A stretch of DNA of 64,000 nt from the NCBI GenBank assembly GCA_028277445.1, contig JANQGG010000032.1, positions 1 through 64,000 on the forward strand, written 5' to 3'. The first letter of the stretch is position 1. Each line of letters starts with the position of its first letter. Made by a program: the position numbers and the translations under genes. The notes under the pieces were generated by a model that was not told the DNA's origin, searched no databases, and was given only the letters and a program-made list of their open reading frames with translations. The stretch is from Chloroherpetonaceae bacterium (lineage in GTDB: Bacteria; Bacteroidota; Chlorobiia; Chlorobiales; Chloroherpetonaceae). Below, piece after piece: positions 1 through 64,000 of this stretch.

Positions 1-315
1 TTGACGGTTTGTTCATGGAAAAAACACTCGTTTTTCAATAAGAGCTTCTTCTCTTTTTACAATTTCTTCCCTGTTCTCTTACTTTTTCAGGATCGACTAC
101 TTACATTTGTTGATATTTTAGAAATGGACAGAGTTGTTGTAAAACAAGCAATGGTTTCGGAGTTTGAGGATTTTGAAGATGCTCTTCAACATTTTTCAGC
201 AGTCAAATGCGGGACAATTAATATTATCTTAACCCGAAACTTAAAGGATTTTGTTAAAAGTGAAATCTTGGTTCTGAATCCTGAAAGTTATTTGAAAATG
301 ATTGCAGATCAATGA
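1..315 (+). CDS. PIN-domain protein, C-terminal part (5' end missing or broken)
   Basis: The last 75 or so residues look like the C-terminal half of a PIN-domain nuclease (VapC-like, PIN_3 group). A conserved DFEDALQ stretch, where acidic residues of the PIN active site sit, is followed by the ILTRNLKDF strand-turn and a final NPESYL segment. Family members are about 135-145 residues, so half the domain is missing. The frame runs open to the window edge, but its first 30 codons (Phe-rich) do not resemble the usual PIN N-terminus. The gene may therefore be cut by the window or be frame-broken near position 90. No antitoxin partner is visible. Assignment to PIN is fairly firm; integrity and activity are unknown. 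Confidence 0.55.
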   Translation: MTVCSWKKHSFFNKSFFSFYNFFPVLLLFQDRLLTFVDILEMDRVVVKQAMVSEFEDFEDALQHFSAVKCGTINIILTRNLKDFVKSEILVLNPESYLKMIADQ

Positions 316-356
316 ATCCTTTATGATTGAAGTAGTGTGATTTTTATGTTAAACGC

Positions 357-860
357 TCACTTCACCATCACCGGCAACCCGGATACCATTAAGGTGACTT
401 TATCGGCGCGCTTGGCAACATATTGGTTCACCCATCCTTGAAGATCAACAAACTGACGCACCGATTTGGAGTCTGGTATCACACCCATTCCAATTTCATT
501 TGAAATCGCAATCAATGTAAAATTTTGCTTTAAAAGCTCGTCAAAATCTTGTTTGGCAATCTCCAAAGCTTTCTCGGCATTATAGCCGGCATCGGAAAAG
601 AGGTTTGTGAGCCAAAGCGTGATGCAATCCAGTAAAACAACCTCGCCATTAAAATTGTGCTTGCTGAGGCACGTTTCTTCTTCAATGGTTTTCCATTCAG
701 CGCCGCGATCGGTTTGATGTTGTTCAATACGCCTGCGATGCTCATCATCCCACACTCGTGAAGTGGCCAGATATATTGGATGTGGAGAAAGCGTTAAAGC
801 AAGGTTTTGTCCATATCGGCTTTTCCCGGAACGCTGCCCGCCGGTAATGTAGTAAAGCAT
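357..860 (-). CDS. cobU: Adenosylcobinamide kinase / adenosylcobinamide-phosphate guanylyltransferase
   Basis: This cytoplasmic enzyme of cobalamin nucleotide-loop assembly phosphorylates adenosylcobinamide and then transfers GMP to it. The protein is 167 residues, normal for the family. It opens with a P-loop GGQRSGKS (residues 7-14), followed by the HRRRIEQH segment at 41-48 that carries the guanylylated histidine region. A DCITLWL strand lies near 78-84 and a conserved NEIG near 126. It starts 2 bp after the stop of menE and appears to be the last gene of the menaquinone operon, although it serves cobalamin synthesis. No other cob gene is in the window, so placement is by operon linkage rather than pathway clustering. 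Function is well supported. Confidence 0.93.
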   Translation of the reverse strand: MLYYITGGQRSGKSRYGQNLALTLSPHPIYLATSRVWDDEHRRRIEQHQTDRGAEWKTIEEETCLSKHNFNGEVVLLDCITLWLTNLFSDAGYNAEKALEIAKQDFDELLKQNFTLIAISNEIGMGVIPDSKSVRQFVDLQGWVNQYVAKRADKVTLMVSGLPVMVK

Positions 861-862
861 GT

Positions 863-2305
863 TTAAGATGATGGTTGAGTGGTTATTAACCTCATTGCCA
901 GCGCTTTGGCTTTTTGACGATTCGGCTTTATACCGTTCGTATAAAGATCAGCCGGCATTTCCAAAAAGACATCCGGGATTTTGTATTTGGCAAGCGTTTT
1001 CACCAGGCAATCCTTCAATTGAGAAGGATTTAACAATTGCGGCGTTTCAAATGCCACAAAAGCCACAGGCCGATGGCCAAATTTGGAATGCGGAATTGGT
1101 ACTACAAGAGCGTCTTGGATATTCGGACAGGCTTTTAAGGCCTGCTCGATCTCTTCGGGCTGAATGTTTTCACCGCCGGATATGAACATGTTGTCTTTAC
1201 GTCCGATCACCACTAATCTGTTTTGATCATCAAGTTTTCCCAAATCGCCGGTGCAATACCATCCCTCGTCATCAAACGGTTGAACGAGGTATTGCTGATG
1301 TATGAAACCTTCAAAGCATGTTTGCCCTTTCACCATGATCTCGCCATCGCCAGAAAGTTTAAGCTCACGATAGGGCAAGAGGCAACCCGATGTTTGCAGC
1401 TCATCCAACGTGTATGATGCTGTTGTGGTTATTTGAGAGGCCATTTCGGTTGAGCCGTAACTGGTGTAAATTCGCAACCGGCATTCAAGAGCTTTTTCTA
1501 TTAACGATCTTGGAATAGCGCTACCACCCAGTAAAATTGATTTAAACGATTTAAGCTGATCCAAAACCTCGGGATGTTGCAAAGAGCGGTAAAGCTGCGT
1601 GCTGACCATCGAAATATGCGTGCAGCCTGAACCGATCAAACTCTCTTCAAACGATTGTGCAGCGCTGGCGATAAACATCGATGCACCGGCTTGAAGCGTT
1701 CTAAAGAGAATGCTTAGCCCCCCAACATGATACAATGGCAGGCTTAAAAACCAGCTGTCTTCCTGCGTCAGTTTAATATTAGCATTTGAGCCTTTAGCGC
1801 TTAACAGGTGAGCGGATAGTCTGTGCATAGCGGCTTTGGGTTTTCCCGATGAACCCGATGTAAAAATCAGTGTGGCCGGTTGCTCAAAGCCTTTATAGTC
1901 TGGTAATGGCGTCTCGTGGGTATCATAACCTGACTTCAGAGGTTCAATCCGGGTTATTTTTATTGATGTTGGAACAGTTGATTGAAACGTTTCGGAGACC
2001 CAAAGCCTATGGGCTTGGATGGTGTTGAGCTGTTCTTCCCACTCAACGGGGCTCAAACGGGTGTTTAATGGCACAGCAATAGCGCCCAGCCGGAAAAGTG
2101 AAAGCAAAATAATAATACTTTCAATGGATGTGTCGGATAACACCACAACCCTTAAGCCCGATGAAATCCCTTGATTGTTTAGCAAGGCAGCATATCTGGA
2201 CACCAGGTCTGAAAGTTCAGCATAAGTTAGCGTTTGATTAGAGGACCGGATAGCGACTTTGTTGGCATAAATTGTTGCCATACGATCAAGAAAAAAGTCA
2301 CTCAT
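863..2305 (-). CDS. menE: o-Succinylbenzoate-CoA ligase
   Basis: This acyl-adenylating enzyme activates o-succinylbenzoate to its CoA thioester, the step before ring closure in menaquinone synthesis. The 480 residues show the AMP-binding core in order: P-loop TSGSSGKPK (149-157), YGSTEM (284-289), TGD (353-355) and the hinge motif RKDNMFISGGENI (370-382). Near the C-terminus the usual catalytic-lysine context (NGK) reads NGIKPNRQK, a slight variant. The ATG overlaps the menC stop by 4 bp (ATGA), which implies translational coupling. The general ANL-ligase call is certain from motifs; the OSB specificity comes mainly from the surrounding men genes. Confidence 0.95.
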   Translation of the reverse strand: MSDFFLDRMATIYANKVAIRSSNQTLTYAELSDLVSRYAALLNNQGISSGLRVVVLSDTSIESIIILLSLFRLGAIAVPLNTRLSPVEWEEQLNTIQAHRLWVSETFQSTVPTSIKITRIEPLKSGYDTHETPLPDYKGFEQPATLIFTSGSSGKPKAAMHRLSAHLLSAKGSNANIKLTQEDSWFLSLPLYHVGGLSILFRTLQAGASMFIASAAQSFEESLIGSGCTHISMVSTQLYRSLQHPEVLDQLKSFKSILLGGSAIPRSLIEKALECRLRIYTSYGSTEMASQITTTASYTLDELQTSGCLLPYRELKLSGDGEIMVKGQTCFEGFIHQQYLVQPFDDEGWYCTGDLGKLDDQNRLVVIGRKDNMFISGGENIQPEEIEQALKACPNIQDALVVPIPHSKFGHRPVAFVAFETPQLLNPSQLKDCLVKTLAKYKIPDVFLEMPADLYTNGIKPNRQKAKALAMRLITTQPSS

Positions 2306-3387
2306 AAAGACAATTCCGTGAGTTTATCATGATTCAATAAAGGCTGCGGATAGTCATCGGTGTTATAGAGCGCAAAGCCGTTTTTTACCGTAAACGGTGT
2401 TTGAAGAATATCATCAGCCAAATAATTAATGGTATCTAAGCCTGAAGCATTATGAGGTGCGTTATTTAATGATGCCAGCCAGGTATAAAACGAATGGCTC
2501 AATCCCGATTCAAACGCACTGCTGATAACGGTATGAATCCCATAATGTTTAGCAAAATCTTTGAGCGCAAAGATGTCGGAGAGTTTGCCTATTACAGAGG
2601 GTTTTAATATAAAAGCCTTAGGCCAAGTTAAAGGCAATTCATTGGGCCGGTTTTTAAATTGAGCCAGCGTTTCATCCAAAGCAATTGGCATTTGAGTTGC
2701 TTTGTGAAATTCCAAAAGTTTTGAAAGTTCATGGATTGGCTCTTCAATGTATTCAATAGTTTCGATGTCTATGGATTTTGAAAACGCAAGCGCTTTTTCA
2801 TACGACCATTTGCGATTTGCATCCAACCGAATGCTAAGAGATGCGCCGCCAAGCTGTTGAAGGCGTTTTAAGCAGGCGATATCTTTTTCCACTGAATTTC
2901 GCCCGACTTTCATTTTGATGGTTTTGTAGCCGGCTTCAATCAACTGTGATGTTTTGGTTTCAATTGAGTTTAAATCGGCATCAACGAGGGCATTAACGGC
3001 TATCATACGATTCTTATCATCAGGGCGCGGTTTAAAGTTGTGGCGGATCAAATGAACCGCCGCCATATCCAACCCGAATTGCACGGAAGGATATAAATTA
3101 TAGCCACCCAACCAATTAAGCATATGATCGCCGGGCGTAATAGGGTCATAATCAAAAGTTTTGGGGAGCAAAATAGGTTTTAGAGTTCTCAGTTGATGAA
3201 TGCAAGATTCCAGAGATTCTTTATGAAGCCCTTCTAGGGGTGCAATTTCTCCATAACCGGTTTGCCCTTGATCGTTTTCAAGGGCAACCACGCATCCTTG
3301 CCTATGGGTCAGGGTATGACCGGTAAAGTGCAAGGGAGATTTAAACGGGATTTGATACTTAAATACCCGAATATTGGTAACATTCAC
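2302..3387 (-). CDS. menC: o-Succinylbenzoate synthase
   Basis: This enolase-superfamily enzyme dehydrates SHCHC to o-succinylbenzoate. The 361-residue protein has the N-terminal capping domain and a barrel carrying the expected catalytic residues: the KMK pair (K158 and K160), metal ligands D189 in DANRKW, a Glu in EEP (215-217) and Asp/Glu at 238-239, and the second-face lysine K262 in LKPS. It overlaps menB upstream and menE downstream by 4 bp each. The superfamily also contains epimerases and N-acylamino-acid racemases, but position inside a complete men operon makes OSBS the clear choice. Confidence 0.95.
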
Positions 3388-4205
3388 GGTCGTTTGGGAA
3401 ATTTTGAGAAATCCGGTTTACGTTTTTCAACAAAAGCATTGCGGCCTTCCTGAGCTTCCTGGCTCATGTAATACAACAGCGTTGCCGAACCGGCCAGTTC
3501 CTGCAAACCGGCTTGCCCGTCACAATCAGCATTCAAGGCGGCTTTTAAGCATCGGATTGCCAGTGGCGATTTCTCCAAAATTTCTCGGCACCACTGAACG
3601 GTTTCGGCTTCCAGGTTTTCCAATGGAACAACGGTATTCACAAGTCCCATATCCAAGGCTTCCTGGGCATTGTATTGGCGGCATAGATACCAAATTTCGC
3701 GGGCTTTTTTCTGACCCACAATCCGAGCCATGTAACTTGCGCCATAACCGCCATCAAACGAACCGACTTTCGGGCCGGTTTGGCCAAAAATAGCATTTTC
3801 GGCAGCGATCGTTAGATCGCACATCATGTGAAGCACATGTCCGCCGCCGATGGCGTAACCGGCAACCATTGCAATAACCGGTTTAGGGCAAGTTCGGATA
3901 TCGCGCTGAAAATCCAAAACATTCAAACGATCCACGCCGTGGCCGTCATTGTAACCGGCATCGCCGCGAATTTTTTGATCGCCGCCAGAGCAAAATGCTT
4001 TATCGCCTGCGCCGGTAAGAATAATCACCCCAATGCTGTGATCGTCTCTGGCGTCATCCAACGCCTTGATCATTTCACTCACAGTTAACGGACGAAAGGC
4101 GTTTCTGCGCTCGGGGCGGTTAATTGTAATTTTGGCAATGCCTTCAGCTTTTTCATAAATAATATCGCTGAAATCTGCAGATTTAATCCATTGAATGTTA
4201 CTCAT
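3384..4205 (-). CDS. menB: 1,4-Dihydroxy-2-naphthoyl-CoA synthase
   Basis: This crotonase-fold enzyme closes the second ring (Dieckmann-type cyclisation) of the naphthoquinone. The 273 residues carry the family signatures [11 protein letters not shown] (about 29-39), the oxyanion-hole stretch [16 protein letters not shown] and the very conserved [12 protein letters not shown] segment. The Gly-containing form of that segment is the kind associated with bicarbonate-dependent MenB enzymes in the literature. The C-terminus is the expected [17 protein letters not shown] type. The gene overlaps menC by 4 bp and begins 8 bp after menH. Sequence is close to textbook, so confidence is very high. Confidence 0.97.
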
Positions 4206-4213
4206 AAGTCGGT

Positions 4214-5029
4214 TTATTTAAAAAATTGGTTAAGACAATTAATAAATTCTGATTGATTTTCAAGATGAATGAGATGCCCTGCCTTTGAAATCATTTCAAA
4301 TTCAACAGCATCCGATTTTAAAGACATCTCCTCGCCAATAGCTCTAAATTTTGCATCGTATTCACCGGCTAAAGCTAAAATAGAAGATGAGCAATCGTTA
4401 AGCCTTTCCCACAATGAGGGTTGCGCGCCTGTACCCATTTCCAGCAACGAAAGCGCAAGCTCATGAGGATTGTTTTTTAAACGTGCATTAAAAAGCTTGT
4501 TGAATGTTGGCAAGTTTTTTAAAGACCTAAATAAAGGTTGATTATACCATTTTTCTAAAAATTTTGAAAAATCATTCGTTTGGAGTTCTTTGGCAAGCGT
4601 TGAATCGTGTTTGATTCGTGCGTGCTGCTCGGCAACAGTTTTTAATCCGGGCGATGAGGATTCCAGCACGCATTTTTTAAAAACTGCGCTATAATGAATA
4701 GCCAGGTAAAGCGCCAGGCGGCCTCCCATAGAATATCCCACAAGGTAAGCCTGTTGATATCCCAAAGCGTTAATTAATGCCACGATAGCATAGGCCAGAT
4801 CAGGCATTCGAAACCATTTCGGGTGCAATGGATCAAGCGTTGTTTTTCCATGTCCGGGAAGGTCTATACACAATGTGGCGAAATTACTGGACATCTGTGC
4901 GGCAACAGATTCCCAATCCGAAGCCGAACCTAGAAATCCATGCAAAAAACAAATCAACGGTTTGCCTTCGTTTATGGCGTAATCAACATGAAATCGATAA
5001 GAATTAATGGGGATAACCATTGGCTTCAA
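4214..5029 (-). CDS. menH: SHCHC synthase, alpha/beta hydrolase fold
   Basis: This is probably 2-succinyl-6-hydroxy-2,4-cyclohexadiene-1-carboxylate synthase, which eliminates pyruvate from SEPHCHC. The 271-residue alpha/beta-hydrolase has the oxyanion motif [10 protein letters not shown] (30-39), DLPGHGKT (56-63), the nucleophile elbow GYSMGGR with Ser100, and a late GHLIHLEN that supplies the histidine. GYSMGGR is characteristic of MenH rather than of generic esterases. Its first codons overlap the 3' end of menD by 26 bp. A second Met three residues in would shorten the overlap slightly. Context between menD and menB settles the assignment. Confidence 0.92.
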
Positions 5030-6746
5030 GCTGTTTGATCAAATGCGCTTGCAACGATTTATGCTGAAGAACATTTTCCCGGCGACCGGTTTGAATTTCG
5101 ATTAACGTTGAACGCCCTGTTTTTTGAGCCTCCAGATAAAAATCTATGAATTCCCGGTTGGTTTTCGGCAACGCATAGCTTAAACAAGCCAATTCTGCAA
5201 TCGCTTTAAAATTTTGCTCCAGGGGCGTTTCAAAATAGGGCTCAAAAATATCGGTTTGTGAAGCGATGGGTAGAAATGAAAAAATCCCACCACCGCCATT
5301 ATTGATGATGATCAAAACGATTGGAGAAGTAGAGGATTTGATTTGGAAAAAGGCATTAAGATCGTGGTATGCCGAAAGATCGCCAATAACCAAGGTGGTT
5401 GGTTTGTTCAGGCCGTGAGCAAAACCCAATGCACTGGAAATAATGCCATCAATGCCGCTTGCGCCTCGGTTTGTACCAACAGGTACGATGCCGGGTTTTG
5501 GTCTGCCAAACATATCCATATCCCGCACCGGCATGCTGTTCGAAAGGAACAACGCCCCGTCTTCATGAAGATATTTTGAAACGATCATCGGCACGGAAAT
5601 TTCATCGGGCGCAATCTCTTCATTGAGGTAAGCCCCAAGGGTTTTACCGGCAATAGCATTAGCTTCTGAGATCATTTCAGCATTATATGTCATGGATTTA
5701 AAACGCTCTAAAACGCTATTGCAAAATACGCTGTACGGAACTTCAATGCTGTCTGTAAATTGATGGTAAGGATCGTTTCGAAACGGGTGATTTTTAATGA
5801 TGATTTTTTTCCCGGATTCGCATTTGGAAAAGAACTGTTGAATGCGTTTGGAAACCAACGACCCGCCAATATGAAGATAGACATCCGGTTGAAACTTGGA
5901 TTTAAACGCATTGGAAAGAAGCAACTGATCAAGATATGAGATATGATGTGAATGTTGCGTGAATCTTAACCCCGAAGAGGTATCGCAATAAAAAGGCATG
6001 TTTAAATGCAGGCACAGTTCCTTAGTGGTTTGAATATCTTCTTGCGACTCCAAAGCGCCGATCGTTATAAATGGTGATTTGGCTTCTGAAATCCAATCAA
6101 TAATGCACTGAATTGAGCTTGCTGGCAAATGTGAATGGCATGAGGTGTAAGGTAATTGGCTATCTTTCCATCTTGTCAAATGGCTGAGGTATGATGAATC
6201 GAATGTAGCTGGTTCAGGCAATAGTGGTTCACGAAACATACAGTTGAGATGAGCCACTCCGGCCGGCGTATTTGTGGCTTGATATATGGCTTGATCAAGC
6301 GTTGTTAGTACCATTTCAGGTGGTATGGCCTCATCCGGGCAAGGCATATCGAAATCCCATTTGGTATAATGCCCGAAAATACCCGGTTGGTTTATGGTTT
6401 GATTCGCACCGGTATCTCGAAGCTCAGGTGGCCGGTCAGCCGATAAAATCAGCATAGGGACTTTTGACATTGATGCTTCTACAACGGCAGGAAAATAGTT
6501 GGCGACTGCCGTACCCGACGTGCAAATTAACGGGGCAAGCCTGCCGCAGGCCTTTGCGTAACCCAATGCAAAAAAAGCCGCGGAGCGTTCATCGACAAAG
6601 AGTTTTGTTGAAGTCTTGGGATGCCTGGCAACAGCGCTGGTTAAAAACGTTGAGCGTGAACCCGGCGAAATACAAAATGTGTTGATGCCATTTCTCAAAC
6701 ACTCCTCGACAATTAGTAATGCCCAAACCGAGTTTATGTTTTGCAT
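5004..6746 (-). CDS. menD: SEPHCHC synthase (ThDP-dependent)
   Basis: This enzyme condenses isochorismate with 2-oxoglutarate (decarboxylating) to SEPHCHC, the committed step of the classical menaquinone route. The 580-residue protein has the standard three-domain ThDP architecture: an N-terminal pyrimidine-binding domain with ISPGSRS and the CTSGTAVANYFPAV stretch, and a C-terminal PP domain with GDLSAYHDLN followed by NNGGGGIFS, the ThDP/metal motif. It overlaps menF by 13 bp and menH by 26 bp, so the whole block should be one transcript. Motifs are unambiguous. Confidence 0.97.
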   Translation of the reverse strand: MQNINSVWALLIVEECLRNGINTFCISPGSRSTFLTSAVARHPKTSTKLFVDERSAAFFALGYAKACGRLAPLICTSGTAVANYFPAVVEASMSKVPMLILSADRPPELRDTGANQTINQPGIFGHYTKWDFDMPCPDEAIPPEMVLTTLDQAIYQATNTPAGVAHLNCMFREPLLPEPATFDSSYLSHLTRWKDSQLPYTSCHSHLPASSIQCIIDWISEAKSPFITIGALESQEDIQTTKELCLHLNMPFYCDTSSGLRFTQHSHHISYLDQLLLSNAFKSKFQPDVYLHIGGSLVSKRIQQFFSKCESGKKIIIKNHPFRNDPYHQFTDSIEVPYSVFCNSVLERFKSMTYNAEMISEANAIAGKTLGAYLNEEIAPDEISVPMIVSKYLHEDGALFLSNSMPVRDMDMFGRPKPGIVPVGTNRGASGIDGIISSALGFAHGLNKPTTLVIGDLSAYHDLNAFFQIKSSTSPIVLIIINNGGGGIFSFLPIASQTDIFEPYFETPLEQNFKAIAELACLSYALPKTNREFIDFYLEAQKTGRSTLIEIQTGRRENVLQHKSLQAHLIKQLEANGYPH

Positions 6747-8170
6747 TCAACGTGTCCGTTTAAAGATGGGGTTACAAAAAAGCTGCCCAATTTATTTTCA
6801 ATTTCTTCCCATTCTTCAAGTGGATTCGATCCTTTAACAATACCAGCGCCTGTAAAAACATGCAAGTCGTGTTTATCAATTAATCCTGAGCGAATGGCAA
6901 CGGCAAATTCCGAGCTTTCGGAAGATATCCAACCCAACGGAGCGGCATACCATCCTCTATCGAACGGTTCATATTCAGCAATTTTTTCCATGGCTAATTT
7001 TTTGGGAACCCCCCCGACAGCGGGAGTTGGATGAAGCTCGCGAATTAATTCAGCATCCGAAAACTCGGGTTTAAGTTCTCCATGGTATTGGCTATGAAGG
7101 TGCTGCACACGTGCAAGTTTTAAGATATCACGCTGTTTTTTTAAGGATACTTTTGAGCAGGTATCATCTAAAATGCTTTTAATACTTTCGCACACAAAAT
7201 CGTGCTCACGAATGTCTTTATCAGATTGAAGCAAATTTTGTTCAAGAACTAAATCTTCTTCAAACGTTTTGCCTCTTAGTCTTGTGCCTGCGATGGCTTC
7301 GGTATAAAGGTTTAGCTTTTCTCGCTTATAAAGTCTTTCCGGGCTGGCGCCAACAAAACCAAGTGAATTGCCAAACTTGAAATAAAAATGAAATGCATTA
7401 ACCACAGCTTCTTTGAGATGCTTTAAAAAAGAAGATGGCTGAATTGCAGTTTTATAGGAAAGAGAGGTTTTACGGGCTAAGACAATTTTTTCAAGCGATC
7501 CGTCTTTAAAGTTTTGCAACGATTTCAATATCAGGCTTTTCCAGCTTGCGTAATCCGGCTGATCAACGCGATTGCTAATGGATTGCGGAAAATGCGGAAG
7601 AGTAACATTTTTTGTTACAAAATCTATGTCTTGATTTAATTCACTCTGAATTTCTTTTTCAGGCTCACCATCGGGATGTAAAATAACATTGCACGTGAAG
7701 TAGCATTGATGATCCGACTGGAATACTTCATAATGAGGCAATACAAACTGGTATGTGCCAAACCCGTTCCAATCATCACTGCATACGGTTTGGTTGTTGA
7801 ACTTAAACCCACCATAAAATCTTACAGTTGGCGGTAGGTCTTTAAGCTTTAGGTTTAACTGGGAAAATACCTTATCAATTTCAAAGTTGCTCTCACCATA
7901 AATCCGGTCTACCTGACCTTCTGCAAATAATTCAAATTTATTTTCACGGTCGCTCCAGTAAATAGAGGTACGATCAGAAGTTGAGAGTTGAAGGGTGGTT
8001 AAAAAATCGAACGGTTTAAGATTAATAATAAACGAAACCAATGTGGCGGTTTGGATCGATGTAAACAAAAAATCTTTTTTTTCTCTAATCAAAGATTTCA
8101 AAATGTCCGAGACATCATCTATGTGAAAAACCCCGTCTTTTTCAATAGATATATGTTGGTAAGAAGTCAT
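6734..8170 (-). CDS. menF: Isochorismate synthase
   Basis: This chorismate-utilising enzyme converts chorismate to isochorismate for menaquinone synthesis. The 478-residue sequence carries the family landmarks in the C-terminal half: EKIVLARK, the AIAGTRLRG loop, the metal-binding ELHPTPAVGG segment, and FDRGWYAAPLGW near the C-terminus. Siderophore-type isochorismate synthases share the fold, but this gene leads an intact men operon. The ATG sits 10 codons upstream of the first structured stretch and no better start is apparent. It is the first gene of the operon, so the control region lies in 8171-8373. Confidence 0.95.
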   Translation of the reverse strand: MTSYQHISIEKDGVFHIDDVSDILKSLIREKKDFLFTSIQTATLVSFIINLKPFDFLTTLQLSTSDRTSIYWSDRENKFELFAEGQVDRIYGESNFEIDKVFSQLNLKLKDLPPTVRFYGGFKFNNQTVCSDDWNGFGTYQFVLPHYEVFQSDHQCYFTCNVILHPDGEPEKEIQSELNQDIDFVTKNVTLPHFPQSISNRVDQPDYASWKSLILKSLQNFKDGSLEKIVLARKTSLSYKTAIQPSSFLKHLKEAVVNAFHFYFKFGNSLGFVGASPERLYKREKLNLYTEAIAGTRLRGKTFEEDLVLEQNLLQSDKDIREHDFVCESIKSILDDTCSKVSLKKQRDILKLARVQHLHSQYHGELKPEFSDAELIRELHPTPAVGGVPKKLAMEKIAEYEPFDRGWYAAPLGWISSESSEFAVAIRSGLIDKHDLHVFTGAGIVKGSNPLEEWEEIENKLGSFFVTPSLNGHVECKT

Positions 8171-8225
8171 TGCAGCGTTTTAATCACAGTTTACGTATAA
8201 ACACGGTTCATCCAGTTAAACACCC

Positions 8226-8254
8226 ATAATAGAAAAACTTATGAATTCTTCCAA
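8226..8254 (-). promoter_or_regulatory. Candidate promoter of the men operon
   Basis: On the minus strand, TTGGAA (8249-8254) and TATTAT (8226-8231) are separated by exactly 17 bp, matching sigma70-type elements at 4/6 and 5/6 positions. The predicted start of transcription is about 45 bp before the menF ATG. This is a pattern match only. Confidence 0.35.
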
Positions 8255-8373
8255 TTGATTGTGGTTTTATCAAAGTTTTAGATAATCTTAAAGTTTATTC
8301 TGAATTTAAGCATTTCGGCATTCAACTGGAGATTACTTCTAATCGATAGCAAAACGAAACTTTAAAAGTTAAG

Positions 8374-9738
8374 ATGAATTTTAGCTTGTCTAAGAAAAAA
8401 TCAATTTTTCTGACAAAACATTTCATAGAAATGTTTGAACGATTATCCAATGAAAACAAACCTGCCGATACGATACTTTCGGCTTATTTTTCGGAACATA
8501 AATATTTGGGATCAACCGATCGGAAATTATTAAGTGAGTCAATATTTGATTTACTCCGAAAAGAGCTTAGATATGTAAAAGTTCTGGATCGTTTTTTTTC
8601 TCAGGAACATAATAAACCGCTCAAAAAAGCGCATGCTATTATCGCATTATACATGCTGGAGCATAACCCGTTTAATTTGTCTCCCAAAAATGGGTTTTCA
8701 GAATTAAATCTCACGGTGAATGAACAGAACAATCTTTGGGATGCTTATCTAAATATTTGTGAGGATATCAAAATTGGCGATACGGCTTCGCGTCTTGGAT
8801 TTGAGTATGCGTTTCCTGAATGGATAATCAGACATCTGTTAGAGAATTTTGAGGTTAAGGATCTTGAACGGTTGTTAGAAAGCTTTAATCAATCGGCTCG
8901 GGTTGTGCTTAGAGCCAATGGGTATAAAACTAATGCTGAGGCCTTAAAAGTTGCTTTGGAAAATGAAGGTATTGAAACATCCTTGGGTAAATTATCTTCC
9001 GAAGCATTGATTTGTAAAAAACGAAGCCGGATTTTTCAATCGCAAGCCTTTAAAAAAGGGCTATGCGAAATTCAGGACGAAGGCAGCCAGCTCATATCGT
9101 TGATATTAAATCCGAAACCCAAAGAAAAAGTGCTGGATGCTTGTGCAGGCGGGGGTGGGAAAAGTTTGCATCTGGCCAGCTTAATGAATGGAAAAGGCAC
9201 TGTATTTGCTTACGATCTAAATATCAAGCGTTTTGGAAATATCAAACAGCGCATCAAACGATCGGGATTGCAGAATATTCAACTGCTGGATTCCAAAAGC
9301 AAACTCTCGTGGTTTAAGACACACTATGGATCGGGTTTGGACGCTATTTTAATTGATGCGCCATGCAGTGGATCAGGAACGTTGCGCCGAAATCCTGATA
9401 TCAAAAAACGGTTGCAACAAGATGCTATAAAACGCTTAAACAGCTTGCAAATCAACATTTTAAATGAGTATTCAGGTTTACTTAAAAATGGCGGGCGCAT
9501 GGTTTATGCCACCTGTTCTATCTTATCGTCTGAAAATGAGTGTATTGTAGAGTCATTTGTGGCAAAAAACCTTCAGTTTAAAATTATTCATTTAGGTGAG
9601 GATATTTGCCAAAGAAAGGGGTATTTTATTACTGAGGCATTTAAGGCACGGGTTCAAGATGAGCGTTTTTTAAAACTTAGGCCGGATTTTGATGGCTCAG
9701 ACGGCTTTTTTGCCGCCTTAATCGAAAAAAAACCTTAA
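8374..9738 (+). CDS. rsmB: 16S rRNA m5C methyltransferase, RsmB/Sun (NOL1/NOP2/sun) family
   Basis: This protein probably makes 5-methylcytosine at position 967 of 16S rRNA. Of its 454 residues, the N-terminal 140 form a NusB-like RNA-binding domain, as in RsmB. The Rossmann methylase follows, with SAM motif DACAGGGGKS (255-264), motif IV DAPCSGSG with Cys331, and motif VI TCS with catalytic Cys381. The two cysteines are the pair expected for RNA m5C methylases. It is divergent from menF. The exact target base is inferred from family membership. Confidence 0.9.
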   Translation: MNFSLSKKKSIFLTKHFIEMFERLSNENKPADTILSAYFSEHKYLGSTDRKLLSESIFDLLRKELRYVKVLDRFFSQEHNKPLKKAHAIIALYMLEHNPFNLSPKNGFSELNLTVNEQNNLWDAYLNICEDIKIGDTASRLGFEYAFPEWIIRHLLENFEVKDLERLLESFNQSARVVLRANGYKTNAEALKVALENEGIETSLGKLSSEALICKKRSRIFQSQAFKKGLCEIQDEGSQLISLILNPKPKEKVLDACAGGGGKSLHLASLMNGKGTVFAYDLNIKRFGNIKQRIKRSGLQNIQLLDSKSKLSWFKTHYGSGLDAILIDAPCSGSGTLRRNPDIKKRLQQDAIKRLNSLQINILNEYSGLLKNGGRMVYATCSILSSENECIVESFVAKNLQFKIIHLGEDICQRKGYFITEAFKARVQDERFLKLRPDFDGSDGFFAALIEKKP

Positions 9739-9855
9739 CCTGTCACCTTTTGAGTTATTATTTTCGTTAATAATTTTATATCATAATCTTTTAAGTTTAT
9801 AAGCAATTAATTTTAAATAATTTAATCCGTATTTTTAAGACACTTTTGGCCGTTC

Positions 9856-10884
9856 ATGAAAATACCAGAGCATTCAGATATTAACGTGACGGATGAGTCC
9901 GTATTAAAAACGGCATTAAGCAAATTAGAGTCCCCTAAATCCTCATTTATATCCGGGACATCGCATAACTATTGGTTTATTTTTAATCCAGCAGCCAATA
10001 AAGGCCGAGCACGAAAGCAATTGGAGTGGTTAAGCGATGGTTTGAAAAAATTCGGATGTGATACGGTTATCCAAGTAACAACAGAGCCCAATGAAGCCAC
10101 CCAGTTTTCCGAAATGGCAAAAAAATCAGTTGATGTTATTGTTGCCTGTGGCGGCGATGGCACGATCAACGAAGTAATTCAACCCATGGTTGGCACGGAT
10201 AAGGTTTTAGGGTGTTTGCCCATTGGTTCAGCCAACGATTTTATTAAAAATATCAGCACATGTTCCCAACCGGAAACCCATTTATCCAAATTATTTAAAT
10301 CCCCGGTTCAAAAGGTTGATATCGGTAAAGTGTGTTACTCGAACGGTTCAACAAATCAAACCCGATACTTTTTAAATTCTTTTGGTTTAGGGTTTAGTGG
10401 TCAAATTGCTAAAGAAGCTAAGACCATTAGTTGGGCAAAAGGCGATTTATCGTATGCGATGGCCCTACTGAAAGTAGCGTCGGATTATCAGCCACAACGG
10501 TTAAAATTCCGTTTGCATACACCGGACGAAGTTTTGGATTATGATGAAGAGATTTTCATGCTTTCAATTGGTAACGGAAAAGTTGAGGCTGGTAAATTTA
10601 TGATTGCACCACATGCAGAAATCAATGATGGTTTGCTGGATGTTTGTATATTAAAGGAAATTTCAAGAAAACAGTTGCCTAAGTGGATTGGAAAATATAT
10701 CAAAGGAACTCAAATAAATGAGTCTGAAGTGATTTATGCTCAAGTAACCAAACTTGAGATAGATCTTCCTAAACCGGAGGTACTACATTTAGATGGCGAG
10801 GTCTTGGATAATGTGCATGATAAACTGATAGTTGAAGTTTGTCCTTCATCACTAAATGTCCTAGCCTCAAAAGACCAACATTAA
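9856..10884 (+). CDS. Diacylglycerol kinase-family lipid kinase (DagK/YegS type)
   Basis: This is a soluble lipid kinase of the DAGK catalytic family, which phosphorylates diacylglycerol or a related lipid alcohol. The 342-residue protein has the phosphate-binding NPAANKGR (44-51), the nucleotide-binding CGGDGTINEV (98-107) and the LPIGSANDF segment. A C-terminal beta-sandwich ends with the LDGE motif that is typical of the family. The N-terminal 35 residues are not conserved-looking. It lies 3 bp before the GlmU-like gene, so the two are probably cotranscribed. The lipid substrate cannot be read from sequence. Confidence 0.88.
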   Translation: MKIPEHSDINVTDESVLKTALSKLESPKSSFISGTSHNYWFIFNPAANKGRARKQLEWLSDGLKKFGCDTVIQVTTEPNEATQFSEMAKKSVDVIVACGGDGTINEVIQPMVGTDKVLGCLPIGSANDFIKNISTCSQPETHLSKLFKSPVQKVDIGKVCYSNGSTNQTRYFLNSFGLGFSGQIAKEAKTISWAKGDLSYAMALLKVASDYQPQRLKFRLHTPDEVLDYDEEIFMLSIGNGKVEAGKFMIAPHAEINDGLLDVCILKEISRKQLPKWIGKYIKGTQINESEVIYAQVTKLEIDLPKPEVLHLDGEVLDNVHDKLIVEVCPSSLNVLASKDQH

Positions 10885-10887
10885 CCC

Positions 10888-12135
10888 ATGCAAATTGTCC
10901 TTTTCGAAGACGACGCCTCAAACAATTTTCATCCGTTAAATGCCTTAAAACCTGTTTATGAACTCACTTGTGGTTTTAAAACGTTAAGAGATAAGTTTGA
11001 AGCTTTTTTTGACAATTCACTGACGATAAATTTTCATACCCGAAGTTATTTAAGCGCACTATACCAATCCCAAAATCCGGACCGCAGCGTTAATGAGGTT
11101 AACCATAATGATGTCATTTACATAAACGGGCGCGTTTTATGCAATGAGGCATTTGCAAAGTTTATTTTGGAGGATAATGTTCGTAAAGATACGGCTTATA
11201 TGAATGGCGCTCAGTTGGTGGCTTTTCGTTGCGATCCGAATTGTCTTCAAACCATTGGATCATCAGAAAGTACTTCTAACCAATTAATCGGCTTAAAAAG
11301 TCTGCCAAGTCATTTTAAGACCGCGCAGGTTGATTGCGAAATGCTCACCTTTTTATGGGATTTGATCCGGCTTCAAAAGAGTGAATTCTACCGCGATATT
11401 TGTTTATCGGAAGGGATCGGGCAAATCAGTGGCAATGTCCATGAACGTGCCACGCTTGTTAATCCTGAAAACATATGGATTGCCGAAGGGGCTGAAATTT
11501 CTGCGGGCGTTGTATTGGATGCTTCCCAGGGCGCTATTGTTGTTGATAAAGGCGCTAAAGTCCTGCCAAATGCGGTTTTAATGGATAACGTGTATGTGGG
11601 TGAAAAGTCAACAGTGAAAATTGGTGCGAAAATTTACAGCAATGTTTCCATAGGCAAGCAATCAAAAGTTGGCGGTGAGGTTGAAGATTCCATTTTTGAA
11701 GCGTTCTCCAACAAACAGCACGATGGGTTTATCGGGCATTCTTACATTTCAAATTGGTGCAATTTAGGTGCGGATACCAACAATTCGGACCTGAAAAATA
11801 ATTATGGATCGGTTCGTATTAAACTTCATGGCCAGGAGTTTGACACCAAAATGCAATTTTTGGGTTTGTTTATGGGTGAACACTCCAAGTCGGGTATTAA
11901 TACCATGTTTAATACCGGGACGATAGTTGGCGTGAGTTCCAATATTTTTGGCGCGGGGTTTCCGCCAAAATACATTGATTCGTTTGAGTGGGGCGGCGCG
12001 GCCGGTTTTCAAGTGTATCATTTGGATAAGGCCTTAGAAGTAGCCCGTACCGTAATGAAACGCAGGGGAATAGATATGAATAGCCATTACGAAAAGGCAT
12101 TCAAAGAAGTTTATAAGTTGCAATTTAGTCTTTAA
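10888..12135 (+). CDS. GlmU-like bifunctional sugar nucleotidyltransferase/acetyltransferase
   Basis: This matches the alternative GlmU family of Bacteroidetes and Chlorobi: an N-terminal nucleotidyltransferase-like domain and a C-terminal left-handed beta-helix. It is predicted to make UDP-GlcNAc from glucosamine-1-phosphate. The 415 residues start MQIVLFEDD, followed by a conserved HPLNALKPVYEL region in place of the classical GlmU pyrophosphorylase loop. From about residue 185 hexapeptide-type repeats appear (ENIWIAEGAEISAGVVLDAS, GAKVLPNAVLM), then the NLGADTNNSDLKNNYGSV stretch characteristic of this group. It supplies precursors for wall and surface polysaccharides. Functional assignment depends on the family model, not on direct motifs for substrate. 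Confidence 0.82.
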   Translation: MQIVLFEDDASNNFHPLNALKPVYELTCGFKTLRDKFEAFFDNSLTINFHTRSYLSALYQSQNPDRSVNEVNHNDVIYINGRVLCNEAFAKFILEDNVRKDTAYMNGAQLVAFRCDPNCLQTIGSSESTSNQLIGLKSLPSHFKTAQVDCEMLTFLWDLIRLQKSEFYRDICLSEGIGQISGNVHERATLVNPENIWIAEGAEISAGVVLDASQGAIVVDKGAKVLPNAVLMDNVYVGEKSTVKIGAKIYSNVSIGKQSKVGGEVEDSIFEAFSNKQHDGFIGHSYISNWCNLGADTNNSDLKNNYGSVRIKLHGQEFDTKMQFLGLFMGEHSKSGINTMFNTGTIVGVSSNIFGAGFPPKYIDSFEWGGAAGFQVYHLDKALEVARTVMKRRGIDMNSHYEKAFKEVYKLQFSL

Positions 12136-12156
12136 CAAATATTGGTTTTTTTAACG

Positions 12157-12720
12157 ATGTTGCTCGTCATAGATAATTACGATTCCTTTACATACAATTT
12201 GGTTCAGTATATCGGTGAACTTGGCGCCGATGTCCAAGTGTTCAGAAATGATAAGATCACACTGGAAGAAATTCAGGCATTATCCCCTGAAAAAATTGTG
12301 ATCTCTCCTGGCCCCGGAACGCCGAAAGATGCCGGTATTTCGGTTTCGTTGATTCAAACGTTTAAATCAAAAATACCGATTCTGGGGGTGTGCTTGGGAC
12401 ATCAATCCTTGGGGGAAGCGGTTGGAAGTCAGGTGGTATTGGCAAATGAACTGATGCATGGAAAAACGTCGCCAATATTTCATGACGGGACAGGCCTTTT
12501 TCAGCATGTGGAAAACCCATTTATTGCCACACGATACCATTCGTTAATTGTTGATCGGAATACCCTTACCCCAAATTTACGTGTGAATGCCTGGACGGAA
12601 GATGATATTATCATGGGAATGGAATTGACCGATCAGAATGTTTACGGAGTGCAATTTCATCCGGAGTCCATCATGACTACCGAAGGAAAAAAAATCCTGA
12701 AAAATTTTCTGAACATGTAA
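12157..12720 (+). CDS. trpG: Anthranilate/aminodeoxychorismate synthase glutamine amidotransferase
   Basis: This class I glutamine amidotransferase delivers ammonia to anthranilate synthase (TrpE) or to aminodeoxychorismate synthase (PabB). I take the ATG at 12157 (187 residues) because the family begins [15 protein letters not shown]; a TTG at 12142 would add only five residues. The oxyanion motif SPGPGTP lies near 50-56, the nucleophile Cys is at 79 in GVCLGHQ, and the His-Glu pair is in QFHPES near 166-171. No trpE or pabB lies next to it, so whether it serves tryptophan, folate or both is open. trpA is 16 kb away on the same strand. Confidence 0.93.
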
Positions 12721-12836
12721 GCATGGCTAACCCAAAAAAATCAATGCTCAGCCAAAACACACACGAAAGTCTGAACTCCAAATCTCAGGATATTCATCAA
12801 ACCGTAAGAAAATATTCAAAGTGATGATGGAAACAT

Positions 12837-13007
12837 ATGCGTATATTAGCGCCGAAGATATGGACTATTTGTTATTTGGCAGATTCGCCCAATGAAGCGA
12901 TATTATTACCAGCTTTTATCCCGAAAAAAGCACATGCCAAATTTTTAAAAGTTTGTTTAGCTAAAAGTGAGTTAAAATTAAGTCACCTAAAATCAGGAAC
13001 GCTATGA
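12837..13007 (+). CDS. Possible 56-residue ORF coupled to the lytic transglycosylase gene
   Basis: An open frame of 56 codons fills most of the 283-bp gap between trpG and the transglycosylase gene. It ends with a TGA overlapping the ATG of that gene by 4 bp, the same ATGA junction used by many true gene pairs here. The predicted peptide is basic, has no clear membrane segment or signal, and I do not recognise a family. A shorter alternative, a 33-codon frame at 12723-12824, follows the trpG stop. Either could be chance; only the coupled junction argues for the 56-codon frame. Confidence 0.25.
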   Translation: MRILAPKIWTICYLADSPNEAILLPAFIPKKAHAKFLKVCLAKSELKLSHLKSGTL

Positions 13008-14131
13008 AGCATTTTGCAATACTAAGTACAAGCGCAGGGGTTCTGATTTTAATTTTAATGCTAAGCGCATCCTCCCAGGATTCTTCCCAGATAAAGTCTT
13101 CAAAAATTACACCTGAAATTTCTCTTCAAGAAAAGCCACTATTTTACAGCAATCATGCCTTGATTGATACGCTTTATTTTTGCGATGAACCGGTTCCGAT
13201 GACTGAGTTGGATGTTTTTGAACGGTTTGAACGCGATTTTTTAATTAATGTTAATGATCGCACACAAATTGTCATGTATCTCAAACGCGCCGGTCGTTAT
13301 TTTCCATACATAGAAAAACGGCTTAAAGACGCCGGTCTGCATGATGATATTAAATATCTGGTTGTTGCAGAAAGCGCGTTGTTGAATCTTCGCTCGGTTG
13401 CAGGCGCTGCCGGTTTTTGGCAACTCATGCCTTCTGTGGCCAGATCCTATGGCCTTATTGTTGATGGGGCCATAGACGAACGGTATAATCTGGAAAAGTC
13501 AACCGATGTGGCGATTGCATACCTGAAAAAATCCTATAAAAAATTCCGAAGCTGGTCGCTTGCGGCGGCATCTTATAACATGGGCGTTCATGGTACGAAT
13601 GATGAAATGCGATTTCAGGGTGAAGATAGCTACTACGATCTTTGGTTAAATCGTGAAACCGCACGTTACTTGTTTAGAATTTTAGCCATTAAAGAAGTGA
13701 TGGAAAATCCTGAAGCGTATGGTTATGGCGATGTCATTCTGTATGAACCGATTCAAAAGAACGAAGTGGTTGTAAAATCGGCCATTCCGAATTTAGCATA
13801 TTGGGCAAAAAAGAACGGTCTCTCTTATAAGCATGTGAAGTTGTTAAATCCCTGGATCAGAGGGCGTAGGATTCCGAAATATGCCTCAAACAAAAAGGGG
13901 TTTAAAATTTCAGTGCCAAAGAATATAAAGAGTATCCTTAATGGGGTTTCTTACTCTTATGCTCAAGAAAACGATTTGTTAGAAAAGGGAATCTACATTG
14001 TTAAAACCGGCGAAACATTGCAAAGTATTGCCAATAAATGCGGATTGACCGTTCAAGAATTGCGGTTGAAAAATCGCCTCAAAAAGGATGATGATATTTT
14101 CCCCGGAATGAAACTAAAAGTAATGCCTTGA
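13004..14131 (+). CDS. Membrane-bound lytic murein transglycosylase with LysM domain (MltD-like)
   Basis: This exported enzyme cleaves peptidoglycan glycan strands to 1,6-anhydro-muropeptides. The 375 residues have an N-terminal signal or anchor segment (residues 6-22) and an SLT domain. Catalytic Glu123 sits in the AESALLNLRS context, followed by GAAGFWQLMP (134-143) and the AAASYNMG motif near 190. A single C-terminal LysM domain (about 329-375) binds peptidoglycan. The gene overlaps the following beta-propeller gene by 4 bp. MltD of E. coli has two LysM repeats, so this is a shorter relative. Confidence 0.9.
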   Translation: MKHFAILSTSAGVLILILMLSASSQDSSQIKSSKITPEISLQEKPLFYSNHALIDTLYFCDEPVPMTELDVFERFERDFLINVNDRTQIVMYLKRAGRYFPYIEKRLKDAGLHDDIKYLVVAESALLNLRSVAGAAGFWQLMPSVARSYGLIVDGAIDERYNLEKSTDVAIAYLKKSYKKFRSWSLAAASYNMGVHGTNDEMRFQGEDSYYDLWLNRETARYLFRILAIKEVMENPEAYGYGDVILYEPIQKNEVVVKSAIPNLAYWAKKNGLSYKHVKLLNPWIRGRRIPKYASNKKGFKISVPKNIKSILNGVSYSYAQENDLLEKGIYIVKTGETLQSIANKCGLTVQELRLKNRLKKDDDIFPGMKLKVMP

Positions 14132-15138
14132 AACGACTTGGTTTAGTAATCCTCATTCTAGCCGCTACTTTTCAGGTGGCTTACTCTGAAGATTCACTTT
14201 CAATAAAAGTACATGCATTTGAAGACGCCGTTGCCTTGGATATTTCTTCGGCCTTCAATGAGGTTTTTGTTTTAGATCGCGCGCAATCCAAATTGTATAA
14301 ATTCAATGCGTCTGGCAAGTTAGAGAAAGCCATCGGCGGATTTGGCGTTGGAAAATATGCCTTCAACGATCCGCAGGATGTTACCGCTTCGTTCGGCGTT
14401 CATGTTTTTGTGGCCGATGCCGGAAATCAACGCATTGTTCAATACGATCGGTGGCTGAATTACATTGCAAGTCTTGAGCGATTGCCGGCGCTTAATTCAC
14501 AAGAAACAACCTATGATTTAAGCGAGGGATTTTCAAGCCAAAAATGGCGACCGGTAAGCTTGTCGCTTTCACCGGATGGCGAGCTGTACGTGTTGGAAGA
14601 AACATCGCGTCAGATTATTCGGATCAATCCGTTTGATTTTCCCAAAACACAATCTCAGTGGCGGTCGGTTCTAAAGTTTGGGGGCTATGATGCCGGGATG
14701 GGATTGTTGCAATCTCCCTATCAGGTCAAGCTTTCTGCTGCAAGAATGGTTTATGTGTCGGATTCAAAACAACAGGCCATTTTAGCATTTGATCAATTTG
14801 GTAATTACATCACGCAAGTCTCCGAAAGTCATATCACCAATCCTAAAGCATTATCGCTCGGCGCTTTAAAAACCATTAAACCTGAAACGAAGCCTAATAC
14901 GCAATGCTTGGTGGCTTGCGGGCATAAGAGCGTATCATTTTATGAGATTAAAAAAGGCTCATTATTGATCTGGTTTGCTAATCTTGAAAAAGAAAAGCTG
15001 GCTCAAGCTATCGGCGCTAAAAGCAGCATTCGATCCATTGTATTGCTAAGAAATCAAGCGTTGATTTTAACCCAAAAAGCCTTGTTCAAGATTTCATCGC
15101 ACGTTTTACAAGACTTGCTTCAGCCTGTCAAGAAATGA
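14128..15138 (+). CDS. Secreted NHL/beta-propeller-like protein
   Basis: The 336-residue protein has a clear signal peptide (hydrophobic stretch 5-19, cleavage near VAYS-ED). It then shows repeated blades of the NHL type, for example FNDPQDVTASFGVHVFVADA followed by NQRIVQYD, and VSLSLSPDGELYVLEE. Such propellers usually bind proteins or ligands; no catalytic residues can be named. Its ATG overlaps the transglycosylase stop by 4 bp, so the two are coupled. It could assist in envelope or peptidoglycan functions, but that is a guess from context. It converges on bshC with a 1-bp gap. Confidence 0.7.
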   Translation: MKRLGLVILILAATFQVAYSEDSLSIKVHAFEDAVALDISSAFNEVFVLDRAQSKLYKFNASGKLEKAIGGFGVGKYAFNDPQDVTASFGVHVFVADAGNQRIVQYDRWLNYIASLERLPALNSQETTYDLSEGFSSQKWRPVSLSLSPDGELYVLEETSRQIIRINPFDFPKTQSQWRSVLKFGGYDAGMGLLQSPYQVKLSAARMVYVSDSKQQAILAFDQFGNYITQVSESHITNPKALSLGALKTIKPETKPNTQCLVACGHKSVSFYEIKKGSLLIWFANLEKEKLAQAIGAKSSIRSIVLLRNQALILTQKALFKISSHVLQDLLQPVKK

Positions 15139-15139
15139 T

Positions 15140-16819
15140 TTAAAGCTCAACAATAATGTGCTCTTGAGGCGACTGCTTCAAAATGATCTCTTTCAGTTCC
15201 TGGATCAGGTTAGGGCTATACTTGCTAAGAAAGTACATAATATTGACCACGCGTTCCTGCAAGGAATCATTTGGAAGCAAATGCGTTTTGCTTTTTTCAA
15301 TCTGTTTGATCAAATCGGCATGTTTCTGCTTTTCAGATTTGATGACTTTGGATTTAAACCCATTCAGCTGCTGAGAGATCGTTGATGTTAGTTTTTCAAG
15401 CGAAGGCATTAATGTAAGATCAATCTGGGAGATGGGGTATGAAAGTTCTTTCATCAGGTTTTCCATACCGGCATTAATTTTTAAAAACTCTTCATCAATA
15501 TCCATCAACGATGAAGCATTGATCAAATCGTTTTCAAAAGTCAGTGGATCAAGGAAAAATTTTTCCAGAACATCGGTTTTGCCGTCGAGTTTAAGGCTAC
15601 CTAAAGCTTTTGAGATCAGACGCTCAATTTTTGGCTCAATCAAAGTAATGCTGGCTCTGGGGTAAATGATAGGCGAAGGAACTTCGAAAAATTCATAGTT
15701 TGATTTGAACTGGGCCATGTAAGAAATTTCGCCGGGACCTGCGATGTATGCACTTGTTGGCAATACATAGTCCTGTACGATGCTTCGCAATATCACATTA
15801 GGACTAAACCGATCGGGAGAATCCTGGATCATTTCAAGCAACTGGTTTTTTTGAAACTGTTGCCTCGTTTCCACAACCTCAATAATCTCTTCCGATACAG
15901 GCTCAAGTTTCAAGCGACGGCCATGCTCATCAAACATAAAGAGGTTAATGGCGCGAGCCTTTGCCTGGCTTTCGTAGCCGTGTTCTTCCAATAAGGCGCT
16001 TTGCGCAATAATATTTTGAGACGTTTTCGGGTAGCGCTCAACCTCTTTAACGAAGATCGGTTTGCAAAGCGATTTAAACGCCAAAGAATCGCTATCGATC
16101 AAAAGCAAGCCTTCGTCGCCCAAAAGTTTTACAAGCATTTTTGCAAACGCTTGTTTGTAGCCATTTTGGGGACTGTAGCATTCGTGAATGCATGCGGAAA
16201 CATGCTCCAGAAACTCGGTTTCGGGAAGATGGTCTAAAAAATCGACATTAAATGCTGATATTGATTCCGGGAATTTTAATTTGCCGACACTTTGTTTTTG
16301 GTGTGATTCAATTTCAAGCGTTAAGTTTTTGCAACTGTTGCCAACAAACGACGAAACGGTTGAAATTTCTTCAATATCATGATCTTCAGCTTCAAGCCAA
16401 AAAACTGGAACAAAATCATAGTCGGGATACAAATCACGGAGTTTCTCTGCTAAAGCTATTGCTGAAAGGGCTTTATAAATCGTATACAGCGGGCCGGTAT
16501 ATAATCCGACTTGCTGGCCGGTAACAACAGTAAATGTTTTCTCGTCGGCAAGCTTAGAAATATTCGCTTGAATCTGTTCGGTAAAACCGTAGGTTTCATG
16601 CTGGGTATTTAAAATTGAGCATAGCTCCGGCCGCAAGTAGCGCCGTTTAGCCAAGTCTAAAAAGTGCTGTTCAAAATCGCCGGATTGGCGGTAGTCCCAC
16701 TTAAAAAAATTCTGTATAAGCTGGTTGGTTGTATCGGTATTGCTAATGTAGTCCAAAAATAATTTTGAAAAACGTTTAGCTTGAAAGAGGGATGAAAATG
16801 AGATGGTGTAAGTATTCAA
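15140..16819 (-). CDS. bshC: Bacillithiol biosynthesis cysteine-adding enzyme BshC
   Basis: This is the putative cysteine ligase of bacillithiol synthesis, adding Cys to glucosaminyl-malate. The 559-residue length is typical. The strongly conserved VVTGQQVGLYTGPLYTIYKA region lies near residues 98-117, followed by VFWLEAEDHDIEE. A long coiled-coil-like helical section occupies about 400-540, as in the B. subtilis YllA structure. It lies 12 bp downstream of surE. BshA, which makes the glucosaminyl-malate, is at 35764-36906; the deacetylase BshB is not in this window. The family assignment is firm. Confidence 0.93.
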   Translation of the reverse strand: MNTYTISFSSLFQAKRFSKLFLDYISNTDTTNQLIQNFFKWDYRQSGDFEQHFLDLAKRRYLRPELCSILNTQHETYGFTEQIQANISKLADEKTFTVVTGQQVGLYTGPLYTIYKALSAIALAEKLRDLYPDYDFVPVFWLEAEDHDIEEISTVSSFVGNSCKNLTLEIESHQKQSVGKLKFPESISAFNVDFLDHLPETEFLEHVSACIHECYSPQNGYKQAFAKMLVKLLGDEGLLLIDSDSLAFKSLCKPIFVKEVERYPKTSQNIIAQSALLEEHGYESQAKARAINLFMFDEHGRRLKLEPVSEEIIEVVETRQQFQKNQLLEMIQDSPDRFSPNVILRSIVQDYVLPTSAYIAGPGEISYMAQFKSNYEFFEVPSPIIYPRASITLIEPKIERLISKALGSLKLDGKTDVLEKFFLDPLTFENDLINASSLMDIDEEFLKINAGMENLMKELSYPISQIDLTLMPSLEKLTSTISQQLNGFKSKVIKSEKQKHADLIKQIEKSKTHLLPNDSLQERVVNIMYFLSKYSPNLIQELKEIILKQSPQEHIIVEL

Positions 16820-16831
16820 AATGGGTCGGTG

Positions 16832-17620
16832 CTATTTTTTAATGTTCCAGGATTTAAGCGTCTCCAAAAAACTGTAATTCGTCAAATCATACTTTAATGG
16901 GGTAATCGAAACATAATTATGGCGGATTGCATACTCATCATCCGATAGCGATTTATCATATAATTCCATAGTTCCGTTCAGCCAATAATAAGGTTGGCCA
17001 TATGGATCGTGGTGTTCAATCATGGATTCCGCCCAACACGATTCACCCTGCCTTGTAATCGATGTTCCTTGAATTTCCGACTCAGGGACATTTGGAATAT
17101 TTACCGATAAAATTGTCCGTGAAGGAAGCCCGTGTTTTAATACTTTCTTGGCTAATTGCCGGGCAAATTTCCCAGCGTATGTAAAATCAGCATTTTCATA
17201 AGTGGTTAACGAAAATGCAATTGATGGAATGTTGGAAATCCGACCTTCTATGGCCGCAGCAACCGTTCCCGAATAAAGGATGTTTATAGCGGTATTGCTT
17301 CCATAGTTGATGCCGCTGACAATTAAATCTGGCATTGACGATAAAATATGGGTCAGGCCTACTTTAACGCAATCGACCGGCGTGCCTGAAATGGCATAGC
17401 CAAAAAGTTTATGATTTTTAACAACGTGCTCAATGCGAAGCGGTTTTCCCAAGGTCATGGCGTTGCTCATGGCGCTTTGCGGATTCAACGGCGCTACAAC
17501 GGTAACATCCCCGATTTTTTTCATTGATTTAGCGAGTTCATTTAATCCCTCTGCATGAATACCGTCATCATTACAAACTAAAATTTTTGGCTTTTTTCGT
17601 TGCCCGTTCTCTGAACTCAT
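16832..17620 (-). CDS. surE: 5'/3'-Nucleotidase SurE
   Basis: This metal-dependent nucleoside monophosphate phosphatase is linked to stationary-phase survival. The catalytic N-terminus reads [17 protein letters not shown], with the Asp pair that binds metal; downstream are [16 protein letters not shown] and [11 protein letters not shown], all standard SurE motifs. The frame stays open upstream to a TTG at 17674, but family proteins start just before KILVCNDDG, so I choose the ATG at 17620. An ATG at 17626 is equally possible. No convincing Shine-Dalgarno helps. It likely cotranscribes with bshC. Confidence 0.93.
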
Positions 17621-17777
17621 GAGCATAACAAGAATAGTGTTAATAAGTACAAACGTATCATCTGGCAAATTCAATTGAATAGATGTAACTTTAAAGATAA
17701 AAAATTACATGTGAAAATTATGGAAAGATATTTATTGTTCGCCGGTCATTTGCCAAGATATTTTAATAAATCTTTAA

Positions 17778-18191
17778 ATGGAACAAGTCGGCGCCATAGC
17801 GGTTAAGGAATCTAAGCTTCACGGGAAAGGCATCTTTGCCAACAAAGATTTTTTTGAAAATCAAACGATTATGATCATCAAAGGTGAGGTTATAGATGCC
17901 AATGAGTGTATCCGTAGGGAAGAACAAGAGAATAATGTCTATATTTTTTATATGAATGATGATTGCTTTTTGGATACTGCCCAAACACAAACCATCAAAT
18001 ATATTAATCATTCATGCACACCAAATGCGTATGTGGATGATAATGATGAATCATCACTGTTGTTAAAGGCGCAGCATAGTATTCAGATTGGTGAAGAAAT
18101 CACCATCAACTACGATTACCCTGAAATTTTTGAGCTATGCCAAAACCTGAATCCCGATTGCAACTGTCCGTTTATTCAAAAAAATCCTTAG
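17778..18191 (+). CDS. SET-domain protein (putative lysine methyltransferase)
   Basis: This small stand-alone SET domain has 137 residues. The family signatures are all visible: HGKGIFA (15-21) at the start of the domain, the SAM-binding knot [10 protein letters not shown] (75-84) and [12 protein letters not shown] (105-116). A Cys121/Cys128/Cys130 arrangement resembles a post-SET zinc site, with the fourth Cys probably being Cys80 in NHSC. SET enzymes methylate protein lysines using SAM; the bacterial substrate is unknown. Its last 4 bp overlap the convergent patatin gene. Bacterial SET genes are scattered and often considered acquired from eukaryotes, though composition here looks like its neighbours. 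Confidence 0.85.
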
Positions 18192-20977
18192 AACTCATAC
18201 CCTAAAACAAAGTTAAACACAGTTGGCCCGAATTTTAAGAGATTCTCCTCTTGATCTTGTTCGAAAATAAACGCTTTGGATAACACCATTCGCGCCGGAC
18301 CCAAAGGTGTTTTTAAAGAAAGCTCAATACCCAACCCATGATACATGTTTTCCAAAGTCACCGAACTTAATTCATTCCACATGTTTCCAAGATTGTAATG
18401 AATTGAAAACGAGGTGGGAAATACCATTTGAAGCGGGGAATCAAAATTTAAGTCCAAGCCAAAATTAATGATCTGGCGACCCCTGAAATCATCCATTTGG
18501 AACCCATAAAACGGAATGCTATAGGCCTGGCCAACACCACCCATGCTGAATTGATGGCTTAATGGGGTGAGATTATCAGCGATGCCTAAGTTTAAATTGA
18601 CCCGATATCTGAAAAATGACGAAACCGGTACATTTTCCTGAAACGAAAAAATTAAACGTGAAAAACTAAATTCATTTCCCAAAAATTCCGGCGTAAAATC
18701 ATAGTAAATATCCAAAGCCGTCCCCGACTCTGCTTCAAAGGGTTCATCGCGGTTATCAACCGTAAAGCGGCTCCGAATGGTTTTAAAGGTGTTCGACTCA
18801 CGCGCAATTTTAAACTCTTCGGGATAAACCTGAGCATTTTGAATTAAAAATTCGAGCGTTGCCTGCCCATCTTTAAATACATGCCCGCCGATGGCTGAGC
18901 TGAATCCATAAAACTGCTGGCCGTAATCACCAATCCGTTTTCGATGAGATGATTCATCGGGAGTAGAGAACCGTATGGTTGAAACATAAATTTGCCGCTT
19001 TTGAAAATAAAGCTTTGAAAAAGCGGTCAGGTAGGTGTCCCACAACCGATGAACGCGTAATTCAATCTGGGAAGTAAACAGTTTTGAGCCTACACCCATC
19101 CAACCGCCGAATTCAATGGCTCTGCCTAGAAAATTTTCATTTCTGAAGTCGAGCATAAACTGCGAGTTGTAGGTGTCATCAAACCGAAAACCGAAACGAA
19201 GGATTTCACTGAATCTCTCGTTGATGTTCACAATCATTCGACTCGAAAGCGTATTGAGCGAATCATTACGACTGTAGGATGGCCACATGTTAATGCGATC
19301 AAAAATATTCATGTTATACAATGCCTGTAGCGATTGTTGAACATGTTTGGGTTTCAAAATGGAGGTTGTATCCAGAAATAACTCTCGTTCGATAATGGCC
19401 GGTTTGGTGCTTTTTCGCGAGCGTTCAATTGAAATCTCACTAAGCTTACCGCTTGAAAGGGTTAATACCAACGTGTCTTTTCGAACCGTAATGGCTTCGT
19501 ATTGAATCAACGGGTAGCCGTTTTTCCGAAATACTTTTATAGCATCCTCCAGACACGAAGTAGCTTGTGAATTGGTATAGGACGTCTTGAGCAGAGTTTG
19601 AAATGATGCGTTAAGTTTTTCGGATAAGCCCATTGTTGCTCCCAGCCACCTAATATGCCGGATTCTTGGAAGGGGTTTGATATGATAGGTGATGGTTTGA
19701 TCCAAAGGATCAACATCGGCATAGGCCTCGCGTAAGAGATCGGTTTTAAGCAACTGATGCAATCCGCCCTTAATGTTGGTTGTGCTTCGGATTAACTTCA
19801 CAAACATCTGCTCTAGTGAATCGGGCAATGGCTCGGAACTTTGTAATAGGGCCCTGAACGCACCAGTCTGAAATCTCGGATCAAACGTGTGATCGAAAAT
19901 GAGGGAATTCAAACTATCAGCCAGGGCAAGTCCTTTTTGGTAGCCTAAGGATAGCAGGGTGTCTAAATTGCTAAAGTTGGCCGATTCGTGAGCGCCCAGT
20001 TCGGGTGTGATGACCAGATCGGCATGACTTAACTGCAAGCTGTTTTGCTTGATCATCAAAATCCCGATAACCTGGTCGGCGGTTTTCCAGGGCAAATTCA
20101 GGTCCTGAGGCGAGTGGTACAATGTTCCCATGGTGTTCAGAGCAACTTTTATATCCACATTCAATGAATCGAGAACATCTACCGGCAAATTTGAGACCAA
20201 ACCGCCATCTACCAACTCATGATTATTGATTTCTACAGGCATAAAGAGCAACGGTACTGTTGAACTTGCACGCATGGCTTCGGAAAGCGATCCTTTTTGG
20301 ATGATCACGCGTTTGCCGCTTACTAAATCCGTAGCAACAGCTCGGTAATTCGTGCGAAGGGATTCGAACGAATGGATAGGATGGTAAGGTGCGTTTAAAG
20401 CAAGCAAGTCAAGGGTGGCGGCTAAATCCTGCGCCGAACTCAATGATTTAGGGATCATTAGGTTTAATCCGTCAAACCGCAAGCTAACCGTAGCGCGGTC
20501 TCGAACCCACTTTTGTCCGAGGAACAATTGTTTGCGTGGCGCAGAATTGTTCAGCGATGTTAAAACATCCCAGTTCAGGTTTTGGCTTATCTTTTCTATC
20601 TCTTTGGCTGAGTATCCCGAACTGTACAATCCGCCGACAATTGAACCGATGCTGGTGCCGGCAATTGCATCGATAGGAATATGTTTTTCTGCCAGGGCTT
20701 TTAAAATACCAATCTGGGCAATTCCCCTTGCCCCGCCGCCCGAAAGCGCCAAACCTACTGATTTTCGTGCCGGTTGCCAGTAATTGACAAGCTTTAACCG
20801 GGAGTTTTTGTAGTTAAGGGTGTCGGGGTAAATACGGACAAATGGTTTGGCATGGCTTAAAACAGGGGAGATTGCCGGTAAAACTAGACTAAAAAAAACG
20901 ATGAAGTATCTGTAAATATTTTTCAAGGACTTGAAATGGTGAATTAACCGTGTATTTTTTAAATTGTGTAAAGCCAA
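18188..20977 (-). CDS. Patatin-like phospholipase fused to an outer-membrane Omp85-type barrel
   Basis: The 929-residue protein is organised like the PlpD/type Vd group. A signal peptide is followed by a patatin domain with the oxyanion motif SGGGARG (79-85), nucleophile Ser109 in GTSIG and the Asp of DGG (257-259). A POTRA-like middle section spans about 430-560, and a C-terminal bacterial-surface-antigen barrel ends in Phe, as outer-membrane proteins do. Predicted role: a phospholipase presented at or through the outer membrane. It is divergent from accD. The catalytic Ser-Asp dyad is intact. Confidence 0.88.
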
Positions 20978-21045
20978 TTAAACAAATTCAGGCCAAATTT
21001 GCATCACCATTTTTGTGTGATTAAGAAAATAAATCAGTATAAAAC

Positions 21046-21885
21046 ATGTCTTGGTTCAAACGTGCTAAACCCGCAATCTTAACCGAACAAAAGCGGGACG
21101 TCCCTGAAGGGTTGTGGTGGAAATGCGATCAGTGCAGCGCCATGTTGCATCGAAAGCAACTTGAAGATAACCTTTATACCTGTAATGAATGCAACAATCA
21201 TTTTAGAATTTCTCCGGAGCGTTATTTTAAAATTTTATTTGATGAAAATAAGTATGACGAGTTTTCAGAAGAGCTAATATCGGCAGATCCCTTGGAGTTT
21301 GTGGATACAAAACGATATGTCGATAGAATTCAGGCAACCATTGAAAAAACCGGAAAGCAAGATGCATGCCGCAATGCCATTGGATTCATCGGCGGCCACA
21401 AATGTGTGGTTTCGGCAATGGATTTTGGGTTTATCGGTGGTTCAATGGGTTCGGTTGTCGGTGAAAAGGTATCGCGTGCTATTGATAAAAGTTTGGAAAA
21501 TCATGTTCCGTTAATTGTTATTTCACAATCGGGCGGCGCTAGAATGATGGAAGCCGCGCTCAGCTTAATGCAAATGGCCAAAACTTCAGCAAAATTAACC
21601 TTGTTGCACGAAGCCCAAATCCCATATTTTTCAGTCCTTACAGATCCGACAACCGGCGGCGTAACCGCATCATTTTCAATGCTTGGCGATTTCAACATTG
21701 CCGAACCCAATGCGCTAATCGGGTTTGCCGGACCAAGAGTTATCAAAGAAACCATTCGGCGCGATTTGCCCGAAGGATTTCAACGCTCCGAATTTCTTAA
21801 AGAGCATGGGTTTATAGATGTCATCATTCATCGAAAGGAATTAAAGATAAAATTTGAAACGCTGTTTAACTTGCTGAAAAATTAA
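21046..21885 (+). CDS. accD: Acetyl-CoA carboxylase, carboxyltransferase subunit beta
   Basis: This is the beta subunit of the carboxyltransferase that forms malonyl-CoA, the first step of fatty-acid synthesis. The 279-residue protein has the N-terminal zinc ribbon (Cys27, Cys30, Cys46, Cys49). The crotonase-like core follows, with [20 protein letters not shown] and [16 protein letters not shown] near residues 163-182 and 202-217. Length is typical. It is monocistronic here, divergent from the patatin gene and convergent with thyX. accA, accB and accC are elsewhere. Confidence 0.97.
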
Positions 21886-21898
21886 GCCGGTGGCATTA

Positions 21899-22546
21899 TC
21901 ACCACGCCAACGCTTCAGTAATGATGGGGAATTCCTGTTTAAACAATGTCATGATTTCCAGCGCAATTTCGCGATGTTCTTTTTGCGTGCTGGGGTCGGT
22001 TCGGACTTCCAGATAATGAATCCAGCTTCTGACCGAACCTTTCATATAAAGGCGAGTGCGGGTAGCCAGTGGTAATAAAAACCGTGCCGATTCTTTAGCA
22101 ATGCCCTTTTCAAGGGCTTCTTCATAGCGTTGCATACTTAAGTCGTTAATTTCCTGCTGGCTGTTTTGAAACCATTCTACAACATCGGGTTCTAGGTCTT
22201 CAATTGAGTTTTGACGATTTTTTTGATCTTGCCTTCTTGGCAATGTGGTTTCGATGTCCTGCACCTTAGCATAGCGTTGAGAAAATTCCTGGAAAAAAAA
22301 GCTGCGGTGCCTGAGAATTTGCTGAGCAATGGCACGTGAGGTGGTAATTTCTACGGTCATATCAACCATTTCAAAAATGCTCCAATGTCGATGGTTGATG
22401 CAGTACTTGAGTAAATGCGCGTAACTTGGGTTTTCTTGCTTTGGGCTTGAAACTCTTGCACAATAGGCAATTAATCCCTCGGGTGTGAGGGTTTGGTTAT
22501 CTATGGTTATTTTAGGCGATGTTATTGATATTAATCTGGCGCTCAT
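21899..22546 (-). CDS. thyX: Flavin-dependent thymidylate synthase
   Basis: This enzyme makes dTMP from dUMP using methylene-tetrahydrofolate and FAD. The signature RHR-X7-S occurs as R79-H80-R81 to S89, followed by QRY; the C-terminal region has the PLATRTR and Ser/Arg contacts near 150-165. The protein has 215 residues, within the family range. It lies 13 bp from accD in convergent orientation. The presence of thyX rather than thyA is common in Chlorobi. The dCTP deaminase gene at 58937 serves the same pyrimidine branch. Confidence 0.95.
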
Positions 22547-22679
22547 AGGATTGGATTAGGAAAAATCGTTAGTTAAATTATTGAGCGCTAATTTAATGTT
22601 AAATTTCTTAGTTCTAAAACCACTTGGCATTGAAAACAATTACAAAACGATACTTAAACAAATAGACGATTAAGGTGAG

Positions 22680-23366
22680 ATGAGAGCAATTGTACTTTTA
22701 AGTGGCGGGATGGATAGCCTTGTAACCACGGCTATTGCATATAATTTGGGATACGAATTGGCGGCATTGCATATTAATTACGGTCAGCGTACCGAAAAAA
22801 GGGAACTGAAGTCGTTTCAGAATATTTGTCGGCATTATAATATTGAGCGGAAGTTGGAAATAGGCTTTGAGCATTTATCCATTATTGGGGGCTCTTCTTT
22901 AACCGATGAAGAAATTCCTGTTACAACCGCAAAGTTTGATTTTACGGATATACCGACGAGTTATGTGGCATTTCGAAACGCAAATATTTTATCGGCTGCG
23001 GTAAGTTGGGCCGAAACCATTCGTGCAAATAAAATTTTTATTGGCGCTGTTGAAGAAGATTCTTCCGGTTATCCTGACTGCCGAAAAGAGTTTTACAGCG
23101 CCTTTAATGAAGTGATTAAGATTGGGACTAAACCTGAAACGAGTATTGAAATTCATACCCCATTGATCTCGATGCAAAAGTGTGAAATTGTCATTAAAGG
23201 TATGGATTTAGAAGCGCCATTTGAGCATTCATGGTCGTGTTATAAAAACGATGAAGTGGCTTGCGGCATTTGCGATAGCTGCGCAAGGCGTTTGCGTGCG
23301 TTTGAACAGGCCGGAATTCGCGATCCGATCAAATACAAAGTTCGTCCAAGTTATTTAAACTTTTAA
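22680..23366 (+). CDS. queC: 7-Cyano-7-deazaguanine synthase
   Basis: This ATP-dependent enzyme converts carboxy-deazaguanine to preQ0, an intermediate for queuosine in tRNA. The 228-residue protein has the PP-loop LLSGGMDSL (6-14). A zinc-binding cluster sits near the C-terminus (CACGICDSC-type: Cys around 187, 195, 198 and 201). The central [18 protein letters not shown] stretch is diagnostic. It stands alone without queD or queE next to it. No preQ1 riboswitch-like structure is evident in the 130 bp upstream. Confidence 0.95.
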
Positions 23367-23391
23367 TTCAAAATAAATTGCTGTAATCATT

Positions 23392-24087
23392 ATGAAAGCA
23401 TCAGGTGAAGCACTTTCAGAAAATCAATCCTCTTCAACACAAAAGCGACTTCAATTATCATTCATACTTGCTATAGGCATTTGGGTGGTTAGCGGTTTAG
23501 GTTATTTTACGCCGCTTGCCGAGTGGCCTGCTTTAGCTTTGTATGTTTTAGGTGGCATTGGGTTAGTCGTTTGGTATGGTAAAACTACGGGCGAATGGAA
23601 AGAAATGTATTTGGCCGGCGGGGATTTCAGGCGGTCACTTTTTTGGGGCGGTATAATTGGCGGTGGATTGTTCATTGTGGATATCGCAATGGCATTTGTG
23701 GCTCATGAAATGCGTGCTGGCGATAGTATGGCTCAAATGGAAAGAATACTAGTGGGCATGAAAATGCTGTATTTTTTCCCGGTCTTAATTTTAGCCGAAG
23801 AGTTTTTGTGGCGTGGAATCATGTTTTCGGCGCTTATTGATAGAGGCATGAACAAATATTTGGTGGTTGCCATTACCACGTTTTTGTATATGATCAACCA
23901 CATTGCCGTTGCTCCGGTAGCTATGATGGAACGTGCGATGATGGCCATGATGGCATTGCCAATTGGAATTGTCGGCGGGCTTATTGTAATGAGCACAAGA
24001 AATGTATGGGGGGCGGTTTTATTGCATATGATCACTATGATCTCAATGATCATTGATATTTTTGTAGTCCCGAAGTTAATTCAATAA
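23392..24087 (+). CDS. CPBP-family intramembrane metalloprotease (putative)
   Basis: This integral membrane protein of 231 residues has about six hydrophobic segments. The CPBP/Abi signature motifs are present: EEFLWRG (136-142, the EExxxR motif), a later NHIAV and a C-terminal LLHMITM supplying the histidines. Relatives include Rce1-type CAAX proteases and bacteriocin self-immunity proteins; the substrate is unknown. It begins 25 bp after queC and may be cotranscribed. Assignment to the superfamily is good; enzymatic function is inferred. Confidence 0.82.
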   Translation: MKASGEALSENQSSSTQKRLQLSFILAIGIWVVSGLGYFTPLAEWPALALYVLGGIGLVVWYGKTTGEWKEMYLAGGDFRRSLFWGGIIGGGLFIVDIAMAFVAHEMRAGDSMAQMERILVGMKMLYFFPVLILAEEFLWRGIMFSALIDRGMNKYLVVAITTFLYMINHIAVAPVAMMERAMMAMMALPIGIVGGLIVMSTRNVWGAVLLHMITMISMIIDIFVVPKLIQ

Positions 24088-24096
24088 TCCGGGCTA

Positions 24097-24537
24097 TCAG
24101 GATTCGTTTTTCTCTGATTCAATGCTGGCCAGGGTGTCTTGAAGCAGTGAGTGATAGATGCAGTTCGGATCTTTTTCAAACATATTGTCCAAAATAATGG
24201 GTTTCTGGCTTGAAGTCAGTGGATGCATCATGGGGTAATCGCGGCAAAAAAATGGCCGGTATGTATATATCCTGCATTTGAATTCCGAATCTAAAAATAT
24301 ACACGGGCCATCGGATGTTTTTAAGCGCGTTCCGATGCCTTTTCCGGATGGAAAATAATCCGGGTCGTCGTCTTCAATTTCAAAAAGCGCCTCGTGATGC
24401 AAATCGTTTAGCGAGGGGTTGTTTTTCACGTGCTCTTCAATTTTGCGAGCTTCTTCTTGATCAACCCAAACCCCATTTGAGCAGCAACTCCCTTTGCAGA
24501 TTGGTAATTGATTCAAGCAGGTTTTATACTCAGACAT
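24097..24537 (-). CDS. YkgJ/UPF0153-type cysteine-cluster protein
   Basis: This 146-residue cytoplasmic protein is rich in paired cysteines: CKGSCC near 14-19, then CIFL, FKCRIY and FFCRDYPMMHP further on. This pattern fits the Fe-S or zinc-binding YkgJ cysteine-cluster families (DUF3109-like versions exist in Bacteroidota). No reaction is known for these proteins. It converges on the CPBP gene with a 9-bp gap. What else it might be: a small metal-binding accessory to an enzyme encoded elsewhere. Confidence 0.7.
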   Translation of the reverse strand: MSEYKTCLNQLPICKGSCCSNGVWVDQEEARKIEEHVKNNPSLNDLHHEALFEIEDDDPDYFPSGKGIGTRLKTSDGPCIFLDSEFKCRIYTYRPFFCRDYPMMHPLTSSQKPIILDNMFEKDPNCIYHSLLQDTLASIESEKNES

Positions 24538-25077
24538 CTCTTTTTAAGATTTTATATGGCAAATGCATGGTCACCAGTTGTTTTAGGTCGATTTTGACAT
24601 GTCAAAAACAAAGACATCATCTTGAACAGATTTAATGGTCGTGAAGCCAATGAGCCAAACCTAAAAATCGCTTCAAACATAATTTAGCTATACTCATGTG
24701 CCATTGGAAACAAAACTAAGAAGCAATCCACTATTCACGTTTTGAAAGCGACTAAGGTTTGTTACTCAGGATCCAACACTGGTTTAAAAGTTTAGCAATC
24801 ACGTGTTGAAACGTAATTCCCAATAATCTTTTTTGAAAGTAATTTAAACCTAAGGATTAGTCCATCAATTTGAGAGTTAGATATACCTGGTGAGAATAAA
24901 CATTATCGTTGCTTTGTGTTTTTTTTGCAAATGATCTGCACAATAATAGTTCAGTTCGGAATTCTCAAGAAAAATGAAGGATTGTAAATTTATCGAAGAA
25001 TTAAATGTTATCCCTAATTAAAGGTGAATATTGATAGAAATTTCCATGTATATTAAGGGTAAACAAGATATTAAAGT
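24538..25077. other. Gene-free AT-rich stretch upstream of the subtilase gene
   Basis: I find no ORF with family resemblance, no tRNA and no clear hairpin terminator in these 540 bp. It must contain the promoters of the Cys-cluster gene (minus) and the subtilase gene (plus), but no convincing -35/-10 pair with normal spacing was found. A separated inverted pair, CAACAC and GTGTTG near 24775-24806, is the only symmetric element noticed. Confidence 0.5.
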
Positions 25078-28002
25078 ATGGGGCGTCAAATAAGGTTAGC
25101 TTTTTTTATTGCTGCATTTTTTTGCTTTGGAGTGATTTCATCATCTTCTACAGTTTTTTCACAATCCAATCCTAAGAGTTCAAATAACCGTTCAAATGCA
25201 TCATCCACAGTGGAGCATTGGAAAGATGCGCATGTTCTGCCGGGTAAAGTTGTCATAAAGTTTAACACAACTCAGAGTTCAAGTTTAAATACGCTGCATT
25301 CCGAAAAAGTTCAAAATCAACCCGCTTTTCAAAACCTTTCCGGCGCTACGCTTACTCCACTACTAAAACGAACCTTAAACACAACCCGCTTAAAAACAAA
25401 AACGCTATCTAAAAACCAACAAAGGCCACTAAGTGATATTTATGTGTTGTCTTATAGCTCTGAAGAAGACCCTCGTGAGGTTGCGGCAAGGTTAAGTAAA
25501 GAAGAAGGGGTTGCGTTTGCTGAGCCGTATTTTATTCGTCATGTGTTTATTGAAAAGCCCAATGACCCAAGTTATGTGGATTCTTGGTGGCTTGAAAATA
25601 TTCAGGCATTAGAAGCTTGGGGTATTTCAACCGGGGATACTTCGGTAACCATTGGCATCGTTGATACCGGTGTGAATTGGGAACATGAAGACCTGACGGC
25701 AAATATAAAAATTAACCGGGAGGAAATCCCGGATGATGGGTTGGATAATGATGGCAACGGGTACATCGACGATTACAGAGGTTGGGATTTTGGCAGTCAA
25801 AACAATTTTCCTGGAACTGGTGGCGAGGGAGATGCTAATCCTTCTGAGGTTGAAAACTATGTTCATGGCTCGCATTGTGCCGGAATTGCAAGTGGTGCAA
25901 CCAATAACGGGTTGGGTATTGCTTCTATTGGCTATAACACGAAAGTGTTGCCGGTTAAAGTCAGTATTGATAATGAGGAGCCTGGCGCTATTTATTATGG
26001 CTATGATGGGATTGTGTATGCAGCCGAACAGGGTGCACAGATCATTAGTTGCAGTTGGGGTGGGGAAGGTTTTTCACATGCTGAAAAAGCCGTAATTGAC
26101 TATGTGACAGATGAATTGGGAGCTTTGGTTTTGGCAGCAGCCGGTAATTTTGGAAATAACAATGATGAAATTCCAATATACCCAGCAGCTTATGAAAATG
26201 TACTTTCAGTAGGAAATGTTACTCTAAATGATATAAAAGCATCAACATCCAATTGGGGGATTAAGAACTGCGATATTATGGCGCCTGGAACGAATATTCT
26301 GAGTACAGGATTACTGCCGGATAAGTATGAATATAGATCAGGAACAAGCATGGCTGCGCCAATGGCTGCTGGTGTGGCAGGTCTTGTAAAAGCTATTTAT
26401 CCGAGCTATTCCCCTCAGCAAATTATTGAACAAATCAAAGGTTCTGCTGATAACATTGATCAGGAAAATCCACAATATGCCGGCCAGCTTGGTGCGGGCA
26501 GGCTGAATGCATTTAGAGCGCTTTCGGAACAAAATCCGGGCATTCGTTTAAAACATGTGGTCTTGAAAAACATTAATGGCACTGATGTTCTCTCGGCTGG
26601 TGACACGGTTATACTTACCACAACATTGGAAAACGTCTTATATGATGCTGAGCAGTTGAATGTTGATGTTTCTTCTGAAAGTGCAGCAATCTCGTTTTTG
26701 AGTTCCCAGTATCAGATTTCATCGCTAAATTCAGGCTCAGAAGTATCAAACAGCACACTGGTGTTTAAAATTAGTGATGGGATTCAGCAAAACGAAGTAG
26801 TACCCATTATATTGACGGTTACGGCAAATGGCGGATTGTACCAAACGAAAACCATGTTTTCAACCATACTCGAAAAAAGTGTATTAACCGCTCAAAACAG
26901 CCAAAATCAAATTTCAATGTCAATAAACGGTACAGGAAATATTGGTTATGATGATTTTCCAAATAATACTATAGGGGAAGGATTTAAATTTGCAGGCTAT
27001 GATATGCTTTTCGAAGGCGCTTTGATGATAGGCACATCGTCGCTCACATTAAATGATGTCGGACGAATTAACGGGAGCACACAAGCCAAGGATTTTGAAA
27101 ACACCGGGCCAATATTAGAGCATGTCACGCAAGCCAGTGATGTTATTTTAAGCACCTCTTTTCAGGATAATGGCGGGAGTTCAGATTTAGGGATCGTAGT
27201 TGATCAGCATGTTTATGTATCATCAACCCCACCCGATACAAGTTACGCCTTGATTTCATATCGGATTAAAAATGAGTCTGAAACTGATTTTACAAATCTT
27301 CATGTGGGATTATTTATGGATTGGGATGTCATTGAGTATGCCAGCAATGAAAGTGGGTATGATGAAAACCTGAAATTGTTGTATACCTTTCACCCAAGCG
27401 AAAATATTTATGGCGGAGCATTACCCTTAGAAGGAAATTTCCATGTCCATGCAGCAATAAATGATACGGTAACAACACTAAGTGATGTTTTGAAATGGAC
27501 ATACATTTCAAACGGTATAATGGATACCATTGCGCAAGGTGATATTATTACTTTTTATGGCTCAGGCCCGTTTAATTTAAGTCCAGCAGAGACGTTGCAG
27601 GTTGGATTTGCATTAGTTGGAGGATCAGGTAGAGAGGCTTTAATCACAAATGCCCAGCTGGCTAAATTAAAATGGCCGGAAATTAAACAAAGCTTAACTG
27701 TAAATCCCGAGCCAAAACCCGTTGCCAAAACATTTAAACTCTCACAGAATTATCCGAATCCATTTAATCCCAGAACAACAATCCAATATTCACTTCCGGC
27801 CTTAGGTACAAAGTCTGTTCGAGTTAAATTAGCAGTTTATGATGTGTTGGGTCGCTTGATTGCAGTTTTGGTTGATAAAAAACAACCTCAGGGCAATTAT
27901 TCGGTAACATTTGATGCATCACGCATTGCATCAGGCATGTATTTTTATCGTTTGCAGGCAGGTGAAACAACGATTTCCAAAAAGATGATTGTTCTTAAGT
28001 AA
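25078..28002 (+). CDS. Secreted subtilisin-like protease with type IX secretion sorting domain
   Basis: The 974-residue protein runs: signal peptide (about 1-29), an inhibitor-like propeptide (about 50-160), then the S8 catalytic domain. That domain has Asp196 in IVDTGVN, His263 in HGSHCAG, oxyanion Asn357 in AAGNFG and Ser424 in SGTSMAAP. Next come beta-rich modules (about 480-880). The C-terminal sorting domain begins with FKLSQNYPNPFNPRTTIQYS and ends KKMIVLK, the type A T9SS tail common in Ignavibacteria/Chlorobi relatives. The protein is thus predicted to be exported by Sec and then by T9SS to the surface. The catalytic triad is complete. Confidence 0.93.
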   Translation: MGRQIRLAFFIAAFFCFGVISSSSTVFSQSNPKSSNNRSNASSTVEHWKDAHVLPGKVVIKFNTTQSSSLNTLHSEKVQNQPAFQNLSGATLTPLLKRTLNTTRLKTKTLSKNQQRPLSDIYVLSYSSEEDPREVAARLSKEEGVAFAEPYFIRHVFIEKPNDPSYVDSWWLENIQALEAWGISTGDTSVTIGIVDTGVNWEHEDLTANIKINREEIPDDGLDNDGNGYIDDYRGWDFGSQNNFPGTGGEGDANPSEVENYVHGSHCAGIASGATNNGLGIASIGYNTKVLPVKVSIDNEEPGAIYYGYDGIVYAAEQGAQIISCSWGGEGFSHAEKAVIDYVTDELGALVLAAAGNFGNNNDEIPIYPAAYENVLSVGNVTLNDIKASTSNWGIKNCDIMAPGTNILSTGLLPDKYEYRSGTSMAAPMAAGVAGLVKAIYPSYSPQQIIEQIKGSADNIDQENPQYAGQLGAGRLNAFRALSEQNPGIRLKHVVLKNINGTDVLSAGDTVILTTTLENVLYDAEQLNVDVSSESAAISFLSSQYQISSLNSGSEVSNSTLVFKISDGIQQNEVVPIILTVTANGGLYQTKTMFSTILEKSVLTAQNSQNQISMSINGTGNIGYDDFPNNTIGEGFKFAGYDMLFEGALMIGTSSLTLNDVGRINGSTQAKDFENTGPILEHVTQASDVILSTSFQDNGGSSDLGIVVDQHVYVSSTPPDTSYALISYRIKNESETDFTNLHVGLFMDWDVIEYASNESGYDENLKLLYTFHPSENIYGGALPLEGNFHVHAAINDTVTTLSDVLKWTYISNGIMDTIAQGDIITFYGSGPFNLSPAETLQVGFALVGGSGREALITNAQLAKLKWPEIKQSLTVNPEPKPVAKTFKLSQNYPNPFNPRTTIQYSLPALGTKSVRVKLAVYDVLGRLIAVLVDKKQPQGNYSVTFDASRIASGMYFYRLQAGETTISKKMIVLK

Positions 28003-28027
28003 ACTCACAAACGTTTAGCACGCAAAC

Positions 28028-28870
28028 ATGGCCTCATTTCCAACGTATTTTGAAATTCTCAGACCTTCAAATGTCATCCTTTTCTTTTTAGCAATTTTGT
28101 TGGGCGCGTTTGTTGTGGTTGGCGTTGATGCATTTATGAGCCTAAACGTATGGCTGGCGGCATTTTCAGGAACATTAATTGGCAGCGCTGCTAATGTGAT
28201 CAACGATGTCATGGATATTGAAACCGATAAAATCAATAAACCAAACCGGCCATTGATTCGAGGTGCGATGACAATAAATGAAGCAAAAGCGTATTGGGTA
28301 GCATTAAATCTGGCCGGCCTAATCATTGCAGGATTTATTTCAGGCATTGCACTGGCAATCGCAATGTTTTCTGTTCTGATTATGTATGCTTATAGCGTTT
28401 ATTTTAAGCGGCAATTGCTTATTGGGAATATCGTTGTTTGCATCCTCATAAGTCTTGGGCTGGTCTATGGTGCAATTGCCATGAATAAATTTAATGGGAT
28501 ATGGTTTCCAATTTTGTTCAGTTTTTTGTTTAATTTTGCCCGGGAAGTTTTAAAAGACCTTGAAGACGTGGAAGGGGATCAGGCGCTTGGCGCAACAACA
28601 TTAGCAATATACTTGGGACAAAAAAAAACCTTGTTGATAATTTCAAGCGTGTTTCTCAGTTTAATCATAATTTCAGTAGTTCCTTACTACATCGGTCTAT
28701 ATGGAATCTGGTATGTTTTATCAGTCATGGTATTTACAAACTCAATTATCCTTTACGTCGTGTTCGATGTTTGGCGGAATAAAACAAAAGAAAATTTATA
28801 TCGCTTGAATACCATCTTGAAAATTGCAATGCTGACAGGGATTATATCAATTGCGTTAGGCAAAGTTTAG
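28028..28870 (+). CDS. UbiA-family prenyltransferase, (geranylgeranyl)glyceryl-phosphate transferase-like
   Basis: This polytopic membrane enzyme (280 residues, about eight hydrophobic segments) has two Asp-rich motifs that bind prenyl diphosphate: NDVMDIETD (residues 58-66) and DLEDVEGD near 178-185. The KPNRPLIRG that follows the first motif and the REVLKD before the second are typical of the digeranylgeranylglyceryl-phosphate synthase branch of UbiA rather than MenA. Family annotation in bacteria is uncertain: aromatic, chlorin or glycerol-phosphate acceptors are all possible. It starts 25 bp after the subtilase and lies 11 bp before trpA. Confidence 0.8.
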   Translation: MASFPTYFEILRPSNVILFFLAILLGAFVVVGVDAFMSLNVWLAAFSGTLIGSAANVINDVMDIETDKINKPNRPLIRGAMTINEAKAYWVALNLAGLIIAGFISGIALAIAMFSVLIMYAYSVYFKRQLLIGNIVVCILISLGLVYGAIAMNKFNGIWFPILFSFLFNFAREVLKDLEDVEGDQALGATTLAIYLGQKKTLLIISSVFLSLIIISVVPYYIGLYGIWYVLSVMVFTNSIILYVVFDVWRNKTKENLYRLNTILKIAMLTGIISIALGKV

Positions 28871-28881
28871 TAGTATTTTTA

Positions 28882-29718
28882 ATGTTTCACATGAATTTTG
28901 AATTGTTAATGCAAAATCGACTACAAACACTCATTGAATCCGATCAAAAGTTAAATGTGGCATATCTGATGCCTGAGTTTCCAATGGCTGACGCAACTCT
29001 GCCGGTATTGTTTGCCCTTCAGAATAGCGGCGTGAATTTAATTGAACTCGGCATCCCATTTAGTGATCCATTAGCTGATGGCAGTGTCATACAACGAGCA
29101 GCTTTAAAGTCTATTGAAAATGGTGTCACATTAAAAAAATTGCTAGCGCTAGTAAAGATGGCGCGCGAGTCAGAAAATTATGCAATACATATACCCATTG
29201 TTTTAATGGGTTATTATAATCCGATGTATTCCTATGGGATTGAGTCGTTCATTACAGATGCAGTAAAACATGGCGTAGATGGCTTTATCATCCCGGATTT
29301 ACCGCCAGAGGAAGCCTCTCTGTTTCGAACGCTGGCAGCATCTCACGGACTTTCGGTAACATTTTTAATTTCGCCAGTTACAATAGACGCTCGAATTCAG
29401 GAAATCGATAACCTTTCAACGCATTTTTCATATTGTGTTTCTGTTAATGCAACAACCGGAACTTCTAAGCTTGCCGGTGGGATTGAAGCCAATTCATTAA
29501 AAGATTATTTATCGCGTGTAAGAAAAAACACCAAAAAGAAGTTTGTGGTGGGTTTTGGAATAAAGACCCCAGAGCAGGTTCATGAAATTCAGAAAAATGC
29601 AGATGGCGTGGTGGTTGGTTCAGCGCTTCTAAACGCGATTCAATCGTCAACATCTCCTGAGAACGCAGCACATCATGCGCAAGAATTTTGTCATTCGTTA
29701 TTTCTAAATTCGAACTGA
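28882..29718 (+). CDS. trpA: Tryptophan synthase alpha subunit
   Basis: This subunit cleaves indole-3-glycerol phosphate to indole and glyceraldehyde-3-phosphate and channels indole to TrpB. The catalytic Glu is in the ELGIPFSDP motif and the second acid in LADG; the VNATTGTSKL loop also fits, with Thr in place of the usual Arg after TG. The substrate-proximal strand near the N-terminus reads LMPEFPMAD where most TrpA have ITAGDP. I recall the PEFP form from Chlorobium sequences. The first ATG (28882) may not be the true one; ATG at 28891 or 28909 (MQNRLQTL) fits family N-termini better. trpB is not adjacent. Confidence 0.93.
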   Translation: MFHMNFELLMQNRLQTLIESDQKLNVAYLMPEFPMADATLPVLFALQNSGVNLIELGIPFSDPLADGSVIQRAALKSIENGVTLKKLLALVKMARESENYAIHIPIVLMGYYNPMYSYGIESFITDAVKHGVDGFIIPDLPPEEASLFRTLAASHGLSVTFLISPVTIDARIQEIDNLSTHFSYCVSVNATTGTSKLAGGIEANSLKDYLSRVRKNTKKKFVVGFGIKTPEQVHEIQKNADGVVVGSALLNAIQSSTSPENAAHHAQEFCHSLFLNSN

Positions 29719-29730
29719 AATACCCACACA

Positions 29731-30741
29731 ATGAGTTTAGAACCGCAAGTTGATGTTATAATTCCACATTTCAATGGTAAGCAAATTTTAACCAATTGTT
29801 TGGCATCGCTTGAACAGTCAACTTATAAGAACATAAAGGTATGGGTTGTAGATAATGGTTCGACAGATGACAGCGCCGAGTATGTAAAAAAGAAATTCAA
29901 ATGGACCAATATTATATCTCCCGGATTAAATCTAGGCTATGCCGGGGGGTGTAATTATGGGTATGAAAAAACACAAGGAAAGTACGTTATCTTTCTGAAC
30001 AACGATACCGAACACGAACCCGATTGGATAGCTCATTTGGTGGTTTTTGCTGAGGAAAACGATGAAGTGGCAGCTATTCAACCTAAGATTCTATCCATAC
30101 AGAGCCGCAATGAAGGAAAAAAAGTGTTTGACTATGCCGGAGCAGCTGGAGGCTTGATGGATCATTTTGGTTATCCTTATGCATATGGCCGGGTGATGAA
30201 CCATGTTGAAGAAGATGTTGGACAGTATGATAACCCTCGGCAAATTTTTTGGGCATCCGGCGCTGCAATGCTTTTAAGGCGTGATAGTGTTGAAAAAGTC
30301 GGTGTTTTTGATGAAGATTTTTTTGCACATATGGAAGAGATCGACCTGTGTTGGCGCTTACAAATTGCAGGATATAAAATCTATAGTCAGCCCTGTTCAG
30401 TTGTTTATCATTATGGTGGGGCAACTTTAAAAAGCGGTTCAGAAAAAAAGATTTATTTAAACCATAGAAACAACATTTTCATGATTTTGAAAAATATGGA
30501 AATGGTTAAATTGAGTCTTGTTTTTCCACTGAGAGTGTTACTTGATCTGATTGCTTGTGTATATTACTTAATGAAATTTAATGCAGACTATTTTAAAATA
30601 CCTTTAAATGCTATGGCGTGGAACCTTAGGCATTTAAAGGCAATAATGAAAAAAAGAAAAATTATTCAATCTTCCAGAAAAGTTTCTGATAAAGATATTT
30701 TCCTGAATTCAAGATTTCTTGTTCTTTTTAATAGATGCTAA
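29731..30741 (+). CDS. Family 2 glycosyltransferase
   Basis: This is a GT-A fold sugar transferase of the rhamnosyltransferase-like GT2 group. The 336 residues show VDVIIPHFNG (8-17) and VVDNGSTDDS (39-48). The acidic NNDTEHEPD segment near 91-99 replaces a classical DXD. The conserved DEDFFAHMEEIDLCWR stretch follows near 191-206. The C-terminal hydrophobic segment suggests membrane association. It opens the surface-polysaccharide block, 13 bp after trpA and 17 bp before the flippase-like gene. Donor and acceptor sugars cannot be predicted. Confidence 0.88.
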   Translation: MSLEPQVDVIIPHFNGKQILTNCLASLEQSTYKNIKVWVVDNGSTDDSAEYVKKKFKWTNIISPGLNLGYAGGCNYGYEKTQGKYVIFLNNDTEHEPDWIAHLVVFAEENDEVAAIQPKILSIQSRNEGKKVFDYAGAAGGLMDHFGYPYAYGRVMNHVEEDVGQYDNPRQIFWASGAAMLLRRDSVEKVGVFDEDFFAHMEEIDLCWRLQIAGYKIYSQPCSVVYHYGGATLKSGSEKKIYLNHRNNIFMILKNMEMVKLSLVFPLRVLLDLIACVYYLMKFNADYFKIPLNAMAWNLRHLKAIMKKRKIIQSSRKVSDKDIFLNSRFLVLFNRC

Positions 30742-30757
30742 GTAAAATGAACTGCGT

Positions 30758-31813
30758 GTGAAGATCATCAAGTATTTAGTAACCATAATCATAGTCGTAC
30801 TTTTTTTCTGGTTGGCGTTTAAGGATTTTACAAGCACCGAAATTGAATCGTTATGGCTCACACTAAAGAATATTAACGGATATTGGGTGGGCTTAACAGT
30901 TGTTGTTCTTGGTTTTAGCAATGTTGTGAGGGCTTGGCGATGGCGGTATTTACTTTCAGAGGTACGTACAGGTCTTTTGATTAGCGATTTTTATCATGCT
31001 ACGATGATTGGGTATGCGATTAATTTGGTGTTGCCCAGAGTAGGTGAAATATCCAAAGCTGTTCATTTGTCGAAAAAAACAAAAATTGATATCAAGCAAG
31101 TGTTAGCTTCTGTTGTTGTTGAACGAATTCTTGATTCCATGATTTTTGCATTATTTTTTGCTGTTTCGAGTTTTATGTTTCGTGCAAAGTTAGATGAAGT
31201 TTTTGGTGATATTTCTATGTTAGGTTGGTCATTACCCATACATTTTTTTTCTGTTTTTTTGTTATTCCTGACTTTGGTTATGCTTTTAAGTTTTACATTA
31301 CTTGTTTTTTTTCCATATAAAGTAACGGGATTGATAGGAAGTTTTTTCTCGAAGTTTTCAGAAAAACTATCTCAACGACTATCTGAATTTTTTACGGCTT
31401 TTATTGAAGGTGCAGGTGCATTAAAGCAAACAAAAAACTACAGTGTTATATTATTAAGTTCATTAGGTATTTGGGGAATTTATTTGTTAGGGACATTATT
31501 CCCTTTTTATTCAATGTCGCTTGATCTTGAATATTCATTGGGTGGATTAGAAGCGTTAGCAACAATGAGTATTGCTGCATTTGGGCAACTAATAACACCA
31601 GCTGGCGCAGGTACATATCAATACATATGTCAAACGGTTTTAAACAAAGTCTTTTTAGTGGAAATTAGCCAAGCATCAGCCTTTGCTTTGCTTGTGTTCA
31701 GCATTATCCTGTCCACGTATGGTGTTTTAGGGGCATATTCAGTTTTCTCTCAATCAAAAGAGATAAAGTTAGATCGTTCTATTAAAAAAAATATTGTATT
31801 TAAAAAAAGTTAA
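30758..31813 (+). CDS. Lysylphosphatidylglycerol synthetase/flippase-like membrane protein (UPF0104)
   Basis: This polytopic membrane protein of 351 residues belongs to the LPG_synthase_TM family (about eight TM segments). The hallmark is near 82-105: an amphipathic stretch GYAINLVLPRVGEISKAVHL, with the Gly/Asn, Pro-Arg and Gly-Glu spacing of the family. A second conserved site, GQLITPAGAGTYQY, lies in the C-terminal half. Functions proposed for relatives are lipid or glycolipid flipping. The start is GTG at 30758. Position between a glycosyltransferase and a chain-length/kinase gene suggests a role in surface glycan export. Confidence 0.8.
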   Translation: MKIIKYLVTIIIVVLFFWLAFKDFTSTEIESLWLTLKNINGYWVGLTVVVLGFSNVVRAWRWRYLLSEVRTGLLISDFYHATMIGYAINLVLPRVGEISKAVHLSKKTKIDIKQVLASVVVERILDSMIFALFFAVSSFMFRAKLDEVFGDISMLGWSLPIHFFSVFLLFLTLVMLLSFTLLVFFPYKVTGLIGSFFSKFSEKLSQRLSEFFTAFIEGAGALKQTKNYSVILLSSLGIWGIYLLGTLFPFYSMSLDLEYSLGGLEALATMSIAAFGQLITPAGAGTYQYICQTVLNKVFLVEISQASAFALLVFSIILSTYGVLGAYSVFSQSKEIKLDRSIKKNIVFKKS

Positions 31814-31840
31814 TTCATAAGAATTTAAATAAGTAATTAT

Positions 31841-34246
31841 ATGCCTTCTTATACTGAGAATGGAAATCAAAAAAATCCAAAATACGACCCTGATTTTAGG
31901 CCAAATCAGTTTGAAGCGTTCGAAGAAGAAGATTTAAGTGTCACGTTTTATAACTATTTGAGAGCTTTGAGTCGAGGCAAATGGATTATTTTAGTTGCAT
32001 TTTTAACCATTATGGGTATCACGCTCATAATAAGTTTAAATCAAAAGGATGTGTATGAAGGTGTAACCAGTGTTTTAATTAATGATCAAAATTCAGCCAA
32101 CTCAGTGGTGGTAAGTTTTGCAACAACAACTGATAACAAAATAAATAATGAAATTGAAGTATTAAAAAGCAGATCGCTTGCTGAGCAAGTTGCCTATAGT
32201 TTGTTAAAAAAAGTTTATAAAGACCCGATAAAAAAACAGGATACCTTGGAAATTTTATTTGACAAGGAAACAGGTGAGGTATCGGATATAGATGACATTG
32301 CATCAAGAGTTAAGTTGATGTTAGAAGTGGAAAATTTAAAAAACACCGATTTTCTATTATTAAAATATAGAGCTTTTGATCCTTATGAAGCAGCAACCAT
32401 TTCTAAAACAATAGCTGAAGTATATGAGGAAAGAAATAAAAAATCTACTAGAAATACAGCTAGGACTGTCCGGCAATTTTTAGAAGAGCAGTTGAGTCAA
32501 AAAAATCGACTTTTACTAGATAGTGAAGCACAGCTTCAACAGTTTATGGAAGAAAACAGGGTTGTTTCTTTGCAAGCTGAAGGAAAAGAATTGATTGAAC
32601 GATTTTCTGATTTTAAAGCTAAAGCTGATGAGGCAGAAGTTATGCTTACGATTGTTGAATCATCCTTGAAGGCATACAATGAAGAAATGCGTTCAATGAT
32701 ACCAAAGCTTTCTAATTCTGCCGTGCAAGCTACGATTACACCATATACAACCTTATTTCAGCAGCAGATTGCTCAACTGGAAGTTGAACGTGATAAAATA
32801 TTGACTGATCCAGGAAGTGATTACAACATTAACGTTCAAGAACGTTTACAGGAGTACAATGATAAAATAGAGTCTTATAAAAAGCGACTTCAACAAACCT
32901 TTGAACGGCAGGTTAAACAAGGTTTATCTAATGTTAATAATCCGGAATCTTATCAGGATATTTATAAAAGAAAGTTAGATCTAGAGTTAGAGTTGGTTAG
33001 TATTAAAACGAAATATGATTCTTATAAAAAAATTGTTGATGAGTATGATAAGACTTTTGTTAAAACACCTGGTATTAATGTGGAATTTGCAAGATTGGAA
33101 CGAAAAGCTAAAAGTCTTGAATCGCTTTATCAACTTTTAGAGCAAAGGTATCAGGAAGCTTTAATTGCTGAAGAGCAGGTTCCAAAAAATATTGAAATAA
33201 TTGACTGGGCAATACCTAATGAAGCACCTGTTGAACCAAATCGTGTGTTAAACATTCTTGTGGGTATAGTTGCTGGGTTAGGCGTAGGTTTTGGCGTGGT
33301 AATGCTCATACAGTTTCTAGATCGCACAATTTATACTCCTGAACAAGCTGAGAAGTTAGGGCCTCTTTTGGCAACTATACCTGTAATTGAAACATTTGAG
33401 GAAGGTGTAAGAAGTAAAACCGGGGGGAGTGTTAAAGTTATTGAAGGACCGGATTCTGAGTATAAAAAAATCGCATCGCATTTGGTTACCCATTTCGACC
33501 CTAAAAGTACCGTTTCCGAAGCTTATAGAACGCTTAGAACAAATATTTTATTTTCAGGCGTTCAAGTTTCTAATTCAAACGAGAAGCAAGGAAAAATTTT
33601 TGTGGTAACAAGTTCATCGCCAAAAGAGGGAAAATCAACCACCATTTCTAATTTAGCGATTACAATTGCTCAAGGTGGACAAAAAGTGCTTTTGGTTGAT
33701 ACTGATTTAAGACGCCCTGTCATTCATTCGATTTTCGGATTTAATAAAGAACCTGGTTTGACAAACTATTTGGTTGGTCGTGCTCAACTTGATGATATCG
33801 TTCGTCATTCTCCTATTGACAATCTTGATATCATTACGTCCGGCACAATTCCACCAAATCCTTCTGAACTGATTGGAACTCAAAAGATGAAGGAGTTCTT
33901 AGCTGAAATTCGTTCTAAGTATGATATTGTGTTGCATGATAGTCCCCCAGTTATTGCTGTGACAGATCCTCAGGTTTTGTCTAAAATGACTGATGGTGTC
34001 ATCGTTGTAATTTCCTCTGGGCAAACTCAAATTGAATTGGCTGAACGTGCAGTTGAATCAATTCAAAAAGTTAATTCTACAATAATTGGGTTTGTTTTAA
34101 ATAATTTAGATGTTCAAAACACCTTTGGTTCATATTATAAATATTATCGCTATTACAACTATTATTATGAATCAAAAGAGGGGAGAGATTTTAAACCTTC
34201 ATTCTTAGATAAACTCTTTGTGAAGATTTTAGGTGAAAAAAATTAA
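31841..34246 (+). CDS. Polysaccharide chain-length determinant / bacterial tyrosine autokinase (Wzc type)
   Basis: This inner-membrane regulator of exopolysaccharide polymerisation has 801 residues. It has a first TM near residues 48-68, a Wzz periplasmic domain with long coiled-coil (about 180-440) and a second TM near 465-490. The cytoplasmic BY-kinase follows: Walker A SSPKEGKST (about 592-600), Walker A' VDTDLRRP near 619 and Walker B-like LHDSPP. A Tyr-rich C-terminal cluster (YYKYYRYYNYYY, about 765-776) is the autophosphorylation tail. Its partner outer-membrane exporter (Wza) is not adjacent. The kinase is intact. Confidence 0.92.
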   Translation: MPSYTENGNQKNPKYDPDFRPNQFEAFEEEDLSVTFYNYLRALSRGKWIILVAFLTIMGITLIISLNQKDVYEGVTSVLINDQNSANSVVVSFATTTDNKINNEIEVLKSRSLAEQVAYSLLKKVYKDPIKKQDTLEILFDKETGEVSDIDDIASRVKLMLEVENLKNTDFLLLKYRAFDPYEAATISKTIAEVYEERNKKSTRNTARTVRQFLEEQLSQKNRLLLDSEAQLQQFMEENRVVSLQAEGKELIERFSDFKAKADEAEVMLTIVESSLKAYNEEMRSMIPKLSNSAVQATITPYTTLFQQQIAQLEVERDKILTDPGSDYNINVQERLQEYNDKIESYKKRLQQTFERQVKQGLSNVNNPESYQDIYKRKLDLELELVSIKTKYDSYKKIVDEYDKTFVKTPGINVEFARLERKAKSLESLYQLLEQRYQEALIAEEQVPKNIEIIDWAIPNEAPVEPNRVLNILVGIVAGLGVGFGVVMLIQFLDRTIYTPEQAEKLGPLLATIPVIETFEEGVRSKTGGSVKVIEGPDSEYKKIASHLVTHFDPKSTVSEAYRTLRTNILFSGVQVSNSNEKQGKIFVVTSSSPKEGKSTTISNLAITIAQGGQKVLLVDTDLRRPVIHSIFGFNKEPGLTNYLVGRAQLDDIVRHSPIDNLDIITSGTIPPNPSELIGTQKMKEFLAEIRSKYDIVLHDSPPVIAVTDPQVLSKMTDGVIVVISSGQTQIELAERAVESIQKVNSTIIGFVLNNLDVQNTFGSYYKYYRYYNYYYESKEGRDFKPSFLDKLFVKILGEKN

Positions 34247-34252
34247 GGTATC

Positions 34253-35740
34253 ATGAAATTTATTCATAATGCATTAGTAATTATATGTTGTGCCTTATTG
34301 ATTTGGGGTTGTTCCGTTGGAAATGATGGTAATGCAAATATGACTATTACAGGCAAGGTAGTTGATAATTTGGGGAATCCGTTATCTGGAGTAACTGTCA
34401 CCATATATAATGCCAAAAATACCAATGAGATAGATCAAATACGTTCTGAAGCTCAAGGTGTAGGATTTGATAATTATGAGAAGTTGATGTTTAATACATC
34501 TTTTCAAAATAGTATTGGAACTGGCAAAACAAATTCATCTGGCGAGTTTAACATTGGAATTAATTCTACATCTGATAAATTAAATCTTAAGTTGTTTAAA
34601 CAAAATTACGGCCAGAATTGGTTTGCTGGTTTAAAAGGGAGTGAATTAGGCAATTTAATTTGTTTAGAAGATAGTGTGTTGCATGACGATACTTTTTTAA
34701 ACAATTTTTTTGTTCAGGATACTTTAGTGTTTAAGCAAAATAAGTTATATGAGGTTTTAAGCAATGAAACAGTAAATTTTTCTGTATCAGGTTCAGGTGT
34801 TATAATTTTTGAAGAAGGATCTAAAATAATTTTGGGTAATAATTCTGCGATAACGTTTCAAGCAAAATCTTTACTTATTAATGGGACTACAAATAATCCT
34901 GTCGTATTTGTTTCTTCATCTACTATACCCTGGGAAAAAGTTGAATTTAATCTGAGTGGGGATCAAGTATTAATAAATGGATTGTCATGCGTAAATGCTA
35001 ATCAAGGGGTGATATTTTCTAAAAAACCAACTACTCCGAACATAACTATAAATAACTCTTTGTTCGATAATTTAAATGGGGGGTTACAGTTACTAACTCA
35101 GAATAATTTCACGTTTTCAGAAAACATTATTTCTAATTGTAATGAGGGTTTACAGCTTTCATCAGGGATTGACTCATCAAGAATTGATAGCAATATTTTG
35201 ATTGACTCCAATAATCCATTAAGGATTGAGGGACAAGGTTTTAATGAGGGTATTGGTCAAAGACCTGTTTACAGTAGTATTTCAAATAATTATTTTAAAT
35301 CTTCGTTAACATCAATTGATGCAGTAACAGTAGACCTTAAAATAACTGATAATACGATTAATAACTGTGAGATAGGAATGAATTTTGATAATGGTTGTAG
35401 AGGATTTATTGCAAATAACATTATTGAAAGTGTGGGCAATACTTCTATTAACATTAAACAGGGGAGCTACCCTTGGGGTAGATATGATTCAAAATTTTAT
35501 AGTATAAATGGCGGGTTTTCTAATAATAATTTTGATAGGCCAATAAATAGCACGAATTCGTTTATTAATGATGATATGACTAATGTTAATGCTGAAAATA
35601 ATTATTGGTATACAACTAATTTTGATACGTTAGAATCTATTATTAAGCATGATATTGATTTTGGATTTGAAAATCCCAAAGGGGAAGTAATTTTTACTCC
35701 TTATAAAACTTTTGAAATTCCAAATATTGGAGCCAAATAA
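34253..35740 (+). CDS. Lipoprotein with carboxypeptidase-regulatory-like domain and right-handed beta-helix
   Basis: The 495-residue protein begins with a lipoprotein signal (hydrophobic 7-18, lipobox WGCS with lipidated Cys20). Next comes a CarboxypepD_reg-like module, ITGKVVDNLGNPLSGVTVTI, near 30-50. The remainder (about 190-470) is Asn/Ser-rich with short repeating strands such as NNTINNCEIG and SNNYFKSS, typical of NosD/pectate-lyase type parallel beta-helices. It may bind or process the surface polysaccharide made by its neighbours. The gene is clearly more AT-rich than the men or metG regions, a possible sign of transfer. No catalytic residues were identified. Confidence 0.72.
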   Translation: MKFIHNALVIICCALLIWGCSVGNDGNANMTITGKVVDNLGNPLSGVTVTIYNAKNTNEIDQIRSEAQGVGFDNYEKLMFNTSFQNSIGTGKTNSSGEFNIGINSTSDKLNLKLFKQNYGQNWFAGLKGSELGNLICLEDSVLHDDTFLNNFFVQDTLVFKQNKLYEVLSNETVNFSVSGSGVIIFEEGSKIILGNNSAITFQAKSLLINGTTNNPVVFVSSSTIPWEKVEFNLSGDQVLINGLSCVNANQGVIFSKKPTTPNITINNSLFDNLNGGLQLLTQNNFTFSENIISNCNEGLQLSSGIDSSRIDSNILIDSNNPLRIEGQGFNEGIGQRPVYSSISNNYFKSSLTSIDAVTVDLKITDNTINNCEIGMNFDNGCRGFIANNIIESVGNTSINIKQGSYPWGRYDSKFYSINGGFSNNNFDRPINSTNSFINDDMTNVNAENNYWYTTNFDTLESIIKHDIDFGFENPKGEVIFTPYKTFEIPNIGAK

Positions 35741-35763
35741 TTTTTATAGGTTAGTATAAGTAC

Positions 35764-36906
35764 ATGAAAATTGGCATAACGTGCTACCCGACTTATGGTG
35801 GTAGTGGTGTGGTAGCAACTGAATTAGGTAAAGCATTAGCCGTTAATGGTCATACCGTACATTTTATCAGTTATGCAATGCCATTTCGCTTGAATGAGTT
35901 TTCAAGTAATATCTACTATCATGAAGTTGATATTAGCAACTACCCTCTGTTTCAGTATCCTCCCTATTCAATTGCACTTGCTTCCAAAATGGCAGATGTA
36001 ATCAGTTTTGAAAAATTAGATCTTTTGCATGTTCATTATGCGATTCCTCATGCTATAAGTGCATTCATGGCTAAAGAGATGTTAAAAGAAAAAAATGATC
36101 CCAATGAGGATTTTAAATTGATTACCACACTTCATGGTACAGATATAACATTAATTGGTCAAGAACCTAGCATGCTTGAAGCGGTTAAATTGGGCTTGAA
36201 CAGGTCTGATGGAATAACGGCAGTTTCAAATTTCTTGAAAGAAAAAACCATTAATAGTTTTTCACCTGTCAATGATATTGAGGTTATTCCAAACTTTATT
36301 GATACAGGCTATTTTTATAAAAAATCATGTGATAATTACCGCAAAGTTTTTGCAGATCAAAATGAGCGTGTAATCATTCATATTTCTAATTTCCGTCCTG
36401 TTAAACGAGTTAAAGAAATTGTAAAAATATTTTATGATATTAATCAAGCCATACCGAGCGTATTGCTTTTAGTTGGCGATGGGCCTGAACGATCCGAAGC
36501 AGAGCATATTGCTCGGGATTTGGGTATTTATCATAAAGTTAAATTTTTAGGTCGTCAAGAAGCGATAGTTGAGTTATTATCCATTTCAGATTTAATGTTA
36601 ATGCCTAGCAGAACTGAGTCGTTCGGACTTGCTGCTTTAGAGGCTATGGCTTGTGGTGTGCCGGTAATTGCTTCAAAAGTTGGAGGATTGCCAGAATTAA
36701 TTGAAAATAATAAAAACGGATGTTTGCACGAAGTTGAAAATATCCAGGAAATGGCAGAGTGCGCTGTATCTATTTTAAAAGATATTGATCGATTGAAAAA
36801 GTTTTCATTATCTGCTGTAAAACGTTCAAAACATTACGATGCACAAAAAATAGTTCCACAGTATGAAAAGTATTATCAAAAAATTCTAGAAAAAACTAAA
36901 GCGTAG
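35764..36906 (+). CDS. bshA: N-acetyl-alpha-D-glucosaminyl L-malate synthase
   Basis: This GT4 (GT-B fold) glycosyltransferase performs the first step of bacillithiol synthesis, transferring GlcNAc from UDP-GlcNAc to L-malate. The 380-residue protein opens with ITCYPTYGGSGVVATELGKA (4-23), the BshA signature, then HFISYAMPFRL and YPLFQYPPYSIALASKM. The C-terminal nucleotide-sugar site reads PSRTESFGLAALEAMACGVP. It closes the polysaccharide block, 23 bp after the lipoprotein gene, but serves thiol metabolism together with bshC at 15140. Confidence 0.95.
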   Translation: MKIGITCYPTYGGSGVVATELGKALAVNGHTVHFISYAMPFRLNEFSSNIYYHEVDISNYPLFQYPPYSIALASKMADVISFEKLDLLHVHYAIPHAISAFMAKEMLKEKNDPNEDFKLITTLHGTDITLIGQEPSMLEAVKLGLNRSDGITAVSNFLKEKTINSFSPVNDIEVIPNFIDTGYFYKKSCDNYRKVFADQNERVIIHISNFRPVKRVKEIVKIFYDINQAIPSVLLLVGDGPERSEAEHIARDLGIYHKVKFLGRQEAIVELLSISDLMLMPSRTESFGLAALEAMACGVPVIASKVGGLPELIENNKNGCLHEVENIQEMAECAVSILKDIDRLKKFSLSAVKRSKHYDAQKIVPQYEKYYQKILEKTKA

Positions 36907-36961
36907 ACCAAAATTATTGATTTGTGGTTATATTTAAAAAGTAGATTAAACAGTCTATATT

Positions 36962-37081
36962 ATGACCCGAAAACGAATTCCTAAACTAAGCGACAACGCC
37001 AAACTCTCATTTAGTAAAGGGGACTTAATCGAAGTTTTGATGATTCTCGTTGCAACTTCAGCATTTTTATTATTCCGATAA
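36962..37081 (+). CDS. Possible 39-residue single-TM microprotein
   Basis: A 39-codon frame starts with ATG 55 bp after bshA. The peptide has a basic N-terminus (TRKR) and a C-terminal hydrophobic segment (about residues 23-38, ending LLFR), which fits a small inner-membrane protein. It ends 10 bp from the convergent mreB stop. No strong Shine-Dalgarno is present and I recognise no family. It might be chance, though the gap has no other content. Confidence 0.3.
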   Translation: MTRKRIPKLSDNAKLSFSKGDLIEVLMILVATSAFLLFR

Positions 37082-37091
37082 TGCTAAGACA

Positions 37092-38120
37092 TCACGGACG
37101 TTTGGTTTGCATGAGTACTTTCTGATACTTTTCAAGATTCTCCAACACTTTACCCGTCCCTCTTACAACAGCTGTTAACGGGTCTTCACCGACATGTACC
37201 GGGAGTTTTGTTTCTTCACTTAAGCGTTTATCCAGGCCTTTAATGAGTGCGCCACCGCCTGTAAGTAGAATACCTCGATCTAAAATATCTGCGGAGAGTT
37301 CTGGTGGCGTTGTTTCCAGGCATCGCCTTACAGCATTTACAATTTGTCCGATTGGTTCTGAAATGGCTTCACGGATTTCAGGTGAACTAATATCGCGTTG
37401 TTCAGGGAGACTGGTTACCAAATTTCTTCCTTTTACCGTTGCAATTAACTCTTCCTCTAACTCGTAAGCCGAGCCAATTTTAATTTTTATTTCTTCTGCA
37501 GTTCGTTCGCCAATAGCCAGGTTATATGTTTTTCTAAAATGCTGAAGAATGGAATTAGTGATTTCAGTTCCTGCAACACGAACGGATTCACCAGTGGCTA
37601 AACCGGACAAAGAAATCACCGCAATTTCAGTCGTCCCTCCGCCAATATCAACGATCATGTTACCAAACGGCGCTTCAACATCAAGCCCAACGCCAATTGC
37701 AGCAGCCATGGGCTCAGCAACAAGATAGACTTCTTTTGCACCGACATGCTCAGCTGAGTCACGAACAGCTCTTTTTTCAACTTCGGTTATGCCTGATGGA
37801 ATACCAATAACCATTCGCCGGATTGTACCGGCAAAATCTTTTTGTGCTTTTTTAATCAACCCACGCATTAATTCTTCCGCAGCTTCATAATCCGCAATTA
37901 CACCACCTCCAAGCGGTTTAATGGTTATGATATCGCGGTGCGTTTTTTCATGCATTTGGCGGGCTTCACTACCGAAAGCTACAACCTTTCGTGAATTTCT
38001 ATCTAATGCAACTATTGAAGGTTCGTTTAAAATTATACCTTTGCCACGAAGGAACACAAGCGTGTTAGCAGTTCCTAAATCCATGGCAAAATCTTTAGAG
38101 AAAAAATCTAAGAATCCCAT
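37092..38120 (-). CDS. mreB: Rod-shape determining protein MreB
   Basis: This bacterial actin homologue forms membrane-associated filaments that guide lateral wall synthesis. The 342 residues show the actin-fold phosphate-1 motif DLGTANTLVF (15-24), the connecting IVALD, phosphate-2 VDIGGGTTEIAV near 158-169 and the adenosine motif LLTGGGALIKGL near 288-299. mreC and mreD do not follow; the gene downstream in transcription direction is on the other strand. Its promoter should lie in 38121-38328. The family call is certain. Confidence 0.97.
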   Translation of the reverse strand: MGFLDFFSKDFAMDLGTANTLVFLRGKGIILNEPSIVALDRNSRKVVAFGSEARQMHEKTHRDIITIKPLGGGVIADYEAAEELMRGLIKKAQKDFAGTIRRMVIGIPSGITEVEKRAVRDSAEHVGAKEVYLVAEPMAAAIGVGLDVEAPFGNMIVDIGGGTTEIAVISLSGLATGESVRVAGTEITNSILQHFRKTYNLAIGERTAEEIKIKIGSAYELEEELIATVKGRNLVTSLPEQRDISSPEIREAISEPIGQIVNAVRRCLETTPPELSADILDRGILLTGGGALIKGLDKRLSEETKLPVHVGEDPLTAVVRGTGKVLENLEKYQKVLMQTKRP

Positions 38121-38328
38121 TTAAGAGAGAAGTTGATATTATGTTGCTAAGCAAAAGTTAGCAATGAGGTTAAGCAAAACATTGATAAACTAACTATCTA
38201 GAGCTTATTTAAATATAGAAAATAAACCATCATTGCAAGGTGCAAACTTGTATTTTTTAAATAAAAGTCAAGGGTTTATCGGAGGAGAAAATAAATGGGG
38301 GTACAAAATTTATTTTAATACTGAACGA

Positions 38329-38595
38329 TTACTTTTTGTTAAGCATTTCAGAAAGCTTTGCTTTTTCTTCATCGCTCATATCTTTGATTTTAGCATTTAA
38401 ATCATCATTGCTATTGTCTTTAGGCGAATCAACCGCAGCTTTATTGATTTCTTCTTCAAGTCCAGATTGTGCTTTTTTAAATTCATTCATGCCTTTTCCT
38501 AAACCTTTAGCAAGCTCCGGTAGTTTTTTGGCGCCAAACAAAAGCAAGATTATAATGAGAATTACAATGAGTTCTTGACCACCTAAACCAAACAT
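38329..38595 (-). CDS. tatA: Twin-arginine translocase subunit TatA/TatE
   Basis: This is the pore-forming subunit of the Tat pathway, which exports folded proteins. The 88-residue protein has a short N-terminal TM (8-21), the FG hinge (FGAKK), an amphipathic helix [15 protein letters not shown] and a charged, unstructured tail. tatC is not adjacent. It lies downstream of the methylase gene by about 100 bp on the same strand. Confidence 0.93.
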
Positions 38596-38699
38596 ATTGT
38601 GTCCTTTTAATATGTGAATGTGTTAATTACAGAATTATAAAAAAGAAGTATAAAGAAAAAAAATCACAAAACAATCACACTGGAGATTTTACATAAACT

Positions 38700-39881
38700 T
38701 TAGATTTTAGGAATCGGTAATCGTTTGAGTTGCGATTTTGTTAAATGTGGAATCAAATCTCGGTAAAGAGTTTTTGTGTATTGTTGAATGTCATTATGGT
38801 TCAAAAAATTCATGATTTGAATGGTATTTGTTTTTTGTTTGGCAACCAAATGAAACTCTTCGCGCCAGGCGTAGCAACGATCATCGTATGCAGCAACTAC
38901 TTTAGCGCCTTTTGTATGACCGATAACCAGATGGGGCTTGCTATAGAAAGCTCGCAGTAAATGGACTTTGTTTTTTTGAATCCAAATATTCGTGTAATTT
39001 TTCTCATACTCAATTTTTCCCGATTTTAGATTTCTGCCGGTTAAAAGAGGTGTTCTATCAGGCGCTGTTTCTGAGAATGCAAATTCAAACGCTTTGATTT
39101 CTGGGCTACGAGCCGCAAAATTTATCGTAAACTGCTCTTCAACAGTTGAATTAAATTTCCTGCTGAATTTAGCTGTCCATTCATTTTCAAACCGGATCAT
39201 CCCGCCATTGTAATCATGGTTAGATAGCCATAACTTTGCGTGATCATATAAATAAAGCTTGTTGGGCGAATTCTTCATGAAGTGCAGGATTACCGCAGTG
39301 ATTTGGACGTTTGGGAAGACTTTCCCCAAATAATAAACTTCAATTGTTCCTTTTTCACTTAAAAATTTGCGTAAAAGTTTAAAATCGTCTAAAAGCATCC
39401 AACTTGCCGGTACAACAAACAACAGTTGTCCTTTAGGCGCTAATAAATCAATGGCTTTTTCAACAAACGCGCCATAAATGTTGTATTTGCCAAACCAGGT
39501 TTTGAATCGTTGCTTGTAGATGGATTTTTGATTTGCAAATACATGTATAGGGTAGTGGCTTTTGTTGCCAATGATCCCATAAGGCGGGTTTCCGATAATT
39601 AAATCAAATCGGTTTTGCGCGTCCCATAAAAGAAAGTCTGCAGAGGTTGTTTTTACAAAGTTAGGGGCTGGTTCGTGTTGTTCTTTAGAGCTGTATTCAA
39701 CAGCGCTGAAAGTATGCTTTCCGCCGAATTTATGATGAAACGCATTTAAAAACGGGGCATGCGCTGAAGCCGGTTCAAGAATATTCCAGGATTTGGTTTT
39801 TGGAGGATCGAGCAATTGAAGCATAAAGTTTATAACTGTTTCCGGCGTAGAAACAGCGCCTAATGCACGATTTTTTTTCAT
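38700..39881 (-). CDS. Orphan N6-adenine DNA methyltransferase (Eco57I/TaqI-like)
   Basis: The 393-residue protein starts with the [13 protein letters not shown] helix typical of gamma/Eco57I-type DNA methylases. It has a degenerate SAM motif I ([12 protein letters not shown], 34-45, lacking the usual Gly pair) and catalytic motif [10 protein letters not shown] (95-102). A C-terminal part with [13 protein letters not shown] resembles TaqI-type specificity domains. It would methylate adenine in a specific DNA site, but no restriction partner is visible. Its ATG overlaps the psd stop by 4 bp, which couples it to a phospholipid gene. The degenerate motif I leaves activity uncertain. Confidence 0.78.
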
Positions 39882-40522
39882 GAATATTCTGCAAGAATGG
39901 TTTCACCGCTCCTGGTTTTATCGCCAACATTTACATTTAAGGATAACGATTTTGGAAAAAATACATCCACGCGAGAACCAAACTTGATCATCCCAAAACG
40001 TTTGCCAATTGTCACAGGATTACCGATTTGTAATTCACAGATTATTCTTCGTGCAACAAAACCTGAAATTTGAGTAAAGAACACATTGAAGTTTTCATGT
40101 TCGATACCTATTTCGTTACGCTCATTTTGAAGGCTTGAGTCATCATCAAACGCCATTAAAAACTGTCCGGGAATATACTTAAGATGTGTAACTCTCCCCG
40201 AAATCGGGATGCGATTGATATGGACATTAATTGGCGACATAAATATGCAGACCTGCCAGGCCGGACCATTTATAAATGGATGATGTTGAACTTGGTTAAT
40301 TAAAACGACTTTGCCATCAGCAGGTGAAATCAGAATATTTGGTTTTTCAGGTACTTTACGCTCGGGATCGCGAAAAAACTGTAGGTTAAAGACTAAAAAT
40401 CCAAAAGCAAGAATAGTGGTTAATGTTGCCGTAAATGGAGGTAAAATTAAAGATAGCGCAATAAAAAATATACTGAAAAAAAGGGCTTGAATGATATTTT
40501 TTTTACCGTAAGGTGTAAACAT
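39878..40522 (-). CDS. psd: Phosphatidylserine decarboxylase
   Basis: This proenzyme makes phosphatidylethanolamine. The 214-residue short (archaeal/Chlorobi-like) form has an N-terminal hydrophobic segment (about 14-50) and the ISPADGKVV motif. [14 protein letters not shown] carries the conserved His, and the self-cleavage site is in [13 protein letters not shown], where the Ser after Gly becomes the pyruvoyl group. pssA is not adjacent. It overlaps the downstream methylase gene by 4 bp. Confidence 0.94.
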
Positions 40523-40616
40523 TGTATATAAATCTAAACAATAAAAAACTGATAAATTTAAACATACAATATTCCGATCTTATTCTAAAGATGAAGTAAA
40601 AATTTCTGATAAAGTC

Positions 40617-41621
40617 ATGACTAAATTTGAGAAAAAGTTTTTGGAAAATATTCAAACCAAATCATTAATACATCGGGATGAAAAACTTTTGATCGCGCTC
40701 TCCGGCGGACCGGATTCCATGGCTTTGTTGCATTTGCTTGTTAGTATTCGCCCTGTTTTAAATCTTCGTTTATATGCCGCACATTGCAATTTTAAACTGC
40801 GTGATGAGGATAGTGATGAAGATGCGAGGTTTTGTAAGGATCAATGCAAAAAATTTGGCATCATTTGCTACGATAAAACCTTTGAAACGAAAGCCTATGC
40901 CACTCAAACCAAGCAATCGATTGAAGCAGCGGCCAGGGAGTTGAGATACCAATTTTTTAATAAAGTGATTACCGAAAATCAACTTGATCGATTGGTCACC
41001 GCGCATCATGCCAACGACAATGCAGAAACCATTTTATTTAATCTTTTTCGGGGGAGTTCTTTGTTGGGTTTGAAAGGAATTCCTTATGTCACTGAAAAAA
41101 TATTGCGACCATTGCTCTTTTTTACCAGGCATGAAATTATGGACTATCTCCATCACAATAACATTCCATATCGTGTGGATAAAACCAATGCGTCGGATGA
41201 TGCCGATCGAAATTTTTTGCGTTTGAAAGTGATTCCATTGATTGAATCACGGTTTCAACATAAACTCATTCCAAATTTAACCAGGCTTTCAAAAAACGGA
41301 CGAGAACTAGATGAATTCATCCAAGATCATATCAACCATAAAATTAAGTCATTGAGAATTGATTTTAGCGCAAATGAATTGTCAGTAACCGCGCTAAAAA
41401 CGTTAAGCATTTTTGAACAAAAAGAAATTTTCAAACGGTTTTTATTACATCACAGCATTGATCCCGATGCAAAACGGTTGGCTCAACTTTGCAGATTGTT
41501 AGAAACGCAACCCGGGAGAAAAGTGGTTCTAAACCGACAACTGGAAGTGTTATGGAAAGGTAAGAAATTGAAGGTGTTGCGGGCTGAAACCCGCAAAGTC
41601 AAGTTTACTGAAGCGGATTAG
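40617..41621 (+). CDS. tilS: tRNA(Ile)-lysidine synthase
   Basis: This enzyme ligates lysine to C34 of tRNA-Ile(CAU), switching decoding to AUA. The 334 residues contain the PP-loop ALSGGPDSMALLHLL (28-42), then AHCNFKLRDEDSDEDARF and VTAHHANDNAETIL. This is the short form, lacking the full C-terminal substrate-binding domains of the 430-residue E. coli enzyme. The last 17 bp overlap the convergent peroxiredoxin gene. A 7-bp hairpin (41577-41596) lies inside the 3' end. Confidence 0.94.
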   Translation: MTKFEKKFLENIQTKSLIHRDEKLLIALSGGPDSMALLHLLVSIRPVLNLRLYAAHCNFKLRDEDSDEDARFCKDQCKKFGIICYDKTFETKAYATQTKQSIEAAARELRYQFFNKVITENQLDRLVTAHHANDNAETILFNLFRGSSLLGLKGIPYVTEKILRPLLFFTRHEIMDYLHHNNIPYRVDKTNASDDADRNFLRLKVIPLIESRFQHKLIPNLTRLSKNGRELDEFIQDHINHKIKSLRIDFSANELSVTALKTLSIFEQKEIFKRFLLHHSIDPDAKRLAQLCRLLETQPGRKVVLNRQLEVLWKGKKLKVLRAETRKVKFTEAD

Positions 41622-42126
41622 CAGATAAGGATTTCAGAATCTCTTCGGCATGCCCAACCGGATCAACATCTTCAAAAATTTCATGCACCATACCCTCTTT
41701 ATTAATGATAAAAGTTGTTCGTTTGGCAAAACCAATGGCAGAGAGTTCGCCGTATTTTTTTGAGATTTTTTTGTCCTGGTCCGAAACCAGCGTGAAATTC
41801 AGGTTAAACTCCGTACGGAAGTTCTTTAAATCTTCTCGGCTATCTGTGCTTATGCCAATAATTTCAATATCAGCATTTTCAAACAACGATTTTGTATCTC
41901 TGAACGCGCAGGCTTCTTTGGTGCAGCCAGGTGTACCGGCCTTTGGATAAAAGAATAAAACGATGGATTTGCTTCCTCGATAATCCTGAAGCGAAACCAT
42001 TTGGCCGTCATCGGTAGGGAGACTAAAATCAGGCGCTTTATCGCCAATATTCAATCTCTTTGAATCATTTGCACAGGCATATCCAAAAAAGGCAAAAATC
42101 CATATCAAAAAACCGGTTAGAAACAT
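41605..42126 (-). CDS. Exported peroxiredoxin (Bcp/PrxQ type)
   Basis: This is a thiol peroxidase of the AhpC/TSA-Bcp group. The catalytic core has PDFSLPTDDG, then the peroxidatic Cys and the resolving Cys five residues later in TPGCTKEACAF, the PrxQ CxxxxC arrangement. The frame extends to 42231, but the upstream gene stops at 42137. The ATG at 42126 fits spacing (10 bp) and opens a hydrophobic leader of about 18 residues ending GYAC, a weak lipobox. I therefore predict a 173-residue exported or lipid-anchored peroxidase; a cytoplasmic form from an internal start cannot be excluded. Confidence 0.85.
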   Translation of the reverse strand: MFLTGFLIWIFAFFGYACANDSKRLNIGDKAPDFSLPTDDGQMVSLQDYRGSKSIVLFFYPKAGTPGCTKEACAFRDTKSLFENADIEIIGISTDSREDLKNFRTEFNLNFTLVSDQDKKISKKYGELSAIGFAKRTTFIINKEGMVHEIFEDVDPVGHAEEILKSLSANPLQ

Positions 42127-42136
42127 GTTAAAGGCT

Positions 42137-43237
42137 TTAAAAGCCTTTATCTTTATTGCGGAATGTTGAAATAAGCTCATTTGAAAATGTCCCTCGGAGA
42201 ATAATGGATTCCTGATTTTGTTGAATTTCAATGGCGTTTAGAATTTCCTTTTCCACAGTTTTCAGACGTGTCCCTTCAGAACCGGAAACCCTTACCGCCA
42301 GCCAAAGCAAGCCATAGGCAAAGAATGCCGAAGTGCGGCTTTGGTAGATCCACTCGGTTTGGCCTTTAAGGCCTTCATCCAGTTTCAAAGATAATACCAA
42401 TTGCTGAATTTGTCTCAGGTTGCCCATATTTTTTAATTCGCTGTTCGAAGCAGTCAGTCCCCTCATTGCGCCGGAAGCCCAACCAGCATTGCCTAAAGCC
42501 ATCCACAAATGCGATTTATAGTGAGTGATATCCAGCAAGTGAGCCATTCGTGGATTGGCGTTGAAGTAATCATTTGAAGCCGACAAATAATCTTCGATGT
42601 GATCGGCCAGGCTTGCAAGAATAATTTGCGTAGAATCTTTCAGAGAAAACCAAAGCTTTGGTTCAATTCTATGAATCACCAGTGAATTGTATTGCCGTGC
42701 ATTTGTTGATGCGCTATCCAGAAAAGTTTGGATTTTCAGTGGATTGAAGCGTCCGCTTAAAATACTGATAAACGTATCGTTTGGAGATGCATAGCTGCTT
42801 GCAGCATAAAGTAGGGTATCAACATCCTCTGTCAGAACAATATCAGTTTCTTTGGCAAAGTAACTTAATGAAGATGAGTCGCTAATAAACGATGATTGTT
42901 TTACAGAGTCCGGTAATATGGTTTTCCAAAAAGCTGATCGGCGAACGTTATCCATTCCGACATACATAAGAACATTGGTTGTATGAGGCAGTCTGCTGAT
43001 CATGTTTCGCATATTTTCTGGCAGCGGTTCAGATTCGGGTCGCTCTTTTGGCCAATTCAACCACAACGCTATGCTGAGAAAAAACGCCGTGATCACGCCC
43101 AGAAATATGCCAAAAGCAATTTTATTGGCTTTTGTTTTGGGAAATAAGCCGCCGCTGGGATCGCTTACGGCCAGTTCATTCACGCGTTGGTTAATTTTAG
43201 TAATATCCTCGGTTTCACGAGATGATGAATCAGGCAT
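42137..43237 (-). CDS. Hypothetical one-TM protein, DUF3352-like
   Basis: The 366-residue protein has a polar N-terminal tail, one TM helix (about 40-61) and a long extracytoplasmic part. That part has repeating beta/alpha segments such as VLMYVGMDNVRRSAF, ISILSGRFNPLKIQTFLD and SHLWMALGNAGWASGA, a texture I associate with DUF3352-type envelope proteins. No catalytic motif is seen. It precedes the exported peroxiredoxin by 10 bp and follows rnhA by 26 bp, all on the minus strand. Function unknown. Confidence 0.65.
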   Translation of the reverse strand: MPDSSSRETEDITKINQRVNELAVSDPSGGLFPKTKANKIAFGIFLGVITAFFLSIALWLNWPKERPESEPLPENMRNMISRLPHTTNVLMYVGMDNVRRSAFWKTILPDSVKQSSFISDSSSLSYFAKETDIVLTEDVDTLLYAASSYASPNDTFISILSGRFNPLKIQTFLDSASTNARQYNSLVIHRIEPKLWFSLKDSTQIILASLADHIEDYLSASNDYFNANPRMAHLLDITHYKSHLWMALGNAGWASGAMRGLTASNSELKNMGNLRQIQQLVLSLKLDEGLKGQTEWIYQSRTSAFFAYGLLWLAVRVSGSEGTRLKTVEKEILNAIEIQQNQESIILRGTFSNELISTFRNKDKGF

Positions 43238-43263
43238 GTTAAACTAAAAAGTTATGTTTGAAA

Positions 43264-43701
43264 TCAACCCTGTGTTTTGATGGCAGTTGTTGCTAAATAA
43301 TCACAACGATTGTTTAATTCATCTGTGCTGTGGCCTTTTACTTTATGAAAGGCAACCTTATGAGTACTGGTGAGCGCTAATAAACGCTCCCATAAATCTT
43401 GGTTTAACACCGGCTTTTTAGAGGCGGTTCGCCATCCGTTTTTTTGCCAGTTTGCAATCCAGTTTTGATTGAAGGCATTGACCATATAGCTGGAGTCGCT
43501 ATACAAATCAACCTTACAGGGCTCTTTTAAGCGTTCCAACGCTTTTATGGCAGCCAGCATTTCCATGCGATTGTTTGTGGTACTGGGATCGTAACCGGAA
43601 ATCTCTTCCTGATGCTTGCCGTAAATCAAAACCGCACCCCAACCGCCTCTGCCCGGGTTGCCACTACAAGCGCCATCGGTGTATATTTTCAATTGTTTCA
43701 T
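43264..43701 (-). CDS. rnhA: Ribonuclease HI
   Basis: This enzyme degrades the RNA strand of RNA-DNA hybrids. The 145-residue protein has the four catalytic acids: Asp9 in YTDGACSGNPG, Glu47 in NNRMEM, Asp69 in YSDSSY and the Asp of NNRCDYLA near the C-terminus. The VKGHS motif with the catalytic His is present. It lies 74 bp downstream of rpmB, separated by a hairpin terminator. Confidence 0.96.
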   Translation of the reverse strand: MKQLKIYTDGACSGNPGRGGWGAVLIYGKHQEEISGYDPSTTNNRMEMLAAIKALERLKEPCKVDLYSDSSYMVNAFNQNWIANWQKNGWRTASKKPVLNQDLWERLLALTSTHKVAFHKVKGHSTDELNNRCDYLATTAIKTQG

Positions 43702-43703
43702 AG

Positions 43704-43734
43704 AAAAAAAAAGCTCAACACAAACATGTTGAGC
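43704..43734 (-). terminator. Intrinsic terminator after rpmB
   Basis: On the minus strand an 8-bp stem (GCTCAACA with TGTTGAGC, 6-nt loop) is followed by nine consecutive T. The T-run ends only about three bases before the rnhA ATG, so it should separate rpmB transcription from rnhA or attenuate read-through. Confidence 0.8.
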
Positions 43735-43775
43735 AAATATACTATAAAATTGTACCAGGCAAGACCTTTAACCAT

Positions 43776-43994
43776 TTACTTCAAAAGTTTGGCGAGTTCG
43801 GCAGTACCGCGCTTAGACATAATTTTTAACGCTTTTGCTGATACTTTAACTTTTACCCAACGTTTTTCTTCTTCAAGCCAGATACGTTTGGTTTGCAGAT
43901 TAGGTTCAAATCGTGTTCTGCGATGATTATTGGCATGAGACACCGTATTTCCGTATTGATGCGTTTTACCGGTATAAATGCAAACTTTAGACAT
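43776..43994 (-). CDS. rpmB: Large-subunit ribosomal protein bL28
   Basis: This ribosomal protein of the 50S subunit has 72 residues, strongly basic, with the L28 landmarks [22 protein letters not shown] (in two halves, 9-30) and [20 protein letters not shown]. No CxxC zinc pair is present apart from one N-terminal Cys. It is followed by an intrinsic terminator. Confidence 0.96.
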
Positions 43995-44094
43995 AATAAC
44001 TTCGCGTATGTGTTATGTTAAATTCTAAATAAGCTCCTAATATAAGATTATTCCCTATGAATTTAAAAAAATGTTTTTGTATCAAAGTAAATCC

Positions 44095-45399
44095 TTAACT
44101 TTTATCAACAATCTGACCAATCAAATCAAACGGTTCGGAGTCAATGATCTTAGTGTTGTAAAACTGACCGGCTTCAATCCTATGATCTTTATTAACCTTG
44201 ATGAGAACTTCATTATCCACATCCGGGGCATCAAACTCGGTTCGGCCAATGGCGAAATCGCCTTCAAATCGATCGATTAACACGCGAATGGTTGAGCCGA
44301 TCATCGCCTGATTTTTTTGAGCCGATATCACTTCCTGGATGCCCATTAATGTTTCCTGACGCTCTGTTTTTTTGATTGGACTTACATTATCCGGGAGCTC
44401 AAAAGCAGAGGTGTCTTCTTCATGGGAATAGGTAAAGCAGCCAAGTCTATCAAATTTTGTCTCTTCTACAAACCGACAGAGCTCTTCAAAAATGGCCTCG
44501 GTTTCGTTGGGATAACCCACAATAAATGTGCTACGAAGCCGAATATCAGGAATCTCATTACGAATGCGTTCTATCAATTCAAGGGTTTGGCGTTTGGTTA
44601 TACCACGTTTCATGGAGCGAAGCATGTCATCATGGATATGTTGAAGCGGCAGATCCAAATAGTTGCAGATGTTTTCGCGCTTTTGTATTACGGGCAGGAT
44701 ATCCAAGGGAAATTGTGAAGGGTAGGTGTAAAGCAATCGGATCCAGGTGAAGTCAAGATCAGAAAGACGACATAGTAGATCAGCCAGGGTTTTCTTCCCG
44801 TACAGATCCGAGCCGTAATAAGTAGTATCCTGGGCGATCAGGTTAAGTTCTTTGACATCTTTTTCTTTTAATCGTTTGGCTTCCGATAAAACATCAGCCA
44901 TGGGTTTAGAGCGAAACTTTCCTCGAATTAATGGAATCGCACAGAATGAACAGGGATGATCGCAGCCTTCCGAAATTTTTAAATAGGCATAGTGCTTGGG
45001 CGTTAAAAGCTCGCGTTCGCCCAAAATATCTTCACGATACAGCGCTCCAACTGAATTCAGAATATTGGGGAGGTCTTGAACGCCAAAGTAGCCATCAACC
45101 TCGGGCATTTCAGTTTCGAGATCGGATTTATAACGCTCCGAAAGGCAACCCATAACATAAACTTTTTTTAATGGCCCGTCCTTTTTTAAGCCAACGGCAC
45201 CCAAAATCGTATTAATAGATTCCTGTTTAGCATCTTCAATAAATCCGCAGGTGTTGATGATAAGAATATCAGCGATATCGGGGGAACTGATTTCAAAACC
45301 GGAAGAAGCCTTAAATTGGGCAAGCAGACTTTCGGAATCGGTCGTGTTTTTTGAACATCCCAATGTTAAAACCGCTATTTTTTTTGGACTATTTCTCAT
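44095..45399 (-). CDS. rimO: Ribosomal protein uS12 methylthiotransferase
   Basis: This radical-SAM enzyme adds a methylthio group to an Asp of ribosomal protein S12. The 434 residues contain the N-terminal UPF0004 domain with cluster ligands Cys15, Cys51 and Cys85. The radical-SAM triad is Cys146-X3-Cys150-X2-Cys153 (CDHPCSFC), and a C-terminal TRAM domain spans about 370-434. Homology to MiaB is high, but the CSKNTTDSE N-terminus and SEGCDHPCSFCAIP favour RimO. Confidence 0.94.
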   Translation of the reverse strand: MRNSPKKIAVLTLGCSKNTTDSESLLAQFKASSGFEISSPDIADILIINTCGFIEDAKQESINTILGAVGLKKDGPLKKVYVMGCLSERYKSDLETEMPEVDGYFGVQDLPNILNSVGALYREDILGERELLTPKHYAYLKISEGCDHPCSFCAIPLIRGKFRSKPMADVLSEAKRLKEKDVKELNLIAQDTTYYGSDLYGKKTLADLLCRLSDLDFTWIRLLYTYPSQFPLDILPVIQKRENICNYLDLPLQHIHDDMLRSMKRGITKRQTLELIERIRNEIPDIRLRSTFIVGYPNETEAIFEELCRFVEETKFDRLGCFTYSHEEDTSAFELPDNVSPIKKTERQETLMGIQEVISAQKNQAMIGSTIRVLIDRFEGDFAIGRTEFDAPDVDNEVLIKVNKDHRIEAGQFYNTKIIDSEPFDLIGQIVDKS

Positions 45400-45469
45400 C
45401 GTAAACCAATATTTTCGTATAAGTGATCAAATAAAGTCATTATTTTTCATAAAACAAGCCGCTAAATTG

Positions 45470-45757
45470 ATGCGATTGAGTGAATTTGAAATACAGCAAG
45501 TGAGAAAAGCATTTTCAGAGACATTTAAATCTGGAAACGTTTATCTTTTTGGGAGTCGTACGAATGATAACTCTAAAGGCGGCGATATTGATTTTTTTCT
45601 TGAAGTCCCTGATAAAACCAATCTTTTTGAAAAGAAAATCAAATTTTTAGCTCGGTTGAAACAGGCGATTGGCGATCAAAAAATAGATGTCGTGTTTGAT
45701 AAAGATAAATCAAGATTGATAGAACAAGAAGCAAGAAAATGGGGAATAAAGCTTTAG
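45470..45757 (+). CDS. MntA-like nucleotidyltransferase (orphan)
   Basis: This minimal nucleotidyltransferase has 95 residues, with the catalytic pattern GSR...GGDIDFFLEV: Gly28-Ser29, Asp39 and Asp41, and a third acid Asp73 in KIDVVF. Such proteins act as antitoxins to HEPN RNases (type VII systems) by AMPylating them. The frame is open further upstream into rimO, but the family start MRLSEFE at 45470 is the natural one. No HEPN gene follows. Only a 20-codon frame (45739-45801) overlaps its end, the position where a HEPN gene would normally begin. Confidence 0.8.
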   Translation: MRLSEFEIQQVRKAFSETFKSGNVYLFGSRTNDNSKGGDIDFFLEVPDKTNLFEKKIKFLARLKQAIGDQKIDVVFDKDKSRLIEQEARKWGIKL

Positions 45758-45801
45758 TTTATAAAGAAAAGTTCAATCTGTTCAATTGGCGTCTTTGTTA
45801 A
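45739..45801 (+). pseudogene. 20-codon frame overlapping the MntA-like gene; possible HEPN remnant
   Basis: It starts with ATG inside the last codons of the nucleotidyltransferase gene and stops after 20 codons. The arrangement matches MntA-HEPN operons, but the peptide is too short to identify, so a remnant is only one reading; chance is the other. Confidence 0.2.
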
Positions 45802-45900
45802 TCCAAAATTTACTTAAGCGCACAATTTATCCTTAGGATTACTTCCGGCAAAGTCATATACTCAGGTGAGAAAAACCGCCACTAAACTTATTGAAAATAA

Positions 45901-46611
45901 ATGATGAAAAAAGGCAACATGCTTTATGAAGGTAAGGCAAAAAAGATATTTGAAACGGATAATCCCGATTTGATTATTCAGGAATTTAAAGATGATGCGT
46001 CTGCATTCAATGCCTTAAAAACTGGGACTATTGTTGGAAAAGGGGTTGTAAATAACTCGGTTTCATGCAAGATTTTTTCGTTTTTGGAAGCATCGGGCAT
46101 TCCAACGCATTTTGTTGAAAAACTCTCCGAAAGAGAAATGGCTTGCCGCAAACTGGATATCATCAAAGTTGAAGTTGTTGTTCGAAACGTTGCCGCCGGA
46201 TCGCTCGTAAAACGCTATGGTTTTGAAGAAGGCGCCGATTTGGAATTTCCTATTGTGGAATATTACCTGAAAGATGATGCGCTAGCCGATCCGTTAATGA
46301 ACGAATCCCATGCGATGCTACTAAATTTAGCGAGCGCCGAAGATTTCGTTGTCTTAAAATCCCAAGCCTTAAAGATAAATGCCTTACTGGTTGATTATTT
46401 CTTTAAACGCAACTTAAAATTGGTGGATTTTAAACTGGAGTTTGGCCGGCACCACGATAAGATTTTTCTGGGTGATGAAATTAGCCCGGATACTTGTCGG
46501 TTATGGGATGTAGGTTCGGGAAAAAAACTTGATAAAGATCGCTTTCGTTTTGATTTAGGCGACATTGAAGAATCTTATCTGGAAGTACAAAAACGAGTAT
46601 TGGCTGATTAA
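45901..46611 (+). CDS. purC: Phosphoribosylaminoimidazole-succinocarboxamide synthase
   Basis: SAICAR synthase joins aspartate to CAIR in purine synthesis. The 236-residue protein has the N-terminal LYEGKAKKIFET (8-19) nucleotide site, the central VVVRNVAAGS, and the C-terminal DFKLEFG and DEISPDTCRLWD motifs. Two adjacent ATG codons open the frame. It is followed within 30 bp by the DedA gene. Confidence 0.97.
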   Translation: MMKKGNMLYEGKAKKIFETDNPDLIIQEFKDDASAFNALKTGTIVGKGVVNNSVSCKIFSFLEASGIPTHFVEKLSEREMACRKLDIIKVEVVVRNVAAGSLVKRYGFEEGADLEFPIVEYYLKDDALADPLMNESHAMLLNLASAEDFVVLKSQALKINALLVDYFFKRNLKLVDFKLEFGRHHDKIFLGDEISPDTCRLWDVGSGKKLDKDRFRFDLGDIEESYLEVQKRVLAD

Positions 46612-46639
46612 GTAATCCGGCCGTACGATTTATCGTGAT

Positions 46640-47272
46640 ATGATTGAAGATTTTATACAGTATGCCGCGTCATTAAACAGCAGTACCATACTAATTTTCC
46701 TTTTTGTGGTTGCGTTTTTGGAAAATGTTGTTCCACCCGTTCCTGGCGATATTCCGGTTGTGTTTGCAGGTTATCTGATCACACAGGGTGAATACACATT
46801 TGTAGGTTGTGTTTTGGCAGCAACGCTTGGTTCATTGGCCGGGTTTATGGTTGTTTATGTTTTGGGATACACCTTAGGGGCTTCCCTTTATGGTGAATCC
46901 GTTAAAGAGACACGTTTTACAAAAATGATTCATGGCGTTTTTCCTCCGGAACAAATGTCAGCATTTAAAGAAAAATTTGCCCAACACAGTTATTGGCTGA
47001 TCTTGATCAATCGATTTTTATCCGGTACGCGAACCTTGATTTCCATTTCAGCTGGCTTGATGCATATCAATTGGTTTTTGGCCATGATCATCGCCTTTTT
47101 TGGATCGTTGGCATGGAATGTAGTCTTGGTTGGAGGGGGTTACCTCTTAGGTGAAAATTGGCAGGAATTAGGCGGCATACTTTCAACCTATGGGGTCGTT
47201 TTAACCATCATTGTTATGATCATATTAGCTTTTTTTGTGAATCGCTACATGCAAAACCAGCCAAACACTTAA
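46640..47272 (+). CDS. DedA-family membrane protein
   Basis: This polytopic protein of 210 residues belongs to the DedA/SNARE-associated (VTT) superfamily, implicated in undecaprenyl-phosphate or phospholipid flipping. Features: FLENVVPPVPGDIPVVFAG near 26-44, a central gap, then RFLSGTRTLISISAGLMH near 128-145, the Arg-containing amphipathic re-entrant region conserved in the family. The next gene, plsY, starts 10 bp later, so both probably belong to one membrane-lipid transcript. Confidence 0.88.
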   Translation: MIEDFIQYAASLNSSTILIFLFVVAFLENVVPPVPGDIPVVFAGYLITQGEYTFVGCVLAATLGSLAGFMVVYVLGYTLGASLYGESVKETRFTKMIHGVFPPEQMSAFKEKFAQHSYWLILINRFLSGTRTLISISAGLMHINWFLAMIIAFFGSLAWNVVLVGGGYLLGENWQELGGILSTYGVVLTIIVMIILAFFVNRYMQNQPNT

Positions 47273-47282
47273 ACCGCATCCA

Positions 47283-47867
47283 ATGTCGTGGATTTGGATA
47301 GTACTCATACTTTGTTCATACATTATTGGTTCATTTCCTTCAGCATATGTCTTTGTGGAACTAAAACTGCATAAAGACATTCGTTCCTGCGGTAGTGGTA
47401 ATGTCGGTGCGCTGAATTCTTATGAGGTTACCGGTTCTAAATGGGTTGGTTTGCTGGTATTATTGGTTGATTTTTTTAAAGGTGCGGCCGTAGTTGCTCT
47501 GGCACAATGGTTAATCCCTGAAAGCGACATAGCTAAAATGCTGGCCTCATTGTGTGTTGTTTTAGGCCATAACTACCCGGTCTGGTTGAGCTTTAAAGGC
47601 GGTAGAGGCTTAGCAACGATTGCCGGCTCAACCCTATTTTTTATGCCGCTTTTGCCCCTGGCCTGGTGTGGATTTTGGGTTGTATTACGCTTAATTTCAC
47701 ACTCTGTCCATTTTTGCAATGTATTTGCCACCTTTTTGTTAATGACACTTGCGTTGATACTCTTATTTTTTTCCTCTAACTTGGGTTTTTATTTTGCTTT
47801 AATACTTTGCACCATTATTTTACTTAGCCATAGTAATGTTATGCGTGCAGCTTTTTTGCGCCAGTAA
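47283..47867 (+). CDS. plsY: Glycerol-3-phosphate acyltransferase PlsY
   Basis: This integral membrane enzyme transfers acyl from acyl-phosphate to glycerol-3-phosphate, starting phospholipid synthesis. The 194 residues contain the three PlsY loops: SCGSGNVGALN (usual form GSGNPGATN), GHNYPVWLSFKGGRGLAT, and a C-terminal SHSNVMR in place of RHxxNI. The slight changes mark a divergent subgroup. plsX is not in the window. Confidence 0.88.
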   Translation: MSWIWIVLILCSYIIGSFPSAYVFVELKLHKDIRSCGSGNVGALNSYEVTGSKWVGLLVLLVDFFKGAAVVALAQWLIPESDIAKMLASLCVVLGHNYPVWLSFKGGRGLATIAGSTLFFMPLLPLAWCGFWVVLRLISHSVHFCNVFATFLLMTLALILLFFSSNLGFYFALILCTIILLSHSNVMRAAFLRQ

Positions 47868-47908
47868 TTGGTATAATTCGGTTAATTTAAAATTTTAGGG
47901 TAAACGAA

Positions 47909-48835
47909 GTGGAAGAGACTCAAAGTATGGAAAAAGCGATTATGGCTGAACCAGATGAAAAGCACAATCAGCCTGTACATTTGAAAGGTAATGATTTAAA
48001 AGAAATGGCACGTCAGGTACGCCGGGATATTGTTAGAATGCTGACAATGGCAAAATCCGGGCACACCGGTGGATCTTTGGATATGGCCGATATGATGACG
48101 GCCATGTACTTTCATTTACTCAATCATCATCCCGAAAAGTTCTCATCCGGAAAAAATCAGGACTTTTTGTTTTTATCGAATGGTCATGTGGCGCCAGTCT
48201 GGTACTGCGTGCTGGCAAGAAGCGGTTACTTCCCGCTTAATCGATTAGCCGGATTACGAAAAATTGATTCCTGTTTGCAAGGCCATCCATCAACCGATAC
48301 CTGTTTGCGGGGCGTTAGGATTGCCTCGGGTTCTTTAGGTCAGGGATTATCGGCGGCTATTGGCGCTGCGCTTGCGTTCAGAGTGGATAACAATCCCAAT
48401 ACCGTGTATTGCTTTTTAGGCGATGGCGAATGTCAGGAAGGGCAAATTTGGGAAGCGGCCATGAGCGCATCGCATTTAAAAGTTGAAAACTTAATTGCGA
48501 TTGTTGATCACAACAACCAACAAATTGATGGTGAAGTTGAAGATGTGATGGCATTGGAACCTTTTGCCGATAAATGGGAAGCCTTTGGCTGGCATGTTTT
48601 GAATTGTGATGGAAATGATATCGATGAGTTTATTGAAACGGTTCAGACCGCTAAATCAATGCAAGGCGAATGCAAGCCAATTGTGATTATTGCAAAAACC
48701 ATTATGGGTAAAGGCGTATCATTTTTTGAAGGTACTTTGGAAGATGGCTCAAATTGGCATGGCAAACCGCCAAAAGAAGAAGATGCTGAAAAAGCGCTTC
48801 AGGAATTACCAGAAACTCAATTTGGAGATTTTTAA
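47909..48835 (+). CDS. Transketolase, N-terminal subunit
   Basis: This is the ThDP pyrophosphate-binding half of a split transketolase (Calvin or pentose-phosphate carbon transfer). The 308 residues show SGHTGGSLDMAD (52-63), the metal/ThDP motif GDGECQEGQIWEA with a distant NNQQIDG, and ASGSLGQGLSAAIG. The GTG at 47909 has an AGGG element 8-9 bp upstream; ATGs at 47927 and 47942 are alternatives. The C-terminal subunit normally follows but rsmD does here, so the partner must be elsewhere. Confidence 0.92.
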   Translation: MEETQSMEKAIMAEPDEKHNQPVHLKGNDLKEMARQVRRDIVRMLTMAKSGHTGGSLDMADMMTAMYFHLLNHHPEKFSSGKNQDFLFLSNGHVAPVWYCVLARSGYFPLNRLAGLRKIDSCLQGHPSTDTCLRGVRIASGSLGQGLSAAIGAALAFRVDNNPNTVYCFLGDGECQEGQIWEAAMSASHLKVENLIAIVDHNNQQIDGEVEDVMALEPFADKWEAFGWHVLNCDGNDIDEFIETVQTAKSMQGECKPIVIIAKTIMGKGVSFFEGTLEDGSNWHGKPPKEEDAEKALQELPETQFGDF

Positions 48836-48844
48836 GCCTCGGAT

Positions 48845-49384
48845 ATGCAAATTATTGCCGGAAGCTTTAAAAGCCGGATTGTAAAAACACACAAGTCTCA
48901 TAAGGTTCGACCGACAACGGGTAGGGTAAGACAAACATTGTTTGATCTTCTCTCTACCCGACTTTATTTCGAGGGCGCGCGAGTGCTGGATATGTTTGCA
49001 GGTAGTGGTATTTTAGGATTTGAAGCCTTAAGCCGCGGCGCTGAATTTGCCATCTTTATTGATAAAAGCCCAATAGCGATTAAAACCATTCGGGCGTCAG
49101 CAGAAGATTTGAGGATTTCGGAACGAGTCGAGGCTAAAAAAATGAATGCCTTAAGTTTTTTAGCCAACACAACAGACACGTTTGACTTGATTTTTTGCGA
49201 TCCGCCTTATGCATTTGAGCATGATCAAAGTATCATAGATACTGTTTTTGAGCGAAGTGTTTTAAATCCGGGTGGCTATTTTGTGTATGAGCATCCAAAA
49301 AATAAATCGTATGAAGCACACCCGCATTTTGCGTTTGATAAACATTTTGGGACAACATCGTTAAGTTTTTTTACTCAAGGTTGA
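48845..49384 (+). CDS. rsmD: 16S rRNA (guanine-966-N2)-methyltransferase
   Basis: This SAM-dependent methylase modifies G966 of 16S rRNA. The 179-residue protein has an N-terminal IIAGSFKSRIVKT and VRPTTGRVRQTLFD, motif I VLDMFAGSGILGFEAL (47-62), and catalytic motif IV FCDPPY near 118-123. It begins 9 bp after the transketolase half. In many genomes rsmD precedes coaD, and here too coaD is the next gene, although 742 bp of repeats separate them. Confidence 0.94.
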   Translation: MQIIAGSFKSRIVKTHKSHKVRPTTGRVRQTLFDLLSTRLYFEGARVLDMFAGSGILGFEALSRGAEFAIFIDKSPIAIKTIRASAEDLRISERVEAKKMNALSFLANTTDTFDLIFCDPPYAFEHDQSIIDTVFERSVLNPGGYFVYEHPKNKSYEAHPHFAFDKHFGTTSLSFFTQG

Positions 49385-49476
49385 AGGGTTAATATTCTTG
49401 ATTTTTGGTGCAAAGAGCCATAATCAAATGGGAAAAGCGGTTGTTATTTGTTACTAATGACGAGATTTTGTTTTTG

Positions 49477-49527
49477 TCGCTCCTGCGAAAGCAGGAGCCT
49501 ATAGATACCTGCCTGCGCAGGCATGAC
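49477..49527. repeat. Double-hairpin repeat element A
   Basis: This element begins GTC and ends GAC. It holds a 7-bp stem with GAAA loop (CTCCTGCGAAAGCAGGAG, 49480-49497) and a perfect 14-bp palindrome (TGCCTGCGCAGGCA, 49510-49523). Elements of this look are dispersed in several bacterial genomes; the copy number here cannot be known from one window. Confidence 0.6.
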
Positions 49528-49634
49528 CTGGTTGGATGATGAATTTTGAATTAATGAATTCGTTATTACCTATTTATCTTTTTGGTTATCGACGCCAAAT
49601 TTCCGATTACTAATGACGCATGAGTATAGCTATT

Positions 49635-49658
49635 AACAAGGGGTTGCAACCCCTTGTT
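49635..49658. repeat. Perfect 24-bp palindrome
   Basis: Positions 49635-49658 form an exact inverted repeat without spacer. It reads AACAAGGGGTTG and then its reverse complement, with TTTT after it. It could act as a terminator for rsmD-strand transcripts or be a repeat element. Confidence 0.7.
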
Positions 49659-49755
49659 TTCGAAACAATCACTGCCGCGTGTGATAAGAACACGTTATTA
49701 CCTATTTGTTTATTGCTAAGTATGAAAACTTCCAATGACGCATTTACGTTATTAG

Positions 49756-49828
49756 TCACCCTGAATTAATTTCAGGGTCTCAGAAAATGCCAATTTGGTT
49801 GAGATGCTGAAAACAAGTTACTAATGAC
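49756..49828. repeat. Double-hairpin repeat element B
   Basis: It starts GTCACCCTGAA with an 8-bp stem ACCCTGAA/TTCAGGGT (49758-49778) and runs through TCTCA and GAGATGCTGAAAACAAG to ACTAATGAC. The GTC...GAC ends and internal TCTCA/GAGAT pairing parallel element A, which suggests a related design. Confidence 0.55.
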
Positions 49829-49837
49829 AAAATTAGT

Positions 49838-49907
49838 GTTCCCTGAGCGTGCCGAAGGGAACATGATCTTCAAAATCGGCATTTCGGCAGGCTCCTTGCA
49901 CGATTTT
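49838..49907. repeat. Double-hairpin repeat element C
   Basis: A first stem GTTCCCT/AGGGAAC (49838-49862) is followed by an outer stem AAAATCG/CGATTTT (49872-49907) enclosing a GGCAGGCTCC loop. This looks like a third member of the hairpin-rich set in this gap. Confidence 0.5.
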
Positions 49908-50041
49908 ATTGTTGTTCATTACCTGTTTGTTTATTGTCAAATATTTTAGCTCGCAATGACCCGATTGGGAGCAAATGATAATAGACTAGTTTTTACCATC
50001 GGTAAGCTAACAAAAGAGTGATACGATAACCGTTGTGTTCT

Positions 50042-50070
50042 TTGTGATTTACTTAGCGAAACTTTATAGT
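50042..50070 (+). promoter_or_regulatory. Candidate coaD promoter
   Basis: TTGTGA (50042-50047) and TATAGT (50065-50070) are 17 bp apart, about 57 bp before the coaD ATG. Pattern match only. Confidence 0.35.
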
Positions 50071-50126
50071 TAAATTGGATTTCATAATTTTATGTTTAAT
50101 AACTTATAAAAACCTAGTGTTCATCT

Positions 50127-50627
50127 ATGCCTTTTAAGCGCGCCATATATCCCGGAACGTTCGATCCAATCACCAATGGACATTTGGATGTTATTGAACG
50201 TGCCGCTAAAATATTTGATGAAGTCATTGTAGTTGTTGCCGTAAATTCGCAAAAACAGCCGCTGTTTTCTGCTGATGAACGCTATGAAATGATTGATTTG
50301 GTTACAGAGGCTTATCCTAATGTTCGCGTAGATGTCTTGATAGACGGCCTTTTAGCGAATTTCGCCCGAGAAAATGATGCTCATGTGATTGTTAGAGGAT
50401 TAAGGCAGGTGACCGATTTTGAATATGAATTTCAAATCTCGCTGATGAACAGAAATCTGTATCCTGAAATCACAACGGTATTTCTAATGCCAAATGAAAA
50501 GTATACATATTTAGCCTCGTCTATTGTGCGTGAAGTAGCAGGATTAGGCGGTGATGTTAGTAATTTTGTGCCAAAAACAGTCCTTGAGCGGTTAAATGAA
50601 AAGTTTTCGCTTAAAAAAGATCATTAA
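50127..50627 (+). CDS. coaD: Phosphopantetheine adenylyltransferase
   Basis: This enzyme makes dephospho-CoA from phosphopantetheine and ATP. The 166-residue protein has the nucleotidyltransferase motif [16 protein letters not shown] (8-23), [28 protein letters not shown] with conserved Arg residues, and a C-terminal SSIVRE variant of ISSTxxR. Length and motifs are standard. Confidence 0.97.
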
Positions 50628-50706
50628 GCCTAAAATGATAAAGGTTTTGGGATTCATGATTTTTTATTTTTAAGCATCATTAAAGGACAATAGCAAGGAG
50701 ATAATT

Positions 50707-51918
50707 TTGAGTACTTCATTACAATCATTGGAAACCCGATTTTTAGCGGATCGAGTGACTCGTATGAGCGAGTCTGAAACCATGCGAATAAGTGGTTTGG
50801 CAAAAAAAATGAAAGCCGAAGGCCACGATGTCATTAGCCTCTCAGCAGGCGAACCTGATTTTGAGACGCCCGGTTTTGTAAAAGAAGCCGCTATAAAGGC
50901 AATTCAGGACGGTCATACCAAATACACGCTCAATCCGGGTGTTGTAGAATTAAGGCAAGCGATTGCTAAAAAATTTAAACGAGATAACAATATTACATAT
51001 GAACCTGATGAAATCATTGTTAGCAATGGCGGTAAACAGGCCATAGCAAATGCGGTTTTGGCGCTATGTAATGAAGGTGATGAAGTGATCATCCCTTCAC
51101 CGTATTGGGTAAGCTTTCCGGAAATGGTTAATCTTGCCGGAGGAACACCCGTCATTGTAGAAGGAAAAAAAGAAAATGAAAATAAAATCACGCCGGAGCA
51201 ACTTGAAAGCGCTTTGAGCCCCAAAACCAAAATGTTGATTTTAAATTCGCCTTCAAACCCATCCGGAGCCGTCTATTCCGAATCGGAAGTACGTGCGTTG
51301 ATGAAAGTTTTGGAAGGCAAAGAGATTTTTGTGATTTCGGATGAAATGTATGACAAGTTGGTTTATGGCGATACCAAGCCATTTTCACCGGCAGCCATTG
51401 AGTCCATGAAAGACTGGGTATTGGTGAGCAATGCCGTTTCTAAAACCTATGCCATGACAGGTTGGCGGGTTGGCTACATCGCCGGTCCAAAATGGATTAT
51501 AAAGGCATGTGCGAAAATTCAATCACAAACCACATCGAATGCCTGTTCGGTTTCGCAGCAAGCGGCTATTGCAGCATTAAAGGGCGATCAGAGTGTGGTG
51601 GAAGAACGCCGGCAGGAATTTGAAAAACGCCGCAATTACATGTATGAAGAACTCAATCGTATCAATGGCGTTTCAACAACCATGCCGCACGGCGCATTTT
51701 ATATTTTTCCTTCCGTAGAAGGTGTGATTGGTAAAACGTTTAATGGAACAACCTTGAACAGTTCAATGGATATATGCGAGTATTTGCTTAAAGAGCATCT
51801 GGTTGCCACCGTTCCCGGTGAGGCATTTGGTGCGCCTGGTTTTTTAAGGCTTTCTTATGCTTCGTCTATCGAGCAATTGCAAAAAGCCATTGAGCGAATG
51901 AAAAAAGCATTTGAATAA
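50707..51918 (+). CDS. aspB: Aspartate aminotransferase-type class I aminotransferase
   Basis: This PLP enzyme is probably an aspartate (or aspartate/prephenate) aminotransferase of the Ib subgroup. The 403 residues show [12 protein letters not shown] (38-49), [29 protein letters not shown] and the Schiff-base lysine in [17 protein letters not shown]. The start is a TTG at 50707, backed by a strong AAGGAG at 50695-50700 with 6-bp spacing, unusually clear for this genome. The first in-frame ATG is about 19 codons later and lacks such a site. Confidence 0.94.
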
Positions 51919-51936
51919 ATTTGCCAAAGTAGATGT

Positions 51937-51965
51937 AAAAGGGTTCATGCAAGTGAACCCTTTTT
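51937..51965. terminator. Bidirectional intrinsic terminator
   Basis: An 11-bp stem (AAAAGGGTTCA with TGAACCCTTTT, 6-nt loop) lies between the convergent ends of the aminotransferase and rhodanese genes. It has T-runs when read from either strand. Confidence 0.88.
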
Positions 51966-52002
51966 GATTTTGAGAAATACAATTAATGCGGATAGAAATT
52001 CT

Positions 52003-52320
52003 TTATTGCTGGTTGGATAATGTTTCCTGCGTCCATCTCGACATTCCGCCAAGCATATTATAAACATCATCAAATCCGGCATGTTCGAGCAGAAACGAGG
52101 CATTGACGCTTCTAATGCCATGTTCACATAAAACGATAATCTCTTGGCGTTTATCCAGTTCATGAAGACGCCTGGATAGTTCCTGAACAGGTATATTAAT
52201 TGCTTTTGGCAGACGCCTGTAAAAAAATTCGCGTTGAGTTCTTACATCCAATACCTGAATATCAGGTGAGCTTTTCATGATTTTAGCGGCTTCAGCGGGG
52301 GTTATATTAGTCATCATCAA
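52003..52320 (-). CDS. Rhodanese-like single-domain protein
   Basis: This is a 105-residue sulfurtransferase domain with the family start AAEAAKIM-type helix, VLDVRTQREFFYRRLPKAINIP (in 23-44), and the active-site loop VLCEHGIRS with Cys65. Single-domain rhodaneses carry persulfide sulfur to various acceptors. Met3 is an equally good start. It is convergent with the aminotransferase gene and divergent from the acyltransferase. Confidence 0.9.
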   Translation of the reverse strand: MMMTNITPAEAAKIMKSSPDIQVLDVRTQREFFYRRLPKAINIPVQELSRRLHELDKRQEIIVLCEHGIRSVNASFLLEHAGFDDVYNMLGGMSRWTQETLSNQQ

Positions 52321-52361
52321 AAAATAGGTTTGTTAATTTTTTAGGAGTTAACCTTTCAACC

Positions 52362-53126
52362 ATGTTAAGAGTTCGCCGCAGCAAGCTTTATACATTTTGG
52401 TTTCGCCACTATTCTCGGGCGCAGTTCAGAAAGTTTTTTTCTTCGGTTCAAACATTTGGTAGCGAGAATTTTCATGGCATGGACATTTCAATTCCGATCA
52501 TTTTTTATATCAATCATGCGTATTGGTGGGATGGCTTTTGGTCTCAGTTATGCACCGAGGCATATTTTCATCAAAACCTATTTATTATTATTGAGTACAA
52601 GCAATTGGTGCGGTATCAATTTTTTACTCGATTAGGCGCTTTTTCAATCGTGCGTGAAAATCCCCGTGAAGCAATAAAAACCATCAATTATGCGGTTGAG
52701 TTATTATCAACGCCATCAGAAAAACAAAATGCCTTATGGATTTTTCCTCAAGGAGAAATCAAGCATATTGACGCACGTCCGTTAGGATTTTTTGGGGGAT
52801 CGGCAAAAATTGTTGAAGGGTTGCTCAAAAAAAACACCTCGGTTTATATTTGTTCGATGGTCACTCGAGCTGATTACCTTGATGAACAGAAACCCGATAT
52901 GTTTTTATCGTTTCAAGCCCCCGAGCTTATTGCACCAGAAAATTTCACCTCCATAAAAGAACTAACCAGTGATATGGAAAGAAAAACAGAAGCTCATCTT
53001 GACGAATTAACCCAAAAGATTATGACTCGGAATTTTCAAGGTGCCAAAACTTTGGTTGATGGTGAGCTTTCGGTTAATCGGAAAATGGATCGTTTTAAAT
53101 CATTATTGGGACTGCATCGAAAATAA
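52362..53126 (+). CDS. PlsC-like lysophospholipid/glycerol acyltransferase
   Basis: This 254-residue protein has an HX4D acyltransferase motif, N51-H52-AYWW-D57. It also has the downstream WIFPQGEI block (about 126-133) that corresponds to the FPEG motif, here with Gln in place of Glu. A short N-terminal hydrophobic or amphipathic stretch suggests peripheral membrane binding. Substrate could be lysophosphatidate or a lipid headgroup of another kind. Confidence 0.83.
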   Translation: MLRVRRSKLYTFWFRHYSRAQFRKFFSSVQTFGSENFHGMDISIPIIFYINHAYWWDGFWSQLCTEAYFHQNLFIIIEYKQLVRYQFFTRLGAFSIVRENPREAIKTINYAVELLSTPSEKQNALWIFPQGEIKHIDARPLGFFGGSAKIVEGLLKKNTSVYICSMVTRADYLDEQKPDMFLSFQAPELIAPENFTSIKELTSDMERKTEAHLDELTQKIMTRNFQGAKTLVDGELSVNRKMDRFKSLLGLHRK

Positions 53127-53276
53127 TGACACCTAAGCGTTAATAGTGTTCTTGAAAAGTAAATGGTTATTTAAAAGAAAGGTTTTGAAGATAAAGGCTT
53201 AAGCTCTAAATTAGACTCTATTCTTTGTTAGACTATGCAGGGAACGTATGTTAAACGATAATTAAATTTAAGGATT

Positions 53277-54245
53277 ATGCATTGCCAACATGAAATGTGC
53301 GCCGGGAGAGCTAGCTGTCATATCCGTGCATGTTTGCCGGATCATCTGTTAAGCGTGGAAAATCAATTATTTGATAATCTTGACCATGTAAATGAAGAAG
53401 GAAATAGTGATTATAAGAATTTGATTGAAGTAGAGTTTCGTGCCAATAGAAAGCAACTCTTTAAGAATACAAAAGGATTGGATTTAAAGCTAGGCGATTG
53501 TGTTATTGTATCTGCTGATGGCGGCACAGATGCCGGGTGGGTATATTCCAAAGGTCAATTGGCAGGCATTAAAGCCGATAAATTGAATGGTAATCTGAAT
53601 TTGGATGAATTGTTTGAGATTGAGCGAGTTGCAACCGAAGACGAAATTAACCGGTTGTTTAGCATTCAGAAAGAAGAACCGCAAATTGCTGAAAAATGCC
53701 AGGAAAAAATTCTTGCGCATAAGCTGGATATGAAATTTGTCGATGTTGAACTCCGATATGATCGCCAAAAAATTTCCGTGTTTTTTACATCGGACCATCG
53801 CGTAGATTTCAGAGAACTTGTCAGAGATTTAGCTTCAGAGTTCAGGGTGCGAATTCAGATGGTGCAAATTTCAGCGCGCGAAGAAGCCAAGCGCATGGGC
53901 GGTATCGGAACTTGCGGATTGCTATTATGTTGCACATCGTGGCTTAAAGAATTTCACCAGGTTTCAACAGACTCGGCCAAATATCAAAATATTCAGCTGA
54001 ACATGAGCCGTTTGACTGGCCAATGCGGTCGCTTAAAATGCTGTTTAAATTACGAGCGCGATAGTTACTCCGAGCTACTCAAGAAATTCCCTGTACTTGA
54101 AAGCATGGTCAAAACCGAAAAAGGACTTGCCCAAATTGAAAAAATTGACATTTTTAGGGAAGAAATATGGCTACACTATGAAAAGAGTGAAAATTGGGAT
54201 TGCATGACATTGGATCAGTTCAACAAAATGTTTGTTCAAAAATAA
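53277..54245 (+). CDS. PSP1-domain protein (RicT/YaaT-like)
   Basis: The 322-residue protein carries the PSP1 C-terminal domain (about 130-215) and a Cys-rich region, GIGTCGLLLCCTSWL and LTGQCGRLKCCLNYE, as in RicT/YaaT. In Bacillus RicT and partners bind Fe-S clusters and stimulate RNase Y-dependent RNA processing. The N-terminal 20 residues hold three further Cys (CQHEMC...C), which might add to cluster binding. RicA and RicF are not seen nearby. The bacterial role outside Firmicutes is unclear. Confidence 0.85.
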   Translation: MHCQHEMCAGRASCHIRACLPDHLLSVENQLFDNLDHVNEEGNSDYKNLIEVEFRANRKQLFKNTKGLDLKLGDCVIVSADGGTDAGWVYSKGQLAGIKADKLNGNLNLDELFEIERVATEDEINRLFSIQKEEPQIAEKCQEKILAHKLDMKFVDVELRYDRQKISVFFTSDHRVDFRELVRDLASEFRVRIQMVQISAREEAKRMGGIGTCGLLLCCTSWLKEFHQVSTDSAKYQNIQLNMSRLTGQCGRLKCCLNYERDSYSELLKKFPVLESMVKTEKGLAQIEKIDIFREEIWLHYEKSENWDCMTLDQFNKMFVQK

Positions 54246-54260
54246 TGACGTCGGGCTTTC

Positions 54261-54716
54261 ATGGAAACCTATTCCAGGGAAATTGAAATTCATGCGCCCA
54301 TAGAACGGGTTTTTCATTTTCATGATGATACGGATAACCTACTAAAGATCAGCCCCCCTGATGCAAGTGTAAATGTTTTGAAAGCTTCAGCTCCAGGTGT
54401 CGGGCAGCATGTGTTGCTTTCCCTTAAGCAGTTCGGAATAATTACATTGGAGTGGGAAGTTGAGATTATAGAGTATGAACCGCCCATTCGGATGACAGAT
54501 GTTCAAAAGCGAGGCCCTTTTGGATATTGGAAACAAACTCGTGAATTTTTAGATCATAATTCTGAACGAACCACACTCATTGATTCCATAGAGTACGCCT
54601 TGCCATTGCATACTATTTCAAATTTGCTTTTAGGAGGATTTGTTAAACAGAAAATTGAGGGGATGTTTGAGTACAGGCAAACCAAACTGAAAGAAATTCT
54701 GGAAAAAACTGTTTAA
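54261..54716 (+). CDS. SRPBCC-fold (polyketide cyclase/START-like) protein
   Basis: This 151-residue ligand-binding protein has the typical beginning EIEIHAPIERVFHFHDD (7-23), a central beta-sheet and the long C-terminal helix GGFVKQKIEGMFEYRQTKLKEI (in 125-147). SRPBCC proteins hold hydrophobic ligands or modify them; no specific function can be assigned. It starts 15 bp after the PSP1 gene and precedes metG. Confidence 0.8.
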   Translation: METYSREIEIHAPIERVFHFHDDTDNLLKISPPDASVNVLKASAPGVGQHVLLSLKQFGIITLEWEVEIIEYEPPIRMTDVQKRGPFGYWKQTREFLDHNSERTTLIDSIEYALPLHTISNLLLGGFVKQKIEGMFEYRQTKLKEILEKTV

Positions 54717-54783
54717 TTACCTGATGGTAATAATTTTGCAAGTGATCATTTTCAAGTATTAAGTTTAAACTAGAAAATAAGTT

Positions 54784-56901
54784 ATGTCTGAACAAAGTTC
54801 TTTTAAACGAACATTAGTGACAACAGCTCTCCCTTATGCTAACGGCCCGGTTCATTTAGGCCATCTGGCAGGCGTGTATCTCCCTGCAGATATTTATGTA
54901 AGATTCAAGCGTTTGAAAGGCGAAGACATTCTCCATGTTGGCGGCTCGGATGAGCATGGCGTGCCCATTACGCTAACCGCTGAAAAGGAAGGCGTATCGC
55001 CACAGGTTGTTGTTGATAGGTATCATGAACAAAATTTTAAAGCCTTTGAAAAATGCAACATTTCGTTTGATCATTATGGCCGTACTTCCTCCCCGGTTCA
55101 TCATAAAACCGCACAGGAATTTTTCAGCGATATTGAAAAAACAGGCGTTTTGGTAAAAAAAACCGAAAAGCACTTTTTTGATGAAAAAGCTGGCCATTTT
55201 CTTTCGGATCGTTATGTTACCGGAACATGCCCGGTTTGTGGAAATCCCGATGCAAATGGCGATCAGTGCGAAAAGTGCGGCACGTATCTTTCGGCAACGG
55301 AGCTTATCGACCCGAAAAGTAAAGTAAGTGGTGAGGTGCCCGTTTTAAAAGATACATTACACTGGTATTTTCCTCTCGGCAAATTTCAGCAGCGCCTGGA
55401 AAGCTACATCGACTCGCATGCTAAAACTTGGCGACAAAATGTGGTCAATTATTCCCAAACCTGGTTGAAGCAAGGTCTTTCGGATCGGGCCATAACGCGC
55501 GATCTCTCCTGGGGAATTAAAGTTCCGTTGGAAAGTGAGGAAGCCCGGGATAAAGTGCTTTATGTCTGGTTTGATGCCGTGTTGGGCTACATTTCATCCA
55601 CCAAAGAATGGGCGGCCCTGAAAGGTGATTACGAGCGTTGGAAAACTTATTGGCAATCGCCCGATACCCGCTTGATCCACTTTATCGGAAAAGATAATGT
55701 GGTGTTCCATACCTTAATGTTCCCGGCGATTTTGATGGCTAAAAATGATGCGACAAGCGAAGGCTATATATTGGCAGAGAATGTCCCTTCATCGGAATTT
55801 ATGAATTTTGAAGGCAAGAAGTTTTCTAAGTCTAGAAATTACGCCGTTTATCTTGGCGAGTTTTTGGAAACATTTCCTGCCGATACGCTCCGTTACACGA
55901 TTGCCATAAACTACCCCGAAAATCGCGACACCGATTTTAGCTGGAAAGATTTTCAGAACAGAACCAATGGCGAACTGGCCGACACGTTGGGCAATTTTGT
56001 TAAACGCGCCGTTGATTTTACAAATTCAAAGTTTCAAGGTGAAGTACCCGCTGAATGTAGCGATGAAGATTGGAAAGCATTAGGCGAGGAGTGGCATACT
56101 AACTATCAACGCTATGAGTCGGCTATTGAAGCATTTCATATACGTGATACGGCCATAGCAGCCATGGATTTTGCACGATTTGCCAACCGTTACTTAACCG
56201 AATCCGAACCGTGGAAAGTACTTAAAACCAATCCGGACCAGGCAGCAAAAACAATTGCGGTATGCCTGAATCTGTGTTATACGCTTGCTATGGCCTTTTT
56301 TCCGGTTATCCCGGATACATCCCGTAAAATTTTAATCATGCTTGGCATTGGCGACAGGATCCCTGATGAAGCAACGCCGGGTATCAATCGTTGGCAAAAG
56401 GCATTTAAGCCGCGGCTAGCGAAAGGCCACAAATTGAGCGGACATTCGGAAATTTTGTTTAAGAAAATTGAAGATAAAGACCTTGAGCCTGAGCTTAAAA
56501 AGATTGAAGCCATGCTCGCGGCAAATGCGCAAACCGAAGCAGAGCAACCATCTGCCAAGTTTGAGGCACTTAAACCAAACATATCGTTTGAAGACTTTAG
56601 TAAAGTTGACCTGCGTGTGGCTACCGTACTTGAATGCGAAGCAGTTCCAAAAACCAATAAGCTATTGAAGCTGGTTTTACAGCTCGGCCCGGAAAAGCGA
56701 CAGGTTCTTGCCGGAATTGCTGAATTCTACAAACCCGATACACTGGTTGGAAAAAATGTAGTATTGGTGGCTAATTTGGCGCCCAAGAAAATGCGCGGTT
56801 TGGAATCTCAGGGAATGATTTTAGCTGTAGAAGGAAACAATGGGGAATTGAACATCGTTGAACCAACTGGTAAGAATATTAACGGAAATATTGTTCGTTA
56901 A
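54784..56901 (+). CDS. metG: Methionyl-tRNA synthetase
   Basis: This enzyme charges initiator and elongator tRNA-Met. The 705-residue protein has the HIGH-type motif PYANGPVHLGHLAG (18-31), a four-Cys zinc knuckle CPVCGNPDANGDQCEKCG (near 149-166) and KMSKS as KFSKS (near 347-351). A C-terminal Trbp111/EMAP-type tRNA-binding domain (about 600-705, DLRVATVLECE) mediates dimerisation. It is directly followed by the initiator tRNA gene. Confidence 0.97.
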   Translation: MSEQSSFKRTLVTTALPYANGPVHLGHLAGVYLPADIYVRFKRLKGEDILHVGGSDEHGVPITLTAEKEGVSPQVVVDRYHEQNFKAFEKCNISFDHYGRTSSPVHHKTAQEFFSDIEKTGVLVKKTEKHFFDEKAGHFLSDRYVTGTCPVCGNPDANGDQCEKCGTYLSATELIDPKSKVSGEVPVLKDTLHWYFPLGKFQQRLESYIDSHAKTWRQNVVNYSQTWLKQGLSDRAITRDLSWGIKVPLESEEARDKVLYVWFDAVLGYISSTKEWAALKGDYERWKTYWQSPDTRLIHFIGKDNVVFHTLMFPAILMAKNDATSEGYILAENVPSSEFMNFEGKKFSKSRNYAVYLGEFLETFPADTLRYTIAINYPENRDTDFSWKDFQNRTNGELADTLGNFVKRAVDFTNSKFQGEVPAECSDEDWKALGEEWHTNYQRYESAIEAFHIRDTAIAAMDFARFANRYLTESEPWKVLKTNPDQAAKTIAVCLNLCYTLAMAFFPVIPDTSRKILIMLGIGDRIPDEATPGINRWQKAFKPRLAKGHKLSGHSEILFKKIEDKDLEPELKKIEAMLAANAQTEAEQPSAKFEALKPNISFEDFSKVDLRVATVLECEAVPKTNKLLKLVLQLGPEKRQVLAGIAEFYKPDTLVGKNVVLVANLAPKKMRGLESQGMILAVEGNNGELNIVEPTGKNINGNIVR

Positions 56902-56915
56902 TTTTAAGCCATACC

Positions 56916-56944
56916 TTGTTTTTTAAGAAGTTGTTTTGTATAAT
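56916..56944 (+). promoter_or_regulatory. Promoter of the initiator tRNA gene
   Basis: TTGTTT (56916-56921) and a perfect TATAAT (56939-56944) are separated by 17 bp. They end 34 bp before the tRNA, so the tRNA is likely transcribed independently of metG. Confidence 0.65.
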
Positions 56945-56978
56945 AAGGGCTTCCTGAACAAGGAAAAAACAATAACAT

Positions 56979-57055
<77 letters not shown>

Positions 57056-57061
57056 GGTAAG

Positions 57062-57095
57062 GCGTGTCTCATAAGTATTTGAGGTGCGCTTTTTT
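57062..57095 (+). terminator. Terminator of the tRNA gene
   Basis: A 10-bp stem with three G-T wobbles (GCGTGTCTCA with TGAGGTGCGC, 8-nt loop) is followed by six T, beginning 7 bp after the tRNA 3' end. Confidence 0.7.
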
Positions 57096-57160
57096 ATTTC
57101 GAACAATTTTAAATTAATTAAGATTTGGTTCTATTTCTGGATTTCAAATTCAGTATTGCC

Positions 57161-57253
57161 ATGTCGGTTATATTAAACCATAAAGAGGAAAGTTATACCA
57201 CAAAAGTTGTGTTAAAAAGTAAAACAGATGTTATTCAACGGATGAAACGATAA
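57161..57253 (+). CDS. Possible 30-codon ORF
   Basis: This short frame between the tRNA terminator and the DUF4160 gene encodes a basic, Lys/Thr-rich peptide without recognised family. No good ribosome-binding site. It may be chance or the remnant of a small accessory gene in this variable stretch. Confidence 0.2.
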   Translation: MSVILNHKEESYTTKVVLKSKTDVIQRMKR

Positions 57254-57374
57254 GTTTCTTTTTTATCATTTATATGATAGGATGAGTATGTATGTAACAT
57301 GGATATGCTTTTGTATTCGTTTATGCTTTTCTTTTATTGGTGATATCGAACATAGAGCATTAACTTAAAATCAT

Positions 57375-57390
57375 AGCGTTTAAAAACGCT
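57375..57390. promoter_or_regulatory. Hyphenated palindrome before the first DUF4160 gene
   Basis: AGCGTTT and AAACGCT flank a 2-bp centre, 13 bp before the ATG and just upstream of an AAAAGGA ribosome-binding site (57391-57397). It could be an operator for autoregulation or a 5'-UTR hairpin. Confidence 0.45.
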
Positions 57391-57403
57391 AAAAGGACGA
57401 ATA

Positions 57404-57652
57404 ATGCCTGAAATATCAAGATTTTTGGGAATTATTATTTCAATGTATTTTGATGAACATAACCCTCCACATTTTCATGTAAAGTATAATGAATATCGCG
57501 CATCCATGAGTATAAAAGATTTGAATATTATTGCCGGATTTCTTCCTGCGAAAGTTCGAGGGCTTGTGGAAGAATGGGCGGAATTACATCAGGATGAACT
57601 CCTAGAAATGTGGGAGACACAAATATTTCATCGTATTAAACCACTTGTCTAA
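57404..57652 (+). CDS. DUF4160 protein (pair 1)
   Basis: This 82-residue protein has the DUF4160 signature: an N-terminal strand, then FDEHNPPHFHVKYNEY (16-31) with the conserved His residues, and IIAGFLPAKVRGLVEEW. The C-terminal helix is acidic. Family members are usually paired with DUF2442 genes, as here (15-bp gap), and are sometimes listed as possible toxin-antitoxin components without demonstrated activity. A good AAGGA site supports the start. A second, diverged DUF4160 copy is at 61034. Confidence 0.85.
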   Translation: MPEISRFLGIIISMYFDEHNPPHFHVKYNEYRASMSIKDLNIIAGFLPAKVRGLVEEWAELHQDELLEMWETQIFHRIKPLV

Positions 57653-57667
57653 TCTCAGGAGACCATT

Positions 57668-57937
57668 ATGGATAGTATTTATATTTTAGAAGCTACCTAT
57701 GTAAAGGATTTTAGGATATTTTTAAAATTCAATACAGGAGAATCAGGAGAAGTCGATTTAAAGGATATTATTTATAAATATAATATTGCTGAATCATTAC
57801 GCGATCCAGTTCAATTTTCAAAGTTTTATCTTGATTCTTGGCCCACACTTGCTTGGGAGTGCGGTTTTGATATTGCACCCGAATCTTTGTATTACAAGTT
57901 AACCGGTAAAGATGAAATGAGTTTGAAAGCTCCCTAA
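57668..57937 (+). CDS. DUF2442 protein (pair 1)
   Basis: This 89-residue protein of the DUF2442 family runs: an N-terminal beta-hairpin (ILEATYVKDFRIFLKFNTGE), then DLKDI and the family end WECGFDIAPESLYYKL, in which WP...ALxWxxGxDIAPExLY is conserved. It follows the DUF4160 gene by 15 bp; an AGGAG element at 57657-57661 precedes its ATG. Function is unknown. The Trp-Pro-Thr-Leu-Ala-Trp core is the best diagnostic. Confidence 0.85.
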   Translation: MDSIYILEATYVKDFRIFLKFNTGESGEVDLKDIIYKYNIAESLRDPVQFSKFYLDSWPTLAWECGFDIAPESLYYKLTGKDEMSLKAP

Positions 57938-58024
57938 ATAAATTTTTTGTTTGGTGTGTAAATAGCGCTGCCAAATTCAATTGATGTTCTTCCAATTGGC
58001 TATTTTGGGCTTAATTATAAAGAT

Positions 58025-58888
58025 TCATTCAAACACAATGGTTTTCCGCCCATGAACCAGCACCCGATGCTGAAAGTGATTGTGAAGAGCCCTCGCCAAA
58101 ACCAATCGCTCCAAATCCCGTCCCTTTCGGATCAAATCCTTTAGATTGTCTTTATGTGAAACCCGAATGATATCCTGTTCAATGATTGGGCCTTCATCCA
58201 GATCTTCCGTGACATAATGGCTGGTAGCGCCGATGATCTTCACCCCACGCTGATAGGCTTGTTTATAAGGATTGCCGCCTACAAACGCCGGCAGAAACGA
58301 ATGATGGATATTAATGATCTTGTTAGGGTAAGCTTTTACAAACATGGGCGAAAGAATTTGCATGTACCGCGCCAATACAATGGTATCAATCTTATGTTCG
58401 GCAAGCAGGCTTAGCTCAGTATCTTCCTGCATGGGTTTGTTTTCTTTCGTGATCGGAAAATGGTGAAACGGTATTTCATGCTGCTCTGCAATGGGTTTAG
58501 CATCAAGGTGATTGGATACCATTAAGGCAATATCAATATTGAACTCACCCATTTTGTGACGCCACAGAATTTCGTTCAGGCAGTGATCGTATTTGGAGAC
58601 AAACACCGCTACCCTTGTAGGCTGTTCCAGAAACGTGATATCCCATGCCGCATTAAATTCTTTAGCTAAAGGCTCAAAGGCGTTTTTTACATCTTCAGGT
58701 GGAATGGTAAACTGCTTCATATCCCAGGAGACGCGAATGAAAAACATCTGCTCATCCTGATCCACATGCTCGTCCAAATCCAGGATGTTGCCGTGGCGTT
58801 CAAAAATAAAATGTGATATTCTCGATACGAGTCCAATCCTGTCGCAGCAGGAGAGCAATAATACAGCGGTTAATGATGGTGAAGGCAT
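58025..58888 (-). CDS. purU: Formyltetrahydrofolate deformylase
   Basis: This enzyme hydrolyses 10-formyl-THF to formate and THF, feeding purine synthesis or balancing one-carbon pools. The 287 residues have an N-terminal ACT domain (about 8-85). The formyltransferase-like catalytic domain follows, with MVSNH, the catalytic NIHHSFLPAF block and GATSHYVTEDLDEGPIIEQ carrying the conserved Asp. The gene lies between the two accessory DUF pairs but looks ordinary. Confidence 0.95.
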   Translation of the reverse strand: MPSPSLTAVLLLSCCDRIGLVSRISHFIFERHGNILDLDEHVDQDEQMFFIRVSWDMKQFTIPPEDVKNAFEPLAKEFNAAWDITFLEQPTRVAVFVSKYDHCLNEILWRHKMGEFNIDIALMVSNHLDAKPIAEQHEIPFHHFPITKENKPMQEDTELSLLAEHKIDTIVLARYMQILSPMFVKAYPNKIINIHHSFLPAFVGGNPYKQAYQRGVKIIGATSHYVTEDLDEGPIIEQDIIRVSHKDNLKDLIRKGRDLERLVLARALHNHFQHRVLVHGRKTIVFE

Positions 58889-58936
58889 AAGTCTTGTTAA
58901 AAAAATATGGTGTTATCCGGGATTTTGTGACGCTAT

Positions 58937-59458
58937 TTATTTATTAAAATCCAGGTGCAGTAAACTGGGTTGAATGCCAGTATTGGCTTGATATTTCCCA
59001 CTCGAATAATTTTCAAAATCACCTTCAATGCTGTGGTAGTAGATTTGGCAAACTTCTACTTCGGGGTAGATGCGTATAGGCTGCACACAGAAGATCTCAA
59101 GCGTCCAATAGCCTTTAAAGCCCACATCCCCAAATCCGGCTGTGACATGAATAAACAAACCCAGCCGACCGATAGAGGAGCGTCCCTCAAGCATGGGCAC
59201 ATAATTATGGGTTTCGGTGTATTCCACGGTTCTACCCAGATAGAGCTTGTTGGGCTCTAAAACCAATCCTTCAGCTGGAATGGTAAGCTTTTCCGTTGGA
59301 TTGGGGAGTTTCATATCTAGCGGAGATTGGCTATAAACCAAAAGCTCGTTATGCAATTTAAGGTTGTAACTGTTTGGATTGAGCTGGCCTTGGTTAAAGG
59401 GCTCAATGAGAATATCGGTGCCAATTTTGTTTTCTATTTCTTTGCCGGAAAGGATCAT
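58937..59458 (-). CDS. dcd: dCTP deaminase
   Basis: This enzyme deaminates dCTP to dUTP, a source of dUMP for ThyX. The 173-residue trimeric dUTPase-fold protein has the EGRSSIGRLGLFIHVTAGF block (109-127) with catalytic Glu and Ser-Arg residues, then GDVGFKGYWTLEI, and QANTGIQPS near the C-terminus. It is slightly shorter than the E. coli enzyme. The remnant of a toxin gene ends 21 bp before its start codon. Confidence 0.94.
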   Translation of the reverse strand: MILSGKEIENKIGTDILIEPFNQGQLNPNSYNLKLHNELLVYSQSPLDMKLPNPTEKLTIPAEGLVLEPNKLYLGRTVEYTETHNYVPMLEGRSSIGRLGLFIHVTAGFGDVGFKGYWTLEIFCVQPIRIYPEVEVCQIYYHSIEGDFENYSSGKYQANTGIQPSLLHLDFNK

Positions 59459-59479
59459 AAGCCGTGAATTTTAATTACT

Positions 59480-59533
59480 TTAATAAGCTCTACTTAGCCT
59501 AACTTGAGGGTGAAAAACAGTGTTGAACTTCAT
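59480..59533 (-). pseudogene. ParE/RelE-like toxin remnant, 17 codons
   Basis: The peptide begins MKFNTVFHPQV, a typical opening of ParE/RelE-family toxins, and hits a stop after 17 codons, just before dcd. Its ATG overlaps the stop of the upstream antitoxin-like frame by 4 bp (ATGA), the classical toxin-antitoxin junction. The remainder of the roughly 95-residue toxin is absent, so a deletion is likely. Confidence 0.65.
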
Positions 59534-59766
59534 TTGCTAGTTATAAATGATTCAATTTCATTCCAGGAAATAGGCATTACCTCGCCAGGCTCAATTTCTT
59601 TAATACGCTTTTCAATCTCGGTTATCCATTCATCTTCATGGCCTTCAACGACATCCAAACTTTGAATCAATAAATTGGTCATATCCGTTTTTTGATTGGC
59701 AGGCAATCGTAAAATTTCGCGAGCAAGTTGTGGTAATGAGTTTATAAGTTTAATTAATTCTTTTAG
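59530..59766 (-). pseudogene. PF09720-type (TIGR02574) antitoxin, start lost
   Basis: A 78-codon open frame shows the addiction-module antitoxin pattern: EILRLPANQKTDMTNLLIQS (18-37), a Glu-rich helix DEWITEIEKRIKEIE, and the C-terminal VMPISWNEIES that typically wraps the toxin. An in-frame stop lies immediately upstream (59767-59769), and no ATG precedes codon 29; a TTG at codon 21 is the only other initiator. Either it is translated from that TTG or it is dead. It overlaps the toxin remnant in the usual order. Confidence 0.7.
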
Positions 59767-59908
59767 TTAGAGTTTAACGAAAGATACGTGAAAATTCTGA
59801 GAAAGAGTACTTTAGAAAGATTTGTGAGGAATTGGTTTAAGTTGGTATTGAAAGTTTGTTATTTATGATCTTGCCAGCAGAACGATAGCATATGCCATAT
59901 AGCAATTC

Positions 59909-60556
59909 TTACTCTTCATGCTTTAATTCTTGGTTTAAAACTTCGCTCAGTTGCTTAGCTCTGTTCATGATCATAAAGTGACCAGCTTTGGAGATTACCC
60001 TGACATTTTCATTTTTGGGGTATTTAAGCAACCTGTCCGATGAGCCGTGAATTCGTATCATGTTCATGGGTATGTGCCGGTTATCCCATCGTGCGATTTC
60101 ATGTGATGCCCATCTGAGAAAATCAATATCTGTATCAGCGATGACTTGTTTCAAAACGAGTTGATAGCGTGGTTCTGAAACCCCGAAGAACCAATTGGCC
60201 ATAAAGGGAGCAGGTTTCATGAGACTATCGGGCGTGACGTTAAAAAGCCCGGCCCGGCCATAGATCCGGTAAATGAGTGGTATATCTGATTTACTCATAG
60301 CCGATGAGATGAGGACGATTTTATGAGGACCAATAATTTTGCTGAGTTCAATGGCGAGCATGCCCCCGAATGAGATACCGATGATTGAGAAAGGTCCATT
60401 TAAATCAATCTGCCGGGCGAATCTATTGGCATAGCTTTGGATGGATTCGTTGGGTTTGGGTTCAATCCACTGAAGAGGTATCAGTTCAAAATCCAGTTCA
60501 AGTTCAGAAAATACTCTTTCATCTACGCCTAGCCCGCCTATGCCATATACTTTCAT
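59909..60556 (-). CDS. Alpha/beta hydrolase
   Basis: This 215-residue short alpha/beta hydrolase has the nucleophile elbow GISFGG with Ser62, an Asp in IHGSSDRLL and a C-terminal AGHFMIMNRA with the His. The N-terminus lacks the normal HG oxyanion motif and starts directly with the VYGIGGLGVDERVF strand, which may serve that role. Substrate unknown. It stands between the decayed toxin-antitoxin module and the second DUF2442/DUF4160 pair. Confidence 0.83.
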   Translation of the reverse strand: MKVYGIGGLGVDERVFSELELDFELIPLQWIEPKPNESIQSYANRFARQIDLNGPFSIIGISFGGMLAIELSKIIGPHKIVLISSAMSKSDIPLIYRIYGRAGLFNVTPDSLMKPAPFMANWFFGVSEPRYQLVLKQVIADTDIDFLRWASHEIARWDNRHIPMNMIRIHGSSDRLLKYPKNENVRVISKAGHFMIMNRAKQLSEVLNQELKHEE

Positions 60557-60736
60557 GTTTTGATGATTTTAATATTCGTGGTAACAGTCTGGCAAATTAG
60601 ACCTTGTTGCGTTTTATGCCCGAACGGCGCAAAAAACAAAATTGCGTTTATGAGGAATATTTTTGATTGATATTGATTGATAAAGAGAATCAACAGAAAA
60701 ATATGTTTAAAAATAAGCTTTGTCAAAGAAGAGTAC

Positions 60737-60771
60737 TAAAATTTAAATGGCTTCTGGGCGCCAATGAAAAA
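60737..60771. repeat. Left imperfect direct repeat flanking DUF pair 2
   Basis: It contains TAAAATTT and then, after 6 bp, a 21-bp block centred on GCGCCAATGA. It matches the right copy at 61301-61338 (8/8 in the first block, 18/21 in the second). It lies just beyond the stop of the DUF2442 gene. Confidence 0.5.
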
Positions 60772-60777
60772 TCAACT

Positions 60778-61056
60778 TTAAGCGCTTAAACCTTTGTGGT
60801 GTTTGGGTGGAGTAGCAGGAATTCCATAAAGTAAACCGCTTGCACTTATATCTTCATCAATATCAGGCCAATGAACACCGGTCCGACTGGGATTGATAAT
60901 AAAGTTTTGCCGTTCTTTTTCCGTAGCATTGCTTAATCGCCACGACCAGGCTAATGGGACTGAAATTGTACGACCATCTTCCAAATCGGCAGTAATTAAA
61001 TATTCATCAATCGCAATATGTTTAATTCTTGGATCAATACTTGCCACAGTGCTCAT
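60778..61056 (-). CDS. DUF2442 protein (pair 2)
   Basis: This 92-residue DUF2442 protein of the subgroup with DGRTISVPLAWSWRLSNAT (27-45) has the family end GVHWPDIDEDISASGLLYG. It differs from the DUF2442 copy at 57668 in almost every residue, so the two are separate acquisitions rather than a recent duplication. Its start overlaps the 3' end of the DUF4160 gene by 23 bp, implying translational coupling. Function unknown; DUF2442 proteins are sometimes suggested as DNA-binding partners of DUF4160. Confidence 0.85.
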   Translation of the reverse strand: MSTVASIDPRIKHIAIDEYLITADLEDGRTISVPLAWSWRLSNATEKERQNFIINPSRTGVHWPDIDEDISASGLLYGIPATPPKHHKGLSA

Positions 61057-61276
61057 TCCATGCCTCCTCGATTAAAAGTTTATTCTTTTCAATAATTCTT
61101 TTGATTTTATTGATCTCTTTTGGATTAAATCCATAATTGGCCGCAAGACTTATTGGTTCAATCCAAAATTTGCAACTTAAATTGTCTTTTTCAATATGAA
61201 CATGAATTGGTTCATTACAATCAAAGCTATAAAAATAAAACCTAAAACCATTAGATAGTTTTTTTATGGTGGGCAT
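61034..61276 (-). CDS. DUF4160 protein (pair 2)
   Basis: This 80-residue DUF4160 protein starts at the ATG 61276 with the family opening MPTIKKLSNGFRFYFYS. The DCNEPIHVHIEKDN block (19-32) holds the His-X-His motif that matches PPHFHV of the other copy. The frame is open to 61399, but that extension has no family resemblance. It is the upstream gene of the pair; in pair 1 DUF4160 is also first. Confidence 0.85.
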   Translation of the reverse strand: MPTIKKLSNGFRFYFYSFDCNEPIHVHIEKDNLSCKFWIEPISLAANYGFNPKEINKIKRIIEKNKLLIEEAWNEHCGKY

Positions 61277-61300
61277 ATTTCTAAAAGAGTGAAAATTCGT

Positions 61301-61338
61301 TAAAATTTCTAATCGCTCTTCAGAGCGCCAATGATAAA
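61301..61338. repeat. Right imperfect direct repeat with palindrome upstream of DUF pair 2
   Basis: This is the second copy of the repeat at 60737-60771. It also holds a hyphenated palindrome, CGCTCT and AGAGCG with a 2-bp centre (61314-61327), 38-51 bp before the DUF4160 start, a plausible operator. Confidence 0.5.
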
Positions 61339-61459
61339 CAAAACGGCCGAAGCCCGGAGGATTAAAAGACTTCCTTAGGCACGTAAACATGAAAGACAAG
61401 CTCGCCCGAATTCAAAGCCTCTATCAGCATTTTAAAACCACATAGCAATGGAGATTCCG

Positions 61460-64000
61460 CTATCCTGTGCTTTTTAATCCGCCGGATAATGCATTGACAA
61501 GCACCAATAGTTGCAGAAGGTATTTATCGCTTTGCTTCGGATCAGTTTCCCGAATGCTTCGCCATTTGATGAGATAGTTTATTTGTATCTTATGAAGCAT
61601 TTTCAAGGCATTATTTCTCAATTGGTTGTTTTGTAGTTTGGAAATTCGTCGTACCTCCAAAGACCCCAAGATTTCTTCAATTATCCGGAAACAAGTTTGA
61701 TAATCACTTAAAATCAAATCTATAAATTCAGGTTTGGCTTTTTGATCTTGAAATAAATCAGCAAAATTTTTCATGATGTCACTATCTGAGTTCAGTAGAT
61801 TTGATTCAATTTGAATCAGGCAGTATTTCAGGAAAGGCCATTCTTTGGCTAATTGCTTGAGTCGCTGAAAATCATTCGGATACTCTGTTTGAAATCTATC
61901 CAAAGCTACACCTGTGCCAAACCAACCGCTAAGGTTAAATCTGGATTGGCTCCAACTAAACACCCATGGTATTGCACGAAGATCAGCCAAAGAACGCTGA
62001 CCGGTTCGTCGCGCCGGCCTGGAGCCAATTTTACTTTGTTCCAAAATATCAATTGGTGTGGCCTTGCTATAGAAATCAATGAATTTGGGATGGTCGAGCA
62101 ACGATCGATAGGTTTTTCTGGACAGATCAACCAAATGATCCATAATTTCGTAGAGTTGTTCATCTTTGGTTTCACTGTTAGCAATCATGGCTTGTCTCGC
62201 CGTTCCTGCCACAAACATCTCCATATTGTACGTTGCAGTAAGGCGATTGGCAAATTGGTTGGCAATGCTCTCTCCTTGCACTGTCATTTTAACTTGGCCA
62301 CTCATTGAACCGGGAGGCATACTATCTAAAAATCGGTGAATTTTCCCGCCTCCCCGACTGATTGTACCGCCACGCCCATGAAAGAAACACAATTTAACAC
62401 CCAATTCACGGGCTACTTTTGTTAAGCTTTCTTCTGCTTTGTAAATATTCCATCTGCTGGCTAAAATACCACCGTCTTTATTGCTATCGCTGTAGCCCAA
62501 CATGACTTCCTGAGTGAAGGGTTGCAATGTTTTACGCTGCTTTTGTATGACCGGATGGTTTAAGTATGCCGATAAAATTTCAGGCCCTGCAATCAGATCA
62601 TCAATGGTTTCTAAGAGTGGCACTACCGAGAGATTGGCATCTTGCAGGCCAACTTCTCTCAAGAATAAGAAAACCAACAATAGGTCGCTCAAACTACGTG
62701 TCATACTGACAATGATAGAACCAATGCCTTCCGAGCCATATTGATCAATATAAGCTTTAACTTCGCGAAGGTAGCCAAGAACATTATCTGCTTCCGGCCC
62801 ACATGACGTTCCAGTCACCAGAAAAGGGCGTTTACTTTTCAACTCCTGGTTTAGAAAGGACAATCGTTCTTCTTCATTCCAATTCGCATAATCCGAATTT
62901 TCGTAACCCGAAGCGGCCAAAATTTGACTCATAGCCTTTTCATGGTAAGCGCTATTTTGTCTGATATCAAGTTTGGCCAAATGAAAGCCAAAACACTGCA
63001 AAATTCGCTCTATAGGAAATAGCCACTGTTTAGCGATTTGGAGTGCACCTAAGTCAATAAGTAGCTGTCTTAATTTTTTGAGTTCAGCCAACAAATCACT
63101 TGCCGATTGAAAATGCCCCGATTCCCCAAGGGTATGATCGTCTGCAATGGTATGATCCAATCGTAGTAAAAGTAAATTCACAAATTGGCGCAATGGCTCG
63201 GAAGGATTTCGATCCAGGGCTTTTTGACCTTTTTTTCCAAACAATTTGGCTTTTGATTGAATGTCATCTAAAAAAGTCTGTGGAATTGAAATTCGATAAC
63301 TGGAAAAACTAAGTTTTGATGCAAGATCAAGCAATTGAGCATGTATCATCTTTAATACCGCCTGACGATGTAATTGTAAAGTGGAGGTAGTGAACTCAGG
63401 TGTGACGAACGGATGGCCATCACGGTCGCCGCCTACCCAACTCCCAAACTGAACTAAAGGAAAGTGCTCAGGCCATTCCAATAATTCAGGAGAATAGCCC
63501 AACGTTGTCCACGCATCTTGCAAACGCTCGTCAGTTAAACGCACAACTTCAGGAAATACATTCACAAAATAATGCATCAGGTTATTTCTCTCGTCTTCAA
63601 GGCGAGGCTTTTCCAGATAAATTTCGCCGGTACGCCACCAACGCTCCATTATACTGATGATTTCTTTTTTCAGTCTGGATTGTTCAGAAGTCGACCAGTT
63701 CGGATTTTCTTTTTTGACCAGTAACAAGTATAGCTCTCGGTGGATGTTCAAGACTGTTAGGCGTTTTGCCTCTGTTGGGTGAGCCGTTAAAACCACAACG
63801 GCTTTAGTTTCCTGTAACTTTTGTGCTATTTCCTGCTCATCTATTCCTGCGTTCTTCCACTGATGTAAGGTTTCACCCCAAGACCCCCTGGTTGATTGAA
63901 TACCAAATCGGGTTTCGGCTTTTCGTCTATATTGGGTGGCGGCATTTTCTTCAGCCAGGTTTAGTAACTCAAAACAAATACCTATTGCCTGTGTCAACTT
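61460..64000 (-). CDS. ppc: Phosphoenolpyruvate carboxylase (5' end outside window)
   Basis: This anaplerotic enzyme makes oxaloacetate from PEP and bicarbonate. About 845 residues are visible and the frame runs to the window edge; relatives extend some 50-70 residues further, so the true start is outside. Catalytic His73 (visible numbering) is in VLTAHPTEAKR; later come VMLGYSDSNKDGG, FHGRGGTISRGGGK and the Arg-rich RPARRTG. The C-terminus, normally (Q/R)NTG and part of the active site, reads GLKSTG here. The convergent neighbour region before its stop contains no clear gene. Confidence 0.94.
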   Translation of the reverse strand, partial: KLTQAIGICFELLNLAEENAATQYRRKAETRFGIQSTRGSWGETLHQWKNAGIDEQEIAQKLQETKAVVVLTAHPTEAKRLTVLNIHRELYLLLVKKENPNWSTSEQSRLKKEIISIMERWWRTGEIYLEKPRLEDERNNLMHYFVNVFPEVVRLTDERLQDAWTTLGYSPELLEWPEHFPLVQFGSWVGGDRDGHPFVTPEFTTSTLQLHRQAVLKMIHAQLLDLASKLSFSSYRISIPQTFLDDIQSKAKLFGKKGQKALDRNPSEPLRQFVNLLLLRLDHTIADDHTLGESGHFQSASDLLAELKKLRQLLIDLGALQIAKQWLFPIERILQCFGFHLAKLDIRQNSAYHEKAMSQILAASGYENSDYANWNEEERLSFLNQELKSKRPFLVTGTSCGPEADNVLGYLREVKAYIDQYGSEGIGSIIVSMTRSLSDLLLVFLFLREVGLQDANLSVVPLLETIDDLIAGPEILSAYLNHPVIQKQRKTLQPFTQEVMLGYSDSNKDGGILASRWNIYKAEESLTKVARELGVKLCFFHGRGGTISRGGGKIHRFLDSMPPGSMSGQVKMTVQGESIANQFANRLTATYNMEMFVAGTARQAMIANSETKDEQLYEIMDHLVDLSRKTYRSLLDHPKFIDFYSKATPIDILEQSKIGSRPARRTGQRSLADLRAIPWVFSWSQSRFNLSGWFGTGVALDRFQTEYPNDFQRLKQLAKEWPFLKYCLIQIESNLLNSDSDIMKNFADLFQDQKAKPEFIDLILSDYQTCFRIIEEILGSLEVRRISKLQNNQLRNNALKMLHKIQINYLIKWRSIRETDPKQSDKYLLQLLVLVNALSGGLKSTG

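Follow-up and report, generated by a model that had tools for sequence, protein, structure and literature searches.

A chain of repeat units between rsmD and coaD

The window, by which we mean the whole stretch of DNA analysed (64,000 nucleotides from a Chloroherpetonaceae bacterium), contains a gap between the end of rsmD (49384) and the start of coaD (50127) that is free of genes and holds no open reading frame of at least 80 aa (49385–50126). Within this gap, four repeat units follow one another in a chain at 49451–49960, and the part that is repetitive, as judged by coverage from other sampled loci, is ~49447–49964. The left flank, 3′ of rsmD (49385–49446), is non-repetitive and uncovered by other loci, and the right flank, 5′ of coaD (49961–50126), is single-copy except for a few array-adjacent bases. 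Neither 49385–49446 nor ~49990–50126 has matches elsewhere in the sampled genome.

The array opens on the forward strand, on which all of its modules are placed, with TTACT followed by an AATGAC tag (49451–49461; tag 49456–49461), an edge read from the sequence that is also a unit boundary in the profile of homology breaks. Unit 1 has a body, A (49462–49561; represented in the sampled genome by 34 copies or fragments), with an inverted palindrome pair at 49476–49527 (GTCGCTCCTGCGAAAGCAGGAGC ... CCTGCGCAGGCATGAC), and a linker of subtype La (49562–49617) that runs from GTTATT through a hairpin to AATGAC. Unit 2 is made up of body B (49618–49693; 39 copies or fragments), which contains a perfect palindrome at 49635–49658, and a linker of subtype Lb (49694–49739; GTTATTACCTATTTGTTTATTG...TTCCAATGAC). 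Unit 3 is a truncated body C1 without a linker (49740–49828), full copies of which are found at other loci. Its first palindrome, GTCACCCTGAATTAATTTCAGGGT (from 49755), is retained, and its second is cut before CAGCATGAC and fused to ACTAATGAC; a C1 break before or after the tag recurs elsewhere. Unit 4 combines body D (49829–49913; 40 copies or fragments), with hairpins TTCCCTGAGCGTGCCGAAGGGAA and TCGGCATTTCGGCAGGCTC, and a second Lb linker (49914–49960; terminus TCGCAATGAC). The array also contains a 43-nt repeat pair, at 49697 and 49918, and copies of TTACTAATGAC are likewise repeated within the gap. The resulting order, A+La, B+Lb, truncated C1, D+Lb, is found at this locus only.

A first-pass annotation of the window had described the 742 bp as free of genes, as they are, and the 24-bp palindrome that it placed at 49635–49658 is exact. 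The three double hairpins that it listed are all present, the third at ~49838–49907, although two of the starts were one base off: the pair in body A lies at 49476–49527 and the GTC of the second at 49755. The 37-bp spacing that it noticed is also real, with ATTACCTATTTGTTTATTG at 49697 and 49918 (one mismatch) and AATGAC 37 bp after each (49734 and 49955). Chance does not account for the motif, the palindrome or the hairpins of C and D, since window shuffles gave 0.05 expected copies of ATTACCTATTTGTTTATTG and 0.00 of the C hairpin, the D hairpin and the 24-bp palindrome. A loose form of the core of A is at most weakly above chance (7 copies window-wide with 3 mismatches allowed, against 4.0 expected). 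ACTAATGAC alone is unremarkable across the window, with 5 near-matches against 4.5 expected, but 4 of the 5 lie inside the array.

Dispersal and anatomy of the units

The modules of the array are dispersed. With the 742-bp gap as query, at least 93 matching stretches were found in the bacterium's own genome (3.42 Mb, 70 contigs) when the best 40 of 178 first-look candidates were scored, and the true number is probably larger because only these 40 were scored. A pattern for the left end of the linker gave 164 matches in the same genome, against 14 for a reversed control. The motifs are thereby not unique to the locus. Uniqueness was one of the two outcomes that the first-pass annotation had named as refuting it, and its assignment of the elements to a REP/MITE-like class was right in kind, as they are both dispersed and non-coding.

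The stretches around the matches, merged into 87 segments (242,308 bases, window included), served as the module sample. A full unit consists of a body (a palindrome or an inverted palindrome pair, ~75–180 bp) followed by a linker of ~46–60 bp bounded by GTCATT...AATGAC. Pieces running from AATGAC to GTCATT group into body classes of narrowly defined length (~75, 85, 100 and 179 bp), and most of those running from GTCATT to AATGAC are short linkers, with a median of 41 from tag to tag. Linkers share their ends and a TTTGT segment and have several alternative cores, mostly self-complementary. They fold better than dinucleotide shuffles of themselves (n = 68), with a mean z of −2.0, 27 below −2 and 5 above 0; the Lb linkers, the type found in the window, are weak hairpins. 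The stems of La linkers are nearly invariant, and compensatory change in the linkers is therefore uninformative.

Seeds representing eight bodies and five subtypes of linker were used to place 243 body pieces and 153 linker pieces, fragments counted, in the sampled part of the genome. The same modules occur in other orders in 92 intergenic clusters within the 242,308 sampled bases, with more than one module in 82 of the 92 and a median span of 226 (maximum 775). Not one of the 92 cluster midpoints falls in an open frame of at least 150 codons, whereas at a distance of 500 nt, 82 of 98 control positions do. Polarity is nearly constant: neighbouring bodies and linkers point the same way in 182 of 194 pairs (body F was re-oriented before the count), and 8 of the 12 exceptions are an E1 end fragment joined to Lb or Le. 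Body and linker types assort, yet they do so non-randomly. For instance, the linker after body A is La in 13 cases, Lc in 7 and each of three other subtypes once, and the linker after body C1 is Lb in 20 cases, La in 3 and Ld in 1. A contig end is found no more than 150 bp from 32 of the 92 clusters, which are thus frequent breakpoints of the assembly. In one copy of body A elsewhere in the genome (contig C13), the body is split by a small palindromic element, CTTCTCCC..GGGAGAAGATTTAGATGAG (L007 ~469–516), which is flanked on both sides by a 7-bp TGATGAA repeat.

Joints between units

Breaks in homology between copies were used to locate the joints. In the tagged families C1, C2, E1 and E2, 46 of 74 internal breaks fall at a tag edge, where ~13.6 are expected. 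When the seven body families tested are pooled, tags account for 47 of the 128 internal breaks, against 14.9 expected, and the other 81 fall outside them; body A has 1 of 13 at a tag, and bodies B and D have no internal tag. A cruder all-against-all profile shows a modest excess at tags (4.7% vs 1.5% at distance 0).

Whole units are also present or absent between tags. Empty and filled sites were defined within this genome as two flanks that directly adjoin at one locus but lie apart at another, and 53 raw cases (20–260 nt) gave 39 distinct ones counted (40–260 nt). Their contents are 17 body+linker units, 7 linkers only, 4 bodies only and 11 others, one of which is a coding stretch. Both ends lie within 6 nt of ATGAC/GTCAT in 17 of the 39 cases, against a null with a mean of 2.26 and a maximum of 8 (200 draws), and in the other 22 one or both ends are without a tag; the events are not independent because the copies are related, and gain and loss are not distinguishable in such pairs. 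In one example, E and its linker sit exactly between a linker and body B, with AATGACG as the joint. MITEs have terminal inverted repeats with a target-site duplication; here AATGACG/CGTCATT ends exist, and any duplication would be inseparable from the tag itself.

AATGAC-type sites are thus joints, in line with the first-pass annotation, which had seen in them possible insertion targets; both the tag-edge breaks and the empty/filled cases bear this out. Its picture of nested elements does not hold. Units are gained or lost in tandem, and there is no fixed point at which hairpins break into the motif pair, because the pair GTCATT...AATGAC is itself the linker that separates the bodies.

Could such chains arise with no dedicated enzyme, if homologous or microhomology recombination between dispersed repeats, together with replication slippage, did all the reshuffling and the ATGAC joints were mere shared termini? 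Homologous exchange predicts that polarity is kept, as it is, the breaks outside tags fit such a process, and no transposase is linked to the units. However, spread to ~90 unrelated intergenic sites requires an insertion step, the excess of cases with both ends at a tag is left over, and near-identical C1 copies at many loci (several at 95–99%) suggest recent copying. We regard recombination acting alone as possible but rather unlikely.

History of the site and wider distribution

The best relatives by coaD are metagenome-assembled genomes of Chlorobiales and Chloroherpetonaceae. Of 84 loci in relatives, 60 have rsmD upstream of coaD on the same strand, and the gap between the two genes is at most 53 bp in 55 of these 60 (largest 310; 24 bp in the nearest relative, from the same family). 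Because the gap is short in relatives, the chain is most simply an addition, in keeping with the earlier proposal that two normally adjacent genes have been pushed apart by inserted material. A DNA search found the array absent in 40 of 40 relatives, and it is thus not conserved among them; base-by-base conservation as a structured RNA was the other outcome that the first-pass annotation had named as refuting it, and it too did not occur. These results also bear on whether the array could be a structured cis-acting RNA, an attenuator or regulatory element between rsmD and coaD. The strong hairpins on the coding strand would suit such a role. Its absence from all 40 relatives, an order unique to the locus and modules that recur in other contexts speak against it, and the best match to an Rfam family is far under threshold (23.5 bits against 66; E 0.45), leaving this reading barely credible.

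Beyond this genome, the linker pattern is at background: 60 other genomes gave 23 matches in total, at most 3 per genome, with 11 for the control, and the same comparison gave 105 against 3 in the bacterium's own genome. The C palindrome is absent in all 60. A core of it, GTCATSCTGAACTTGTTTCAGSATCT, searched for with one mismatch allowed, is found in 64 of 394 genomes of the phylum, this one included, and in 36 of 170 genera; the control is without any match in the table. The other sampled Chlorobiales genomes have none. Several of the genomes with the core have the C inverted pair with different flanks. A REP core that is near-identical in so many of the sampled genera while its surroundings differ, and so patchily across the phylum, suggests either horizontal spread or strong constraint. 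In another Bacteroidota genome, a C-type palindrome pair occurs as a tandem with a period of ~84 bp (G322:C4, 345900–347700, L283).

Among viral contigs, 27 stretches contain the exact core, either within phage-like genes or next to them, and no common gene was noticed in 19 of these 27 contexts and four ORF lists. In two IMG/VR contigs (L268 ~1480–1620 and L255 ~5950–6060), longer inverted repeats surround the palindrome pair, which looks as though it had been inserted into a larger palindrome. Plasmids gave two short partial matches to the C pair, both in Treponema plasmids, and none to the body A pair.

Comparison with known repeat systems

CGTC-tagged REPs have 8–9 bp stems, 4–5 nt loops, an unpaired CGTC (or TGTC/CCTC) tag at one end and mostly form head-to-head heterodimers; they have been reported from five phyla, including Chlorobi, Bacteroidetes and Spirochaetes, and are reported to lack a dedicated transposase (Di Nocera et al. 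2013, PMC3733652). The present array likewise has GTC-tagged palindromes in inverted heterodimers, with 8-bp stems and loops of 4–5 nt (A, GCTCCTGC/GAAA/GCAGGAGC; C, ACCCTGAA/TTAAT/TTCAGGGT). Bodies A, full-length C and full-length E are inverted pairs, as head-to-head dimers are, and here too no transposase gene is systematically flanked by the repeats. In the window, the first base of the tag varies and the tag is not strictly CGTC (TGTC in the first palindrome of A, GGTC in its partner, AGTC in C), and many linker or body ends elsewhere in the genome read CGTCATT. Unlike the REPs, these dimers lie within larger bodies bounded by AATGACG/CGTCATT, the bodies alternate with hairpin linkers, and bodies B and D are other palindromes.

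The Neisseria dRS3 is a CGTC-1 REP found in mosaic regions interleaved with other repeats (PMC3733652). NIMEs are described in PMC3898611 as intergenic arrays in which 30–160 bp RS repeats alternate with the short palindromes dRS3 in hundreds of copies, and dRS3 is given there as the target of a phage integrase. The array described here is similarly an intergenic array of alternating repeat families, for which unit polarity has been measured in the present genome. It differs in lineage and in having linkers of 46–60 bp with variable cores rather than a 20-bp dRS3. Reading the window array for the dRS3 pattern ATTCCC(N8)GGGAAT gave no occurrence; the array is therefore NIME-like in its working, yet not a NIME.

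With BIMEs and REPINs (GTAG REPs with RAYT), the array has in common inverted palindrome pairs, intergenic placement and mosaic clusters; its tag is GTC, not GTAG, and RAYT genes are not systematically flanked. Integron cassettes are polar units with a variable hairpin that has conserved ends (the attC boxes) and with a cassette ORF. The units here are also polar, and each ends in a variable hairpin with conserved ends, but the array has no ORF of at least 80 aa, it is dispersed and its ends are GTCATT/AATGAC rather than attC boxes. An ORF-less cassette system may nonetheless be imagined, in which a structure-specific recombinase would integrate the unit whole, in one polarity, at the 6–7 bp GTCATT/AATGAC tag; the same enzyme would then account for the mobilizer that is missing for CGTC-type REPs across phyla. 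This is speculative, and we consider it quite unlikely.

Search for a mobilizer

The REP-associated tyrosine transposases (RAYTs), whose subclasses are treated in PMC6006769, are proposed to move GTAG REPs, and the genome's own RAYTs might move the present palindromes in the same way. Own-genome searches gave four matches to PF01797 and eight RAYT-like matches to NF047646, at six loci. One intact gene of 198 aa (C49:56772–57362) has a long mosaic array directly upstream (L306 876–2046). This was the only adjacency among the five own RAYT loci compared with the modules; the other four are without modules nearby. The 12 top RAYT loci, nine of which belong to genomes that have the palindrome, and 24 homologue loci in other genomes likewise show no palindromes beside the gene, except for a single CGTC-like hairpin (L299) and scattered short matches. 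RAYT matches are nearly as frequent in chosen genomes without the palindrome (24 of 28; 152 matches) as in those with it (25 of 28; 193 matches), and one adjacency in six loci is unsurprising at this array density (~30%, a rough estimate with the gene number assumed). With the C49 adjacency unrepeated at other RAYT loci, own or foreign, we reject RAYT as the mobilizer, and a RAYT-driven origin looks very doubtful. The REP-associated transposase that the first-pass annotation had proposed looking for thus has no systematic link to the repeats. A separate RAYT-like gene of the LRLPDYDYSLPGAYFIT type (C15 ~65712–66386; L170/L311) is interrupted by TGA and holds short GC-rich repeats.

The Neisseria phage integrase acting on dRS3 belongs to the IS110/Piv family, and this family was examined because of that precedent. 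It is represented in the genome by one degraded fragment below the cut-off, around which no modules were found beyond chance matches of 11–16 nt, and it was likewise rejected. Searches with the RAYT and IS110 profiles, in this genome and at RAYT loci elsewhere, have thus found no mobilizer of the units.

Interpretation

The rsmD–coaD array is probably an intergenic mosaic element in which four non-coding units are chained together at the AATGAC/GTCATT tag. It is best read, by analogy, as a counterpart of the Neisseria NIMEs that is made largely of palindromes similar to those of the CGTC-tagged REP superfamily. Bodies A, C and E would be inverted pairs of members of this superfamily, or of palindromes very close to it. 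Chains would have grown as unit after unit inserted at the tag, with later recombination between chains reshuffling them. The units themselves would be non-autonomous, with a recombinase that is gone, unrecognised or supplied in trans. At rsmD–coaD, the chain has lengthened the gap, and apart from possible RNA hairpins it probably affects neither gene much.

What is novel is the unit rule: body plus linker, in one polarity, with ATGAC joints. A literature search that took in few subscription papers returned no mosaics in Chlorobi, later work on CGTC repeats or palindrome letters beyond PMC3733652, PMC3898611 and PMC6006769. The array suggests that NIME-like mosaics are not confined to Neisseria. 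Because it combines ~90 clusters and defined units with a single joint motif and with sites in both the empty and the filled state, this genome is a dense natural record of how CGTC-type REPs move, a question that can therefore be tested by strain comparison and biochemistry. Copies of the C core also differ sharply within one genus, with 91 in one genome (G331) and none in two others (G094 and G252), a natural contrast for finding the mobilizer.
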